From contig JAGOAS010000022.1 of assembly GCA_017983795.1 (NCBI GenBank), positions 1-64,000 on the forward strand: a stretch of DNA of 64,000 bases, given 5' to 3'. The stretch's first letter is position 1, and each line of letters starts with the position of its first letter. The notes below the pieces were generated by a model. The model had not been told where the DNA came from. It saw nothing but the letters and a program-made list of their open reading frames with translations, and ran no database searches. The stretch is from Piscinibacter sp. (GTDB lineage: Bacteria > Pseudomonadota > Gammaproteobacteria > Burkholderiales > Burkholderiaceae_C). A program made the translations under genes and the position numbers. Positions 1 to 64,000 of the stretch are shown here, in pieces.

Positions 1-126
1 GCGGCCGTGCGCTCTTTACTCAGTCACGGGCTCGATCGCCCCAGCACGTTCCAAGCTACACGGGCCGGTCTGGCCGCCTCATCGGCGACCAGACTCTACC
101 GTTCTGGCCTGGTCTGAACATACAAG

Positions 127-483
127 CTAGAAGCACTCCGCCTGCGCCATCTTCATGCGGCAGCTCCAGAGAAATCGCTCCGCGCCGTTCTTCATCGAAC
201 GCCGGAAGGTCGCCGTCGCCTCGGCCGCGATCGCATCGGGCAGCGGCACGGCCACGGGCGCACCGCTGGCGTTGGTGTAGAAGTTGAGGAAGCAGGTGCG
301 CTCGGGTTCGCACAGCCTGGCGATCTCGCGCTGGTAGGCCGATGCGTCGGAGGCCTGCGCCGCCGGCACGATGACGAAGCGCACCAGGCCCTGCTGGCCG
401 GCGACCAGCCAGCCCTCCTGGGCCGAAGCGGTGATGGCCGTCGAGGCGGCCAGCGAGGCCAGCAGCGTACGCAGTGCGTTCAT
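127..483 (-). CDS. Small secreted hypothetical protein
   Basis: 118-residue protein with a clear N-terminal signal peptide (about residues 1-21, ending ASA/QEG), so probably periplasmic or secreted. The mature part holds three cysteines (in LCEPERTC and WSC) plus a final Cys near the C-terminus, compatible with disulfides. I do not recognise the family. The frame is open far upstream, but the Met at 483 begins a textbook signal peptide and the upstream part is shadow of maeB. It is divergent from maeB with a 99-bp gap. No function is proposed. Confidence 0.7.
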   Translation of the reverse strand: MNALRTLLASLAASTAITASAQEGWLVAGQQGLVRFVIVPAAQASDASAYQREIARLCEPERTCFLNFYTNASGAPVAVPLPDAIAAEATATFRRSMKNGAERFLWSCRMKMAQAECF

Positions 484-582
484 GCGCGCATGGTAGGCCC
501 TGCGCGCCTCGTGGGAAACGCCAATGCCGCGCCGGGTGCGAAGGCGCACCATCGAGCCGCCCGTGATCGCCAAGGAGCCTCC

Positions 583-2887
<2,305 letters not shown>

Positions 2888-2895
<8 letters not shown>

Positions 2896-4894
2896 CCACG
2901 CGCAGCGCCGGGCGCGCGGCGGCGCGCACGGCGCCGCGCCCTTCGGCCTTGGCGGCGTAGCAGGCGGCGTCGGCGGCGGCGAGCCAGTCGTCGGCACTGA
3001 GGGTTTCCGTGCCCAGCGAGGCCACGCCCAGGCTGGCGCCGACGCGCAGCGCCTGCCCTTCCCAGTTCAGCTCGATGGCGGCCACCGCCTGGCGCACGTT
3101 CTCGGCGATGCGCAGCGCGGTGTCGTGCGGGCAGCGTTCGAGCAGCAGCGCAAACTCGTCGCCGCCCAGGCGCACCACCAGGTCGGTGGCGCGCACGCGC
3201 GAGACGATCGCGGCGGCCACCGCCTTGAGCATGGCGTCGCCGGCGGCATGGCCGGCGCGGTCGTTGATGGGCTTGAAGTGGTCCAGGTCGATCATCACCA
3301 CCGCGGCCGGCAGCGAGCGCGGCAGCGCCTCCACCACGTGCGCGAGGCGCTGCGCGAGCACCTTGCGGTTGCACAGGCCGGTCAGCACGTCGTGCGAGGC
3401 CGACCACTCGAGCTGCGCGCGTGCCGCGATCTGCTCGCTGATGTCGACGATGCTCCAGATCGTGCCCGCCGACACATCGCCGTCTGCCACCGGCCGGCCG
3501 CGCAGCTGGCCCCAGAAGCGCGAGCCGTCGGCGCGCAGCATTTGCCACTCGCCCTGGTAGGGCTTGCCCTCGCGGAAGGCCGCCAGCACCTGCGGGCCGA
3601 TCGCCTGGTGGTCCTCGTTGGAGGCGTAGATGCTGCTGGCCGGCTGGCCGAGCATCTCGGCCTCGCTGCGCCCGAACAGGCGGCAGAACTCGGCGCTGAC
3701 CAGCACGAAGCGCTTGTCGCGCGTGAAGCAGATGCCCACCGGCGCCGCCGCCATCACCGACGACAGCTTGCGCATCACCTGGGCGTTGAAGGATTCGAGC
3801 TGCGCGCGCTCGGCGGCCACGTGGCGCAGCACGCGCGAGAGGCGGCCGATCTCGCCGCCGGCCTCGGGCCAGCCTTCGTGCAGCGCCTGCGCCGTGTCGA
3901 ACAGATGCTGGGCGCGCTGCTCGAGCTGCGCCAGCGGGCGCAGCAGCCGCCACAGGATGGCCAGCAGCACGAGCGAGAGCGCGCCCACCAGGCCCACCGC
4001 CCAGCGCAGCGCATCGCTGCGCGCGCGGTGCAGCGGCTCGAGCAGCGCGGCCTCGGGCACGGCGCGCCACACCACCCAGTCGGGCCCGGCCACGCCGGCC
4101 ACCGTCACCACCTCGCCGTGCTGGCGCAGCAGCAGGCCGCTCGGCTCCACCGGCGCGCCGGCGCGCTGCCAGTCGGCGAAGGCATCGGCCAGGCGCGTCT
4201 CGCCGTTCAGCGATTGCAGCAGCTGGCGGCGCATCGGATGCGTCAGCAGACGGCCCTGGGCATCGGTGATGACCTTGAGTTCGTCGCCCTCCACCTCGGC
4301 GTGGTCCGAATCGCCGAGCAGGTCGCGGCTGGCCAGGCGCAGCGCCCCGCCGAGCACGCCGAACACCGCGCCGTTGCGGTCGACCAGCGGTTGCGTGAAG
4401 ACGACCACCGGCTCGCCCGAGACGCGCCCGGGCACCGGCTCGGAAACGATCGCACGGCGCTCGGCCAGGGTGCGGCGGAAATAGTCGCGGTCGCCGAGGC
4501 TGACCTCCGGCCGACGCACGCCGGCCGCGTCGGCATAGGCGAGCATGCGGCCGTCGGCGGCGGTGACGAAGACGTTGGCGAACTGGCTGCGCAGCAGCGG
4601 CTTGGCGTCGAAGAAGCGCGCCAGGCGGGCGCCGTCGCGCAGCATGGGCTCGTCGAACTGCTCGGCGCTCAGGCGCAGCGCGTCCTGGCGCTCGATCACA
4701 CGCGCCGACAGGTCGCGCGCCACGTCCACCACCTGGCCGAGCTGCTGCTCGCGCTGGCGCTCGAGCATGTCGCGCTCGGCCTGCCGCACCAGCAGCACGG
4801 TGGACAGCGCCACCCCCGTCGCCATGGCGGCGATGGCCGCGAGCGTCAGCCGCAGCTTGATGGAGCCGAGAGCGTCACTGATTCGCAGGGCCAT
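2888..4894 (-). CDS. Membrane-anchored sensor diguanylate cyclase (Cache-like/PAS/GGDEF)
   Basis: 668 residues. A transmembrane helix (about 16-36), a periplasmic Cache-like sensor region (about 40-290), a second helix (about 297-318), a linker, a PAS domain (about 375-490) and a C-terminal GGDEF domain. The active-site motif is intact (GGDEF at about 577-581). An RATD sequence five residues upstream matches the RxxD inhibitory I-site, so product inhibition by c-di-GMP is expected. The likely role is synthesis of c-di-GMP from GTP in response to a periplasmic or cytoplasmic signal; the ligand cannot be told. It lies 82 bases downstream of the pcaCD-like gene on the same strand and overlaps the end of maeB convergently. 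Confidence 0.92.
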
Positions 4895-4976
4895 GGGACG
4901 CTATCGACGCCACCGGCCCGGACTTGAGGCGCGGGCCGGCGCGCAAGCGTCAATCCGCCACGCTCAGCCCACGCGT

Positions 4977-6185
4977 TCAGCCGCCGCAGCGCCTGGGGAT
5001 GAACCCGCGCACCGCCTGGGCGAAGGCCTGCGGCTGCTCGGCCACGCCGATGTGCGCGGCCTCCAGCAGGCGCAGCTCGGCGCCGGCGATGCGCGCGGCG
5101 ATGGCCTCCGACATCGCCGGCGGCGCGCCGGCATCCTGCGTGCCGGCGATCACCAGCGCCGGCGTCTTGATCTCTGCCAGGCGATCGAGCCAGTCCACCG
5201 CCGCCACCGCACGGCCGCAGGCGATGTAGCCGGCCGGGTCGGTGCGCAGCAGCGTCTGGCGCGTGCGCTCCACCAGCTCGGGTTGGGCAGCGCGGAAGGC
5301 GGGCGTGAACCAGCGCTCCATGGTGGCGTCGGCAATCGCCGCCAGGCCGCCCTGCTCGATCGCCGCGATGCGCTGCGCCCACATCGCGCGCACCTCGTCG
5401 GGGTAGCGCGCACTGCTGTGCGCGATCACCACGCCGCGCAGCAGCTCGGGGTGGCGCACCGCGAGGCCTTGGGCGACCATGCCGCCCATCGAGATGCCGA
5501 CGAAGACCACCGGGCCGCGCCCCCATTCGCGGATCAGGCGCGCCGCGTCGTCCACCAGATCGTCCTGCGTGCAGGGCCCGCCCGGCACGGCCGAGCCGCC
5601 GTGGCCGCGATGGTCGTAGCGCAGCACTTCGTGGCCGTCGGCCAGCGCGGCGGCGAGGCCGTCCCACAGGTGCAGATCGGCGCCCAGCGCATGGCTCAGC
5701 AGCACCGGCGTGCCCTGCCCCTGGAGGGCCACGCGCAGCTGCGGCGTGCTGAAGGTGTGGTGCATGGCGGCGCGCACGCCGGCCGTGAGCGGCGCGGCCG
5801 GCGGCAGCCGGCCTTCGTCGCGCAGGATCTTGGTGGTGATCTTGAAGGCGGTGTTGGCGGCCGGCACGCCGCAGTAGATCGCGCCCTGCATCAGCGTCTC
5901 GCGGATCTTCTCCAGCGGCACGCCGGCGCGCACCGTGGCCTTGCAGTGCAGCTCGAACTCCTCCCAGCGCGCCGCGGCCATGGTCATACCCAGCACCAGC
6001 AGGCGGCGCGTCACCACGTCCAGCCCGGGGCGGCCCCAGATGTCCAGCCAGGCGTGGCGCGTCACCAGATCCTGGAAATCGGCGTTGAACTGCGTCGTGC
6101 CGGCTAGCGACTGGTCGACCCACTCGTCGCCCAGCACCGCGCGGCGATTGGCCACGCCGCGCTCGAAATCATCCTGTCGGTCCAT
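4977..6185 (-). CDS. Fused 4-carboxymuconolactone decarboxylase / 3-oxoadipate enol-lactonase
   Basis: 402 residues with two enzyme domains of the protocatechuate branch of the beta-ketoadipate pathway. Residues about 35-125 are a carboxymuconolactone decarboxylase (PcaC) domain with the conserved EFELHCKAT and AIYCGVPAAN stretches. Residues about 145-400 are an alpha/beta hydrolase of PcaD type with nucleophile Ser232 in GISMGG, an Asp in GTQDAG and a His in EAAHIG. Known PcaL fusions of actinobacteria carry the hydrolase first; here the decarboxylase is first. No other pca genes lie nearby. Its start overlaps the end of the upstream sapC-like gene by 17 bp, so co-translation is likely. Confidence 0.88.
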   Translation of the reverse strand: MDRQDDFERGVANRRAVLGDEWVDQSLAGTTQFNADFQDLVTRHAWLDIWGRPGLDVVTRRLLVLGMTMAAARWEEFELHCKATVRAGVPLEKIRETLMQGAIYCGVPAANTAFKITTKILRDEGRLPPAAPLTAGVRAAMHHTFSTPQLRVALQGQGTPVLLSHALGADLHLWDGLAAALADGHEVLRYDHRGHGGSAVPGGPCTQDDLVDDAARLIREWGRGPVVFVGISMGGMVAQGLAVRHPELLRGVVIAHSSARYPDEVRAMWAQRIAAIEQGGLAAIADATMERWFTPAFRAAQPELVERTRQTLLRTDPAGYIACGRAVAAVDWLDRLAEIKTPALVIAGTQDAGAPPAMSEAIAARIAGAELRLLEAAHIGVAEQPQAFAQAVRGFIPRRCGG

Positions 6186-6930
6186 GGGCTTCTCCGCTTC
6201 GTTGTCGGGCCTCGCGCCGCGCCTTCATCTCCACCAGCCGCGGCAGATGGGCCAGCGAGGCGCGCTGCATGTGGGCCAGCATCAGCATGCCGCTGCGGTG
6301 CAATTCGAGCACGGCGGCATCGGGCAAGGCGCGCAGCCGTTCTTCGTCGACGACGCGAAAGCCCTCGACGCTCAGCGTCTGCCCGTCGGGCAGCGTGGCG
6401 TCGGCACGCAGCGGCTGCAGCAGGTCGAGCGCGGCCAACCGCGCGGTGAAGGCGCGCGTGCGCAGCGCCTCGGCCTCGAAGCGGGCGAGGAAGTCGAGCG
6501 CGGCTGCGAGCGTCGGCGTGGGCCGGCCGGCCTCGTCGTAGAGCGGCTCGCCGTCGATCGGCGAGAGCCCGCTCCAGGCCATGTCGATCATCGGCCCGCG
6601 GCGGCCGCTGACGAAGGGATAACGGCGCAGGAAGGCGGGCACGTAGCGCGCCTGCCAGCGGCTGCCCTCGACGTAGAGGTTCTCGCCCTGCGCCAGGCCG
6701 AGCAGCGCCACCGGCGAGACCACCGGCGCGCCGGCGGCGTCGAGCTCGCCCGAGTGCACGAAGACGATGGGGAAGTCGAGCGCCGCCTCGGGAATCTCGG
6801 TGGCGGCCACGAACACCGCATGCATGCGCGCCGCGATCGAGTAGTCGCGCAGCGGCGCGATGCGCAGCGCCGCGTGGCTGGCCGGATCGAGCGGCTCCGG
6901 CGCACGGAACAGCGCCGAGGCTGTGCTCAC
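6169..6930 (-). CDS. SapC family protein
   Basis: 253 residues resembling the SapC family (named after an S-layer-locus protein; biochemical role unknown). Visible features are the FPIVFV and GENLYV stretches, the RYPF motif and a C-terminal helix with LHRSGMLMLAHMQRASLAHL. No signal peptide or membrane helix is seen. The start is a GTG at 6930 whose bases overlap the TGA stop of the upstream CorC-like gene (GTGA arrangement), which strongly supports this start and translational coupling. Confidence 0.72.
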   Translation of the reverse strand: MSTASALFRAPEPLDPASHAALRIAPLRDYSIAARMHAVFVAATEIPEAALDFPIVFVHSGELDAAGAPVVSPVALLGLAQGENLYVEGSRWQARYVPAFLRRYPFVSGRRGPMIDMAWSGLSPIDGEPLYDEAGRPTPTLAAALDFLARFEAEALRTRAFTARLAALDLLQPLRADATLPDGQTLSVEGFRVVDEERLRALPDAAVLELHRSGMLMLAHMQRASLAHLPRLVEMKARREARQRSGEAHGPTG

Positions 6931-8243
6931 GCGTGCGCTCCCCCGCCCTCGGCCTCGCGCGGCGCGAGCGTGCTGACCATCACCTTGTCGACGCGCTTGC
7001 CGTCCATGTCGACCACCTCGAAGCGGAAGCCTTCCCACTCGACGCTGTCGGCGGTGCGCGGCAGGCGGCCGAGCAGCAGCATCACCATGCCGGCCAGGGT
7101 GTTGTAGCGGCCGCGGTCTTCCTCGGGCAGATCCTTCAGCTCGAGGCGGTCTTTCAGCTCGGGCACCGGGATCAGGCCGTCGAACAGCCAGCTGCCGTCG
7201 TCGCGCCGCACCGCCCAGGCGTCTTCGGCGGTGGGCGTGGTGAATTCGCCGGTGATCGCCTCCAGCACGTCGATCACGGTGATCATGCCCTGCACCGCGC
7301 CGTATTCGTCGACCACGAAGACCAGCTGCGTCGCCGAGGCCTTGAAGTGCTCGAGCAGCTCCATGCCGGAGAGCGTCTCGGGCACGAATACCGGCGCCTC
7401 CAGGCTGTCGGCCAGCGAGAGCTCGCGACCTTCCATCGCCTGCTGCAGCAGCTTGGGCGAACTGACCACGCCGATCACCTCGTCGAGCCCGCCGCGGCAC
7501 ACCGGATAGCGCGTGTGGCCCTCCTGCGCGAGCACCGCCAGCAGCGCCTCGCGCGTGGCGTCGACCTCGATCCAGACGATCTCGGCGCGCGGAATCATCA
7601 TCGAGCCGACCTGGCGGTCGTCGAGGCGGAAGACGTTGCGCACCATCTGGTGCTCCTGCGCCTCGATCACGCCGGCGTCCAGGCCCTCGACGAGGCTGGC
7701 GGCGATCTCCTCTTCCGTCACGGTGCGATCGGGCGCGCTGCGTACGCCCAGCAGGCGCAGCGTGCCCTCGGTGCAGAACGACAGCAGCTTGACGAAGGGC
7801 CGCGCCGCGATCGAGAGCCACTCCATCGGCCGCGCCACCAGGCGCGCCACGGCCTCCGGGTACATCTGGCCGAGGCGCTTGGGCACCAGCTCGCCGAAGA
7901 TGATGGTGAGGAAGGTGATCACCACCACCACCATCGCCGTGGCGGTGATCTCCGCGGCGCGATCGTGGATGGGCAGGGTCTCGTGCAGCCACTTGGCGAA
8001 GGGCTCGGAGAAGGCGGCGTCACCGACGATGCCGTTGAGGATGCCGATGGAGGTGATGCCGATCTGCACCACCGAGAGAAACTTGGTCGGGTGCTCGTGC
8101 AGCTCCATCGCGCACTGCGCGCCGGCGTCGCCGGATTCCACCATCACCTGCAGCCGCGCCTTGCGGCTGGCCGTGAGCGCCATCTCGGACATGGCGAACA
8201 GGCCGTTGATCAGGATGAGGAAGATCAGAAGGGCAACGTCCAT
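6927..8243 (-). CDS. CorC/CNNM-type membrane protein (DUF21-CBS-CorC_HlyC)
   Basis: 438 residues. The N-terminal DUF21 (CNNM) transmembrane domain has hydrophobic segments at about 3-20 and further helices to about 190, including FGELVPKRLG. A CBS pair follows (about 215-330), then a CorC_HlyC domain (about 345-425). The family is linked to divalent cation (Mg2+/Co2+) efflux and often misnamed hemolysin. The start at 8243 gives the normal short N-terminus directly before the first helix; upstream Met codons would add an unlikely basic extension. First gene of a coupled run with the SapC-like and PcaCD-like genes; divergent from apaH with a 61-bp gap. Confidence 0.88.
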   Translation of the reverse strand: MDVALLIFLILINGLFAMSEMALTASRKARLQVMVESGDAGAQCAMELHEHPTKFLSVVQIGITSIGILNGIVGDAAFSEPFAKWLHETLPIHDRAAEITATAMVVVVITFLTIIFGELVPKRLGQMYPEAVARLVARPMEWLSIAARPFVKLLSFCTEGTLRLLGVRSAPDRTVTEEEIAASLVEGLDAGVIEAQEHQMVRNVFRLDDRQVGSMMIPRAEIVWIEVDATREALLAVLAQEGHTRYPVCRGGLDEVIGVVSSPKLLQQAMEGRELSLADSLEAPVFVPETLSGMELLEHFKASATQLVFVVDEYGAVQGMITVIDVLEAITGEFTTPTAEDAWAVRRDDGSWLFDGLIPVPELKDRLELKDLPEEDRGRYNTLAGMVMLLLGRLPRTADSVEWEGFRFEVVDMDGKRVDKVMVSTLAPREAEGGGAHA

Positions 8244-8304
8244 GCAGGGCGTTTGCGGGTGCATTCGGCAGTGGCGGGAGGGGCAGCGTAGCAGAATCGC
8301 GCGC

Positions 8305-9126
8305 ATGATCTACCTCATCGGCGATGTGCAGGGCTGTTGCGACGCCTTCGAGCGCCTGCTCGCGGCGATCGGTTTCTCGCCTTCGCGCGACCGGCTGGTC
8401 GTGCTCGGCGACCTCGTCAACCGCGGCCCCGGCTCGCTGGCCACACTGCAGCGCCTGCGCGGTCTGGGCGACGCCGCCACCTGCCTGCTCGGCAACCACG
8501 ACCTGCACCTGCTCGCCGTGGCCTGCGGCGGCCGCAAGGCGCACCGCAGCGACACGCTGGCCGAGGTGCTGGCCTCGCCCGAGCGCGGCGCCTGGCTCGA
8601 ATGGCTGCGCCAGCGCCGCATGGCGGTGATGGAGAGCGGCTGGCTGTGCGTGCACGCCGGCGTGGTGCCGCAGTGGAACCGCGACGACACGCTGGCACGC
8701 GCCGCCGAGGTCGAGGCCATGCTCAGGAGCGACGCGCTCGACGAATTCCTGCACCAGATGTACGCCGACGAGCCGCTGCGCTGGAGCCCGGCGCTCGAAG
8801 GCAACGAGCGGCTGCGCTTCATCATCAACGTGCTGACGCGCATCCGCTTCGTCGACGCGAGCGGCGCGCTGGATCTCAAGACCAAGGAAGGCGCGGGCGG
8901 CGCGCCGAGCGGCTTCTATCCCTGGTTCGAAGCGCCCGGGCGCCGCACCGCCGGCGTGCCGATCGCCTTCGGCCACTGGTCGACGCTGGGCCTCGTCAAC
9001 CGCCCCGAGCTGCTGGCGCTGGACACCGGCTGCGTGTGGGGCGGCTCGCTCACCGCGGTGCGCGTGGACGGCGGGCGGCGCGAGGTGTTCCAGGTGGCGT
9101 GCGAGCAGGCGCAGGCGCCGGGGTGA
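8305..9126 (+). CDS. apaH: Symmetrical bis(5'-nucleosyl)-tetraphosphatase ApaH
   Basis: 273 residues, the typical ApaH length. The metallophosphatase signatures are all present: GDVQG (6-10), GDLVNRGP (35-42), GNHD (63-66), and a later HAGVVP. It cleaves diadenosine tetraphosphate symmetrically to two ADP in the cytoplasm, controlling alarmone levels and RNA capping by Np4A. It starts at the ATG that gives MIYLIGDVQG, the canonical N-terminus. The next plus-strand feature is tRNA-Ser. Confidence 0.95.
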   Translation: MIYLIGDVQGCCDAFERLLAAIGFSPSRDRLVVLGDLVNRGPGSLATLQRLRGLGDAATCLLGNHDLHLLAVACGGRKAHRSDTLAEVLASPERGAWLEWLRQRRMAVMESGWLCVHAGVVPQWNRDDTLARAAEVEAMLRSDALDEFLHQMYADEPLRWSPALEGNERLRFIINVLTRIRFVDASGALDLKTKEGAGGAPSGFYPWFEAPGRRTAGVPIAFGHWSTLGLVNRPELLALDTGCVWGGSLTAVRVDGGRREVFQVACEQAQAPG

Positions 9127-9162
9127 GGTCGGGGAAGCGCGGCCTACAATTTGCGGTTCGCC

Positions 9163-9250
9163 GGATGGGTGGCAGAGTGGTCGATTGCACCGGTCTTGAA
9201 AACCGGCAACGGGCAACCGTTCGTGGGTTCGAATCCCACCCCATCCGCCA
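9163..9250 (+). tRNA. tRNA-Ser (anticodon TGA)
   Basis: 88 bases including an encoded CCA. The acceptor arm GGATGGG pairs with CCCATCC; the anticodon arm CCGGT/ACCGG carries loop CTTGAAA, so the anticodon is TGA. A long variable arm follows, as in class II serine tRNAs, and the T-arm GTGGG-TTCGAAT-CCCAC is perfect. A TACAAT hexamer at 9145-9150 is suitably placed as the -10 box of its promoter. Confidence 0.97.
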
Positions 9251-9277
9251 GGAACCAAAGCCAACGAAGGAACTTTC

Positions 9278-9829
9278 ATGAGCCAGACCAAGATTGCCGT
9301 CGTCATCGGCAGCCTGCGCCGCGATTCCCTCAACCGCAAGCTGGCTCTGGCGATCACCCATCTTGCGCCCGCCGATTTCACTTTCGAGCCAGTGCGCATC
9401 GACGACCTGCCGCTGTACAACCAGGATGACGACGGCAACCAGGCCGCTTCCGTGAAGCGACTGAAGTCCGAGATTGCCGCGGCCGATGGCGTGGTCTTCG
9501 TGACGCCCGAATACAACCGGTCGATTCCGGGCGTGCTCAAGAACGCGATCGACCACGTATCGCGTCCCTACGGTCAGAACGCCTGGGCCGGCAAGCCGGC
9601 AGGGGTGATCGGCGTATCCGTCGGCACGCTCGGAACGGCCCTGGCGCAGCAGCATCTGCGCAACGTCATGGCCTACCTCGGCATGCCCACCCTGACGCAG
9701 CCCGAGGTTTTCATCCAGAACAAGGAAGGCCTCTTCGACGACAAGGGCCACATCGCCGAAGGCTCTCGGAAATTCCTGCAAGGCTGGGTCGACAGTTATG
9801 TCGGCTGGGTGCGGCGCCACGGCAAATAG
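9278..9829 (+). CDS. NAD(P)H-dependent FMN reductase (ChrR/YieF type)
   Basis: 183 residues with a flavodoxin-like fold. The FMN phosphate loop GSLRRDSLNRK is at 11-21 and the family signature PEYNRSIPGVLKNAID at 77-92. Such enzymes reduce quinones, chromate or azo compounds with NAD(P)H; the natural substrate is unknown. A GAAGGAA ribosome site precedes the ATG. It begins 27 bases after the tRNA 3' end and its codon use is slightly less GC-biased than that of its neighbours, which could reflect acquisition beside the tRNA, though no integrase or att duplication is visible. Confidence 0.9.
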   Translation: MSQTKIAVVIGSLRRDSLNRKLALAITHLAPADFTFEPVRIDDLPLYNQDDDGNQAASVKRLKSEIAAADGVVFVTPEYNRSIPGVLKNAIDHVSRPYGQNAWAGKPAGVIGVSVGTLGTALAQQHLRNVMAYLGMPTLTQPEVFIQNKEGLFDDKGHIAEGSRKFLQGWVDSYVGWVRRHGK

Positions 9830-9845
9830 GCCTCCACCAGGAGGC
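9830..9845 (+). terminator. Short hairpin just after the FMN reductase stop
   Basis: GCCTCC and GGAGGC form a 6-bp stem with loop ACCA immediately after the TAG stop. Only TTGG follows, with no real T-run, so it is a weak candidate terminator or mRNA 3'-end protector. Confidence 0.35.
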
Positions 9846-9930
9846 TTGGCCCCGTCGGTCCCAACCTTGTCCAGGCCCGGCGCGATCCGCGACACGCGGC
9901 AATGATCACCCCGCGCCGCGCAGACCGCCC

Positions 9931-10566
9931 TCACCAGCGCAGCACCCGCGGCCCCAGCAGCGCGCCGAGCGCGCCGACCATCAGGATGCCGATCGTGTAC
10001 CAGGCGGCGACGAAGCTCATCGCCATCTCGGTGCAGGCGAGCGCATAGGCGCCCGCGCCGATCGCCCCGGCGAGCAGGCCGGCCGCGAAGCCGGCGGGGC
10101 GCGGCCGTGTCGGCGCGAGGCCGCGCATCGCCCACAGCAGCGCCGCCAGCGCGGGCAGCGAGATGGTCAGCACGAACCAGGGGCAATCCCACCACGAGTG
10201 GCCGAGCAACCCCTTCACGCGCAGCTCTTGTGGCGTGGCCAGCCAGGCGGCCACGCCCACCGCCGCGGCGGCCAGCAGCACCAGCGCCGTCGCTGCGGAA
10301 GCCGGCCCCGTCTGCGCGCCCGGCCGCGCCAAGCGCGAGACGAGCGAGGCCGCGGCCAGCGCCATCGCCGCGGCGTAGGCGAGCTTGAACCACGGCGCCG
10401 CGAAGGCATAACGCTCGGCCGGGATGAAACCCAGCCACGCGAAGGCGATCGCCACGCCGGCCAGCAGGCCCAGCAGCATCGCCGCACCGAGGCGCCGCCC
10501 CACCACGCCGCGTGGCGCGACGCCGGCGCCCTGGGCCAGCAGGCCGATCAGTTCGTCGGTTCTCAT
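9931..10566 (-). CDS. nrsF: NrsF-type anti-sigma factor (DUF1109)
   Basis: 211 residues with six predicted membrane helices (about 25-47, 58-79, 88-110, 128-149, 159-178, 183-204). This is the DUF1109/NrsF architecture, negative regulator of the ECF sigma factor SigF in Caulobacter. Two cysteines, Cys128 (WWDCPW) and Cys178 (ACTE), are the only ones in the protein and match the conserved pair implicated in metal sensing by this family. Its ATG overlaps the TGA of the sigma factor gene (ATGA), so the two are translationally coupled. Expected role: holds SigF at the inner membrane until metal stress releases it. Confidence 0.85.
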   Translation of the reverse strand: MRTDELIGLLAQGAGVAPRGVVGRRLGAAMLLGLLAGVAIAFAWLGFIPAERYAFAAPWFKLAYAAAMALAAASLVSRLARPGAQTGPASAATALVLLAAAAVGVAAWLATPQELRVKGLLGHSWWDCPWFVLTISLPALAALLWAMRGLAPTRPRPAGFAAGLLAGAIGAGAYALACTEMAMSFVAAWYTIGILMVGALGALLGPRVLRW

Positions 10567-11135
10567 CGCGTCGTCCTCACCAGTTCGGCGAGCTTCTTCA
10601 GCCCGCGGTGCACCTGCACCTTCACCGCCGCGACGCTCGCGCCGGTGCGCACCGACACCTCGGCCACCGTCAGGCCCTCGATCTTGGTCAGCACGATGGC
10701 CTCGCGCTGCGCCGGCGGAATCGAACGCAGCAGCACGCCCAGGTCGCGCCGCGCCGCGTGTTCCTCGCGATCGTCGGCCGAGGGCGCCTCGTGGTCCTCG
10801 AGTTCGTCGAGCGAGGCGAGCTCGCCGTCGCGGCGGCCGCGACGCCGCCACAGATCGATCAGCTTGTGGCGCGCGATGGCGATCATCCAGGCGCTCACCG
10901 GCAGCGACGCATCCCAGGTGCCGCGCTGCAGGTGCAGCGCGAGCAGCGTTTCCTGCACCAGGTCTTCCACCTCGTCGGGCCAGGCCTGCATGCGGCGGCG
11001 CAGGTAGGCGCGCAGGCGCACGGCCATGCGTTGCAGCGCGGCGCGGTAGGCGGCTTCGTCGCCCGCCTGCGCGCGCAGCCACAGCGGGCGCAGCTGTGCT
11101 TCGTAATCGTCACTGTCGCTGCGCGCGCGGGTCAT
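10563..11135 (-). CDS. sigF: ECF sigma factor, SigF type
   Basis: 190 residues. Region 2 is seen as DEVEDLVQETLLALH with AWMIAIARHKLIDLWRRRGRR, and region 4 as SIPPAQREAIVLTKIEGLTVAEVSVRTG followed by a helix-turn-helix with VQVHRGLKKL. The start at 11135 gives the usual short N-terminus (MTRARSDSDD). A Met at 11207 would overlap the doxX stop by 8 bp and add 24 residues, and cannot be excluded. With the adjacent NrsF anti-sigma it forms the sigF-nrsF pair, here placed downstream of the bufferin genes it presumably activates, giving autoregulation. Confidence 0.88.
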   Translation of the reverse strand: MTRARSDSDDYEAQLRPLWLRAQAGDEAAYRAALQRMAVRLRAYLRRRMQAWPDEVEDLVQETLLALHLQRGTWDASLPVSAWMIAIARHKLIDLWRRRGRRDGELASLDELEDHEAPSADDREEHAARRDLGVLLRSIPPAQREAIVLTKIEGLTVAEVSVRTGASVAAVKVQVHRGLKKLAELVRTTR

Positions 11136-11199
11136 GGCCCGCGCATTCTGCAGCGCCGGTGCGCTGGCGCAAGCCAGGCGCGGTCCGAGGAACGCCGGC

Positions 11200-11676
11200 T
11201 CAGGCATGGCGTCGTGCGTCCAACCAATGATCGAGCGAGAAGGCGCCGGGCCCGCGCGCCATCAGCCACAGCAGCAGCGCCGCCCAGGTGCCGTGCGTCG
11301 GCCAGGCGCCGGGGTAGACGAGCAACTGGATCACCGCCGTCATCGCCAGCAGCCCCGCCGCCGAGAGCCGCGTTGCCAGGCCGACGAGCAGCAGCAGCGG
11401 CAGCACATGCTCGGCCAGCGCCGCCATCGGCGCGGCCCATTCGGGCGGCAGCAGGGGCAGCTTGTATTCCTCGCGGAACAGGGCGATCGCGTTGGGCGAG
11501 AGATGCGGCCAGCCGAACTGGAAGTTCCCTTCGACCAGATCGACCGCGAAGCCCTCGACCTTGGTCTGGCCCGACTTCCAGAACACCGCGGCGATGGCGA
11601 AGCGCGCCAGCAGCGCGATGGCCGATTCGGGGATGGCCGCGAAGGCGCGCAGCAGGCGTTCGACGAGGTGGTTCAT
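11200..11676 (-). CDS. DoxX family membrane protein of the bufferin locus
   Basis: 158 residues, four predicted membrane helices, DoxX family (including the early AVFWKSGQTK motif). DoxX proteins are standard companions of DUF2282/DUF692/DUF2063 genes; their exact role there is not settled, possibly redox or membrane handling of copper. The ATG overlaps the TGA of the DUF2063 gene (ATGA), indicating coupled translation. Confidence 0.85.
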   Translation of the reverse strand: MNHLVERLLRAFAAIPESAIALLARFAIAAVFWKSGQTKVEGFAVDLVEGNFQFGWPHLSPNAIALFREEYKLPLLPPEWAAPMAALAEHVLPLLLLVGLATRLSAAGLLAMTAVIQLLVYPGAWPTHGTWAALLLWLMARGPGAFSLDHWLDARRHA

Positions 11677-12446
11677 GGCTGTCCGGACGTAGATGAAGAC
11701 CAGCCGACGATGGCGCCGTGGCGCAGCAGCAGGGCCAGCGTGGCGGGAAGATCCACGCCGGGCGCGCGTTGCAGCGCTTCGGCAAAGGTGGCGCCCTCGA
11801 GCAGCGCGGCGATGAAGTCGGCCGCTCCGGCAGCCAGGCGGATCACCCACACCTCGTCGGCCGGATCGCGCAGCACGAGCATCTCGCAGGGCTGGTCGAT
11901 GGCCATCGCCGGCCAGTCGCCCTCCTGCTGGTGCGCAACCCACAGCGCATGCACGTCGAAGGGCGAGCGCAGCACGCGGCACGAAGGGTGCAACGTCGGC
12001 CGCGCGCCCGGCAGCGAAGCCGGGTCGGCCAGCCGCGCGGCGATGGCTTCGGCCGCGAGCGGCTGTGCATCGGCGGCGTGACAGGCCGCGATGCGCGCAC
12101 GCTCCAGCCGCGCCATGTCGCTCAGGTAAGGCAAGGCGCGCGCCGGCTCGAAGGCGGCCAGCCAGTCGGGCAAGCCCTCACCGTAGTGCGCCAGCACCGG
12201 CGAAGCGGGCGGATGCGCACGCACGTAGAGGCCGGCCATCGCGTCGAAGAACTCGTCGCCGACCAGTTGGCGCAGCACCGGGAAGCTGTCGGCCAGCGCA
12301 GCCACCAGCGAGACGATCACGTTGTTGCGGTAGACGGCGAAGCGGCGCGCCGGGTCGGAGCCGTTCCAGGCGCACAGGCCGGCGGGCACGGGCCGCTCGG
12401 CATCGAGCAGCGCCGCGGCGAACTCGGCTTGCACGAGCGCGTTCAT
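11673..12446 (-). CDS. bufC1: DUF2063 protein, MNIO partner (BufC type)
   Basis: 257 residues. The N-terminal part (about 1-95) shows the DUF2063 signature: FAAALLD, RFAVYRNNVIVSLVAALADSFPVLRQLVGDEFFDAMA and YVRAHPPASPVL. The family forms the partner or RRE-like protein that delivers the precursor peptide to the DUF692 enzyme. The C-terminal half is less conserved. Its start overlaps the bufB stop by 4 bp (ATGA). Cytoplasmic. Confidence 0.87.
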   Translation of the reverse strand: MNALVQAEFAAALLDAERPVPAGLCAWNGSDPARRFAVYRNNVIVSLVAALADSFPVLRQLVGDEFFDAMAGLYVRAHPPASPVLAHYGEGLPDWLAAFEPARALPYLSDMARLERARIAACHAADAQPLAAEAIAARLADPASLPGARPTLHPSCRVLRSPFDVHALWVAHQQEGDWPAMAIDQPCEMLVLRDPADEVWVIRLAAGAADFIAALLEGATFAEALQRAPGVDLPATLALLLRHGAIVGWSSSTSGQP

Positions 12447-13288
12447 GCGGCCTCCCGCAGCGCTGCGCCCAGCGCACGCATGGCGGCGCGTGCATGCGCT
12501 GCCTCGGCCGCCAGCACCGGCAGCGCCGGCACCTCGTTGTCGCGCTCGATCAGCGTCGGCCGCGGGCCCAGCCGTTCGAGTGTGCGCTGGTAGAGCGCCC
12601 ACACGGCCGCATCGACGGGCGCGCCATGGTGGTCGATCAGCAAGCGATCGCCGGCGGCATCACGATCCTCGGCGAAGCCGGCGAGGTGGATCTCGCCGAT
12701 CGCGCCGGCGGGCAGCGCCTCGATCAGCGCCCAGGGGTCGCGGCCGTGGTTCACGCCGCTCACGTAGGCGTTGTTGACGTCGAGCAGCGCTCCGCAGCCG
12801 GTGCGGCGCACCACTTCGGCGATGAACGCACCTTCGTCCCAGGTCGAGGATTCGAAGGCCACGTAGCTGCTCGGGTTCTCCAGCAGCATGGGCCGGCGCA
12901 GCCGCGTCTGCACGCGGTCGATGTGCTCGCACACGCGCGCCAGTGTGGTGTCGTCATAGGGCAGCGGCAGCAGGTCGTTGAGCCAGGTGCCGCCATGGCT
13001 GGACCAGGCGAGGTGCTCCGAGAACCAGCGCGGCTCGAAGCGCTGCAGCAGCGCGGCCAGCGCATCGAGATGCGCCTCGTCCAGCGGCGCCTCGCCGCCG
13101 ATCGACAGCCCGACGCCGTGGAGCGACAGCGGCAGCCGCTCGCGCAGGCGTTCGAGCCGGCGCAGCCGCGGCCCGCCGGCCACGAAGTAGTTCTCGGCGT
13201 GGATCTCGAGAAAGTCCACGGCCGCCGCGCCTTCCAGCAGCGGCAGCGCGTGCTCGTCCTTGAGGCCGATGCCGGCCAGCGCGTCCAT
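12443..13288 (-). CDS. bufB1: DUF692 / MNIO multinuclear iron oxidative enzyme (BufB type)
   Basis: 281 residues, complete TIM-barrel MNIO family protein. Candidate metal ligands lie in the expected motifs: EIHAENY (His30, Glu32), SLHGVG (His57), SEHLAW (His92), LLENPSS (Glu137), LLDVNNAYV (Asp170, Asn172), EIHLAGF (His201), IDHHGAPV (Asp219, His220/221), LIERD (Glu248). By family knowledge it uses an Fe(II)/Fe(III) cluster to oxidise cysteines in the BufA precursor, in bufferins to thiooxazoles. It lies 18 bases downstream of the precursor gene and is coupled to bufC1 by ATGA overlap. Confidence 0.92.
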   Translation of the reverse strand: MDALAGIGLKDEHALPLLEGAAAVDFLEIHAENYFVAGGPRLRRLERLRERLPLSLHGVGLSIGGEAPLDEAHLDALAALLQRFEPRWFSEHLAWSSHGGTWLNDLLPLPYDDTTLARVCEHIDRVQTRLRRPMLLENPSSYVAFESSTWDEGAFIAEVVRRTGCGALLDVNNAYVSGVNHGRDPWALIEALPAGAIGEIHLAGFAEDRDAAGDRLLIDHHGAPVDAAVWALYQRTLERLGPRPTLIERDNEVPALPVLAAEAAHARAAMRALGAALREAA

Positions 13289-13306
13289 CGCGGCAGGCCC
13301 TCGTCT

Positions 13307-13624
13307 TCAGGCCTTCTTTTCCTTGAAGGCGGCAAGCTGGCCGTAGCCGGTCGGCGAGGTCTTGGATAGGGTCTTCTCGCAGCTGCCCTTGGGCACGAAG
13401 CTCCAGGAGTTGCCCTGGTGATCCATCTTGGAGGTGCCCGCGCAGGTGGTGCCGGCGCCGGCGGCGCAGTCGTTCTTGCCCTTCATCGCCACGCCGAAGC
13501 ACTTCTCCTTGTCCATATTCTGGTCGGCGTTCTGGGCCTGCGCCGGCGCGGCGGCCAGCGTGAGGGCGGCGCCCAGCGCGAGGGCGAGCGTGGCGGCGGT
13601 CGAGGTGGTCAGCGTCTGGGACAT
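13307..13624 (-). CDS. bufA1: Bufferin-1 precursor (DUF2282)
   Basis: 105 residues. A Sec signal peptide (about 1-30, cleavage APAQA/QNAD) precedes a hydrophilic mature region with exactly four cysteines: Cys42 (KEKCFG), Cys53 (KNDCAA), Cys61 (TTCAGTS) and Cys82 (KGSCEK). This is the DUF2282/BufA1 pattern. Known family members are ribosomal peptides modified on cysteines by the DUF692 enzyme before export and then bind copper in the periplasm. An AAGGAG site (complement of 13631-13636) lies 6 bases before the ATG. First gene of the six-gene operon. Confidence 0.9.
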
Positions 13625-13684
13625 TCGAATCTCCTTGAGTGGTGGGGGCGAGGGCCGCGTGCCGCGGCAGGCCTCCCCGCTCTA

Positions 13685-13710
13685 TTCGTCCCGGACGCGA
13701 TGAAGGTTAC
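13685..13710 (-). promoter_or_regulatory. Predicted SigF promoter of the bufferin operon
   Basis: On the minus strand the sequence reads GTAACC (13710-13705), a 16-base spacer, then CGAA (13688-13685). This equals the GTAACC-N16-CGAA motif reported for Caulobacter SigF. The -10 element lies about 60 bases upstream of the bufA1 start, and the -35 element overlaps the TAA stop of malQ (13707-13709). No other copy was noticed by eye in the window. Confidence 0.8.
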
Positions 13711-15218
13711 AGCGCGGGTTTCGGCAGACGTTCGTACAGCGCGCCCATGCGCCGCAGCCGCGCGGCGGCATCGGCCGGCAACTGCTCCCGGCGGAAGCGC
13801 CAGGCCCACCAGCCTTCGCCCTGGCCGGGGAAGTTCATGCGGCCGCTGCTGTCCAGGCCCATCACGTCCTGCAGCGGATGGATGGCGGTGTCGGCCACGC
13901 TGGCGCTGGCGGCGCGGATCATGTCCCAGTGGATGGCGCGGCCGTCGGTGGCGAGGTACTCGCGCAGGTGGTGGCGCGTGGCCTCGTCCGCCGCCTGCCA
14001 CCAGCCGAGCGTGGTGTCGTTGTCGTGCGTGCCGGTGTAGACCACGCTGTCGCTCGCGTGGCGGTGCGGCAGGAAACGCGGCTCGGCGGCCTCGCCCTCC
14101 CCCCAGGCGAATTGCAGGATGCGCATGCCGGGGAAGGCGAAGGCCAGGCGCATGGCCTCGACGTCGGGCGTGATCACGCCCAGATCCTCGGCGATGATGG
14201 GCAGCGGGCCCAGCGCATCGGCAATCGCGCGGAACAGAGCCTCGCCTGGGCCCTTCACCCACGCGCCCTTGCGCGCAGTGGGCTCGCTGGCGGGAATCTC
14301 CCAATGCGCCGCGAAGCCGCGGAAGTGGTCGATGCGCACGATGTCCACCAGCTCGAAGCTGCGCCGCACGCGCTCCACCCACCATGCATAGCCGCCCTTC
14401 GCGTGCTCGCTCCAGCGGTACAGCGGGTTGCCCCAGCGCTGGCCGGTGGCGCTGAAGGCATCGGGCGGCACGCCGGCCACCACCGTCGGCCGGCCGCTCG
14501 CATCGAGCTCGAAGAGCCGAGGCCGCGCCCACACGTCGGCGCTTTGGTAGGCGACGAAGATCGGCATGTCGCCGACGATCTGCACGCCGCGCGAGTGCGC
14601 GTGTGCGCGCAAGGCCGCCCACTGGCGGAAGAAGCACCATTGGCAGAACACCCAGAAGGCGATGCGCTCGCGATGCGTTTCGCGCGCGCGCTGCAGCGCG
14701 GCCGGCTCGCGCGCGGCCAGGCCGTCGGGCCACTCGCACCAGTCGCGCCAGCCGTGGTGCTCGGCCAGCGCCATGAAGAGCGCGTAGTCGCCCAGCCAGT
14801 CGGCATGCTGCTGCTCGAAGGCCGCCAGCGCGGCGCGTTCGGCCGCGCTCGAGCGCGGCGCGAAACGCGTGGCGGCGAGCGCCAGGCGCTGCATGCGGTA
14901 CGGCACCATCGCCGCGAAATCGATGCGCGCGTCGTCCCGGCCCGGCGGCGGCGCGATCTCCTCGGTGCTGAGCCAGCCGCGCTGCTGCAGCTCGCGCAGG
15001 TCGATCAGCAGCACGTTGCCGGCGAAGGCCGAACTGCTCATGTAAGGCGAGTTGCCGGGCCCCAGGCCGCCCAGCGGCAGCACCTGCCAGAGCGACTGGC
15101 CGGCCTCGGCCAGCCAGTCGACGAAGGCATGCGCCTCGCTGCCGAGATCGCCGCTGCCATGCGGGCCGGGCAGCGAGGTGGGGTGCAGCAGGATGCCGCT
15201 GCGGCGCGGGAAGTGCAT
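13707..15218 (-). CDS. malQ: 4-alpha-glucanotransferase (GH77 amylomaltase)
   Basis: 503 residues, full length for MalQ. Start motif RRSGILLHPTSLPG, sugar-site GNSPYMSSSAFAGN, catalytic region VRIDHFRGF (nucleophile Asp), IIAEDLG (acid/base Glu) and YTGTHDNDT (transition-state Asp). It transfers alpha-1,4-glucan segments in maltodextrin or glycogen metabolism in the cytoplasm. No other glycogen genes are nearby. It begins 6 bases after the stop of the upstream BtuF-like gene, suggesting co-transcription, and its stop codon is used as part of the predicted bufferin promoter. Confidence 0.94.
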   Translation of the reverse strand: MHFPRRSGILLHPTSLPGPHGSGDLGSEAHAFVDWLAEAGQSLWQVLPLGGLGPGNSPYMSSSAFAGNVLLIDLRELQQRGWLSTEEIAPPPGRDDARIDFAAMVPYRMQRLALAATRFAPRSSAAERAALAAFEQQHADWLGDYALFMALAEHHGWRDWCEWPDGLAAREPAALQRARETHRERIAFWVFCQWCFFRQWAALRAHAHSRGVQIVGDMPIFVAYQSADVWARPRLFELDASGRPTVVAGVPPDAFSATGQRWGNPLYRWSEHAKGGYAWWVERVRRSFELVDIVRIDHFRGFAAHWEIPASEPTARKGAWVKGPGEALFRAIADALGPLPIIAEDLGVITPDVEAMRLAFAFPGMRILQFAWGEGEAAEPRFLPHRHASDSVVYTGTHDNDTTLGWWQAADEATRHHLREYLATDGRAIHWDMIRAASASVADTAIHPLQDVMGLDSSGRMNFPGQGEGWWAWRFRREQLPADAAARLRRMGALYERLPKPAL

Positions 15219-15224
15219 GGTGGT

Positions 15225-16022
15225 TCAGTCCTCTGCGAGCGCCACGCGCCCGATCAAACGATGCAGTTGTTCGAGCCCGTCGGTCAGCGCCGCCGGGCCG
15301 GGCTGCAGGATGTCGCAGCTCTTGATCTCGTGCAGCTCGCCGCGGCGCACTGCCGGCACCTCGGCCCAGCCGGGCCGCGCGCTGACGTGCTCGGCGCGGA
15401 ACTTCTTGCCGCACCAGCTGCCGACGATCAGCTCGGGCGCACGCCGCGCCGGTTCGAGCGCATCCGCGATCACACGATCGCGGCCCATGCGCTGCACGGC
15501 GAGCTCGGGAAAGACGTCGTCGCCGCCGGCGATGCCGATCAGCTCGCTGACCCACTGGATCGCGCTGATCATGGGCTCGTCCCACTCCTCGAAGTAGACG
15601 CGCGGGCGGCGCGGCCAGCGCGCGGCGGCAGCGCGCATCTCGGCGTGGCGGCGCTCGCAGGCCGCGATCCAGGCCTCGGCCTCGGCGCTGCGGCCGACGA
15701 GATTGGCCACCAGGCGCAGCGTGGCGAAGATCTCGGCCACGCTGCGCTGGTTGGTGATCAGCACGTTCAGGCCGGCACGGATCAGCTTGTCGGCGAGCGC
15801 CGCCTGCATGTCGGAGAAGCCGATCACCAGATCGGGCCGCAGCTCGACGATGCGATCGATCCTGCCGTCGAGAAAGGCCGAGACGCGCGGCTTCTCCTGG
15901 CGCGCGCGCCTGGGGCGCACGGTGTAGCCGGAGATGCCGACGATGCGCGCCTCTTCGCCGAGCAGGTAGAGCCACTCGGTGGTTTCTTCGGTGAGGCAGA
16001 CGATGCGTTGCGGGCCATGCAT
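15225..16022 (-). CDS. BtuF-like cobalamin-binding protein without signal peptide
   Basis: 265 residues of the class III periplasmic-binding fold: RIVCLTEETTEWLYLLG start, ELRPDLVIGFSDMQ, and RVYFEEWDEPM in the middle. It matches the group usually named cobalamin-binding protein / ABC transporter substrate-binding protein. No signal peptide or lipobox is present in this reading, and no in-frame extension providing one is evident, so the protein appears cytoplasmic. No BtuC/BtuD genes lie nearby. Its role in vitamin B12 use is inferred only from family resemblance. Confidence 0.72.
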   Translation of the reverse strand: MHGPQRIVCLTEETTEWLYLLGEEARIVGISGYTVRPRRARQEKPRVSAFLDGRIDRIVELRPDLVIGFSDMQAALADKLIRAGLNVLITNQRSVAEIFATLRLVANLVGRSAEAEAWIAACERRHAEMRAAAARWPRRPRVYFEEWDEPMISAIQWVSELIGIAGGDDVFPELAVQRMGRDRVIADALEPARRAPELIVGSWCGKKFRAEHVSARPGWAEVPAVRRGELHEIKSCDILQPGPAALTDGLEQLHRLIGRVALAED

Positions 16023-16060
16023 GGGGCGCGAGCATACGGCGCGCCCTTATGCTCGCGCCG

Positions 16061-18118
16061 ATGAAAGCACCGATTCCCGCGCGCCGGCCGAAAGACGTGT
16101 CCATCCACGGCGAGACGCGCATCGACGACTGGCACTGGCTGCGCGATCGCGACGATCCCGAGGTCATCGCCCACCTGCATGCCGAGAACGCCCACACCGA
16201 GGCCTGGTTCGCGCCGCTCGCGGCCCTGAAGCAGCAGCTCTACGACGAGATGCTGGCGCGCATCCAGGAAGACGACGACGAGGTGCCCTGGCGCTGGCAC
16301 GGCTGGTGGCACTGGAGCCGCACCGCCAAGGGCCGCCAGTACGAGACCTGGCTGCGCCGGCGCGACCAACCCGGCGCGCCCGAGGAGGTGATGCTCGATC
16401 TCAACGCGCTCGCCGAAGGCAAGCCCTTCCTGCAGCTCGGCGCGCTCGAAGTCAGCCCCGATACGAAGCTGCTCGCCTACTCGCTGGACGAGACCGGCGC
16501 GCTCGACTACACGCTGCGCGTGCGCGATCTGGCCAGCGGCGCGGACCTGCCCGTCGCCATCGAGAAGACCGAAGACGCCGCCTGGGGCAACGACAGCCGC
16601 ACGCTCTACTACCTGAGCAAGGACGAAGCCAAGCGCACCCACCGCGTCTGGCGCCATCGCCTCGGCGCGGGCGTGCCGGACGAGCTGGTGTTCGAGGAAG
16701 CCGACGAACTCTTCTGGGTCGGCCTCGGCAAGACGCGCGACGAGCGCTACCTCGTGATCGCCTCGGCGAGCAAGGACACCACCGAGCTGCACGTGCTCGA
16801 TGCCGACGATGCGCAGGCGCGGCCGCGCGTGGTGCTGCCGCGCCGGCGCGGCATCGAGATGTCGCTCGACCATCGCCACGGCCGCTTCTACCTGCTGATC
16901 AACGACACGGCGCGCAACTTCCGCCTCGTCGAGACCGATGCCGCCGCGCCCTCGCTGGCAACGGCAACCGAGCTGATCGCGCAGCGCGACGACGTGATGC
17001 TGGAAGACGTCGACCTGTTCGAGCGCTGGATGGTGGTGCAGGAGCGCGACCGCGGCACGCTCAAGCTGCGCGTGTTCGATCTGGCGCATGGTCGAGGGGG
17101 GCGCGACTGGCACATCCCCTTCGACGAGACGGTCTACAGCGCCGGCGGCGACGTCAACGAGGAGTTCGCGAGCGACGTCTACCGCGTTGCCTACACCTCG
17201 ATGGTGACGCCGCATTCGGTCTACGACGTCGACTTGACGACCGGCGAGCGCGTGCTGAAGAAGCGCCAGCCGGTGCTGGGCGGCTACGACCCGGCCTTGT
17301 ATGACAGCACGCAGATCCTGGCACGCGCCGCCGATGGCACCGCGGTGCCGGTGTCGCTGGTGTGGAAGCGCGCGCTGCGCCGCGATGGCGAGCCGCAGCC
17401 GCTGCTGATGTACGGCTACGGCGCCTACGGCATCCCGGTCGACCCGTACTTCTCGTCATCGCGGCTCTCGCTGCTGGATCGCGGCGTGGTGTTCGCCATC
17501 GCGCATGTGCGCGGCGGCGGCGATCTCGGCCGGCGCTGGTACGACGAGGGCAAGCTGGCGGCCAAGCCGAACAGCTTCGCCGACCTGGTGGCCTGCGCCG
17601 AGGCGCTGATCGCCCAGGGCTGGACGACGCCGCAGCAACTGATCATCGAAGGCGGCAGCGCCGGCGGGCTGCTGGTGGCGGCGGCGGCCAACCTGCGGCC
17701 GGATCTGTTCCGCGCGGTGGTGGCCGAGGTGCCCTTCGTCGACGTGATCAACACCATGCTCGACGAGACGCTGCCGCTGACCGTCGGCGAATTCCTCGAG
17801 TGGGGCAACCCGAAGACGCCGGCCGACTATGCGGTGATGCGCGGCTACTCGCCCTACGACAACCTGCGCGCCGCCGCCTATCCGGCCATGTACCTGCGCG
17901 CCGGGTTGAACGACAGCCAGGTGCCCTACTGGGAAGCGGCCAAGTTCGCGGCGCGGCTGCGCACGCTGAAGACCGACGCCGAACCGGTGCTGGTGTCCAT
18001 CAACATGGACGCCGGCCACGGCGGCGCCTCGGGGCGCTACGACGCGCTCGCCGAACGCGCCGAGGTGCTGGCCTTCATGCTGGCGGTCTGGGGGCTCACT
18101 GCAGCCGCAGCGCCTTGA
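16061..18118 (+). CDS. ptrB: Oligopeptidase B / prolyl oligopeptidase family (S9A)
   Basis: 685 residues. An N-terminal beta-propeller (about 70-400) and a C-terminal alpha/beta hydrolase domain. The catalytic triad is visible: Ser in EGGSAGG, Asp in LNDSQVPYWE, His in DAGHGGASG. Family members cleave short peptides after Arg/Lys. No signal peptide, so cytoplasmic. A Met at 16049 adds four residues; neither start has a convincing ribosome site, and 16061 was preferred because it begins the usual sequence. The 3' end overlaps the convergent lipoprotein gene by 23 bp. Confidence 0.9.
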   Translation: MKAPIPARRPKDVSIHGETRIDDWHWLRDRDDPEVIAHLHAENAHTEAWFAPLAALKQQLYDEMLARIQEDDDEVPWRWHGWWHWSRTAKGRQYETWLRRRDQPGAPEEVMLDLNALAEGKPFLQLGALEVSPDTKLLAYSLDETGALDYTLRVRDLASGADLPVAIEKTEDAAWGNDSRTLYYLSKDEAKRTHRVWRHRLGAGVPDELVFEEADELFWVGLGKTRDERYLVIASASKDTTELHVLDADDAQARPRVVLPRRRGIEMSLDHRHGRFYLLINDTARNFRLVETDAAAPSLATATELIAQRDDVMLEDVDLFERWMVVQERDRGTLKLRVFDLAHGRGGRDWHIPFDETVYSAGGDVNEEFASDVYRVAYTSMVTPHSVYDVDLTTGERVLKKRQPVLGGYDPALYDSTQILARAADGTAVPVSLVWKRALRRDGEPQPLLMYGYGAYGIPVDPYFSSSRLSLLDRGVVFAIAHVRGGGDLGRRWYDEGKLAAKPNSFADLVACAEALIAQGWTTPQQLIIEGGSAGGLLVAAAANLRPDLFRAVVAEVPFVDVINTMLDETLPLTVGEFLEWGNPKTPADYAVMRGYSPYDNLRAAAYPAMYLRAGLNDSQVPYWEAAKFAARLRTLKTDAEPVLVSINMDAGHGGASGRYDALAERAEVLAFMLAVWGLTAAAAP

Positions 18119-19259
18119 GCCGCTCCAGCTTGCCGGCGTAGAGCTGGCGCTCGGCATCGCGCGTGCTGGCCTTCATCGCCAGGCCGAGCTGGCGTTGCGC
18201 TTCCCTCACGTCGCCCAGGCCGTAGTTGGCCAGCGCGAGGCCGAAGTGGAACTCGTGGTGGTAGGCGGCGCGGTCTATCTCCTTCTCGAACATCGCCTTG
18301 GCCTGCGCATAGTCGCGCCGCTGCATGGCCTCGAGGCCGAGCTGGAAGTAGTGGTAGGGCGGCACCGGCTCGATGCGCGCGAGGCGCTGCTGCACGGCCG
18401 CGGCTTCGGCCGTGCGGCCCTGCTTGCCGTACAGCAGCACCAGGTTGGCGAGCGCCGCCGTGTTGGCCGGTTCGGCGGCCAGCAGCTGCTGCAGCACGCG
18501 CTCGGCGCGCTGCAGCTGGCCATGGCGCAGGTAGACCACCGCCAGCGTGTTGTGGGCGGCCAGGAAGGTCGGCTCGGTCGTGATCGCGGCGCGCGCGAAC
18601 CAGTAGGCCTCGTCGACCTCGCCGGCGGCCAGCGATTCGGCGGCGCGGTTGTTCATGTACATCGCCAGCACGGTGGATTCCGGGATGCTGCGCGAATACT
18701 GCTTCTGGCCCGGCTGCGGCGGATCGAAGTCGATCAGCATCGCCTCGACCACGTCGAAGCGCGTGCGCGCATCGGCGCTCGGATGGCGCAGCGTCAGGTT
18801 GACGTGGCCGTTGGCCACCAGCAGGTCGCCGCTGCGGCCCCAGCCGGCGTCGCTGTAGACGCTGTGGAACTGCACCGGCAGGCCGAGCTGGCGCGCCAGC
18901 GCGGCGCTCATGATCACCAGCGACAGGCAGTTGCCGCTGCGCGCCTCGAAGGCTTCGGCGGCGTTGCGGGTGCGCTGCGCGTCGTACTCCAGGCGCAGGC
19001 GGCCGGGGGCGTAGAGCGCGTCGACCAGCGCCGCGCGCGGGCCCTTGCGGCGCACGTCGCGCGCGAGCTCCTGCTCGAGGTAGCGCTGCATGGGCTCGGA
19101 GAGCGCGAACACCTCGCCCGCATCGACCGGCCGTGCCGGCGCGGCGAAGGCCGCATCGTCGAACAGCCCTTCGGTGGGCGGCGCCGGCGGCGCGGCGCAG
19201 GCCGCCAGCCACAGCAGCGACAGGATCAGAACCGGGCGAAGACGGCGGATCATCGGCAT
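18096..19259 (-). CDS. Lipoprotein with transglutaminase-like domain and TPR repeats
   Basis: 387 residues. A lipoprotein signal with lipobox LAAC (Cys21) predicts membrane anchoring. Residues about 90-200 resemble a transglutaminase-like fold with candidate triad GNCLSL (Cys), NGHVNL (His) and LIDFDP (Asp). Residues about 215-385 are tetratricopeptide repeats (AHNTLAVVYLRHGQLQRAERVLQ, ANLVLLYGKQGRTAEA and so on). The partner or substrate is unknown. The start could be the third codon (MIRR). Convergent with ptrB. Confidence 0.8.
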   Translation of the reverse strand: MPMIRRLRPVLILSLLWLAACAAPPAPPTEGLFDDAAFAAPARPVDAGEVFALSEPMQRYLEQELARDVRRKGPRAALVDALYAPGRLRLEYDAQRTRNAAEAFEARSGNCLSLVIMSAALARQLGLPVQFHSVYSDAGWGRSGDLLVANGHVNLTLRHPSADARTRFDVVEAMLIDFDPPQPGQKQYSRSIPESTVLAMYMNNRAAESLAAGEVDEAYWFARAAITTEPTFLAAHNTLAVVYLRHGQLQRAERVLQQLLAAEPANTAALANLVLLYGKQGRTAEAAAVQQRLARIEPVPPYHYFQLGLEAMQRRDYAQAKAMFEKEIDRAAYHHEFHFGLALANYGLGDVREAQRQLGLAMKASTRDAERQLYAGKLERLKALRLQ

Positions 19260-19308
19260 CTCCCGCGCGCGAGCACGCGCCGGGGGCCTACCTTACTCCG
19301 TCGGGACG

Positions 19309-19878
19309 CTAACCGCGCGCCGGGGAATTGGCGGCTTCGAGCGGCACCTGCCCGGTCCAGCTCTTCTCCATCTCGTCGAACAGCGAGTGCGAGGCTTCCA
19401 TCACCTCCAGGCTGCCGGGGCGGGTTTCGGTGTCCTCGTCGATCTCGAGGGCGCGGCCGCGCACCTCGATGGCCTCGACCATGCGCGCGCGCAGATAGGC
19501 CAGGCCTTCGCTCGGCGCGCCCTGCACGAGCAGGTCGAACTGCTCGAGCGCCTTGCGCAGCACCGGCACCGGGATCTCGCGCTTGAGCGCACGCGAGCCG
19601 AAACGGCCGATCTCGCTCTCGACGAAGGCGAGGTGGCGCATCAGGTGGCGCGTCTCGGCGTGGCGGCGCAGCAGGCCGTGCAGATCATGGTGGCCGCGGC
19701 GCAGCGCCTCGCCGGCCGAGGTGCCGGTGGAGGCCGCCGCCTGCTGCTCCGCCTTCTCGCCCAGCACCACGTGCAGCTGCGCGCCGCGCAGTTCCAGCTT
19801 GAGCGGGCGTTGCAGCAGTTCGCGCACCCAGGTGACGGGCCGCGACAGGGCAGAAGGGTCGGACTTGCGGGAGGCCAT
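19309..19878 (-). CDS. Conserved hypothetical protein
   Basis: 189 residues, soluble, no signal peptide or membrane segment. It begins MASRKSDPSALSRPVTWVRELLQRPLKLELRG-like and carries charged helical stretches with several arginine/histidine-rich segments (LLRRHAETRHLMRHLAFVESEIGRF). I do not recognise a characterised family. The Met at 19878 is chosen because residues upstream are low-complexity and resemble non-coding shadow. Confidence 0.6.
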   Translation of the reverse strand: MASRKSDPSALSRPVTWVRELLQRPLKLELRGAQLHVVLGEKAEQQAAASTGTSAGEALRRGHHDLHGLLRRHAETRHLMRHLAFVESEIGRFGSRALKREIPVPVLRKALEQFDLLVQGAPSEGLAYLRARMVEAIEVRGRALEIDEDTETRPGSLEVMEASHSLFDEMEKSWTGQVPLEAANSPARG

Positions 19879-19981
19879 GGACGGGAGGACGATTCGACGC
19901 TGCAAGCGTGCCACGGATCGGCCCGGCGCTGCCGACGACGACGGCCACTTCCACGAAATACTCCCGATTGCGAGGACTGAC

Positions 19982-20485
19982 ATGCAACAAGCCTTCCTGC
20001 CAATCGTCGCGGCCGCCCTGCTGGGCTGCGCGGCCCACGTCGGCGCGAGCGCCGGCACGGTCGAGGTGCGCTACGACGCGCTCAAGATCCACAGCGACGC
20101 GGGCGACACCGCCGCGCAGCGCGAGCGCCGCCTCGAGGCGCTCGCCGAGCACCTGCGCACGCTCGGGGCGCAGCGGCTGCCGGCCGGGCAGCGCCTGGAC
20201 GTCGAGCTGATCGACCTCGACCTGACCGGCACGGTGCGCATCGCGCGCCATGCGCTCGGCGAGGTGCGCGTGGTCAACGGCCGCGCCGACGGGCCGCATA
20301 TCGAGCTCGCCTACACGCTGCGCGACGCGGGCGGCACAGCGCTCGCGAGCGGGCGCGAAACGCTCTACGACGCCGGCCTGCCGCGCCTCGGCGAGCTGCG
20401 CGACGCCGGCGGCGGTGACCCGCTGCGTCATGAGAAGACGCTGCTCGATCACTGGTTCGAGGCACGCTTCGGCGCCGCCCCCTGA
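19982..20485 (+). CDS. DUF3016 family periplasmic or lipoprotein
   Basis: 167 residues. The N-terminal hydrophobic segment MQQAFLPIVAAALLGCAA is a signal sequence; LLGC is a near-lipobox, so either lipoprotein or Sec-secreted. The body matches DUF3016: a short strand, a helix containing LEALAEHLRTLGAQRLPAGQ, then LDVELIDLDLTG. The function of the family is unknown. The start was chosen at the Met beginning the signal peptide. Confidence 0.7.
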   Translation: MQQAFLPIVAAALLGCAAHVGASAGTVEVRYDALKIHSDAGDTAAQRERRLEALAEHLRTLGAQRLPAGQRLDVELIDLDLTGTVRIARHALGEVRVVNGRADGPHIELAYTLRDAGGTALASGRETLYDAGLPRLGELRDAGGGDPLRHEKTLLDHWFEARFGAAP

Positions 20486-20601
20486 TCCGGCACCATCGGG
20501 CGGTGAGGCGTGAAATCCTCCCGCTTCTCGGCTGACCGGGGCAGGGCCGCGGGCGCTACCGTGTGCACGTTTTCCGCCTTCCGTCGCACGACGCCCCGGC
20601 C

Positions 20602-21318
20602 ATGCTCGACATCAACTTCATCGGCGCGCTGACCGTCTCGGCGCTCCTGCTGGCCTGGATCTGGGCGCGCCGCCGCGGCAGCAGCCCCTCGGGCAAGGGC
20701 AAGGCCAAGAGCGGCAAGCCCGCGGCGGCCGACGCCTCGCTGGACACCGTGCAATCCTGGACGCCACAGGCCGTGCGCGTGCTCACGCTGCCCGAGCGCC
20801 AGGCCTACGACCTGATGCGCAAGGCCATGCCCCGGCAGTTGGTGCTGGCGCAGGTGCCGCTGGCGCGCTTCATCAGCGTGCCGACGCGCCATTCGTACAG
20901 CGACTGGCTGACGCGTGTCGGCCGCCTGACGGTCGACCTGCTGGTGTGTGACAAGAGCTCACGCGTGGTGGCCGTGGTCGACATCCGCACCGGCGGGCAG
21001 TCGGAGCGCAGCGTGCGCCGCCACGAGCGCATGACGCAGGTGCTGCAGGCCGCCGGCATCCGCGTGCTGCACTGGAACGCGGAAGCGCTTCCGAGCGCCG
21101 CGGAAGTGCGCGCCCTCTTCCGCGGGCAAGGCGTGGAGGTGGAGGAAGAAGTCATCGGCCCGGCCGGCAAGCGCATGCTGCCGGTGCCCGAGATGGTCGA
21201 GGTGCTCGAGGAAGGCGATGCGCTGGCGCTGGCCACGCCGCAGTTCGAGCCGGTCTCGTCGGACTACTTCGACGACCTCGACGCCCTCGCCCCGCGCGCC
21301 GCCGAGCCGCGCGCCTGA
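20602..21318 (+). CDS. Membrane-anchored DUF2726 protein
   Basis: 238 residues. One N-terminal helix (about 5-24, FIGALTVSALLLAWIWA) followed by a Lys/Gly-rich linker and a DUF2726 domain (about 60-180: LTLPERQAYDLMRKAMP, QVPLARFI, VDLLVCDKSSRVVAVVDI). DUF2726 is distantly nuclease-like (restriction-endonuclease fold) and of unknown role. The ATG at 20602 is preferred over an upstream GTG at 20563. No operon partner is obvious. Confidence 0.75.
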   Translation: MLDINFIGALTVSALLLAWIWARRRGSSPSGKGKAKSGKPAAADASLDTVQSWTPQAVRVLTLPERQAYDLMRKAMPRQLVLAQVPLARFISVPTRHSYSDWLTRVGRLTVDLLVCDKSSRVVAVVDIRTGGQSERSVRRHERMTQVLQAAGIRVLHWNAEALPSAAEVRALFRGQGVEVEEEVIGPAGKRMLPVPEMVEVLEEGDALALATPQFEPVSSDYFDDLDALAPRAAEPRA

Positions 21319-21340
21319 GCGCGCGCCAGAGCCGAACACC

Positions 21341-21366
21341 GCTACAGGCCGCTACACGCGGCTACA
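21341..21366. repeat. Three GCTACA repeats at exact 10-bp spacing
   Basis: GCTACA occurs at 21341, 21351 and 21361 in the 130-bp gap before the cold-shock/DUF1294 gene. One-turn spacing puts the copies on the same face of the helix, as at some protein-binding sites. Chance in a GC-rich gap is possible. Confidence 0.4.
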
Positions 21367-21448
21367 GCGCGCAACACGACGCTGCACGCCCGCTGGCTAG
21401 CATCTGCGTCATGACCTCGACAAGAAGCGGCGGCAAGCCGCCGTTGCC

Positions 21449-22108
21449 ATGAACAAGCAGGGCACCATCGTCCGCTGGGACGACGAGCGCGGCTTCGGCT
21501 TCGTGCGCGCCGCCGGCGCCGACGCTGGCGCCAATACCGACGTGTTCTTCCACATCCGCGACTTCCGCGGCGGCAGCACCGGACCCAGCGAAGGCCTGGA
21601 CGTGCGCTACGAGGAGATCCACGTCGGCGGCAAGGGGCCACGCGCGATGGCGGTGGCGCCGCTGGACTATGTCGACCCGCGCCGCCCGCTGCCGGCCGAG
21701 CTGCCGCGCCGGCGCGACGGCAGCAAGCGAGCGCCCCCGCCGCCGCACGTGCTGGCCGAGATGCGCGCGATGGGCCTGCTGGTGCCGGCCTACATCGTGC
21801 TGCTGGTGTGGGCGGCCTGGACGCAGCGCCTGCTGGTGCCGGTGGTGCTGTCGGTGCCGCTGCTCAGCGTGCTGGCCTTCTACCTCTACTGGCGCGACAA
21901 GTTCGCCGCCCAGCGCGGCGCGCGGCGCACGCCGGAGGCGGTGCTGCACGTGGCCAGCCTGATCGGCGGCTGGCCCGGCGCCTGGCTGGCGCGGCGGCTG
22001 CTGCGCCACAAGTCGGCCAAGGAAGAATTCCGCAAGGTCTACTGGGCCACGGTCGTGCTGCACTGGGCGCTGCTCGCGCTGTGGCTGTACAGCACGCCGG
22101 CGCGCTGA
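21449..22108 (+). CDS. Cold-shock domain fused to DUF1294 membrane domain
   Basis: 219 residues. Residues 1-70 are a cold-shock (OB-fold) domain with GTIVRWDDERGFGFVR (RNP1-like) and DVFFHIRDF (RNP2-like), predicted to bind single-stranded nucleic acid. Residues about 105-219 carry three or four hydrophobic helices and the DUF1294 signature YLYWRDKFAAQ...RRTPE...GGWPGAWLARRLLRHKSAKEEFR. The family is common in proteobacteria; its role is unknown. It would tether an RNA-binding domain to the inner membrane. Confidence 0.85.
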   Translation: MNKQGTIVRWDDERGFGFVRAAGADAGANTDVFFHIRDFRGGSTGPSEGLDVRYEEIHVGGKGPRAMAVAPLDYVDPRRPLPAELPRRRDGSKRAPPPPHVLAEMRAMGLLVPAYIVLLVWAAWTQRLLVPVVLSVPLLSVLAFYLYWRDKFAAQRGARRTPEAVLHVASLIGGWPGAWLARRLLRHKSAKEEFRKVYWATVVLHWALLALWLYSTPAR

Positions 22109-22124
22109 GCGCCGCCGGCGCGAT

Positions 22125-22424
22125 TCAGGCCAGCAGGTCGACCAGCGTGCCGGCCAGATCCCGGTCGGTGCGCAGCGTCTGCGCGTTGGCGCGGTAGAGC
22201 ACGCTGGCAGACATCTGGTTGACGATGTCCTCGGCGAGCGATTCGCCCGGCTCGGCCGCCTGCGCCACGCTGGCGCTCACGCCGCCCGCGGCTTCGGCCG
22301 ACTGCTGCACCAGCTGGCGGCGAAAGCCCGGCGTCTGCGCGTTGGCGATGTTGTGCGCCGAGCTCTGCAGCTGCAGCGACGCGGCATTCAGCCCCGACAG
22401 GGCGGTCGACGAGATCGGGCTCAT
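22125..22424 (-). CDS. Orphan flagellar basal-body-rod-like protein
   Basis: 99 residues. The N-terminus carries the flagellar rod/hook signature ALSGLNAASLQLQSSAHNIANAQTPGFRR, and the C-terminus ends in the heptad-like helix seen in FlgB/FlgC/FlgG proteins. It lacks the central domain and is shorter than any of them (about 130-260). No flagellar genes are near. Start at 22424: a GGAGG site (complement of 22435-22439) lies 10 bases upstream; a GTG at 22433 is too close to that site. It may be a stand-alone minor rod-like or regulatory protein. Confidence 0.75.
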   Translation of the reverse strand: MSPISSTALSGLNAASLQLQSSAHNIANAQTPGFRRQLVQQSAEAAGGVSASVAQAAEPGESLAEDIVNQMSASVLYRANAQTLRTDRDLAGTLVDLLA

Positions 22425-22496
22425 GGTGCTCACACCTCCGACCCTGTCATCGGCGCGCGCGGCGCCGACTTGAGGGCGCGCGCGGCCCGCTGCGCG

Positions 22497-23093
22497 TCAT
22501 TCCTTGTCCTGCCCGAGCAGCGCGTCGCGCAGCAGGTGGTCGGCCGGCGATTCGCCGACCCAGATCTTCAGCACCATCTGGAAGAACTCGTCGTCGCCCA
22601 CCGGCTCGCCCTGCGCCTTGCCGAGGATGTAGAAGGTCGTGCCCTTGCCGGGCACGAACTCCATCGCGAAGGATTCGCCCGGCAGCATCTTCGAGCGGCC
22701 GGAGAACACCTCGATCAGGCGCGTGCTCGCCAGCGCGTGGCGCTGCACCCGGTCCTTGGGCGAGTTGTCGTTCATGCCCTTGAGGAAGAGCCGGCCGAGA
22801 TCGGTGCCGGGCAGCTCGCGCAGCGCCGTGAACTGCAGCCGCTTCGCGCCGGGCAGCGCGAGCAGCTCGGCGGCCGTGGTCACCTTCTTGGTCGTGTACA
22901 GGCCCATGTCGTACACCTTGAAGATGGCCCTGTAGCGCGTGCCCGCGCCGTTGAGCTGCAGCCTGGTGCCCTGCACCTCCATCTGCGGCTCGAACTTCGT
23001 CGACGTGGGCGCCGCCAGCGCGGCGCCGGCGGCCAGGCCAAACGCGAGCAGCGCGGCGGCCAGGCGGGATGTCGTGGTGACGCTGCGGACCAT
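22497..23093 (-). CDS. Secreted chalcone-isomerase-like protein
   Basis: 198 residues. A Sec signal peptide (about 1-26, ending AALA/APT) is followed by a chalcone-isomerase-like domain: LQLNGAGTRYRAIFKVYDMGLYT, PKRLQFTALRELPGTDLGRLFLKGM and the FFQMVLKIWVGESPADHLLRDALLG end. Bacterial members are periplasmic proteins of unknown ligand; catalytic chalcone isomerisation is not implied. The start at 23093 has a GGAGG site 5 bases upstream, better than the two earlier Met codons. Confidence 0.85.
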   Translation of the reverse strand: MVRSVTTTSRLAAALLAFGLAAGAALAAPTSTKFEPQMEVQGTRLQLNGAGTRYRAIFKVYDMGLYTTKKVTTAAELLALPGAKRLQFTALRELPGTDLGRLFLKGMNDNSPKDRVQRHALASTRLIEVFSGRSKMLPGESFAMEFVPGKGTTFYILGKAQGEPVGDDEFFQMVLKIWVGESPADHLLRDALLGQDKE

Positions 23094-23195
23094 GTTGCCT
23101 CCGGATCTCATGCCTTGTTCTGTGCGCGCATTATTCCGGCCGCACGCCACGCCAACCTGACACGCGCGGCGCAGCGCCGCACGGCGTGCTGCAGT

Positions 23196-24107
23196 TCACG
23201 CCGCGCGGCCGCGCAGGCGCTGCACGAGTGTCACGCCGGCCAGCACCAGCGCGCCGGCGACGATGCCCGCCAGCCCATCGGCCAGCGTGGGCAGCAGCGC
23301 GGCGGCCAGCGGCCCGCGGCCCTCGGCCCAGCCCTGCACCGCGTGGTGCAGCCCCGGCAGGCCATGCACCAGGATGCCGCCGCCGACCAGGAACATCGCC
23401 GCCGTGCCGGCGATCGACAGCAGCTTCATCAGCCAGGGCGCAGCGGCGAGGATGCCGCGCCCGAGCGAGCGCGCCGCGCCGCCTTCGCGCCGGCTCAGCC
23501 ACAGGCCGAGGTCGTCGAGCTTGACGATGCCGGCCACCACGCCGTACACGCCCACGGTCATCACCAGCGCGATGCCGGCCAGCACCGCGGCCTGCGTGGC
23601 CAGCGGCACGTTGGCGACGGTGCCGAGCGTGATGGCGATGATCTCCGCCGAGAGGATGAAATCGGTGCGCACCGCGCCGCGGATCTTGTCGCGCTCGAGC
23701 GCGACCAGGTCGACGCTCGGATCGGCCAGCGCCTTGGCCAGCTCGGCGTGGTGCGCTTCGTCCTCGCGCGCATCGTGCAGGAAGCGGTGCGCGAGCTTCT
23801 CGAAGCCCTCGAAGCACAGGAAGGCGCCGCCGGCCATCAGCAGCGGCGTGATCAGCATCGGCAGCACCGCGCTGATCGCCAGCGCTGCCGGCACGAGGAT
23901 CGCCTTGTTGACGAGCGAGCCGCGCGCCACCGCCCACACCACCGGCAGCTCGCGCTCGGCGTTCACGCCGGTCACCTGCTGCGCGTTGAGCGCGAGGTCG
24001 TCGCCCAGCACGCCGGCGGTCTTCTTCGCCGCCAGCTTGGAAAGCACGGCCACGTCGTCGAGCACGCTGGCGATGTCGTCGATCAGGGCGAGAAGGCTGC
24101 TGGCCAT
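23196..24107 (-). CDS. DUF808 family inner-membrane protein (YedI-like)
   Basis: 303 residues with about six membrane helices. Family signature near the start: [41 protein letters not shown], then [15 protein letters not shown] and [18 protein letters not shown]. Function unknown; E. coli YedI is the nearest named relative. The start at 24107 is the first Met before the signature; the longer reading upstream is low-complexity. Confidence 0.85.
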
Positions 24108-24232
24108 GGTGCTGTGCGGGTGCGGATCCGGATAGGGATGGGCGGCGACGCCGCGAGCGCGCATCGTAGCCGCGCGCGTTGCAGCCCCGGCCGTTGCGCA
24201 CAACAATCCGCACGCCCCAGGAGCCCCGCAAC

Positions 24233-25672
24233 GTGAAGCTGTTCATTTCCTACCCGTCCGACCAGAAGGAACTGGCCGAGCGGCTGCGCCTCGCGCTCGA
24301 GGCCGAGGGCCATGAGGTCTTCACCGATCGCGCCGAGCTGAAGGAAGGCGAGCCCTACAACGCGGCGCTGCGCGAGGCCATCGAAGCATCGGACGCGCTG
24401 GTGTTCCTGATCACGCCGCGCTCGATCCACCCGGGCAGCTACGCGCTGACCGAACTCGACCTCGCGCAGCGCCGCTGGCGCAGGCCCGGCGGCCACGTGC
24501 TGCCGGTGATTGCCGCGGCCACGCCCGTGGAGGACATCCCGCCCTACCTGCGCGCGGTGACGCTGCTGCAGCCCAAGGGCGACCTGGTGGCCGAAACGGT
24601 GGCGGCGGTCGCGCGGCTGCGCCGGCGCGGGCCGGTGCTCGCCGCGCTGCTGGCCACGCTCGTGCTGCTGCTGGCGGCGCTCGGCGCCTTCTTCGTGCAC
24701 CAGCACGCCGAACAGCAGCGTGCGGCCGAGAAGGCACGCCTGGAGCGCCAGGCCGCCGAGCTGGCCGCCGCGGTGCAGTTGTGCGAGGCGGGCAGCCAGG
24801 CCGTGGCGTGGAAGCAGTTCGAGGCCATCGCCGCCGCGCGCCCCGACGATGCGGCGGCGCGCACGGCGCGCGAGGACTGCGCCATGCGCTGGCTGCGCGA
24901 GGCGCGCCTCTCGGGTGACATCCAGGGCGACAAGGCGAGCTTCTCCGACCTGGTCGCGCCGCTGCAGCCGGTGCTGGCGCAGGGCCTCGCGGCCGCCCGC
25001 GGCGAGCGTCGCGCCGACCTGCAGGCGCACCTCGGCTGGGCCGACTTCCTGCGCGGCCGCGACGGCATCGCCACCGATCCGCCGGCGCTGTACCGCAACG
25101 CGCTGGCCGACGACGCCGGCAACGTCTACGCCCACGCGATGTGGGCGCACTGGCTGGTGTGGCAGGGCGGCAAGCTCGAAGGCGAGGTGCGGCAGCACCT
25201 GGAGGCCGCCGCGCGCAGCCCGCGCGAACATCCCTGGCTGCGGCGCATGCAGTTCGCCATCGCTTCGCTGCGCGGCGAGCTCAACGGCTACGCGCTGGAT
25301 GTGCTCAACCAGATGCGCGCGGCCGGCGAGCAGCCCGATGCCTCACAGCGTGATTTCGCCTGGCGCCGCCTGATCGACGGCGGCCTGCTCGCCTCGGAGG
25401 CGGAGCGTGAACAGTTGCTGGGTTTCGTCGGCCCGGCCGATGCGCTGGCCACCGTCGAGTGGCTTTATCCGCAGGAACAGTTGGCGCCGGAGCGCCGGCC
25501 GCTGCATCGTTTTGCGCTGGCGCTGCTGCGTGCGCGCGCCGGCCGGCAGGAAGAGGCGCTGGCCGCGCTCGAGCCCTTGCAGCAGGAACTGGCCGCCTCC
25601 AAGCAGGAGACCCGGCTGTCGCGCGCCACCGCGCAACTGCTGGCGCAACTGCGCAAGCTGCCGGGGCGTTGA
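24233..25672 (+). CDS. TIR domain protein with membrane helix and TPR-like C-terminus
   Basis: 479 residues. Residues 1-125 form a TIR (TIR_2) domain starting [17 protein letters not shown], with Glu74 (ALTELDLAQ) at the position of the NADase catalytic Glu. One helix (about 133-155, [21 protein letters not shown]) follows, then a charged coiled segment and an alpha-helical repeat region resembling TPR or Sel1. TIR domains can act as NAD+ hydrolases or as scaffolds; which applies is not visible. Start: GTG at 24233 with AGGAG 9 bases upstream, placing the TIR motif at the very N-terminus. No associated defence genes (no STING, Thoeris or Argonaute) are adjacent. Confidence 0.82.
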
Positions 25673-25694
25673 GGAACGGTCTGCGAGTGCGGAC

Positions 25695-25910
25695 TCAGTG
25701 GCAGCGCTGCACCGCCGGCGTGGCGTACTCGCGGCCGACCACGGCGCGCGCGTAGAGGTAGTTGCCGCGGGCGCGCTCGCTGAGCGCGTCGAGATCCACA
25801 TGGCCTTCGGCATCGCAGGGGAAGGCCAGCGCGCGACCCTCGTGGAACAGCGACTGGAAGCGCAGCTCGTAGTCGCACAGGGCCGTCAGGGGCATGGTGG
25901 CAGTCTTCAT
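25695..25910 (-). CDS. Small conserved hypothetical protein
   Basis: 71 residues, soluble, beginning MKTATMPLTALCDYELRF. It has two conserved-looking segments (CDYELRFQSLF and ERARGNYLYARAVVGREY) and three cysteines. The start at 25910 has an AGGAG site 8 bases upstream; an earlier start would add a poor extension. No characterised family is recognised. Confidence 0.6.
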   Translation of the reverse strand: MKTATMPLTALCDYELRFQSLFHEGRALAFPCDAEGHVDLDALSERARGNYLYARAVVGREYATPAVQRCH

Positions 25911-26096
25911 GTTGCGTTCTCCTGCAACAGTGGTTCGCACGACGACAAGTTAGGCACCCGACGCGCCGCCCGCCATGGGCGGCGGCCGCGCCCGCATGTC
26001 CGCGTGCGTCGCTTCACTGTGTAGGAAACGCACTGACAGCGCCTCCCGCCGACGAGGGAGAGAGATCCCCCTACTTCGGGCAGGCGCGCCTCGCGG

Positions 26097-26116
26097 GCCT
26101 GAAGAGCGCTTCAGGC
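26097..26116 (-). terminator. 8-bp hairpin at the stop of the NAD(P)-binding gene
   Basis: GCCTGAAG and CTTCAGGC pair perfectly around the tetraloop AGCG, overlapping the TGA at 26111-26113. No T-run follows on the minus strand, so intrinsic termination is uncertain. Confidence 0.35.
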
Positions 26117-26818
26117 GACGGTCAGCACCTTGCCGATCGAGGCGCTGTCGGTGGCCAGCCGCACCATCAGCGCGGCCAGATCCTCGCGCGGAATGCCGCG
26201 CCAACCCCAGCGCAGGTTCTCGCCCACGTGCAGGTCGGCGCCGGAGGGCGCGTGCGACAGCCGCGCCGGGCGCAGCACGGTCCAGTGCAGCGCGCTGCCG
26301 CGCACCAGGGCCTCCTGGCGCTCCTTGTCGGCCATCACGTCGGGCAGCAGCCAGTGCAGCCAGCGGCCCAGGCCCAGCGCGCCCGCGGCCACCGAGTTGC
26401 CGACGCCGGCGGCGCCCATCAGCACGAGGCGCGACACGCCGGCCTCGCTCATCGCCGCGACGATGTGGCGCGTGGCCAGCGCCGCCTGCGGCGCGCCACG
26501 CTGCGGCGACTCACGCTGGTTGAGCGGCTCGGGCTTGTGCCCGACCAGGCACAGCACCGCGTCGTGGCCCTCGAGCACGCCGCGCAGGCTCTGCGGTTCG
26601 AGCAGATCGGCGCGCACCACGTCGAGGTCGTCGTGCGCCAGCGCCCACAGCGCCGGCTCGGCCACCAACGCGGTGACGCGATGCCCGAGCGCGAGCGCCT
26701 GCCGCACCGCATGCTGGCCGGTCGCGCCGGCCGCGCCGATCACCGCGATGCGCGGCCGGGGGTCCGGCGCCGGCGACGGCGGCGTGCGGGGCGCGAAGCG
26801 GTAGGTCATCGTGGCCAT
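26111..26818 (-). CDS. NAD(P)H-binding Rossmann protein (atypical SDR)
   Basis: 235 residues. The dinucleotide motif GAAGATG (in AVIGAAGATGQHAVRQALALGH) is at about 28-34, with DVVRADLLEPQSL and AVLCLVGHKPE typical of the NAD(P)H-binding/NmrA-like atypical SDR group. Substrate unknown. The start could also be the Met at 26809. The gene is isolated on the minus strand, 92 bp downstream of the ABC exporter gene. Confidence 0.8.
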   Translation of the reverse strand: MATMTYRFAPRTPPSPAPDPRPRIAVIGAAGATGQHAVRQALALGHRVTALVAEPALWALAHDDLDVVRADLLEPQSLRGVLEGHDAVLCLVGHKPEPLNQRESPQRGAPQAALATRHIVAAMSEAGVSRLVLMGAAGVGNSVAAGALGLGRWLHWLLPDVMADKERQEALVRGSALHWTVLRPARLSHAPSGADLHVGENLRWGWRGIPREDLAALMVRLATDSASIGKVLTVA

Positions 26819-26910
26819 CGGAGGGCGGCAGGCGGGCAAGTGGCGAGGGGCGCCACTGTGCCCAAACCGCCACGGGCCGCGAATCCCTATGAGCGTGGGC
26901 TTTGTGCGCG

Positions 26911-28797
<1,887 letters not shown>

Positions 28798-28852
28798 GCG
28801 CGGCTTTCTCGTGACGGGCTGCGAAGGTTAGCGCAAGCCCGACAATCGCGTG

Positions 28853-29437
28853 ATGACCCGCCGCGACGTTGCCCTGCCCCACGCCTACCGCCTGCTCAAC
28901 CACGGCCCGACCGTGCTGGTGAGCGCTGCGCACGCGGGCCGCGCCAACGTGATGGCCGCCGCCTGGGCGATGCCGCTGGACTTCGACCCGCCCAAGGTGA
29001 CGGTGGTGATCGACAAGAGCAGCTTCACGCGCCGGCTCATCGAAGCCAGCGGCAGCTTCGCGCTCAGCGTGCCCTGCCGCGCGCTGGCCGATGCGACCTA
29101 TGCGGCCGGCAGCCTCTCGGGCGCCGGGCATGCCGACAAGCTCGCCGCCTGCGGCCTGCGAAGCTTCGCCGCGCAGCGCATCGCGGCGCCGCTGATCGAA
29201 GGCTGCATCGCCTGGCTGGAATGCCGCGTGATCGATGGGCCGCACGAGCGGCATCACCAGCAGGCCTACGACCTCTTCGTCGCCGAGGTGCTGGCCGCGC
29301 AGACCGACGAGCGCGTGTTCGCGGCCGGCCGCTGGAAGCCCGACGCGCCGGCCGAACTGCGCACGCTGCACCACCAGGCCGGCGGCGCCTTCTTCGTGGC
29401 CGGGGAGACGGTGCAGGCGCGCCCGCCGTCGGCCTGA
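28853..29437 (+). CDS. Flavin reductase family protein (flavoredoxin-like)
   Basis: 194 residues with the FMN-binding split-barrel pattern: PTVLVSAAHAGRANVMAAAWAMPLDFDPPKVTVVID near the N-terminus and FALSVPCRALADATYAAGS. Likely an FMN reductase-like or FMN-binding protein of unknown partner. An in-frame GTG one codon earlier is possible. It is convergent with the SDR gene, only 3 bases apart. Confidence 0.85.
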   Translation: MTRRDVALPHAYRLLNHGPTVLVSAAHAGRANVMAAAWAMPLDFDPPKVTVVIDKSSFTRRLIEASGSFALSVPCRALADATYAAGSLSGAGHADKLAACGLRSFAAQRIAAPLIEGCIAWLECRVIDGPHERHHQQAYDLFVAEVLAAQTDERVFAAGRWKPDAPAELRTLHHQAGGAFFVAGETVQARPPSA

Positions 29438-29440
29438 GCG

Positions 29441-30271
29441 TCAGTCGACAAAGAAGTCCGGAATGAAATCGCGGTTGCCCGGCGTCACCGAGTAGCGATC
29501 GAAGTCCGTCACGCCGTGCTGCACCAGCAGCGCGTCGTCGATGAAGAAGTTGCCGGTGGTGGTCTTCGCGTCGCTGGTCAGGATGTGCCAGGCCGCATCG
29601 GCCAGGATCTCCGGCCTGCGGCACTTGCCCACGTCCACGCCCGGAATCATCTGCAGCGCCGCGGTGGCGATGGCGGTGCGCGGCCACAGGCTGTTGACGG
29701 CGATGCCGAATTTGCGGAACTCGCCCGCATGGCCCAGCGTGCATTCGCTCATGCCGTACTTGGCCATGGTGTAGGCCACGTGCGGCGCGAACCAGTGCTC
29801 GCGCATCGACAGCGGCGGCGACATGTTCAGCACATGCGGGTTGCGCCCGGCCCGGGCCGACGCGATCAGCTGCGGCAGGCAGGCCTGCGTGCACAGATAG
29901 GTGCCGCGCACGTTGACGCCGAACATCAGGTCGAAGCGCTTCATCGGCGTGGCGTCGGTCGGCGTCAGGCTGATCGCGCTGGCGTTGTTGACCAGGATGT
30001 CGATGCCGCCGAAGCGCGCCACCGCCTGCTCCACCGCGGCGAGCACGTTGGCCTCGTCGCGGATGTCGGTCTGCAGCGCGAGTGCATGGCCGCCGGCCGC
30101 CTCGATCTCGGCCGCCGCGCTGTGGATGGTGCCGGGCAGCTTGGGGTTGGCCTCGGCGGTCTTGGCCGCGATGACGATGTTGGCGCCGTCACGCGCGGCG
30201 CGCAGCGCGATCGCCAGGCCGATGCCGCGCGAAGCGCCGGTGATGAAGAGCGTCTTGCCCTTGAGCGTCAT
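29441..30271 (-). CDS. SDR family oxidoreductase (HSDL2-like)
   Basis: 276 residues, classical short-chain dehydrogenase. Cofactor motif TGASRGIG at 11-18, NNASAI strand, Ser in LNMSPPLS, catalytic YTMAK (Tyr-x3-Lys). The extended C-terminus resembles hydroxysteroid dehydrogenase-like protein 2, often placed with fatty acid oxidation genes. Its ATG overlaps the stop of the GDSL esterase by 4 bp. Last gene of the lipid-degradation run. Confidence 0.88.
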   Translation of the reverse strand: MTLKGKTLFITGASRGIGLAIALRAARDGANIVIAAKTAEANPKLPGTIHSAAAEIEAAGGHALALQTDIRDEANVLAAVEQAVARFGGIDILVNNASAISLTPTDATPMKRFDLMFGVNVRGTYLCTQACLPQLIASARAGRNPHVLNMSPPLSMREHWFAPHVAYTMAKYGMSECTLGHAGEFRKFGIAVNSLWPRTAIATAALQMIPGVDVGKCRRPEILADAAWHILTSDAKTTTGNFFIDDALLVQHGVTDFDRYSVTPGNRDFIPDFFVD

Positions 30272-30993
30272 GATCCTGCCTCCGGTGTGATCAATCGTTG
30301 TGCGATGAAGCGCGCCAGCGCCTCACCGATGGCGCGGTAGACCGGCTCGCCGGGATGGAAACCATCGGGCGCCATGTGCTCGGGGCCGAGTTGCCACTCG
30401 ATCGGCACGTGCGAGACATCGTCGCGCGTGGCCGCCCAGCGCGCCACAGCCTCGTCGTGCGCCCGCGCGTCGGCGCCCATCACGTGGCGCAGCGGTTGCG
30501 GCAGCAGCGGGAAGCGGTGCACCGGCGGCAGCGGCGCGAAGACCACGTGGCGCACGCCCGCGGCCTGGCGCAGCCAGTCGGCCAAGGCGGCGCGCTGCTG
30601 CACGGCGCGTGCGGCGCTCACCTGGTCGATCACGTCGTTCACGCCCAGCACCGCCACGGCGATCTCGGCGGGCATCGGCCGCACCTGCCGCACCAGTTCG
30701 AGCGCCTGCGCCGTGGTGATGCCGCTGCGCGCCACCAGCTGCCAGCTCACACGCCGCTGCGCCTCGCTCGCCAGCGTGCGCGTGAGATGCCCGGCAAGCG
30801 CCTCCTCCTGCGTGGCCACGCCGACGCCGGCTGCCGACGAATCGCCGACGATCAGCAGCGCGAGCCGCTCGCCCTCGCCCACTCGCCCTTCGCGCGCGCC
30901 CTCGGCCTCGGGCAGCACGGGCGCGCGGCGCCGCGTGGCCATCGCCTGCGCCACCAGCAGCGGCGCGAGGGCCAGCTTGAGCGCGAGCGACAT
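30268..30993 (-). CDS. SGNH/GDSL hydrolase
   Basis: 241 residues. SGNH blocks are visible: block I GDSSAAG with Ser52, block III GVND, block V DGFHPGE with the Asp-x-x-His pair. The N-terminus (MSLALKLALAPLLVAQAMA) is hydrophobic and may be a membrane anchor or signal, so the enzyme may face the periplasm. It is an esterase or lipase of unknown substrate. It lies 16 bases downstream of the enoyl-CoA hydratase gene and overlaps the SDR gene by 4 bp. Confidence 0.85.
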   Translation of the reverse strand: MSLALKLALAPLLVAQAMATRRRAPVLPEAEGAREGRVGEGERLALLIVGDSSAAGVGVATQEEALAGHLTRTLASEAQRRVSWQLVARSGITTAQALELVRQVRPMPAEIAVAVLGVNDVIDQVSAARAVQQRAALADWLRQAAGVRHVVFAPLPPVHRFPLLPQPLRHVMGADARAHDEAVARWAATRDDVSHVPIEWQLGPEHMAPDGFHPGEPVYRAIGEALARFIAQRLITPEAGS

Positions 30994-31009
30994 GGCGACG
31001 CGCCGCGCC

Positions 31010-31786
31010 TCAGGAGAACTTGGAGAAATCCGGCTTGCGCTTCTGGAAGAAGGCCTGGAAGGCTTCCATCGCCTCCGGGCTGCGCAGGCGCGCGCTGAAC
31101 AGTTCGCCTTCGATGGCGATGGCCTTCAGCACGTCGTCGGTACCGGCGCGGCGCAGCAGCTTCTTGGTCTCGCGCACCGCGCCCGGCGGCAGCGCGTTGA
31201 AACGCTCGGCCACGCGCCGCGCGTGGTTGACCACCTCGCCGGCCGGCAGCACGGCGTTGGCGATGCGCGCCTCCACCGCCTCCTCGGGCGTGAACGGGTC
31301 GCCCAGCAGCAGCTTCTCGGCCGCCTTGACGTTGCCGAGCAGGCGCGGCACCACCAGGCTGGAGGCGAACTCCGGCACCAGGCCGAGGCTGACGAAGGGC
31401 ATCGCCAGGCGCGCCTCGTCGGAGACGTAGACCAGGTCGCAATGCAGCAGCAGCGTCGTGCCGATGCCGATGGCCGCGCCGGTGACGGCCGCCACCACCG
31501 GCTTGTCGATGCCCACCAGCGCGCGCATGAACTGGAACACCGGCGAATCGGCCGAGCCGCTGCCCGAGCCGGGCGGGCGGCTCATGAAGTCCTCGATGTC
31601 GTTGCCGCTGGTGAAGATGCCGGGCTGGCCGGTGATCAGCACCGCGCGCACCGCCGGGTCGGCCTGCGCCGCGGCGAGCGCGTCGGCCATGGCCTGGTAC
31701 ATGGCCACGGTCAGCGCGTTCTTCTTCTCGGGGCGGGCGATCTCGATGGTGGCCACGCCGTTCAGCGTCGCGGTCTTGATGCTCAT
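31010..31786 (-). CDS. Enoyl-CoA hydratase/isomerase family protein
   Basis: 258 residues, crotonase superfamily. Oxyanion-hole segments are GIFTSGNDIEDF and AVTGAAIGIGTTLLLHCDLVY; the Glu in LGLVPEFASS is the usual acid/base position of the hydratase/isomerase group. The start at 31786 has an AAGGAG site and overlaps the preceding hydrolase stop by 4 bp. Probable role: hydration or double-bond isomerisation of acyl-CoA in beta-oxidation. Confidence 0.9.
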   Translation of the reverse strand: MSIKTATLNGVATIEIARPEKKNALTVAMYQAMADALAAAQADPAVRAVLITGQPGIFTSGNDIEDFMSRPPGSGSGSADSPVFQFMRALVGIDKPVVAAVTGAAIGIGTTLLLHCDLVYVSDEARLAMPFVSLGLVPEFASSLVVPRLLGNVKAAEKLLLGDPFTPEEAVEARIANAVLPAGEVVNHARRVAERFNALPPGAVRETKKLLRRAGTDDVLKAIAIEGELFSARLRSPEAMEAFQAFFQKRKPDFSKFS

Positions 31787-32664
31787 GCGCTTGTCTCCTT
31801 GTGGGTATGGAAGCCGTGCAGCAGCTGCGCGCAGCGCTGCCACAGGGTCGTCTGGAATTGTTCTCGGAAGAAGCCGAAGTGGCCGATGCGGCGCGCCTGC
31901 ACCTCGTGCGGCGCGATGCGCTCGATGCGCCGCGGCGCGTTGGCATAACAGTCGACCAGCACGCGCGTGCCGCGCTCGGTCATCAGCTCGTCGTCGGTGA
32001 TGGAGAGTGCCACCACCGGGAAGCGCGCCGCCTCGAAGCGCTCGCGCACCGCGTCGCCCTCGGCGCCGACGTGGTAGCGCGGATGCATGCACCAGCGGCG
32101 CCACTGCAGCACCACACCGCGCGGCAGATCGCCGACCTTGCCGAAACGCTTGCCGGGGAAGTAGCCGAACAACGCCGTGCCCAACGGCACCAGCACGTGC
32201 CAGAAATACAGCACGTAGCGGCGCAGCTGCGGCGCGTTGTCGCGCCAGTAGCCGCTGCCCGCGGCCACCGAGAGCAGGCCGGCGAGGCGGTCGCGATGGC
32301 GCAGCAGGCCGGGCAGCTGCGCGCCCAGGCTGTGGCCGATCAGCACGATGGGCAGGCCGCCGGCGCGTTCGGCCAGCGCCTCGATCACCGTGTCCGTGTC
32401 GGCCGCCCAGTCGAACAGGTCGACATCCACCTCACGCAGCGAAGCGCCGGCCGGGCGCGATTCGCCCATGCCGCGGTAGTCGAAGCTGGCGACCACGAAG
32501 CCCTGCCGCGCCAGCCACTCGGCGAACGGGCGGTAGTAGTCCTGCCGCACGCCCATCGCGCCGCCGATCAGCACCGCGCCGCGCTGCGGCGTGCCGTCGT
32601 CGGGCGCGAAGAAGCGAACCGCCAGCGGCGTGCCGTCGGCCGCGGCGAGCGTGGTGGCGTTCAT
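31783..32664 (-). CDS. Alpha/beta hydrolase (serine aminopeptidase-like)
   Basis: 293 residues. SFDYRGMGES motif, nucleophile elbow GHSLGA, Asp in LSITDDELMT and His in RIGHFGFFRE give a complete candidate triad. No signal peptide. Placement between thiolase (13 bases away) and enoyl-CoA hydratase (4-bp overlap) suggests it supplies or clears fatty acyl esters or thioesters, but no substrate is evident from sequence. Confidence 0.82.
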   Translation of the reverse strand: MNATTLAAADGTPLAVRFFAPDDGTPQRGAVLIGGAMGVRQDYYRPFAEWLARQGFVVASFDYRGMGESRPAGASLREVDVDLFDWAADTDTVIEALAERAGGLPIVLIGHSLGAQLPGLLRHRDRLAGLLSVAAGSGYWRDNAPQLRRYVLYFWHVLVPLGTALFGYFPGKRFGKVGDLPRGVVLQWRRWCMHPRYHVGAEGDAVRERFEAARFPVVALSITDDELMTERGTRVLVDCYANAPRRIERIAPHEVQARRIGHFGFFREQFQTTLWQRCAQLLHGFHTHKETSA

Positions 32665-32677
32665 GGCGCCGCCGCGC

Positions 32678-33877
32678 TCAGACGCGCTCGATGATGCCTG
32701 CGGCGCCCTGCCCCATGCCCACGCACATCGTGACCATGCCGTACTTCAGGTTGCGGCGGCGCAGCGCATGCACCACGGTCGCCGCGCGGATCGCGCCGGT
32801 GGCGCCCAGCGGGTGGCCGAGCGCGATCGCGCCGCCCATCGGATTGACCTTGGCGGCATCCAGGCCGACGCTGTTGATCACCGCCAGCGCCTGCGCGGCG
32901 AAGGCTTCGTTCAGCTCGATCCAGCCCAGGTCGTCGAGCTTCAGTCCGGCCGCGCGCAGCGCCGCAGGAATCGCCTCGATCGGGCCGATGCCCATGATCT
33001 CGGGCGGCACGCCGCGCGCCGCGAAGCTGACGAAACGAGCGAGCGGCTTCAAGTCGAACTGCTTGACGGCCTTCTCGGAGGCGAGGATCAGCGCACCGGC
33101 GCCGTCGCTGGTCTGCGAGCTGTTGCCGGCGGTGACGCTGCCCTTGGCGGCGAATACCGGCTTGAGCTTGGCGAGACCCTCCAGCGAGGTGTCGGGGCGC
33201 GCGCCTTCGTCGAGGTTGACGGTGCGCGTCTTGATGCTCACCTCACCCGTGGCCAGGTTCGGGAAGCGCTCGACGATTTCCACCGGCGTCATCTCGTCGG
33301 CGAACTCGCCGGCCGCCATCGCGGCCAGCGCCTTCTGGTGCGAGGCCAGCGCGAAAGCGTCCTGCGCCTCGCGCGTGACCTTCCACTGCGCTGCCACCTT
33401 CTCGGCGGTCAGGCCCATGCCGTAGGCGATGCCGACGTTCTCGTCCTTGGCGAAGATCGCCGGGTTGAACGAGGGCTTGTTGCCGCCCATGGGCACCATG
33501 CTCATCGACTCGGCGCCGCCGGCGATCATCACGTCGGCCTCGCCGACGCGGATGCGATCGGCCGCCATCTGCAGCGCGGTCAGGCCCGAGGCACAGAAGC
33601 GGTTGACGGTGACGCCGCCGACGGTGTTGGGCAGCCCCGCCAGCAGCATGGCGACGCGCGCCATGTTGGTGCCCTGCTCCCCTTCCGGGAACGAGCAGCC
33701 GATGATGGCGTCCTCGATCGCCTTCGGGTCCAGCGTCGGCACCTGCCTGAGCGCGCCCTGCACCGCGGCGACCAGCAGGTCGTCCGGCCGGGTGTTCTTG
33801 AAATAGCCCCGGCCCGACTTGCCGATCGGCGTGCGGGTGGCGGCAACGATGTAGGCGTCTTGCACTTGCTTGGTCAT
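32678..33877 (-). CDS. fadA: Acetyl-CoA C-acyltransferase (3-ketoacyl-CoA thiolase)
   Basis: 399 residues, full-length thiolase. Catalytic Cys95 in NRFCASGL, then GGAESMSMVPMGG, NEAFAAQ, GHPLGATGA (His) and the second Cys in MCVGMGQG. It cleaves 3-ketoacyl-CoA to acetyl-CoA and a shortened acyl-CoA. It follows the FadB-type gene by 25 bases and probably forms the trifunctional-type complex with it. Confidence 0.94.
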   Translation of the reverse strand: MTKQVQDAYIVAATRTPIGKSGRGYFKNTRPDDLLVAAVQGALRQVPTLDPKAIEDAIIGCSFPEGEQGTNMARVAMLLAGLPNTVGGVTVNRFCASGLTALQMAADRIRVGEADVMIAGGAESMSMVPMGGNKPSFNPAIFAKDENVGIAYGMGLTAEKVAAQWKVTREAQDAFALASHQKALAAMAAGEFADEMTPVEIVERFPNLATGEVSIKTRTVNLDEGARPDTSLEGLAKLKPVFAAKGSVTAGNSSQTSDGAGALILASEKAVKQFDLKPLARFVSFAARGVPPEIMGIGPIEAIPAALRAAGLKLDDLGWIELNEAFAAQALAVINSVGLDAAKVNPMGGAIALGHPLGATGAIRAATVVHALRRRNLKYGMVTMCVGMGQGAAGIIERV

Positions 33878-33902
33878 GTGAATCTCCTTGTCGTTGCCGT
33901 GA

Positions 33903-36302
33903 TCAGTTGCGCACCGGCTTGCCGGTCTGCAGCATGCCCATGATTCGCTCTTGCGACTTCGGGTTCTCGAGCAGCGCGCAGAAGTGCTTGCGCTCGAGCG
34001 ACATCAGGTATTCCTCGCTCACCAGCGAGCCGGCCTCGACCTCGCCGCCGCACACCACGTCGGCGATCAGCGCGCTGATGTGGAAGTCGTGCGCGCTGAT
34101 GAAGCCGCCGTCGCGCATATTGGCGAGTTGGCCCTTGATGGTGGCGATGGCGCTGCGGCCGGCCACGGGGATCACCGACTTGGCCGGCGCGCGGTAGCCG
34201 CTGTCGAACATCGCCTTGGCCTGCTGCGTCGCCACGTAGAGCAGTTCGTCCTTGTTCGGCACGATCACGTCGCTCCACAGCAGGTAGCCGAGCTTGCGCG
34301 ACTCGATCGCGCTGGTGCCCACCTTGGCCATCGCGGCATTGGTGAAGCCGTCGGTGAGGAACTTGAAGATGTCGGCATTCGCGTTGCCCGCGGCGGCCAT
34401 CTCGGCAGCGCGGCGCGCGATGTAGGTCAGGCCGCCGGCACCCGGCACCAGGCCCACGCCGACTTCCACCAGGCCCATGTACGACTCCATCGCCGCCACA
34501 CGCTTGCTCGAATAGACGGCGAGCTCGCAACCACCGCCCAGCGCGATGCCGCGGATGGCGCTGATGACAGGAACCTGGGCGTAACGGACGCGCAGCATGA
34601 AGTCCTGGAACTTCTTCAGCTCCGGCGCGATGCCCTTGGCGCCGCTCTTCATGAATACCGGCATCAGCGCCTCGAGGTTGGCGCCGGCCGAGAACACATC
34701 GTCCGGCGACCAGATCACCAGGCCCTTGTAGCCGGCCTCGGCCTTCTCCAGCGCGGTCTGCAGGCCCTCGGCCACGGTCGGGCTGATGAGGTGCAGCTTG
34801 GCGGTGATGCTGGCGATGAGCACCTCGCCGTCCAGCGTCCAGACGCGCACTTCCTCGTTCTTGAACACCTCGGTGCCGGCCGCGAGCGGCGCCACCGCGC
34901 CGGAGCCGGCGACGTTCTCGGGGAAATGCTGGCGCTGGTACACGGCGAGCGCCGGGCGCGGGATGTACTTGCCCTGCTTCGGGCTCCACGAGCCTTCGGC
35001 GGTGTGCACGCCATCGCGGCCGTCGAACACCCAGGCCGGCAGCGGCGCCTTGCACAGCGCCTTGCCGGCGTCGATGTCGGCCTTCACCCATTCGGCCACC
35101 TGCTTCCAGCCGGCCTGCTGCCACAGCTCGAACGGGCCTTGCTGCACGCCGAAGCCCCAGCGCATCGCGAAGTCGACGTCGCGCGCGCAGTCGGCGATGT
35201 CGGCCAGGTGCACCGCGGCGTAGTGGAAGCCGTCGCGCAGGATGGCCCACAGGAACTGCGCCTGCGGGTTCGTGGATTCACGCAGCAGCTTCAAGCGCTC
35301 GGCCGGCGCCTTCTTGAGCATGCGCTCGACGATGGGCTCGGCCTTGCCGCCGGCGGGCACGTAGTCGGCCTTGGCCGGATCCAGGCGCAGGATGTCCTTG
35401 CCGACCTTCTTGTAGAAGCCCGCGCCGCTCTTCTGGCCCAGCGCGCCCTGCTCGATCAGCTTGGCCAGCACCGGCGGCGTGCCGTAGATGGGGAAGAAGG
35501 GGTCCGGCGTAGCCTTGTCATCCCCCAGGTTGTCCTGCAGCGTCCGGATGACGTGCGCCATGGTGTCCAGGCCCACCACGTCGGCGGTGCGGAAGGTGCC
35601 GCTGGACGCGCGGCCGAGCTTCTTGCCGGTCAGGTCGTCGACGACGTCGTAGCTCAGGCCGAAGGCCTCGGCTTCCTTGATGGTCGCCAGCATGCCGGCG
35701 ATGCCGACGCGGTTGGCGATGAAGTTGGGCGTGTCCTTGGCGCGCACCACGCTCTTGCCGACCGCGCTCGTCACGAAGCTCTCGAGCTGGTCGAGGATCT
35801 CCGGCTTCGTCGTCGGCGTCGGGATCAGCTCGACCAGCGCCATGTAGCGCGGCGGGTTGAAGAAGTGGATGCCGCAGAAGCGCGGCTTGATCTCTTCCGG
35901 CAGCGCCTCGGCGAGCTTGGTGATCGACAGGCCCGAGGTGTTGGAGGCGACGATCGCGTGCGGCGCCACCGCCGGGGCGATGCGCTTGTACAGATCGAGC
36001 TTCCAGTCCATGCGCTCGGCGATGGCCTCGATGATGAGGTCGCATTCCTTGAGCTTGTCGAGGTGCTCCTCGTAGTTGGCCTGCTCGATGAGCGCGGCGT
36101 CCTCGGGAATGCCCAGCGGCGCCGGCTTGAGCTTCTTCAGGGCGTCGATGGCCTTGGTGACGATGCCGTTCTTCGGCCCTTCCTTGGCGGGCAGGTCGAA
36201 CAGCACGACCGGCACCTTGACGTTGACCAGATGCGCCGCGATCTGCGCGCCCATCACACCGGCGCCGAGCACGGCCACCTTGCGAACGTTGAATCGATTC
36301 AT
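33903..36302 (-). CDS. 3-hydroxyacyl-CoA dehydrogenase / enoyl-CoA hydratase, reversed-order FadB type
   Basis: 799 residues. The N-terminal part is the 3-hydroxyacyl-CoA dehydrogenase (GAGVMG at 13-18, later HFFNPPRYM and PNFIANRVG), and the C-terminal part (about 500-760) an enoyl-CoA hydratase fold with SAGANLEAL and RGIALGGGCELAVYS. E. coli FadB has the hydratase first; this arrangement is the FadN-like type. It oxidises L-3-hydroxyacyl-CoA and likely hydrates enoyl-CoA. Start fixed at 36302 by the MNRFNVRKVAVLGAG N-terminus. Confidence 0.92.
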   Translation of the reverse strand: MNRFNVRKVAVLGAGVMGAQIAAHLVNVKVPVVLFDLPAKEGPKNGIVTKAIDALKKLKPAPLGIPEDAALIEQANYEEHLDKLKECDLIIEAIAERMDWKLDLYKRIAPAVAPHAIVASNTSGLSITKLAEALPEEIKPRFCGIHFFNPPRYMALVELIPTPTTKPEILDQLESFVTSAVGKSVVRAKDTPNFIANRVGIAGMLATIKEAEAFGLSYDVVDDLTGKKLGRASSGTFRTADVVGLDTMAHVIRTLQDNLGDDKATPDPFFPIYGTPPVLAKLIEQGALGQKSGAGFYKKVGKDILRLDPAKADYVPAGGKAEPIVERMLKKAPAERLKLLRESTNPQAQFLWAILRDGFHYAAVHLADIADCARDVDFAMRWGFGVQQGPFELWQQAGWKQVAEWVKADIDAGKALCKAPLPAWVFDGRDGVHTAEGSWSPKQGKYIPRPALAVYQRQHFPENVAGSGAVAPLAAGTEVFKNEEVRVWTLDGEVLIASITAKLHLISPTVAEGLQTALEKAEAGYKGLVIWSPDDVFSAGANLEALMPVFMKSGAKGIAPELKKFQDFMLRVRYAQVPVISAIRGIALGGGCELAVYSSKRVAAMESYMGLVEVGVGLVPGAGGLTYIARRAAEMAAAGNANADIFKFLTDGFTNAAMAKVGTSAIESRKLGYLLWSDVIVPNKDELLYVATQQAKAMFDSGYRAPAKSVIPVAGRSAIATIKGQLANMRDGGFISAHDFHISALIADVVCGGEVEAGSLVSEEYLMSLERKHFCALLENPKSQERIMGMLQTGKPVRN

Positions 36303-36307
36303 GTTGC

Positions 36308-36742
36308 TCACTCCACTCGGATCCAGGTCTGGTTGCGGAAGAACGGGCCGATGTAGCCGCGCACCTCCAGCTGCTTGCCGCCGTCCAGCGGCTTGAGCCG
36401 CAGGCGGTAGGTCTTGCCGTTGTTGGGGTCGAGGATCTCGCCGCCGGTCCAGACCGACTTGTCCTCGCCATCCTGCTTGGCGTTGCGGATGATGCTCAGG
36501 CCCACGATGGGCTTGCCCTTGCGCTCGTCGCTGCACTTGTCGCAGACGTCGTTCTGCTTGGCCGGATCGAGCAGCTTCTCGATCTTGCCGCCGAGCACGC
36601 CGCCGGCCTCGACGATGCGCACCAGCGACTTCTCGGTCTTGGTCTCGTCGTCGATGGTCTTCCACAGACCCACCGGCGTGGCCTGGGCCAGCGCGGCCGC
36701 GTGCAGGGCGAACGCGGCGATGAGAAAGGTGAGGCGCTTCAT
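36308..36742 (-). CDS. DUF2147 secreted protein
   Basis: 144 residues. A signal peptide (about 1-19, ending AALA/QAT) is followed by a DUF2147 domain: VGLWKTIDDETKTEKSLVRI, GGKIEKLLDPA, GLSIIRNAKQDGE, GGEILDPNNGKTYRLRLK and a C-terminal WIRVE. Probably a small periplasmic beta-barrel lipocalin-like protein. It sits between the acyl-CoA dehydrogenase (2 bases) and the FadB-type gene (5 bases), so it is part of the operon and probably linked to fatty acid or hydrophobic-substrate use. Confidence 0.85.
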   Translation of the reverse strand: MKRLTFLIAAFALHAAALAQATPVGLWKTIDDETKTEKSLVRIVEAGGVLGGKIEKLLDPAKQNDVCDKCSDERKGKPIVGLSIIRNAKQDGEDKSVWTGGEILDPNNGKTYRLRLKPLDGGKQLEVRGYIGPFFRNQTWIRVE

Positions 36743-36744
36743 GA

Positions 36745-38535
36745 TCAGAACAGCGCCTCGTCCATCGCCATCAGCGGCGCCAGGCCGGCGCGGCAGCTGC
36801 GGATCAGGCTGGCCGTTTCGGGCAGCAGCTTGGCGTAGTAGAAGCGCGCCGTCGCCAGCTTGGCGGTGTAGAACGGGTCGCCGCTGTCCTGCTTGGCCAG
36901 CGCCACCTTGGCCATGCGCGCCCAGAAGTAGGCGAACACCAGGTGGCCGCAGACGCGCAGGTAGTCGACCGCGGCGGCGCCCACCTCGTCGGCATTGCCC
37001 ATCGCCTTCATGCCGATCTCGGTGGTCAGCTTGGTGAGCTTGTCGCCCAGCTCGGCCAGCGGGTTGACGAACTCCTGCAGCGCCTCGTTGGTGCCTTCGT
37101 CCTCGACGAACTCCTGCACCAGCTTGCCGAACTTCTTCAGCTTCTTGCCGTTGTCGCCCAGCACCTTGCGACCCAGCAGGTCGAGCGACTGGATGGTGTT
37201 GGTGCCCTCGTAGATCATGTTGATGCGCGCATCGCGCACGAACTGCTCCATGCCCCATTCGCGGATGTAGCCGTGGCCGCCGAACACCTGCATGCAGTGC
37301 GAGGTGGCGATCCAGGCGTTGTCGGTGAAGAAGGCCTTGACGATGGGCGTGACCAGCGCAACGAGATCCGCGCATTCCTTGCGCTCGTCCTCGTCGTCGC
37401 TGCCGAGTTCCTTGTCGAGCATCAGCGTGGTCCACATCGCCAGCGCGCGGCCGCCCTCGGCATAGGCGCGCGCGGTCAGCAGCATCTTGCGCACGTCGGG
37501 ATGCACGATGATGGCGTCGGCCGGCTTGTCGGGGTTCTTGGGGCCCGACAGCGCACGCATCTGGATGCGGTCCTTCGCATAGGCCACCGCGTTCTGGTAG
37601 GCCACTTCGGTCAGGCCGAGCGACTGCATGCCCACGCCCAAGCGCGCGGCGTTCATCATCACGAACATCGCCTGCAGGCCCTTGTTGGGCTCGCCCACCA
37701 GCGTGCCGATCGCGCCCTCGAGCACGATCTGCGCGGTGGCGTTGGCGTGGATGCCCATCTTGTGCTCGAGCGCGGCGCAGAACACGCCGTTGCGCGCGCC
37801 GATCGAGCCGTCGGCATTCGGCAGAAACTTGGGCACCACGAACAACGAGATGCCCTTGCTGCCGGCCGGCGCGTCCGGCAGGCGCGCCAGCACCAGGTGC
37901 ACGATGTTCTCGGCCAGGTCGTGTTCGCCGGCGGAGATGAAGATCTTCTGGCCGGTGATCTTGTAGCTGCCGTCGGCCTGCGGCTCGGCCTTGGTGCGCA
38001 GCAGGCCGAGATCGGTGCCGCAATGCGGCTCGGTCAGGCACATGGTGCCGGTCCAGTGGCCGCTGGTCAGCTTGGGCAGGTACAGCGCCTTCTGCTCGGC
38101 CGAGCCGTGCGCGTGCAGGGCCTCGTAGGCGCCGTGCGACAGGCCCGGGTACATGGTCCAGGCCTGGTTGGAGGAGTTGAGCATCTCGTAGAAGCTCTGG
38201 TTCACCACGTGCGGCAGGCCCTGGCCGCCGTAGGCCGGATCGCAGCTCAGCGCCGGCCAGCCGCCCTCGACATACTTGGCGTAGGCCTCCTTGAAGCCCT
38301 TGGGCGCCTTGACCTCGTGCGTCGCCTTGTCGAGCGTGCAGCCCTCGGCGTCGCCGCTCTGGTTGAGCGGCGCGATCACCTCGGCGGCGAACTTGCCGCC
38401 TTCCTCCAGCACCGCGTTGATCGTGTCGGCGTCGATGTCGGCATGGGCCGGCAGCAGCTTCAACTCGTCGACGACGTTGAGCACCTCGTGCAGGACGAAG
38501 CGCATGTCGCGCAGGGGCGGGGTGTAGGTGGGCAT
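36745..38535 (-). CDS. Acyl-CoA dehydrogenase, long C-terminal form
   Basis: 596 residues, FAD-dependent. The sequence shows MCLTEPHCGTDLGLLRTKAEP (FAD/substrate segment) and the catalytic region NMIYEGTNTIQSLDLLGRKVL with the Glu, then the C-terminal extension of the about 600-residue class. It introduces the 2,3 double bond in acyl-CoA. Start at 38535 gives MPTYTPPLRDMRFVLHEV, a typical N-terminus, with a GGAGAG site upstream. Confidence 0.93.
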   Translation of the reverse strand: MPTYTPPLRDMRFVLHEVLNVVDELKLLPAHADIDADTINAVLEEGGKFAAEVIAPLNQSGDAEGCTLDKATHEVKAPKGFKEAYAKYVEGGWPALSCDPAYGGQGLPHVVNQSFYEMLNSSNQAWTMYPGLSHGAYEALHAHGSAEQKALYLPKLTSGHWTGTMCLTEPHCGTDLGLLRTKAEPQADGSYKITGQKIFISAGEHDLAENIVHLVLARLPDAPAGSKGISLFVVPKFLPNADGSIGARNGVFCAALEHKMGIHANATAQIVLEGAIGTLVGEPNKGLQAMFVMMNAARLGVGMQSLGLTEVAYQNAVAYAKDRIQMRALSGPKNPDKPADAIIVHPDVRKMLLTARAYAEGGRALAMWTTLMLDKELGSDDEDERKECADLVALVTPIVKAFFTDNAWIATSHCMQVFGGHGYIREWGMEQFVRDARINMIYEGTNTIQSLDLLGRKVLGDNGKKLKKFGKLVQEFVEDEGTNEALQEFVNPLAELGDKLTKLTTEIGMKAMGNADEVGAAAVDYLRVCGHLVFAYFWARMAKVALAKQDSGDPFYTAKLATARFYYAKLLPETASLIRSCRAGLAPLMAMDEALF

Positions 38536-38561
38536 GGGCTCGACTCTCCAGGGACGGGGAT

Positions 38562-39245
38562 TCAGGAACGCACCGCGCGCGCACTGGCGGCGCGCTTGCG
38601 GGCGGGGGATTTGTCTTCGAGCACGCCGGGCACGGCGTAGTTCTCGAGCACGCGCAGGAAAGCGATCCGGGCGCGCTCGACCGCGCCGGGGTGGCGCATG
38701 AAGCGGGCGTCGTGGTGCAGCGCGAGGATCAGGCCGTGCACCTCGAACAGCATCTGCGCCGGGTCGGTGTCGGGCTTGAGGTGGCCCGCCTCGACGCCCA
38801 TGCGGATGGCACGCTCGAGGGCGTCCTGCCAGGTCTGCACCATGGTGACCAGCGCATCGCGCACCGGGCCGGGCCGGTCGTCGAACTCGACCGCGCCGCT
38901 GATGTAGATGCAGCCCGAGTCGATCTCCACCGCGACGCGGCGCACCCAGTTCTCGAACAGCGCGCGCAGGCGCGGCAGGCCGCGCGCCTCGCGCAGCGCC
39001 GGGTAGAAGACCTCTTCCTCGAACTTGTGGTGGTACTCGCGCACCACCGCGATCTGCAACTCGTCGCGCGAGCCGAAGTGGGCGAAGACGCCCGACTTGC
39101 TCATGCCCGTCACCTCGGCGAGCGCGCCGATCGACAACCCCTCCAGGCCCATGTGCGCAGCCAGCGTCAGCGCCGCGTCCAGGATGGTGGCGCGGGTCTG
39201 CTGGCCCTTGTGCAGCGTTCGAGCGGGAATCGGTGTCTCGGCCAT
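38562..39245 (-). CDS. TetR family regulator of the lipid-degradation genes
   Basis: 227 residues. DNA-binding helix-turn-helix SIGALAEVTGMSKSGVFAHFGSRDELQ near residues 40-65, then a ligand-binding helical bundle. It ends 26 bases upstream of the acyl-CoA dehydrogenase start on the same strand, and a 12-bp perfect palindrome lies 22 bases upstream of its own start. The natural inducer is likely an acyl-CoA, by analogy with TetR repressors of beta-oxidation genes; this is inference. Confidence 0.88.
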   Translation of the reverse strand: MAETPIPARTLHKGQQTRATILDAALTLAAHMGLEGLSIGALAEVTGMSKSGVFAHFGSRDELQIAVVREYHHKFEEEVFYPALREARGLPRLRALFENWVRRVAVEIDSGCIYISGAVEFDDRPGPVRDALVTMVQTWQDALERAIRMGVEAGHLKPDTDPAQMLFEVHGLILALHHDARFMRHPGAVERARIAFLRVLENYAVPGVLEDKSPARKRAASARAVRS

Positions 39246-39267
39246 CGGGGAGGCGGGGCGATAAAAC

Positions 39268-39279
39268 GAACGATCGTTC
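39268..39279. promoter_or_regulatory. Perfect palindrome, probable TetR operator
   Basis: GAACGATCGTTC reads identically on both strands, in the gap upstream of tetR. A second perfect palindrome, TTCTGCAGAA, lies at 39282-39291. The spacing of 12 bases and the location suit a TetR-family operator giving autoregulation and control of the downstream genes. Confidence 0.6.
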
Positions 39280-39407
39280 TATTCTGCAGAAAACCGCGCC
39301 GGCGCGCCCAACAGCCCTGCGGAATTTCTAGGCATTCGCCCCTAGAGCCGCCCCGTCATGCCCGTGACTTGAGCGGAACGCCGCGGATGCGCTACGCTCG
39401 ACGGGCC

Positions 39408-39965
39408 ATGGAAGTGTTGCAACTCGACGTTTCCGGAAGACCGCAGGCGTGGATCTCGGCCAAGGAGGCCGCCGTCCTCTACGCCAGCGATGGCGTGGCC
39501 TGGACGCTGGGCGACACCTTCTACGTGCTGCGCGGCGGCGTGCAGCGCCGCACCGGGCTGCAGAGCCGCATCGAGGTGCATCCCATCATCGCCGTGCGCG
39601 GCGCGATCCCGAGCAAGGCCTGGCGCCAGACGCCGGCGCTGTCCAACCCCAAGCTGTTCGCGCGCGACCGCCAGGTCTGCGCCTACTGCGGCCACCACCT
39701 GCACCTCGACGAGCTGACGCGCGAGCACATCGTGCCGACCTCGCGCGGCGGGCTGGACAGCTGGATGAACTGCATCACCGCCTGCCGGCCCTGCAACGGC
39801 CGCAAGGGCAACCGCCTGCCCGAAGAAGCCCACATGGGCCTGCTCTACCTGCCCTACGTGCCCAGCCTGCACGAGGACATGATCCTGCGCGGCCGGCGCA
39901 TCCTGGCTGACCAGATGGAGTTCCTGCTCGCCAGCGTGCCGCGCAGCAGCCGCCTGCATGCCTGA
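39408..39965 (+). CDS. HNH endonuclease
   Basis: 185 residues. Zinc-binding cysteines Cys91-x2-Cys94 (CAYC) and Cys126-x2-Cys129 (CRPC) flank the HNH core: REHIVPTSRGG with His107, Asn121 in MNCITAC and Asn130 in PCNGRKGNR. This is the solo chromosomal HNH family widespread in proteobacteria, with a conserved N-terminal region (AWISAKEAAVLYASD); its role is not established. Start: ATG at 39408 giving MEVLQLDVSG. Confidence 0.88.
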   Translation: MEVLQLDVSGRPQAWISAKEAAVLYASDGVAWTLGDTFYVLRGGVQRRTGLQSRIEVHPIIAVRGAIPSKAWRQTPALSNPKLFARDRQVCAYCGHHLHLDELTREHIVPTSRGGLDSWMNCITACRPCNGRKGNRLPEEAHMGLLYLPYVPSLHEDMILRGRRILADQMEFLLASVPRSSRLHA

Positions 39966-40077
39966 GGACAAGCTTCTTTACATCCCGGCGCGGAACTGCC
40001 GGGCGTAGAGTGACACCCACCGGTCAACGCGCACGCCCGAGCAGGCGTTTCGCTGCCTGTATCTCCCGGAGTTCTCC

Positions 40078-40587
40078 ATGATGAAGAAGCTGCTTCTCGC
40101 CGCCGCGATCGCCTCGCTGGCGGCCTGTGCCACCTCCAACCCCGACGTCGTGCAGCGCTACGACGCGCAGCGCCTGTCGCAGGTGCAGGACGCCACCGTG
40201 CTGACGGTGCGCCCGGTGGTCGTCGACGGCAGCCAGAGCGGCATCGGCGGCACCTCGGGCGCCGTCATCGGCGGCGTGGCCGGCTCCTCGGTCGGCGGCA
40301 GCCGCGAGGCCATCGCCGTCGGCGTGATCGGCGCAGTCGCCGGTGCGGTGGTCGGCAACGCCATCGAGCGTGCCGGCACGCGCGAGGATGCCTTCGAGAT
40401 CCTGGTGCAGCTGCGCAACGGCGAGCGCCGCGCCATCGTGCAGGCCAAGGGCAGCGAGAGCTTCAACCCGGGTGACGCGGTGATCCTCGTCACCACCGGC
40501 GGCAAGACGCGCGTGATGCGTGCTCCGGCCGTCGCGCCGGCCGGCGGCAACCAGCCGGTGGGCACGCCGGTGCCCTCGAAGGGCTGA
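40078..40587 (+). CDS. Glycine-zipper outer-membrane lipoprotein (SlyB/Pcp-like)
   Basis: 169 residues. Lipobox LAAC (Cys17) after a short signal, then a glycine-zipper segment (about 55-95: GIGGTSGAVIGGVAGSSVGG, VIGAVAGAVVGNAIE) and a small C-terminal domain (FEILVQLRNGERRAIVQAK). Typical of outer-membrane stress or stability lipoproteins. A CGGAG ribosome site precedes the ATG. Confidence 0.9.
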   Translation: MMKKLLLAAAIASLAACATSNPDVVQRYDAQRLSQVQDATVLTVRPVVVDGSQSGIGGTSGAVIGGVAGSSVGGSREAIAVGVIGAVAGAVVGNAIERAGTREDAFEILVQLRNGERRAIVQAKGSESFNPGDAVILVTTGGKTRVMRAPAVAPAGGNQPVGTPVPSKG

Positions 40588-40592
40588 GCCCC

Positions 40593-40799
40593 TCAGCTTT
40601 GCTGCGCCGCGGCGGCCGCCTCGCCCTCGTCGGCCGGCGGCGCGTCGGCGTTCCAGTCTTCGCCGAACAACTCGACCGGGTGCTGGGTACGCTCCGAGCC
40701 GTTGCCGCACAGCATGGCGTCGGAAGCGCAGTAGCGGTCGCAGCCCCAGCAGTTGCGCTCGGGATGCGCCGGACGGATCGGGAAGCGCTTGGTGGCCAT
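40593..40799 (-). CDS. DUF3079 small cysteine protein
   Basis: 68 residues. Cysteine-rich core ERNCWGCDRYCASDAMLCGNG followed by RTQHPVELFGEDW, the DUF3079 pattern. The cysteines may bind a metal or cluster. Function unknown. It lies 13 bases downstream of ccoG on the same strand and is probably co-transcribed. Confidence 0.85.
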   Translation of the reverse strand: MATKRFPIRPAHPERNCWGCDRYCASDAMLCGNGSERTQHPVELFGEDWNADAPPADEGEAAAAAQQS

Positions 40800-40812
40800 C
40801 GTGCAAGCCTCC

Positions 40813-42249
40813 TCAGCGCGGCACGAGGAAGGTGCTGTGCTCGCGCAGCGCTGCGCTGGCCTGTCCCTGCTCGGTCAGGGTGAGCGTCACCGGCTGCGCC
40901 CCCGGCGTGAGCGACTGCGCCGCTTCGGCCGGCAGCGCGAGGCGCAGCGTGAAGGGCCGCACCTCGCCGGACGGCACCTCGAAGACGCGGCTGCCGTCCA
41001 CCACCAGCCCCGGCAGCCCCTCGACGCCCAGCTCGTAGCGCATGGTGCGCTCGGTGCGGTTCATCAGCTGCACGCGGTAGAGGTTCTGCACGCGGCCGTC
41101 TTCGCCCAGGCGCGCCATCACGCCACGGTCGCGGATCACGTCCATGCCGACCGGCGAACGCATCGCCAGCCCGACGGCGAAGGCCGTGCCCGCCGCCGAG
41201 AGCAGCGCGCCGTAGACCAGCACGCGCGGCCGCAGCACGCGGCGCAGCATCTCCGCCTTGCCCAGGCCCTGCGCCACGCCATTGGAGGTGGCGTAGCGGA
41301 TCAGGCCGGGCGGGTAGTCCATCTTCTGCATCACGTCGTCGCAGGCATCGATGCAGGCGGCGCAGCCGATGCACTCGTTCTGCAGGCCGTTGCGGATGTC
41401 GATGCCGGCCGGGCAGACCTGCACGCACAGCGTGCAGTCGGTGCAGCTGCCCAGGCCCACCGAGGCCGGATCGGTGCGGCGCGGGCGTGCGCCGCGCGGG
41501 TCGCCGCGTGCGCCGTCGTAGGCGATCACCAGCGAGTCGCCGTCGATCAGCGTGCTCTGGATGCGCGCGTAGGGGCACATGTAGTTGCAGATCTGCTCGC
41601 GCAGCCAGCCGGCGTGGCCGTACATGATGCCGCCGTAGAACAGCACCCAGAACGCCGGCCACGAGGCGATGCCCGCCTGCGCCAGGTGCGACGCGAGGCC
41701 GCGGATCGGCACGAAGTAACCCACCAGCGTGAAGCCGGCGGCCAGCGCCACCACCAGCCACAGCGCGTGCTTGGCCGACTTGCGCGCGATCTTGGCGGCG
41801 CTCCAGGGCTGCTGGTCGAGCTTGATGCGCGCATGACGGTCGCCCTCGGCCTTCAGCTCGATCCACTGGAAGATCTCGCTGTAGACCGTCTGCGGGCAGG
41901 CGTAGCCGCACCACAGCCGCCCGGCCAGCGCGGTGAAGAAGAACAGCGCCAGCGCGGCGATCACCAGCAGCGCGGCGAGGAAGATCAGGTCCTGCGGCTG
42001 CAGCACCATGCCGAAGATGTAGAAGCGCGGTGCGTCGAGGTCGAACAGCACCGCCTGGCGGCCGTTCCAGTCCAGCCAGGGCAGGCCGAAGAAGACCGAT
42101 TGCGTGAGCGCGACGATGGCCCAGCGCAGCCGAGCGTAGAGGCCGCGCACCGAGCGCGCGTGGATCTTGGTGCGCTTCTGGTACATCGACACGAAGTGCA
42201 CCGGCTGCTCGGCGACGGCTGGCTTGAGGGATTCGCTGGAAGTGCTCAT
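40813..42249 (-). CDS. ccoG: Cytochrome c oxidase accessory protein CcoG (RdxA/FixG)
   Basis: 478 residues with about five membrane helices and iron-sulfur motifs: CGYACPQTVYSEIF, CNYMCPYARIQ, and a ferredoxin-like pair CTDCTLCVQVCPAGI / CIGCAACIDAC. CcoG reduces copper(II) to copper(I) for the assembly of cbb3-type cytochrome oxidase. No ccoNOP genes are in the window. An NsrR-like operator overlaps the region 8-30 bases upstream of its start. Confidence 0.94.
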   Translation of the reverse strand: MSTSSESLKPAVAEQPVHFVSMYQKRTKIHARSVRGLYARLRWAIVALTQSVFFGLPWLDWNGRQAVLFDLDAPRFYIFGMVLQPQDLIFLAALLVIAALALFFFTALAGRLWCGYACPQTVYSEIFQWIELKAEGDRHARIKLDQQPWSAAKIARKSAKHALWLVVALAAGFTLVGYFVPIRGLASHLAQAGIASWPAFWVLFYGGIMYGHAGWLREQICNYMCPYARIQSTLIDGDSLVIAYDGARGDPRGARPRRTDPASVGLGSCTDCTLCVQVCPAGIDIRNGLQNECIGCAACIDACDDVMQKMDYPPGLIRYATSNGVAQGLGKAEMLRRVLRPRVLVYGALLSAAGTAFAVGLAMRSPVGMDVIRDRGVMARLGEDGRVQNLYRVQLMNRTERTMRYELGVEGLPGLVVDGSRVFEVPSGEVRPFTLRLALPAEAAQSLTPGAQPVTLTLTEQGQASAALREHSTFLVPR

Positions 42250-42256
42250 GGCGCTT

Positions 42257-42279
42257 AAGATATATGCTCAGTATAGCTT
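42257..42279. promoter_or_regulatory. NsrR-type operator between ccoG and nsrR
   Basis: A 23-bp imperfect inverted repeat, AAGATATATGC-T-CAGTATAGCTT (half-sites 7 of 11 matched), has the 11-1-11 form of NsrR sites. A TATACT hexamer (minus strand, 42275-42270) within it could be the -10 box of ccoG. It lies 83 bases upstream of nsrR. Confidence 0.6.
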
Positions 42280-42361
42280 TTGAGCCCTTCTTGCGCAGCC
42301 TCACGCGATTGACAATGCGCAAGCCTGATACTTCCTGCACGCCCTGCCGACCGGAGCCCCG

Positions 42362-42820
42362 ATGCGCCTGACCGCGATGACCGATTACTCGCTGCGCCTG
42401 CTGATGTACGTCGGCCAGCAGGAGGGACGCCTGTGCACCATCGCCGAGATCGCGCAGGTCTACGGCGTCTCGGAAGCGCATCTGATGAAGATCACCCACC
42501 AGCTCGGCCTGGCCGGCTTCCTCGAGACGGTGCGCGGCCGCGGCGGCGGCATGCGGCTGGCGCGGCCGGCGGTGCAGATCAGGCTCGGCGACGTGGTGCG
42601 CGCCATGGAGCCCGACTTCGCGATGGTGGAGTGCTTCGCCACCGGCAACGTCTGCACGCTCAGCGGGCGTTGCAAGCTCACCGGCGTGCTGCAAGGCAGC
42701 TTGGTGGCCTTCATGGAGAACCTCGACCGCCACACGCTGGCCGACATCCTCGAGCCGGCGCCGGCATCGGCGCGCGGGCCGCAGCCCGTCGTGTTCAAGG
42801 CACGTGCGGTGGCGCGTTGA
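42362..42820 (+). CDS. nsrR: Rrf2 family nitrite/NO-sensing repressor NsrR
   Basis: 152 residues. N-terminal winged helix MRLTAMTDYSLRLLMYVGQQ, recognition segment VSEAHLMKITHQLGLAGFLETVRGRGGGMRLA, and three cysteines Cys91, Cys98, Cys104 placed as in NsrR for a nitric-oxide-sensitive iron-sulfur cluster. Expected to repress genes of NO detoxification and release them on NO exposure. A TTGACA hexamer lies at 42309-42314, but no well-spaced -10 box follows. Confidence 0.88.
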   Translation: MRLTAMTDYSLRLLMYVGQQEGRLCTIAEIAQVYGVSEAHLMKITHQLGLAGFLETVRGRGGGMRLARPAVQIRLGDVVRAMEPDFAMVECFATGNVCTLSGRCKLTGVLQGSLVAFMENLDRHTLADILEPAPASARGPQPVVFKARAVAR

Positions 42821-42842
42821 GGAAGCCGGGGGAGGAGGATCC

Positions 42843-42919
42843 TGGTAGGCCGTGCTGGGCTCGAACCAGCGACCAAAGGATTATGAGTCCTCTGCTCTGA
42901 CCAACTGAGCTAACGGCCC
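42843..42919 (-). tRNA. tRNA with anticodon CAT (Met elongator or lysidine-modified Ile2)
   Basis: 77 bases including CCA. Anticodon arm AGGACTCATAATCCT has anticodon CAT. The segment TTTGGTCGCTGG resembles E. coli Ile2 (ileX/ileY) more than elongator Met, but identity needs the tRNA-Ile lysidine synthase (TilS) recognition features. Acceptor arm GGGCCGT/ACGGCCT ends with a G1-U72 wobble and A73. It follows hrcA on the same strand. Confidence 0.93.
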
Positions 42920-42957
42920 GGGGAGCGGCGATTGTAGGCAGCGCCTGCCGCGACGCC

Positions 42958-43977
42958 CTACTTCTGGCTCAGCGCGTTGCTGATCAGCCGCGAGGTGATG
43001 TCGACGATCTGGATCATGCGGTCGTAGGCCATGCGCGTCGGGCCGATCACGCCGAGCGTGCCGACCACGCGGCCATCGACGACATAGGGCGCCGAGACCA
43101 CCGACAGTTCCTCGTAGGGCACCACCATGCTCTCGCCGCCGATGTAGATGCGCACGCCCTCGGCGCGGCTGCTCACTTCCAGCAGGCGCATCAGCTGCGT
43201 CTTCTGCTCGAACAGGTCGAACAGCTTGCGCAAGGAACCCATGTCGCTGGCCAGATCCTGCACCGTCAGCAGGTTGCGTTCGCCGGAGATCACGAGCTGC
43301 TCCTGGCTGTCGGCGATGGCCTCGCTGCCGGCCTGCACCGCGGCCTGCATCAGCGCCGCGATCTCGCCGCGCAGCGCATCGACTTCGCCCTTGAGCTTCT
43401 CGCGCACCTGCTCGATGGTCAGGCCGGCGTAGTTCGCGGTCAGGTAGTTGCTTGCCTCGATCAGCTGGTTCTGCGTGTAGTCCTGCGCGGTAAAGATGAC
43501 GCGGTTCTGCACATCGCCATCGGGCGCGACGATGATCACCAGCACACGCCGCTCCGACAGGCGCATGAACTCGATGTGGTGGAACACGCTGGGCTTGCGC
43601 GGCGCCGTGACCACGCCGACGAAGCTCGACAGGCTGGACAGCAGCTGCGCCGCATTGGCGATCACGCGCTGCGGCTGGTCGGGCGGCAGCGCGGCCTCGG
43701 GCGGCGCGTCGAGCGTGAGCGGCTGCGCCGTCAGCATGGTGTCGACGAAGAGGCGATAGCCGCGCGCGGTGGGAATGCGGCCCGAGCTGGTGTGCGGGCT
43801 GGCGATCAGGCCGAGCTCCTCGAGATCGGCCATCACGTTGCGGATGGTCGCGGGCGACAGCTCAAGCCCGCTCGCCCTCGAAAGCGTGCGTGAACCGACC
43901 GGCTGGCCGTCCGCGATGTAGCGTTCGACCAGGGTCTTCAACAGCGTCTTGGCGCGCTCGTCCAGCATGGTTTTCAT
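42958..43977 (-). CDS. hrcA: Heat-inducible repressor HrcA
   Basis: 339 residues, normal HrcA length. The N-terminal winged helix has [46 protein letters not shown] and [16 protein letters not shown]; the GAF-like middle follows. It represses heat-shock operons at CIRCE sites with help of GroEL. No CIRCE element was found upstream here, so it need not be autoregulated. Start fixed by [10 protein letters not shown]. Divergent from nadK (60 bp). Confidence 0.95.
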
Positions 43978-44037
43978 TGTAGGCGCGGCGCCTTTCGTGC
44001 CCCGTGCGACCAGGGGCCCTGTGGTGTAATTCCCCGC

Positions 44038-44913
44038 ATGGCGAGCCGCTTCAGACACGCAGCGTTGGTGGGCAAATACCAGGCCCACGGCATCCGCCCC
44101 GTGCTGGAGGAGATCGCCCACTTCCTCGTGCGCCAGGGGATGGAAGTCTCGCTCGAGAAGCAGACCGCGCAGAGCACCGGCATCACCGGCTACGGCGCCT
44201 TCACGCCCGACGAACTGGGCCGCCACTGCGACATCGCCGTCGTCGTCGGCGGCGACGGCACCATGCTCGGCGTCGCGCGCGAGCTGGCGCGCCACGGCAC
44301 GCCGCTGGTGGGCATCAATCAGGGCCGGCTGGGTTTCATCACCGACGTCTCGATCGGCGAGTTCGCCAAGGCGCTCGCGCCGATGATCGCCGGCGACTAC
44401 GAGGAAGAGCGCCGCACCATGCTGACCGGCGTGGTCTGGCGCGACGAGGAGCGCATCTTCGAGGGCTTCGCCGTCAACGACGTGGTGGTCAGCCGCGGCG
44501 CGGCCAGCAGCATGGTCGAGCTGAAGGTGGAGATAGGCAGCGAGTTCGTCGCCAACTTCCGCGCCGACGGGCTGATCCTCGCCTCGCCCACCGGCTCGAC
44601 GGCCTACGCGCTCTCGGCCGGCGGCCCCATCCTGCATCCGGGCATCGCCGGCTTCGTGATGGTGCCGATCGCACCGCACGAATTGTCCAACCGCCCGATC
44701 GTGCTGCCCGACACGGCCGAGATCGTCATCGAGATCGTGGCCGGGCGCGACACCAGCGTCTCCTTCGACATGCACGCGCTGGCCAGCCTGCTGCACGGCG
44801 ACCGCATCGCGGTGCGGCGCTCGCGCGACCAGGTGCGCTTCCTGCATCCGCGCGGCTGGAGCTATTACGCGACGCTGCGGCGCAAGCTGCGCTGGAACGC
44901 GGGCGTCGCCTGA
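44038..44913 (+). CDS. nadK: NAD kinase
   Basis: 291 residues. GGDGT at 71-75 (nucleotide-binding/catalytic), VNDVVV region, and the C-terminal [22 protein letters not shown] signature. It phosphorylates NAD+ to NADP+ in the cytoplasm. It is followed 7 bases later by recN. Confidence 0.96.
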
Positions 44914-44920
44914 GCGGATC

Positions 44921-46612
44921 ATGTTGCGACGCCTGTCCCTGCGCGATTTCGTCATCGTCGCCGAGCTCGAGGTCGAGCTCGACGGCGGCTTCAGCGTGCT
45001 CACCGGCGAGACGGGCGCCGGCAAGTCCATCCTGATCGACGCGCTGCAGCTCGCGCTGGGCAGCCGCGGCGATGCCGGCGTGGTGCGCGAAGGTGCCGCG
45101 CGCGCCGAGATCGGTGCCGAGTTCGACCGACCCGCATCGCTCGCCGCCTGGCTCGACGAGGCCGGCTTCGCTGACAGTACCGAGACCGGCGACACGCTGC
45201 TGCTGCGCCGCACGATCGACGCGCAGGGCAAGAGCCGCGCCTGGATCAACGGCAGCGCCGCCACCGTGGCACAGCTGCGCGAGGTGGCCGATGCGCTGGT
45301 CGACATCCACGGCCAGCACGCCTGGCAGAGCCTGACGCGCGGCACGTCGGTGCGCGCCCTGCTCGATGCCTACGGCGGCATCGCGCTCGCGCCGCTCGCC
45401 GGCGCCTGGCAGCAGTGGCGCAGCGCCCAGGAGGCGCTCGAGAAGGCGCGCAGCGCGCAGGCCGACCTGGAACGCGAGCGCGAGCGCCTGGCCTGGCAGA
45501 TCGGCGAGCTCGACAAGCTCGCGCCGGCCGAGGGCGAATGGGACGAGCTCGACGCCGAGCATCGCCGCCTCTCGCACGCACAGGCGCTGATGGACGGCGC
45601 GCGCGCCGCGCTCGACGCCATCTCCGAAGCCGACGAGAACGCCGAGCACCTGGCCGGCTTCGCCATCGACAAGCTGCAGGACGTGGCGGCCTTCGATGCC
45701 GCGCTGGCCGGCGTGATCGACGCGCTGCAGGGCGCGCAGGCGCAGCTGCAGGATGCGGCGCACACGCTGTCGAGCTACCTCAACCGCGCCGAGCTCGACC
45801 CGCAGCGCCTGCAAGCGCTCGACGAACGCCTCTCGGCCTGGATGAGCCTGGCGCGGCGCTACCGACGCGCGCCGGCCGAACTGCCGGCGCTGCTGGCGCA
45901 ATGGCGCGGCGAATTGAAAGCGCTCGATGCCGCCACCGATCTCGACGGCCTGCAGCGCGCCGCCGACGCGGCCAAGGCCGCCTTCGACAAGGAGGCCGGC
46001 GCCGTCTCGAAGCAGCGCAAGGCGGCCGCGCCCAAGCTCGCCGCCGCGGTGACGCAGGCGATGCAGCAGCTCGGCATGGCCGGCGGCCGCTTCGAGATCG
46101 CGCTGCTCGCGCAGGAAGCGCCGCAGTCCTTCGGCCTGGAGTCGGCCGAGTTCCTCGTTGCCGGCCACGCCGGCAGCACGCCGCGGCCGCTGGCCAAGGT
46201 CGCCTCGGGCGGCGAGCTGTCGCGCATCGCGCTGGCCATCGCAGTCACCACCAGCCAGCTGGGCGAAGCGGGCACGCTGATCTTCGACGAGGTCGATGCC
46301 GGCGTCGGCGGTGCGGTGGCCGAGACGGTCGGCCGCCTGATGAAGCAGTTGGGGCGTGACCGCCAGGTGCTCGCGGTGACGCACCTGCCGCAGGTGGCGG
46401 CCTGCGCCGACCACCACTTCGTCGTCGCCAAGCGGCCGGAGGGCGGGCGCGTTCGCAGCGACATCACGCCGGTGGCCGGCGAGGCACGCGTTGCCGAGGT
46501 CGCGCGCATGCTGGGCGGCGAGCGGCTCTCCGGCACCAGCCTCGCGCATGCGCAGGAGATGCTCTCGGTCGGCGCGACGGCGTCGCCGGTGCGCAAGGGG
46601 CGCAAGGCATGA
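44921..46612 (+). CDS. recN: DNA repair protein RecN
   Basis: 563 residues, SMC-like ATPase. Walker A GETGAGKS (29-36), [10 protein letters not shown], a central coiled-coil (about 150-360), signature [17 protein letters not shown], Walker [14 protein letters not shown] and [12 protein letters not shown]. It acts in recombinational double-strand break repair. It overlaps rapZ by 4 bp (ATGA). Confidence 0.96.
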
Positions 46613-47595
46613 CACAGGCAGCGGACAACACCCGCGAGGTGCTCGATCACCTCGAGCGCCTGCACCCCGCACCGGCCGGAACCTCCGCGCCACGCGAGGT
46701 GGTGCTGGTCACCGGCATCTCCGGCTCGGGCAAATCCGTGGCGCTGCATGCGCTGGAGGATGCCGGCTTCTTCTGCGTCGACAACCTGCCGCCCGAGCTG
46801 CTGCGCGAGTTCCTGCGCCTCGAACACGAGCGCTTCGATCGGCGCGTCGCCATCGCGGTGGACGTGCGCAGCGCCGGCTCGCTGCCGCACCTGCTGCCGC
46901 TGCTGGAAGAACTGAAGGGCGAAGGCGTGGCGATCACCGCGCTGTTCCTCGACGCCTCCACCGACGCGCTGGTGCGTCGCTTCTCCGAGACGCGGCGCCC
47001 GCATCCGCTGTCCGACGAGACGCTCGCCGCCGCCACGCTGCCGAACCGGCGCCGCGAGGATCTGCGCCACGAGGGGCGGCGCGCTCTGGTCGACGCGATC
47101 GAGTTCGAACGCGAGCTGCTGTCCGAGCTGCGCGAAGTCTCGACCGTGATCGATACCAGCCAGCTGCGCCCGGCGCAGCTGCGCACCTGGATGCGCGACC
47201 TGGTGCGCGCCGACGCGAACCGCCTGACGCTGGTGTTCGAGAGTTTCGCCTTCAAGCACGGCGTGCCGCTCGATGCCGACTACGTGTTCGACGTGCGCAT
47301 CCTGCCCAACCCCTACTACATCCGCGAACTGCGGCCGCAGACCGGCCGCGACGCGGCGGTGGCCGAATACCTGCAGGCGCAGCCGGAAGCGGCGGAGATG
47401 CTGGCGCAGATCGAGACCTTCCTGACGCGCTGGCTGCCCGCCTTCGAGGCCGACCAGCGCAGCTATCTCACCGTGGCCATCGGCTGCACCGGCGGGCAGC
47501 ACCGTTCCGTGTACTTCGCCGAGACGCTGGCCCGGCGCTTCGGCGCGCGCTCGGGCACGCTGGTGCGCCACCGCGAGCTGGACGCGCGTGACTGA
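46609..47595 (+). CDS. rapZ: RNase adapter / nucleotide-binding protein RapZ
   Basis: 328 residues, longer than E. coli RapZ (284) by an N-terminal extension of about 28. P-loop GISGSGKS at 36-43; conserved [15 protein letters not shown], and C-terminal [17 protein letters not shown]. In enterobacteria RapZ guides GlmZ RNA decay; in betaproteobacteria the role is less clear. It overlaps recN by 4 bp and the LON gene by 8 bp. Confidence 0.94.
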
Positions 47596-48205
47596 AGAGC
47601 TGCCCCTGTTCCCGCTGCAGACCGTGCTGTTCCCGGGCGGGCTGCTGAGCCTCAAGGTGTTCGAGGCACGCTACCTCGATCTGGCCGGCACCTGCCTGCG
47701 CGAGAAGCGCCCCTTCGGCGTGGTCGCGCTGCGCAAGGGCCAGGAGGTGCGGCGCAGCGGCCAGGACGAGCCCGGGGCGGTGGTGCTCGAAGACGTCGGC
47801 GTGATGGCCGAGATCCTCGAGCTCGACGGTGCGCAGCCCGGCATCCTGCAGCTGCGCTGCCGCGGCACGCGGCGCTTTCGCATCGGGCGCACGCGCCAGC
47901 GCGCCGACGGCCTGTGGATCGGCGAGGTCGAGATCCTGCCCGACGACGAACCGATCGCCCCCGCCGAAGCCGTGCACGAGACGGTGCGCGGCCTGGCCAA
48001 TGCGATCGCCTCGCTCAAGGGCAAGGGCGTCGAGCCCTTCGAGGCGCCCTACCGCTTCGACGACGCCGGCTGGGTGGCCAACCGCTGGTGCGAGATCCTG
48101 CCGATTCCGCTGGCCGCCAAGCAGCGCCTGATGGAGCTGCCCGATGCGCGCGTGCGGCTCGCCCTGGTCGACGAGTTCCTGCGCGGCCAGGGCGTCGTCA
48201 AGTAG
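47588..48205 (+). CDS. LON substrate-binding domain protein
   Basis: 205 residues: stand-alone Lon N-terminal domain with [28 protein letters not shown] and GVMAEILEL. No AAA+ ATPase or protease domain. Such proteins may bind unfolded proteins or act as Lon-adapters; the function is unknown. Starts at a GTG that overlaps the end of rapZ; the stop overlaps the convergent mutY by 8 bp. Confidence 0.88.
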
Positions 48206-49250
48206 CCAGCAGCTTGCGCAGCGGTGCCGGCAGGCCGGAGCGCAAGGCTTCTTCGGTGCTGAACCAGCGGCCCGTCGGCCAGGCGGCGACGATGCGCTCG
48301 ATCTGCTGCTGCGGCATCTGCGCCGGGAAGGTCCAGCGCCGCGGATGCAGCGTCCAGTCGAGGTGCGTCAGCACATGCGTGAAGCCAGGCAGCGCTTCAC
48401 CCTCGCCCGGCCAGCCCTGCGAGGCCGCGCCCAGCGCCTCGGTGCTGTCGAACTCGGGCAGGCTCCACAGGCCCGCCCACACGCCGCTCGCGGGCCGCTG
48501 CACCAGCCAGTGGCGACCCTGCCAGCGCAGCCACAGCCACACGTTCTCGCGTGCCTTGCGCTTGAGCTTGCGCGTCTTCACCGGATACTGCTCGGGCCGA
48601 CCCTCGCGGCGCGCCACGCAGCCCTCGCGCACCGGGCAGATCAGGCAGTGCGGCGAGCGCGCCAGGCAAAGCGTCGCGCCCAGGTCCATCAGGCCCTGCG
48701 TGTAGGCCTCGATGTGCTCGTGGGGCAGCAGATCCGTGGCGTGCTCCCACAGCCGGCGCTCCTGCGCGGCTTCGGCCAGATCGCCGTGAAAGCCGAGCAC
48801 GCGCGTCAGCACGCGCTTGACGTTGCCGTCGAGGATGGCAACGCGCTCGCCGAAGCAGAAGGCCGCGATCGCCGCCGCGGTGGAGCGGCCGATGCCGGGC
48901 AGCGCGGCGAGTTGCGTACTCGCGCGCGGGAACTCGCCGCCGTGTTCGGCCACCACCGCCTGCGCGCAGCGATGCAGGTTGCGCGCGCGGCTGTAGTAGC
49001 CCAGGCCGCTCCACAGCGCCAGCACCTCGTCCTGCGGCGCCGCGGCGAGCGCACGCACGTCGGGAAAGCGCTGCAGAAAACGTTCGTAGTAGCCGAGCAC
49101 GGTGGCCACCTGCGTCTGCTGCAGCATGATCTCGGAGAGCCACACGCGGTAGGGGTCGCGCGTGCGCTGCCAGGGCAGCGTGTGGCGGCCGTGCTGGCGT
49201 TGCCAGTCGATCAGCCGCGCCGAAAAGGCTGCGGGCTCAGGCTTTGACAA
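48198..49250 (-). CDS. mutY: A/G-specific adenine glycosylase MutY
   Basis: 350 residues. Helix-hairpin-helix/glycosylase domain (LPWQRTRDPYRVWLSEIMLQQTQV, LPGIGRSTAAAI with the catalytic Asp region ILDGNVKRVLTRV), a 4Fe-4S loop CLARSPHCLICPVREGC (C-x6-C-x2-C-x5-C), and a NUDIX-like C-terminal domain for 8-oxoG recognition. It removes adenine mispaired with 8-oxoguanine. It overlaps the dynamin-like gene by 14 bp on the same strand. Confidence 0.95.
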   Translation of the reverse strand: MSKPEPAAFSARLIDWQRQHGRHTLPWQRTRDPYRVWLSEIMLQQTQVATVLGYYERFLQRFPDVRALAAAPQDEVLALWSGLGYYSRARNLHRCAQAVVAEHGGEFPRASTQLAALPGIGRSTAAAIAAFCFGERVAILDGNVKRVLTRVLGFHGDLAEAAQERRLWEHATDLLPHEHIEAYTQGLMDLGATLCLARSPHCLICPVREGCVARREGRPEQYPVKTRKLKRKARENVWLWLRWQGRHWLVQRPASGVWAGLWSLPEFDSTEALGAASQGWPGEGEALPGFTHVLTHLDWTLHPRRWTFPAQMPQQQIERIVAAWPTGRWFSTEEALRSGLPAPLRKLLAT

Positions 49251-51246
49251 GGCGCAGCGGCAGCGGCGTCGGCGAATCGTCCAGCGGCAGGTCGATGGTG
49301 ATCATGGACGACACTTCGCCGCGCGTGCCGGTGCGGGCCTGCTGGCGCAGCGCGTCGATCAACTCGTTGCAGCGGCCATGGAAGCCCTGCAGGCGCTGGT
49401 CTTGCGCGTCGAGCTCCTCGAGCCGCGTCTCCAGTTCGCTGGCCGCGGCCTGGATGCGCTCGAGCGATTCGCGCCGGCGGCGGAAGTTGCGGCGCCGCTC
49501 GCGCAACTGCGCATCCACCTGCGCCGAGGCCGACTTGTTCCACATCTCCAGCTCGGCGCTGGCGTTCTCGAACACCACGCGCAGCTTGGACATCAGCATG
49601 CGGCGGAACTGCTCCATGAATTTCGGCTGCGACAGGCGCAGCGCCTGCGTCAGGCCGAGGTACTGCACGTAGCTCTTCTCGATCAGGTCGAGCTCGGCGG
49701 CGAAGCGGTCGAGATCCGGTCCGGGGTTGAGCACGAGGCCAAAGCCGAACTCGGCGTTGAGCCGGTTGAACGAGGCCTCGAGCATGTGGCGGATCTCGAG
49801 CGAGTTCTTCTGGCCGGCGCCGAGCAGAGCGCGCAGGCGCTGGCACAGCGCGCCGAAGGCCTTCTTGGCGCCGAGGTTCAGCAGCGACGCCGACATCTGC
49901 TGCTGCATCGCCGACACCTCCTCGCGCAGACGGTCGGACGAGAGGCCGACCATCGCGTCCTTGAGCATGCGGCTGTGCACCACGCGCATCGCCTGCAGCT
50001 TGGTGGTGCAGGCCTCGAACTCGGCCGTCTCGGCATCCACGCGCTGCAGCATCATCTGCAGTTTGGCGCCGCTCTTGCCGCGCAGGCCGCGCAGCTCCAG
50101 CGTCTGCTCGGCGAGCTGGCGCCGGTTGTCGTTGAGGCGGCGCGCCACGTGCATCTCGATCTGCTGCGCGGCGTCGATCACCACGTGCTCGAGCAGGGTG
50201 CGCCGCTGCGGCATCAGCTCGCCGCTGAGCGCGGCCTCGAGCGCCGGCAGGCGGCTTTGTGCCAGCGCGTCGGCCTTGCCTTCCACGCGCGCGGCCAGCG
50301 CCTGGCGCGCCGACAGCGGGTAGACGCGCTCGGCCGGCACGCTCAGCGTGCGCGCGGTCTCGGTGCGCTGGCGTTCGATCTGCTCGGCCACCTGCTCCGC
50401 CGTGGCGAGCGGGTCGATCATCGCGTCGATCTTGTTGAGCACCACGAAACGCGACAGCGCATCGCCGCTCAGGTGGTCACGCCAGATCGCGAGGTCAGAC
50501 TTGCTGACGCCGATGTCGGCGCCGAGGATGAACACGGTGGCGTGCGCCGTGGGCAGCAGGCTCAGCGTCAGCTCGGGCTCGGCACCGATGGCGTTGAGGC
50601 CCGGCGTGTCGAGCACCACCAGGCCCTGCTTGAGCAGCGGGTGCGGGTAGTTGATCAGCGCGTGGCGCCAGGCCGGCACCTCGACGCGGCCCATGTCGTC
50701 CAGCGGCGGGTTCTCGTCGGGCGTCTCGTCGTTCCAGAAGCCGAGCTCGTGCGCCTGGTCCTTGGTGACCCAGGAGGTGCGCATCACCTCGCGCAGCGAT
50801 TCGGCCAGCCTCTCCGGGTTGCCGACGTCGAGCTTGACCGTCTTCCACGCCTTGGCGAAGTTGCGCAGCTCGCCGAGCGACTGGCCCGACAGGCGCGTGT
50901 CGATGGGCAGCAGCGACAGCGAGGGCGGCTCGTCGGCATCCCAGGCCAATTCGACCGGGCACATGGTCGTGCGCCCCGGCGTGGCCGGCAGGATGCGGCG
51001 GCCCGCGTCGGCGAAGAAGATCGCATTGATCAGCTCGGACTTGCCGCGCGAGAACTCGGCGACGAAGGCGACGATGAGCTTCTGCTGGCCGAGCTGCTCG
51101 CGCAGGCTGTCGAGCTGGCCCTGCACCGCGGCGTCGGAGAGGTCGTGGTCGCCGAGAAAGCGGCTGACCTCGTCCAGGCGGCTCACGAGCGCACGCCTCC
51201 AGCCGCTGAGAGCGTCGAGGCTGCTGGCGAACGAATGCGTCGTCAT
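49237..51246 (-). CDS. Bacterial dynamin-like GTPase
   Basis: 669 residues. G1 P-loop AEFSRGKS (63-70; the usual first Gly is Ala), G3 LDTPGLNAIG, G4 VVLNKID, followed by a long helical stalk region (about 340-640, coiled-coil rich). No membrane helix. Dynamin family proteins remodel membranes, and proteobacterial members are of unknown role. It overlaps mutY by 14 bp and lies 146 bp from gltD. Confidence 0.88.
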   Translation of the reverse strand: MTTHSFASSLDALSGWRRALVSRLDEVSRFLGDHDLSDAAVQGQLDSLREQLGQQKLIVAFVAEFSRGKSELINAIFFADAGRRILPATPGRTTMCPVELAWDADEPPSLSLLPIDTRLSGQSLGELRNFAKAWKTVKLDVGNPERLAESLREVMRTSWVTKDQAHELGFWNDETPDENPPLDDMGRVEVPAWRHALINYPHPLLKQGLVVLDTPGLNAIGAEPELTLSLLPTAHATVFILGADIGVSKSDLAIWRDHLSGDALSRFVVLNKIDAMIDPLATAEQVAEQIERQRTETARTLSVPAERVYPLSARQALAARVEGKADALAQSRLPALEAALSGELMPQRRTLLEHVVIDAAQQIEMHVARRLNDNRRQLAEQTLELRGLRGKSGAKLQMMLQRVDAETAEFEACTTKLQAMRVVHSRMLKDAMVGLSSDRLREEVSAMQQQMSASLLNLGAKKAFGALCQRLRALLGAGQKNSLEIRHMLEASFNRLNAEFGFGLVLNPGPDLDRFAAELDLIEKSYVQYLGLTQALRLSQPKFMEQFRRMLMSKLRVVFENASAELEMWNKSASAQVDAQLRERRRNFRRRRESLERIQAAASELETRLEELDAQDQRLQGFHGRCNELIDALRQQARTGTRGEVSSMITIDLPLDDSPTPLPLRLVKA

Positions 51247-51356
51247 GCGAGTGGCGCGGATGATCCCTTGAATCGGGGGGATGGTAGCCCACGCCCCGAG
51301 GAATCACAGCGCGCGCGAGGCCGCGCGAAACAACTGCTCACCAGCGCCGCGCGCCA

Positions 51357-51376
51357 GCGTGATGGATTCATCACGC
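51357..51376 (-). terminator. Perfect 8-bp hairpin downstream of gltD
   Basis: GCGTGATG and CATCACGC pair around the loop GATT, 17 bases after the gltD stop. No T-run follows, so it may be an mRNA stabiliser, weak terminator or a protein site. Confidence 0.4.
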
Positions 51377-51393
51377 CGCGCCTTCGGCCGGGT

Positions 51394-52860
<1,467 letters not shown>

Positions 52861-52878
52861 GATCGTGCTTCTCTTCTC

Positions 52879-57624
<4,746 letters not shown>

Positions 57625-57706
57625 GACGGCCCTCGCTGGCGGAGGAAGATGTCGCGAAGCATAGCGGCGCTGCTGCACTGCGGCAAGAAAAACAATGTGG
57701 ATCTGA

Positions 57707-57750
57707 CCCCTATTTAATGACAAACTGAGTTGCTGTCACGTAAATAGGGG
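57707..57750. repeat. REP-like hairpin beside the RAYT relic
   Basis: CCCCTATTTA (57707-57716) and TAAATAGGGG (57741-57750) are perfect inverted repeats. An inner stem TGACA (57718-57722)/TGTCA (57734-57738) leaves an 11-base loop. The hairpin begins 5 bases after the RAYT stop (57756). TCTGACCCC / GGGGACA edges resemble the ends of RAYT-associated elements. Confidence 0.7.
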
Positions 57751-57755
57751 ACATA

Positions 57756-58454
57756 TCAAATGATCTCGGACACCGCTACCTTCCGTGGCCGCCCTGCCGC
57801 CCTGGGCGCAAGTCGCCGATGCAACTGCTGCGCCAGAGCATCGAGGAACACCGCGTCGCCGAGCGGCCACCCTCCCGCCAGCGCGCTCTCGAAGCGCTGA
57901 AGCGAGCGTTGGTCGAGAGGCTCCATGAGCTTGGCCCGGTGCCGGTGCTCGCGTTCGAAGGGCGTGTTGCCGGTCTGCCAGTAGAGCGGGTGATCAGTGA
58001 CCAACTCGTCACGCGCCCCGCCGCAGTGCATCACGGCGCTGGTCCATGCCCATTCCCCGAGCGCCTCACCCTCGCGTGCGGGCAACTGCTCGACGAACAG
58101 CATCGCGTCCAGCAGATGAGCTTCCGCCTGCACGATCGCCGAGCGAAACCGGCCTGCCAACAGTGGCCCAGTGTGAGCATGCACTCTGCGCATCGACGCT
58201 GCCAGGCGGCGGCACAGATCCTGCACGAGCCGCGCGGGGCCCTCGGCGTCGCGCGGCGTCAGCAGCAGCAGGGTGCGTGTGCGTGCCAGCGCATAGGCAT
58301 GCAGGATCACGCCATGACGGACGAGCGCTGCCGCCAACAGGTGGCGCTGCAAGCCGAGTTCCTCCGCGCCGAGGTGTGAGGCGACCGCGGCGCACCAGCG
58401 CAGGTCGAGCAGGTGAAGCTGGCCCGCTGCCGCGCAGCGGGGTTGGCGCGCCAT
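57756..58454 (-). CDS. Degenerate RAYT-like (REP-associated tyrosine transposase) protein
   Basis: 232 residues aligning by pattern with RAYT/Y1 transposases: MARQPR start, GPLLAGRFRSAIVQAEAHLLDAM (family: GTLWEGRYKS...ERYLL), AWTSA, DHPLYWQTGNTPFERE, GGWPLGDAVFLDAL, and a C-terminal GRPRK tail. Residues expected for catalysis are missing: the HUH pair is reduced to one His (QLHLL), and the Tyr pair of YRYIELNPVRA is Met/Phe here. The frame is intact, so it may be domesticated rather than decayed. Start at 58454 has a CGGAG site; a start at 58502 would lie in the pilY1 terminator. Confidence 0.72.
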   Translation of the reverse strand: MARQPRCAAAGQLHLLDLRWCAAVASHLGAEELGLQRHLLAAALVRHGVILHAYALARTRTLLLLTPRDAEGPARLVQDLCRRLAASMRRVHAHTGPLLAGRFRSAIVQAEAHLLDAMLFVEQLPAREGEALGEWAWTSAVMHCGGARDELVTDHPLYWQTGNTPFEREHRHRAKLMEPLDQRSLQRFESALAGGWPLGDAVFLDALAQQLHRRLAPRAAGRPRKVAVSEII

Positions 58455-58467
58455 GAAGGGCTCCGGT

Positions 58468-58509
58468 GAGCAGAAAGAAGAAAGGGCGACAGCATGAGCC
58501 ATCGCCCTT
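58468..58509 (-). terminator. Intrinsic terminator of the pilWXY1 operon
   Basis: On the minus strand AAGGGCGA-N12-TCGCCCTT (58509 to 58482) is followed by the T-rich tract TCTTCTTTCTG. It lies 42 bases after the pilY1 stop. Confidence 0.68.
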
Positions 58510-58551
58510 CGTTGCCGGCGCTCAGTTTAGGCCGGTCCTGCGTGGCCTCTC

Positions 58552-61500
58552 TCAGTTGCCGAGATTCACCTCGCGCCAGTTGATGCGGCGCAGGCCGACA
58601 GCGGAACTAAAGTTGCCTTGTGGTCGAAGCAAGTCACCCTTCTCGGTTCCTGCGATGAGTCGGGACTTGCCGCCGACGCTCAAGAATCGCAAGTCGGTGA
58701 CGACCGTGTTGACTTCGAGCGCGTTGATCACCCCGCCGGCGCTGTTGACAAGCACCGACAGCCCAGTCGTGAAGTCGCCGGCGTAGATGCGGCTGATACC
58801 CGACGGAGAGCATGGGTCCGTGATGGTCGGCAAGGTGGGCGTGAACGTGACGATGCCAAGGAAAGTGGCGGGATCGCTGACGATGCGCCAGGCGATGCCG
58901 CTCGCACCGCGCCCAAGGTCGGTGTAGAAGCCCATGCTGTTGGCGGCGGCACTGGTGACGCCGGCCACCCAGTCGGGGTTAGGTTGCAGGTTGGCCCGGC
59001 GGATCGGGAACGTGACGCCCGTCGGCAGATCGCTCGCCGCGTTGAAGCGCACCGCGTTGCCGTCCTTGATCGCGTAGAAGGTCTGCTCCTGCGTCGAACT
59101 GCGGTCGTCCTGGCTCAGCAGCTTGCCGGTGCCGACCAGCACCACGCGGCTCTTGGTCTTCGGATGCAGTTCTGCGAGAGGGCGCGAGGTGACCGGCTGG
59201 GCCGCGCCGCCACTGTCGGTCAGCCGCGCCATCACGATCGGGTCAGGATAGGTGCCCGAGGTCGCGCTGATGTCGAAGCGCCAGAGGTTTCCGTTCAAGT
59301 CGCCGCCGTAGACCGCATCGGCATAGCCGTCCGTGTAGTCGAGCACGTAGGCATTGATGTGCGCGAGGCCCGTGTCGACCGTATTCGAAGCCGTGCGCGT
59401 CGAGACGGCCTCCAGCAGCGCGCCGTTGCGCGGGTTGACGAAGAAGATGTAGCCGCTGCCGTCGGGATTGTTGTAGCCCGACGGCAGGATCACCGTCCAG
59501 CCATACTTGCGCGTCTTCACGAACACCGGCTCGCCGTAGGTGAAGCCCATGCGCGAGTCGGTGAACTCCCACAGTACCTTCGACGCAGCCACCGTCTCGC
59601 GCGACGCCGCCGAGGCCGCGGTAATCGCCGCCGGGTTGGTGATGTCCAGCGCGTAGTACGCCCGACCGCCCTTGCCCAGCCCGCCGACAAGGATCGAGTG
59701 CCAGTCCGGCGTGCCGCTGCCGACGGTCGAGCCGTTGTACGTGCGAGTGAAATCGACGTCGAAATTGCCCGGTGTCGCGTTCACCAGGAAGTGGTGATCC
59801 ATGTCGGTGTTGCCCAGCACCGCCAGGCCGTCGACGGCCGGCGCGCTGGGGCTGCTCGGGCCGGCGAACAGCGCGTTGGGGATGTAGCCGAAGATCTCGG
59901 TTCCCGCGCCGGCGCCGCTCATCGCGCCGTTGAAGGCGTGCAGGATGCCGTCGTTGGCGCCGACGTAGACCACGGTCGCGCGGTTCTTGTAGAGGGTCTT
60001 GAACGCGTCGTAGCCCGGGTTCAGACCGTCGGCAAGCTGGAACGACGGCGCGCCGATCGGCTTGGCGCGCGAGCCGACGATGTCGCCGAGCAGCGCCTCG
60101 CGGGTGCGGTAGGCGCGCGAGCTTCCCGTCACCGTCGAAGCGGCTTCGTTGCTGCGGTCGCCGCGCAGATAGTTCAGATACTTGGTGCTGTCGTTGATGT
60201 CGGTCGTTTCGCCGACGCCCAGATAGGGCGTGTTCAGCGCTGCGAGTTGCGCCGCAGTCAGGCTGCTGGTGCGGAACGGCGCGCCGGCGGTGCCGTTCCA
60301 GGTGACCAGGTTGCGCCCGCTGTCCCAACCGGTGCCGGCCAGTTGCGTCGCCAGCGTGTTCTTGGCGCGCCAGCGTTCCACCAGCGAGGGCGTTCCATCG
60401 GCAGCGAAGTTCAACTCGCTGGCCACCACCTCGCCGGTCCAGTTGCTGGCGTCGTACTGCGCGCCGAAGCTGGCATTGCCGAGTTGCGCCACCTGCGGCA
60501 GCGAGGTCGAGAACGAAGTGGTGAACGCAGCGCTCAGCGCGTTGATGCGCTGGAAGGCCTTGGTCAGGCCCGAGATCATCTGATCCGGGTTACCCGCCGT
60601 GAAGTAGTTGTCAGGGCGTGGCTGACCGGACAGTGTCTCGCCGTTGGTCGACCACCACGTCTGATCCAGGGGCGTCGTGTTGGCGAAACTGTAGGGCGGC
60701 GTCAGATTGCTTGGCGTGATGAAGCCGCCGTACTTGGCCGTCAGATAGAACTGATTGTTGGTGACGAACGGCTGTTCGAGCACGTCGACCCACAGCGTCT
60801 GGATGGTCTGCTTGCCCTGGGTCTTGGCGACGCCGGCCACGTCGGGACGGATGTCGTTGACGTTGGCCCAATAGGCGAGGCCGACCATCGCGGCCGAGTT
60901 GTAGCGGCCGCTGTAATTGTCGGGGTTGGGCGCCGAAAGCCCTTGCAGCGCGAAAGCGAGGTTGGTAGCGGTCTGCGCATTGACGGCCGTGTCAGCGACG
61001 ATGGAGGCGGGCTTGGCCGGCTCATTGGTGGTGCCCGTCGAACCCGGTACGTTCTTGTCGGCGTGCGTATAGATGTCGCCGATGCCGAGGACGAAGTTCT
61101 TCTGGCAGGAATACTGAATCGGATCGTCCCAGTCGCGGACCACCGGGAAGCCGTCGAGCGCCTGGTCGACCGAGGTCGACGTCAGCAAGGAATTCCACTC
61201 AGGCACTGCGCCGATGTTGCGGAAGTAGCGCTGTGTCGCGTAATACAGCTCGCTGACCGGGTCGTTGCCCTTGTAACCGTTGCCGGTGATCTGGCCGAAC
61301 TTGTTCAGGTAGTTCGCCACGCCGCTATTCACGATCGCGGTCGCGGGCCCGTAGGCCGTGTTGGTCGCCGTGGCGTCGGCCGAGTCGGGGTTCGGGATGA
61401 AGATACCCGTGTTGGGGTCCCACTCGGCAGCAGCGTTGTTCGCGTCGGTCGCGCTGGGTACCGGGTAGGTCGGGCCAACATACTTCATGCGTGCGCGCAG

Positions 61501-62361
61501 CACCGCGCCGTCGCGCGAGACACCGCTCTGGTTGAGGTAGCCGAACGCCGCAAAGCGCAAGCGCCGCGAGTACTGCTGCATCAAGCCTTCGGGCTTCCAG
61601 TTGCTGCCGTACTGCTTGCAGTTGGTCTCGACACCACCGGGCGCCGCTGGGTTGCACACCTGCACCGCGATGCGGACGCGGTAGACGGTCGCGTTGACGA
61701 GTGCGACGGCGGGGTCGTACTGCGTTGTCGCAGGGACGGCCGCGTTGCTGGCCCCGGTGGCGCCGGAGACGGTGAAGAGCATGTCCATGCCGGCACCGTT
61801 GACGCGCATGTTGAGCGTGCTGACGGCGAACGGCGTCGCGCCCGCGATCGTGGCCGCGTTGTTCAGGCTCTTGTTCGGGTACAGGTTGCCCGTCATCGGG
61901 TGGTTGGCCTTCTGCAGCACCGTCAGGCTCAGTTCGTCACGCACACGATAGCCGCCGGTCATCACGAGCCGGAACGGATCGATCGTCTGTGTCGCCGCCC
62001 AGTTCAGGAAGTTGCCGCTCCACTTGTCGTCATTGGCGAGCACGCAGGTGCGGTTCGTCGCCACGCCGGTGGGCACGAAGTAGCGGTTCGCCGCGATCGT
62101 GGCGTGGTACTGGTACGTGTAGCACTTGTTCGGGTCAAAGTAGCCCTTGTAGATGTTCGCGCTCGAATAGTCGTTGTTTCCGGGGTAGGCCGCCCGCTCG
62201 GCCGTCGGCCACTCCACCGACAACGCCAGCGCCACGTTCCCGAGGATCGAACTGCGCGAGAACACCGGCGAGTCGGCCAGTTCGGTGGCAGCGACAGCCG
62301 TCGAGCCTGCCCCCAGGGCAGCCAGCACGAGGGCAACTTTCAGTCCGAATTGCTTGTTCAT
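58552..62361 (-). CDS. pilY1: Type IV pilus tip protein / adhesin PilY1
   Basis: 1269 residues. Signal peptide (about 1-24), a long N-terminal region, then the PilY1 C-terminal beta-propeller (about 800-1230). The calcium loop is recognisable as DYTDGYADAVYGGDLNGNLWRFDI. PilY1 caps and primes type IV pili, modulating extension, adhesion and surface sensing. The N-terminal segment CQKNFVLGIGDIYTHADKN corresponds to the region preceding the von Willebrand-like domain in others; no clear MIDAS is seen. Third gene of the pilW-pilX-pilY1 run. Confidence 0.93.
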   Translation of the reverse strand: MNKQFGLKVALVLAALGAGSTAVAATELADSPVFSRSSILGNVALALSVEWPTAERAAYPGNNDYSSANIYKGYFDPNKCYTYQYHATIAANRYFVPTGVATNRTCVLANDDKWSGNFLNWAATQTIDPFRLVMTGGYRVRDELSLTVLQKANHPMTGNLYPNKSLNNAATIAGATPFAVSTLNMRVNGAGMDMLFTVSGATGASNAAVPATTQYDPAVALVNATVYRVRIAVQVCNPAAPGGVETNCKQYGSNWKPEGLMQQYSRRLRFAAFGYLNQSGVSRDGAVLRARMKYVGPTYPVPSATDANNAAAEWDPNTGIFIPNPDSADATATNTAYGPATAIVNSGVANYLNKFGQITGNGYKGNDPVSELYYATQRYFRNIGAVPEWNSLLTSTSVDQALDGFPVVRDWDDPIQYSCQKNFVLGIGDIYTHADKNVPGSTGTTNEPAKPASIVADTAVNAQTATNLAFALQGLSAPNPDNYSGRYNSAAMVGLAYWANVNDIRPDVAGVAKTQGKQTIQTLWVDVLEQPFVTNNQFYLTAKYGGFITPSNLTPPYSFANTTPLDQTWWSTNGETLSGQPRPDNYFTAGNPDQMISGLTKAFQRINALSAAFTTSFSTSLPQVAQLGNASFGAQYDASNWTGEVVASELNFAADGTPSLVERWRAKNTLATQLAGTGWDSGRNLVTWNGTAGAPFRTSSLTAAQLAALNTPYLGVGETTDINDSTKYLNYLRGDRSNEAASTVTGSSRAYRTREALLGDIVGSRAKPIGAPSFQLADGLNPGYDAFKTLYKNRATVVYVGANDGILHAFNGAMSGAGAGTEIFGYIPNALFAGPSSPSAPAVDGLAVLGNTDMDHHFLVNATPGNFDVDFTRTYNGSTVGSGTPDWHSILVGGLGKGGRAYYALDITNPAAITAASAASRETVAASKVLWEFTDSRMGFTYGEPVFVKTRKYGWTVILPSGYNNPDGSGYIFFVNPRNGALLEAVSTRTASNTVDTGLAHINAYVLDYTDGYADAVYGGDLNGNLWRFDISATSGTYPDPIVMARLTDSGGAAQPVTSRPLAELHPKTKSRVVLVGTGKLLSQDDRSSTQEQTFYAIKDGNAVRFNAASDLPTGVTFPIRRANLQPNPDWVAGVTSAAANSMGFYTDLGRGASGIAWRIVSDPATFLGIVTFTPTLPTITDPCSPSGISRIYAGDFTTGLSVLVNSAGGVINALEVNTVVTDLRFLSVGGKSRLIAGTEKGDLLRPQGNFSSAVGLRRINWREVNLGN

Positions 62362-62409
62362 CGGATCGACCTTTGAAGCGTTGAAGCTTGAATGCGGATG
62401 CGTTCGACC

Positions 62410-63096
62410 TCAGTCGTCGCAGCAGCCGTAGGTAGTCTGGAAGAACGACTCCGTGCCACGCGGCCCGAAGGCGCGGATGCTGACGCGGTAGACGACGTAC
62501 TGCGGTGCGGCGCCCGCCAAGCCGGCGCCACTGCCACCGGTGGCCACGGCGCTTCTCTGTTCGGCGCGCTGCGACTGCGAATAGCTGCCGCCACGCGGCG
62601 CCCCGCCTTCGACCAGGGTGCAGCGTTCGGCGCCGAGCGTGGAGTCGTCGCCGGGCTCGCTGCACTGGCGGTCGACCACGTAGCGCAGGCGGATGCCGCG
62701 GCCGACAGCGATCTCGCTGGCCGTTCCGATAACCAGGCTGGTCTGCGGATCGGTCAGCGTCGGCGTCGCCGGGTCGCTCAGCAGCGCCAGCGGAATGCCT
62801 TGCGCGTTGGCCGCCAGCACCCGCGCGCTGTAGTTGCGCGCCTGGTCGTCTGCCCCGCGCAACGCGCGCGTGGCCAGCGGCCCGGCGGTGCGGAAGTCGC
62901 GCAGGATGGTCTCGACCGCCAGTTCGCTTTGCTGCGCGAGGTCGCGCTTGAACGACAGGTTGCCGGCCGTGACCATCGAGGTGTCGAACGAGCGCACCAG
63001 CGCGACCGCGCCGATCAGCATGACGACCAGGATCAGCAACGTCGTGATCAGGACGACGCCGCTTTGGTTGCGCGGGTGGGCGTGCTTCATGGTCAT
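62410..63096 (-). CDS. pilX: Minor pilin assembly protein PilX
   Basis: 228 residues. N-terminal hydrophobic segment (about 12-35: SGVVLITTLLILVVMLIGAVALV), the PilX N-terminal type, without a typical Gly/Phe prepilin site. Start at 63096 is supported by ATGA overlap with the pilW stop; an alternative is 63090. A cluster of cysteines ends the protein (TYGCCDD). It takes part in priming pilus assembly with PilY1. Confidence 0.85.
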   Translation of the reverse strand: MTMKHAHPRNQSGVVLITTLLILVVMLIGAVALVRSFDTSMVTAGNLSFKRDLAQQSELAVETILRDFRTAGPLATRALRGADDQARNYSARVLAANAQGIPLALLSDPATPTLTDPQTSLVIGTASEIAVGRGIRLRYVVDRQCSEPGDDSTLGAERCTLVEGGAPRGGSYSQSQRAEQRSAVATGGSGAGLAGAAPQYVVYRVSIRAFGPRGTESFFQTTYGCCDD

Positions 63097-64000
63097 GACT
63101 GCATGAGGATGTTGCGAAGCGGCACCGTCAGTTCGATGACGCGGTGGCGCTGGTTGCGGTTCTCGCCGGCGGCGTTCAGATCGACAGTGATCTGGTTGGC
63201 CGCCGGCAGGTCGCCGAACAGGGTCAGGTTGGCCGGCGCGACGGGAACGCCGGGTTGCACTTCCTTCTCGATCAGCGCCGAGCGCAACACCAGGCCGACG
63301 CGCACCGCGACGATCTGGCCCAGACGCTGGTTCGAGAGCGCGCTGCCGTTCATCAGCGTCGCGCCGTCCCAGCCGACGGCGCCGGGCGACTGCCAGGCAT
63401 CGAGGATGCCGTCGGCGTTGGTGTCGATGCCGTACACGGCGCGCAGCACGCGCACGCCTTCGGACACCGGCTCGGAGGCGGGTGGAGCGCCGTTGGTCAG
63501 CAGCAGGTCGTGGCGGAACAGCGTCGAATTGGCACCGACGCCCAGCAGCGTGAACTCGGGCGGGTTGCCGTTGGTCGGGTTGCCGAGGGTGAACGTGAAT
63601 GCCGGATCCGACGCGTTGAGCGCGGCGAGCGAAGTGTGCGTGCCGGTGGAGGTGAAGTAGGCACCCGCCAGCGGCAACAGCGGGCCGCACACCGTGGTGG
63701 CTGTGGCCGCTCCGATCTGGCCGGCGCAAGGTGTCTTGGCCGCCGACACCTGGCTGAGCAGGCACTCGCCGTTGCTACCGATCATCAGCAGATCGTTGGC
63801 GCGATAGCCGATTGTGTTGGCCAGACGCAGGTCAGCAGCGCCGATGCTGGCCGCCTGCACGTCGGACAGCACTTCACCGTAGCCCGACGCGCCGCTCATC
63901 ACCATGATCACGTCGGAGCCGGCGTCGGAAGCGCCGGGGAAGATCACCACCGGCGCGAGCCGCTGTTCGCGCGGAACGGCGGTGAACGGCGCAGGGAACG
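63093..64000 (-). CDS. pilW: PilW-like minor pilin, 5' part cut by window end
   Basis: Partial: the frame stays open to base 64000, so the N-terminus (with the expected prepilin signal) is outside. The visible 302 codons carry the PilW pattern with PVVIFPGASDAGSDVIMVMSGASGYG, RANDLLMIGSNGECLLSQVS and VLRAVYGIDTNADGILDAW near the middle, ending LRNILMQS. Overlaps pilX by 4 bp. Confidence 0.85.
   Translation of the reverse strand, partial: FPAPFTAVPREQRLAPVVIFPGASDAGSDVIMVMSGASGYGEVLSDVQAASIGAADLRLANTIGYRANDLLMIGSNGECLLSQVSAAKTPCAGQIGAATATTVCGPLLPLAGAYFTSTGTHTSLAALNASDPAFTFTLGNPTNGNPPEFTLLGVGANSTLFRHDLLLTNGAPPASEPVSEGVRVLRAVYGIDTNADGILDAWQSPGAVGWDGATLMNGSALSNQRLGQIVAVRVGLVLRSALIEKEVQPGVPVAPANLTLFGDLPAANQITVDLNAAGENRNQRHRVIELTVPLRNILMQS

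Follow-up and report, generated by a model that had tools for sequence, protein, structure and literature searches.

Within a 64,000-nucleotide stretch of Piscinibacter sp. DNA (contig JAGOAS010000022.1, positions 1 to 64,000, hereafter the window), genes resembling those of a bufferin pathway are followed directly by genes for a sigma factor and its anti-sigma factor. This arrangement raises the question of whether the locus is a bufferin operon under its own sigma-F/NrsF control, and from which promoter the regulatory pair is itself transcribed.

Gene content and conserved cysteines

Six minus-strand genes lie in one run from position 13624 to 9931, in the order bufA-bufB-bufC-bufD(doxX)-sigF-nrsF. 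The earlier note had proposed a bufferin operon of these families in this order and named HMM searches as a check; with the corresponding models, each of the proteins exceeds its Pfam cut-off. The genes encode, respectively, the DUF2282 bufferin precursor BufA (13307..13624; PF10048, 81.2 bits against a cut-off of 22.4), the MNIO (DUF692) maturase BufB (12443..13288; MbnB_TglH_ChrH, PF05114, 341.5 against 25), the DUF2063 partner protein BufC (11673..12446; PF09836, 100.7 against 27.2), the DoxX-family membrane protein BufD (11200..11676; PF07681, 60.4 against 23.6), the ECF sigma factor SigF (10563..11135; Sigma70_r2, 42.3 against 24, and Sigma70_r4_2, 49.8 against 25.7) and the six-helix membrane anti-sigma factor NrsF (9931..10566; PF06532, 189.6 against 26.8). 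The ATGA overlaps described for bufB-bufC, bufC-doxX and sigF-nrsF are present, and bufA and bufB are separated by 18 nt. The doxX-sigF junction differs from these, since sigF probably starts 64 nt past doxX, as judged from the N-termini of its relatives; an alternative start, the ATG at 11207, overlaps the bufD stop.

Among NCBIfam models, BufB passes the cut-off for bufferin maturases (MNIO_BufB, NF050167, 368.5 against 310). Matches below the respective cut-offs were obtained for BufA with BufA2 (24 against 60), for BufC with HvfC (67 against 142), for the HvfX model (42 against 80) and for NrsF with the narrower AntiSigF_NrsF model (NF042994, 132 against 300). An oxazolin, methanobactin or chryseobactin cluster was considered and rejected, since BufB falls under the cut-offs for HvfB (226 against 360), MbnB (48 against 325) and ChrH (26 against 600). 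The genome contains a single MNIO, a single NrsF and a single DUF2282 match. BufB has a structural relative in 3BWW (E 9e-42) and conserved His, Glu, Asp and Asn residues across 52 aligned rows; for BufC no solved structure matched at E <= 0.1, and the sole solved-structure match of BufA was weak (E 0.56).

The four-cysteine precursor of the earlier note is borne out by the alignments, in which Cys42, Cys53, Cys61 and Cys82 of BufA are invariant in 33 rows and 100% conserved in a 58-row set. Judged by eye, its N-terminus is hydrophobic and Sec-like, ending in AQA, with similar counterparts in relatives. Its AlphaFold model is poor (pLDDT 65), too weak for judging a disulphide. In NrsF, Cys128 and Cys178 are invariant in nine full-length rows; the model (pLDDT 81) has six long helices, with Cys128 close to the beginning of helix four and Cys178 between helices five and six. 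These two residues resemble the two cysteines reported as important in Caulobacter NrsF (PMC3511200). Taken together as an identification alone, a bufferin operon under sigma-F/NrsF control, the assignment is one that we regard as close to certain.

A predicted sigma-F promoter and the transcription of sigF-nrsF

A perfect match to GTAACC-N16-CGAA, the sigma-F consensus reported in PMC3511200, lies on the minus strand ahead of bufA (13685..13710). Its -35 element (13710-13705) overlaps the malQ stop codon (13709-13707), and its -10 element (13688-13685) is 60 nt before the bufA start; the site had gone unmentioned in the earlier note. It is the sole N16 match across the 4.24-Mb genome. When spacings of N15-17 were allowed, the window held two matches against 0.07 expected. 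The motif's two remaining genome matches, at 61273 in the window and at G000:C43:194951-194977, were rejected as further sigma-F targets: each is spaced N17 and runs antisense to the frame that contains it, which is PilY1-like in one case (28.3 bits, cut-off 28.1) and lipoyl-ligase-like in the other, and a backward-read control pattern had nine matches in the genome.

The tandem six-gene order recurs in Piscinibacter aquaticus KACC 15278 (L023), whose BufB is 85% identical to that of the window, in the metagenome bins L024 (= G016), L026 and L072, and in G084, and all five resemble the window in carrying the bufA promoter at no more than one mismatch, giving six of six tandem loci. Within 330 nt ahead of bufA, the motif at this stringency was found in 5/5 tandem loci versus 3/40 loci without NrsF (Fisher 4.6e-5), where kinship among the loci means that this value and the Fisher value given below overstate independence; random stretches of the window contained it in 19 of 2000 cases. 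The three NrsF-less loci with the motif are L047, L052 and L057, the last with a divergent sigF-like gene. Matches to sigF in L037, L038, L039 and L069 (184-187 bits) and in L057 (192 bits) were not counted as sigF-nrsF loci, because the stretch examined held no NrsF match. In four of the five divergent loci of the first set (L053 and L059-L061), the 330 nt preceding bufA held no motif at up to one mismatch; in the family survey the motif faced bufA in 18/18 loci.

Ahead of sigF, tandem and other loci differ. The window has no sigma-F promoter at up to one mismatch there, and in the 300 nt before sigF the closest site carries four mismatches in all five tandem loci of the first comparison, the window included, and three in the sixth, G084; a wider stretch reaching into sigF yields best sites with two mismatches (L072) or three (the window and L026). 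Among linked loci of the family sample, sigF is mostly oriented away from bufA, and a sigF-facing sigma-F motif is present in 14/15 non-tandem versus 0/6 tandem loci (Fisher 1.3e-4); it was also seen in 4/5 divergent loci of the first set. Since the tandem loci carry the promoter at bufA in every case and at sigF in none, sigF-nrsF probably relies on the bufA promoter for its transcription, forming a one-promoter positive loop. The autoregulatory loop that the earlier note had predicted from gene position thereby gains a basis in sequence.

A different reading, to which we assign a rather low probability, retains the bufferin operon but gives sigF-nrsF a separate, unseen promoter within doxX, the pair then being a mere neighbour and the loop operating as in divergent systems. 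Such a promoter might escape simple scans, which cover few promoter types, and a sigF promoter may be of a type conforming to neither the sigma-70 nor the sigma-F consensus; the 64-nt doxX-sigF gap is predicted to fold strongly, in a calculation made with no shuffle control, and the equivalent Cupriavidus pair discussed below is reported to be RpoD-dependent (PMC10304878). Against this reading stand the three to four mismatches in the best sigma-F matches ahead of sigF in tandem loci, and the scan of 9200-14300, in which no sigma-70-like promoter was called. The same scan called no minus-strand terminator, and its plus-strand terminator-like sites numbered 1 against 1.6 in shuffles. Rfam at gathering thresholds returned nothing in 8800-15500 except a tRNA at 9163-9247.

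Relation to known systems and the likely signal

A bufferin operon with sigF-nrsF is an already described kind of system, and within this kind the gene order of the window is a minority order. Published work on Caulobacter describes bufferins that are controlled by sigF-nrsF and induced by copper (PMC3511200, PMC8224329), and the Caulobacter vibrioides bufferin-1 operon (CC3254-CC3257) together with sigF-nrsF (CC3253-CC3252) comprises the same six families as the window. It is also reported to share GTAACC-N16-CGAA ahead of the DUF2282 gene and an NrsF with two key cysteines (PMC3511200). The likeness to Caulobacter drawn by the earlier note thus holds for the gene set but fails for the arrangement, since Caulobacter sigF-nrsF is described as being transcribed separately, from a sigma-F promoter of its own (PMC3511200), and its locus numbers suggest divergence from the bufferin-1 operon. 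With such a promoter also present at Caulobacter sigF, autoregulation in itself is no peculiarity of the 3' position; the 2012 study reported that sigF autoregulation was not strong under chromium (PMC3511200). Further targets reported for Caulobacter sigma-F are another bufferin operon and a gene pair resembling msrPQ, whereas the genome studied here has one N16 site.

Closer in taxonomy, the gigPABT and rpoQ-rsqA genes of the betaproteobacterium Cupriavidus metallidurans are of the same kinds as those in the window, and gig is induced by copper and gold (PMC10304878). There, rpoQ-rsqA is described as a separate transcription unit divergent from gig, unlike the tandem 3' pair of the window, and metal-treated cells lacking rpoQ showed higher gig expression (PMC10304878). 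The captophorins fontiphorin, oxazolin and gonophorin likewise pair an MNIO with a DUF2063 partner and make 5-thiooxazoles on cysteine, and their authors assign bufferins to the same proposed class (PMC13097082); in Buf1, the central two cysteines are reported to become thiooxazoles and the outer two a disulphide, with protection against copper (PMC12452194). The text passages on these systems do not describe the tandem order, which Fig. 3d of PMC12452194 may show. The precursors of fontiphorin, oxazolin and gonophorin carry EGKCG-type repeats, in contrast to the DUF2282 precursor of the window.

The Cupriavidus genes derive their name from gold, one of several stresses (with hypochlorite-like oxidants, chromium and cadmium) to which the sigma/anti-sigma pair might mainly respond, the peptide then serving that stress. 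In the same genus, G004 and G006 contain NrsF and lack MNIO and DUF2282 matches, with a sigma-factor gene and NrsF of G004 beside a chlorite-dismutase-like frame; among ten stretches around NrsF in relatives, Pfam named neighbours in three (Chlor_dismutase, DUF4420 and VTT_dom) and none in seven. Chromium and cadmium responses of Caulobacter sigma-F are also on record (PMC3511200). We nevertheless consider this explanation improbable, given that oxidants raised the tested Caulobacter sigma-F genes at most twofold (PMC3511200), that copper induces the sigF regulon there, with sigF itself up 2.2-4.7 log2 and a sigF mutant growing poorly with copper (PMC8224329), and that copper binding has been reported for Buf1 peptides (PMC12452194). 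Least probable by a wide margin is a relic cluster of decayed or silent genes, as might be suggested by the patchy distribution of NrsF (4/8 genus genomes, including that of the window) and by the nrsF of P. aquaticus KACC 15278, which reads in two frames; unlike that gene, window nrsF is open, as are the other five frames, with conserved residues and promoter retained.

Proposed regulation and implications

Copper binding by BufA, copper induction and cysteine modification in the window system are predicted from its family. We propose that NrsF in the inner membrane would hold sigma-F until an excess of metal at the periplasmic face, most likely copper, perturbs its two conserved cysteines and frees the sigma factor, which would then transcribe the whole operon from the single promoter ahead of bufA. 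BufB with BufC would convert the two central BufA cysteines, probably to 5-thiooxazoles, preceding Sec export, and the mature product would bind periplasmic copper. Since that one promoter would also serve sigF and nrsF, the last two genes of the run, induction would supply extra sigma-F, a positive loop, along with extra NrsF; once the product has removed copper, NrsF would switch the operon off again, a negative loop through the ligand. Co-transcription, the metal signal, BufA modification, export and both loops are predictions of this scheme. The entire chain, a Buf1-type bufferin operon forming one transcription unit with its own sigma-F/NrsF control and metal-driven loops, is the account that we moderately favour.

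Slightly less firmly, we suggest that the tandem loci represent a regulatory variant of one betaproteobacterial branch, in which a promoterless sigF/nrsF pair at the 3' end would keep precursor, maturase, sigma and anti-sigma in fixed proportion, basal sigma-F would come only from malQ read-through or promoter leak, and shut-off would follow removal by the peptide of the metal sensed by NrsF. The comparisons suggest a rule whereby sigma-F-linked units carry GTAACC-N16-CGAA and sigF at an operon's 3' end lacks one of its own, which makes the predicted one-promoter positive loop directly testable and offers a compact metal-responsive cassette. The window holds a clean betaproteobacterial case, a bufferin operon whose sigma-F promoter can be read from the sequence, rather than a new class of system. 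If true, the variant would be a self-contained, portable metal switch.

Operon structure and family identity

Six genes, bufA, bufB, bufC, bufD (doxX), sigF and nrsF, lie within 9931-13710 on the minus strand in that order. The ATGA overlaps that the earlier note had claimed for bufB/bufC, bufC/doxX and sigF/nrsF are all present as stated, and bufA and bufB are spaced by 18 nt. The note specified no sigF start; comparison of relatives' N-termini favours ATG 11135, 64 nt past the doxX stop, as the likely start over ATG 11207. Upstream of bufA lies malQ (15218-13707, minus strand; Pfam Glyco_hydro_77), and downstream of nrsF lie an FMN reductase gene (9278-9829, plus strand) and a tRNA gene.

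Profile searches placed all six proteins above their own family's Pfam cut-off. BufB also exceeded the NCBIfam bufferin-maturase cut-off (368.5 vs 310); the narrower NCBIfam models HvfC, HvfX and NrsF matched, but under their cut-offs. The host genome (4.24 Mb, 99.7% complete) has single MNIO, NrsF and DUF2282 matches. We are nearly certain that this is a real, intact Buf1-kind bufferin operon with sigma-F/NrsF control, a kind of system already known, since the clusters described in survey PMC12452194 include Buf1 clusters with sigma factor and NrsF genes.

BufA Cys42, Cys53, Cys61 and Cys82 are invariant among 33 aligned precursors (the window's and 32 of 57 listed rows, hand-picked to exclude short, near-duplicate, odd and six-Cys rows), and a script alignment covering the full 58 rows has 100% Cys in the same columns. 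As described for the known Buf1, the outer two cysteines form a disulphide and the central two are modified (PMC12452194). In L067 and L070 (contigs labelled Proteobacteria and Acidithiobacillus), a nearly identical MNIO is preceded by a tandem pair of precursor-like genes that have four Cys and a WGVN motif. BufB aligns to the solved MNIO 3BWW (E 9e-42) and retains His, Glu, Asp and Asn at positions that are conserved across 52 rows.

NrsF Cys128 and Cys178 are invariant in nine full-length rows, and their columns reach 83% in a 12-row script alignment that includes split fragments. The NrsF model (pLDDT 81) shows six long helices: Cys128 sits close to where helix four begins, and Cys178 occupies the loop joining helices five and six; given a six-helix topology, both would lie on the same membrane side. 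The corresponding account of Caulobacter NrsF places C131 and C181 on the periplasmic face and reports that replacing them frees sigma-F (PMC3511200). In Piscinibacter aquaticus KACC 15278, nrsF is spread over two frames (L023:7744-8375), likely through sequencing error, as the assembly counts as 77% complete.

Sigma-F sites and gene order

The predicted bufA promoter, GTAACC-TTCATCGCGTCCGGGA-CGAA (13710-13685, minus strand), lies 60 nt 5' of bufA, its -35 overlapping the malQ stop codon, and is identical to the sigma-F site GTAACC-N16-CGAA described in PMC3511200. Allowing N15-17, perfect matches number two in the window (0.07 expected) and three in the whole genome, where the bufA-promoter site alone has N16; the other two, antisense inside frames, look like chance rather than sigma-F targets. 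Because a backward control pattern gave nine genome matches, perfect matches to the motif show no genome-wide enrichment, as would fit a very small regulon. An additional one-mismatch site at the window locus, antisense in bufC, is taken as chance. GAAACC starts 12 bases 5' of the -35 GTAACC in the window (13722-13705, minus strand) and P. aquaticus (L023:4576), and 20 bases 5' of it in L072; it may be left over from malQ or belong to a longer promoter element.

A BufB scan gave 50 named loci, 51 with the window, near copies of the host possibly being left out. The sigF-nrsF pair is tandem (3' of the buf genes, same strand) in five (window, L023 of P. aquaticus, L024, L026, L072), divergent (sigF facing away from bufA) in five (L030, L053 and the near-identical L059-L061) and otherwise arranged in L048; the other 40 had no NrsF in the stretch examined, although some contigs are short and NrsF may lie beyond. 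With at most one mismatch, the motif occurs within 330 nt 5' of bufA in 5/5 tandem, 1/5 divergent, 0/1 other and 3/40 NrsF-less loci (tandem vs NrsF-less, Fisher 4.6e-5), and in 19 of 2000 random 330-nt window stretches. Within 300 nt 5' of sigF, the best match had four mismatches in all five tandem loci, and zero (L059-L061), one (L030) or two (L053) in divergent loci; a wider stretch running into sigF gave two (L072) or three (window, L026) at best in tandem loci.

In the 52-row BufB tree, a group with 100/100 support mixes the five tandem loci with the divergent Thiorhodococcus locus L030, so gene order has changed within one sigF-bearing branch. As to a single origin of the tandem order, the best tree has two changes and 19% of bootstrap trees have one. 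The BufB of L063, a metagenome-bin contig labelled Klebsiella pneumoniae and probably mis-binned, groups with those of metagenome-bin contigs L064 and L065.

In a sample of 150 genomes from the host's family (matches at E <= 0.001), 26 have NrsF and 88 DUF2282. Pairing the two match tables by reading placed both on the same contig, at most 6 kb apart, in 17 genomes: 12 divergent, three tandem (window, G016, G084), one convergent (G130) and one same-strand locus with nrsF upstream (G147). Tandem order is thus a minority form, 3/17 in this sample. The remaining nine NrsF genomes are G018, G021, G034, G118, G120, G127, G152, G155 and G170; G034 was added, making 18 loci, because its NrsF lies next to an MNIO whose precursor scores weakly. 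A motif with at most one mismatch (N15-17) faces bufA in 18/18, and faces sigF in 14/15 non-tandem loci (absent in G154) and 0/3 tandem loci, the best site 5' of sigF in G084 having three mismatches. Adding L023, L026 and L072 (G016 and L024 being one record) gave 0/6 tandem loci with a sigF-facing motif, vs 14/15 non-tandem (Fisher 1.3e-4, rows not independent).

L115 (G147:C37:11800-21500) has three perfect GTAACC-N16-CGAA sites: one faces sigF-nrsF, another a DoxX gene on the opposite side, and the third bufA, which lies some 2 kb downstream from nrsF; its DoxX gene seems split from the other bufferin genes. In L127 (G066:C6:165000-169500), a DUF2282 gene is divergent from sigF-nrsF with sigma-F sites present, and the 1.6 kb examined after bufA held no MNIO or DUF2063 match. 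Two genomes of the host's genus, G004 (L009, G004:C32:13147-16758) and G006 (L012), have NrsF but lack any match to MNIO or DUF2282. A chlorite-dismutase-like frame adjoins a sigma-factor gene and NrsF in G004, with a GTAACC-N15-CGAA site at L009:833, a neighbourhood that suggests another regulon.

Proposed regulation

We propose that NrsF holds sigma-F at the membrane, that metal at the periplasmic face would free it, and that sigma-F would then transcribe the whole operon from a single promoter. BufA would be modified by BufB-BufC, by analogy with known bufferins, and the exported peptide would bind copper. Since no sigma-F promoter was found 5' of sigF, sigF supply should follow the bufA promoter, itself a sigma-F site; at the level of sequence, this upholds the positive autoregulatory loop predicted in the earlier note. 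NrsF would be co-produced with sigma-F, and the peptide would remove the metal signal. Basal sigma-F may come from malQ read-through, as the promoter/terminator scan called no minus-strand terminator between malQ and the operon. The doxX-sigF gap (11136-11199, minus strand) with the sigF start has a strong predicted fold, about -36 kcal/mol over 72 nt as computed for the native sequence, which could damp sigF translation.

We count as support the reported copper induction of the Caulobacter sigF regulon, including sigF and nrsF, with copper sensitivity of a sigF mutant (PMC8224329), and the reported induction of Cupriavidus gig by copper and gold (PMC10304878). Against the model, strong autoregulation of Caulobacter sigF was reportedly not seen with chromium (PMC3511200), and rpoQ deletion in metal-treated Cupriavidus is reported to raise gig expression (PMC10304878). 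On balance we consider the whole regulatory chain somewhat more likely than not, and tandem order gives a more sharply defined prediction about regulation than divergent order does.
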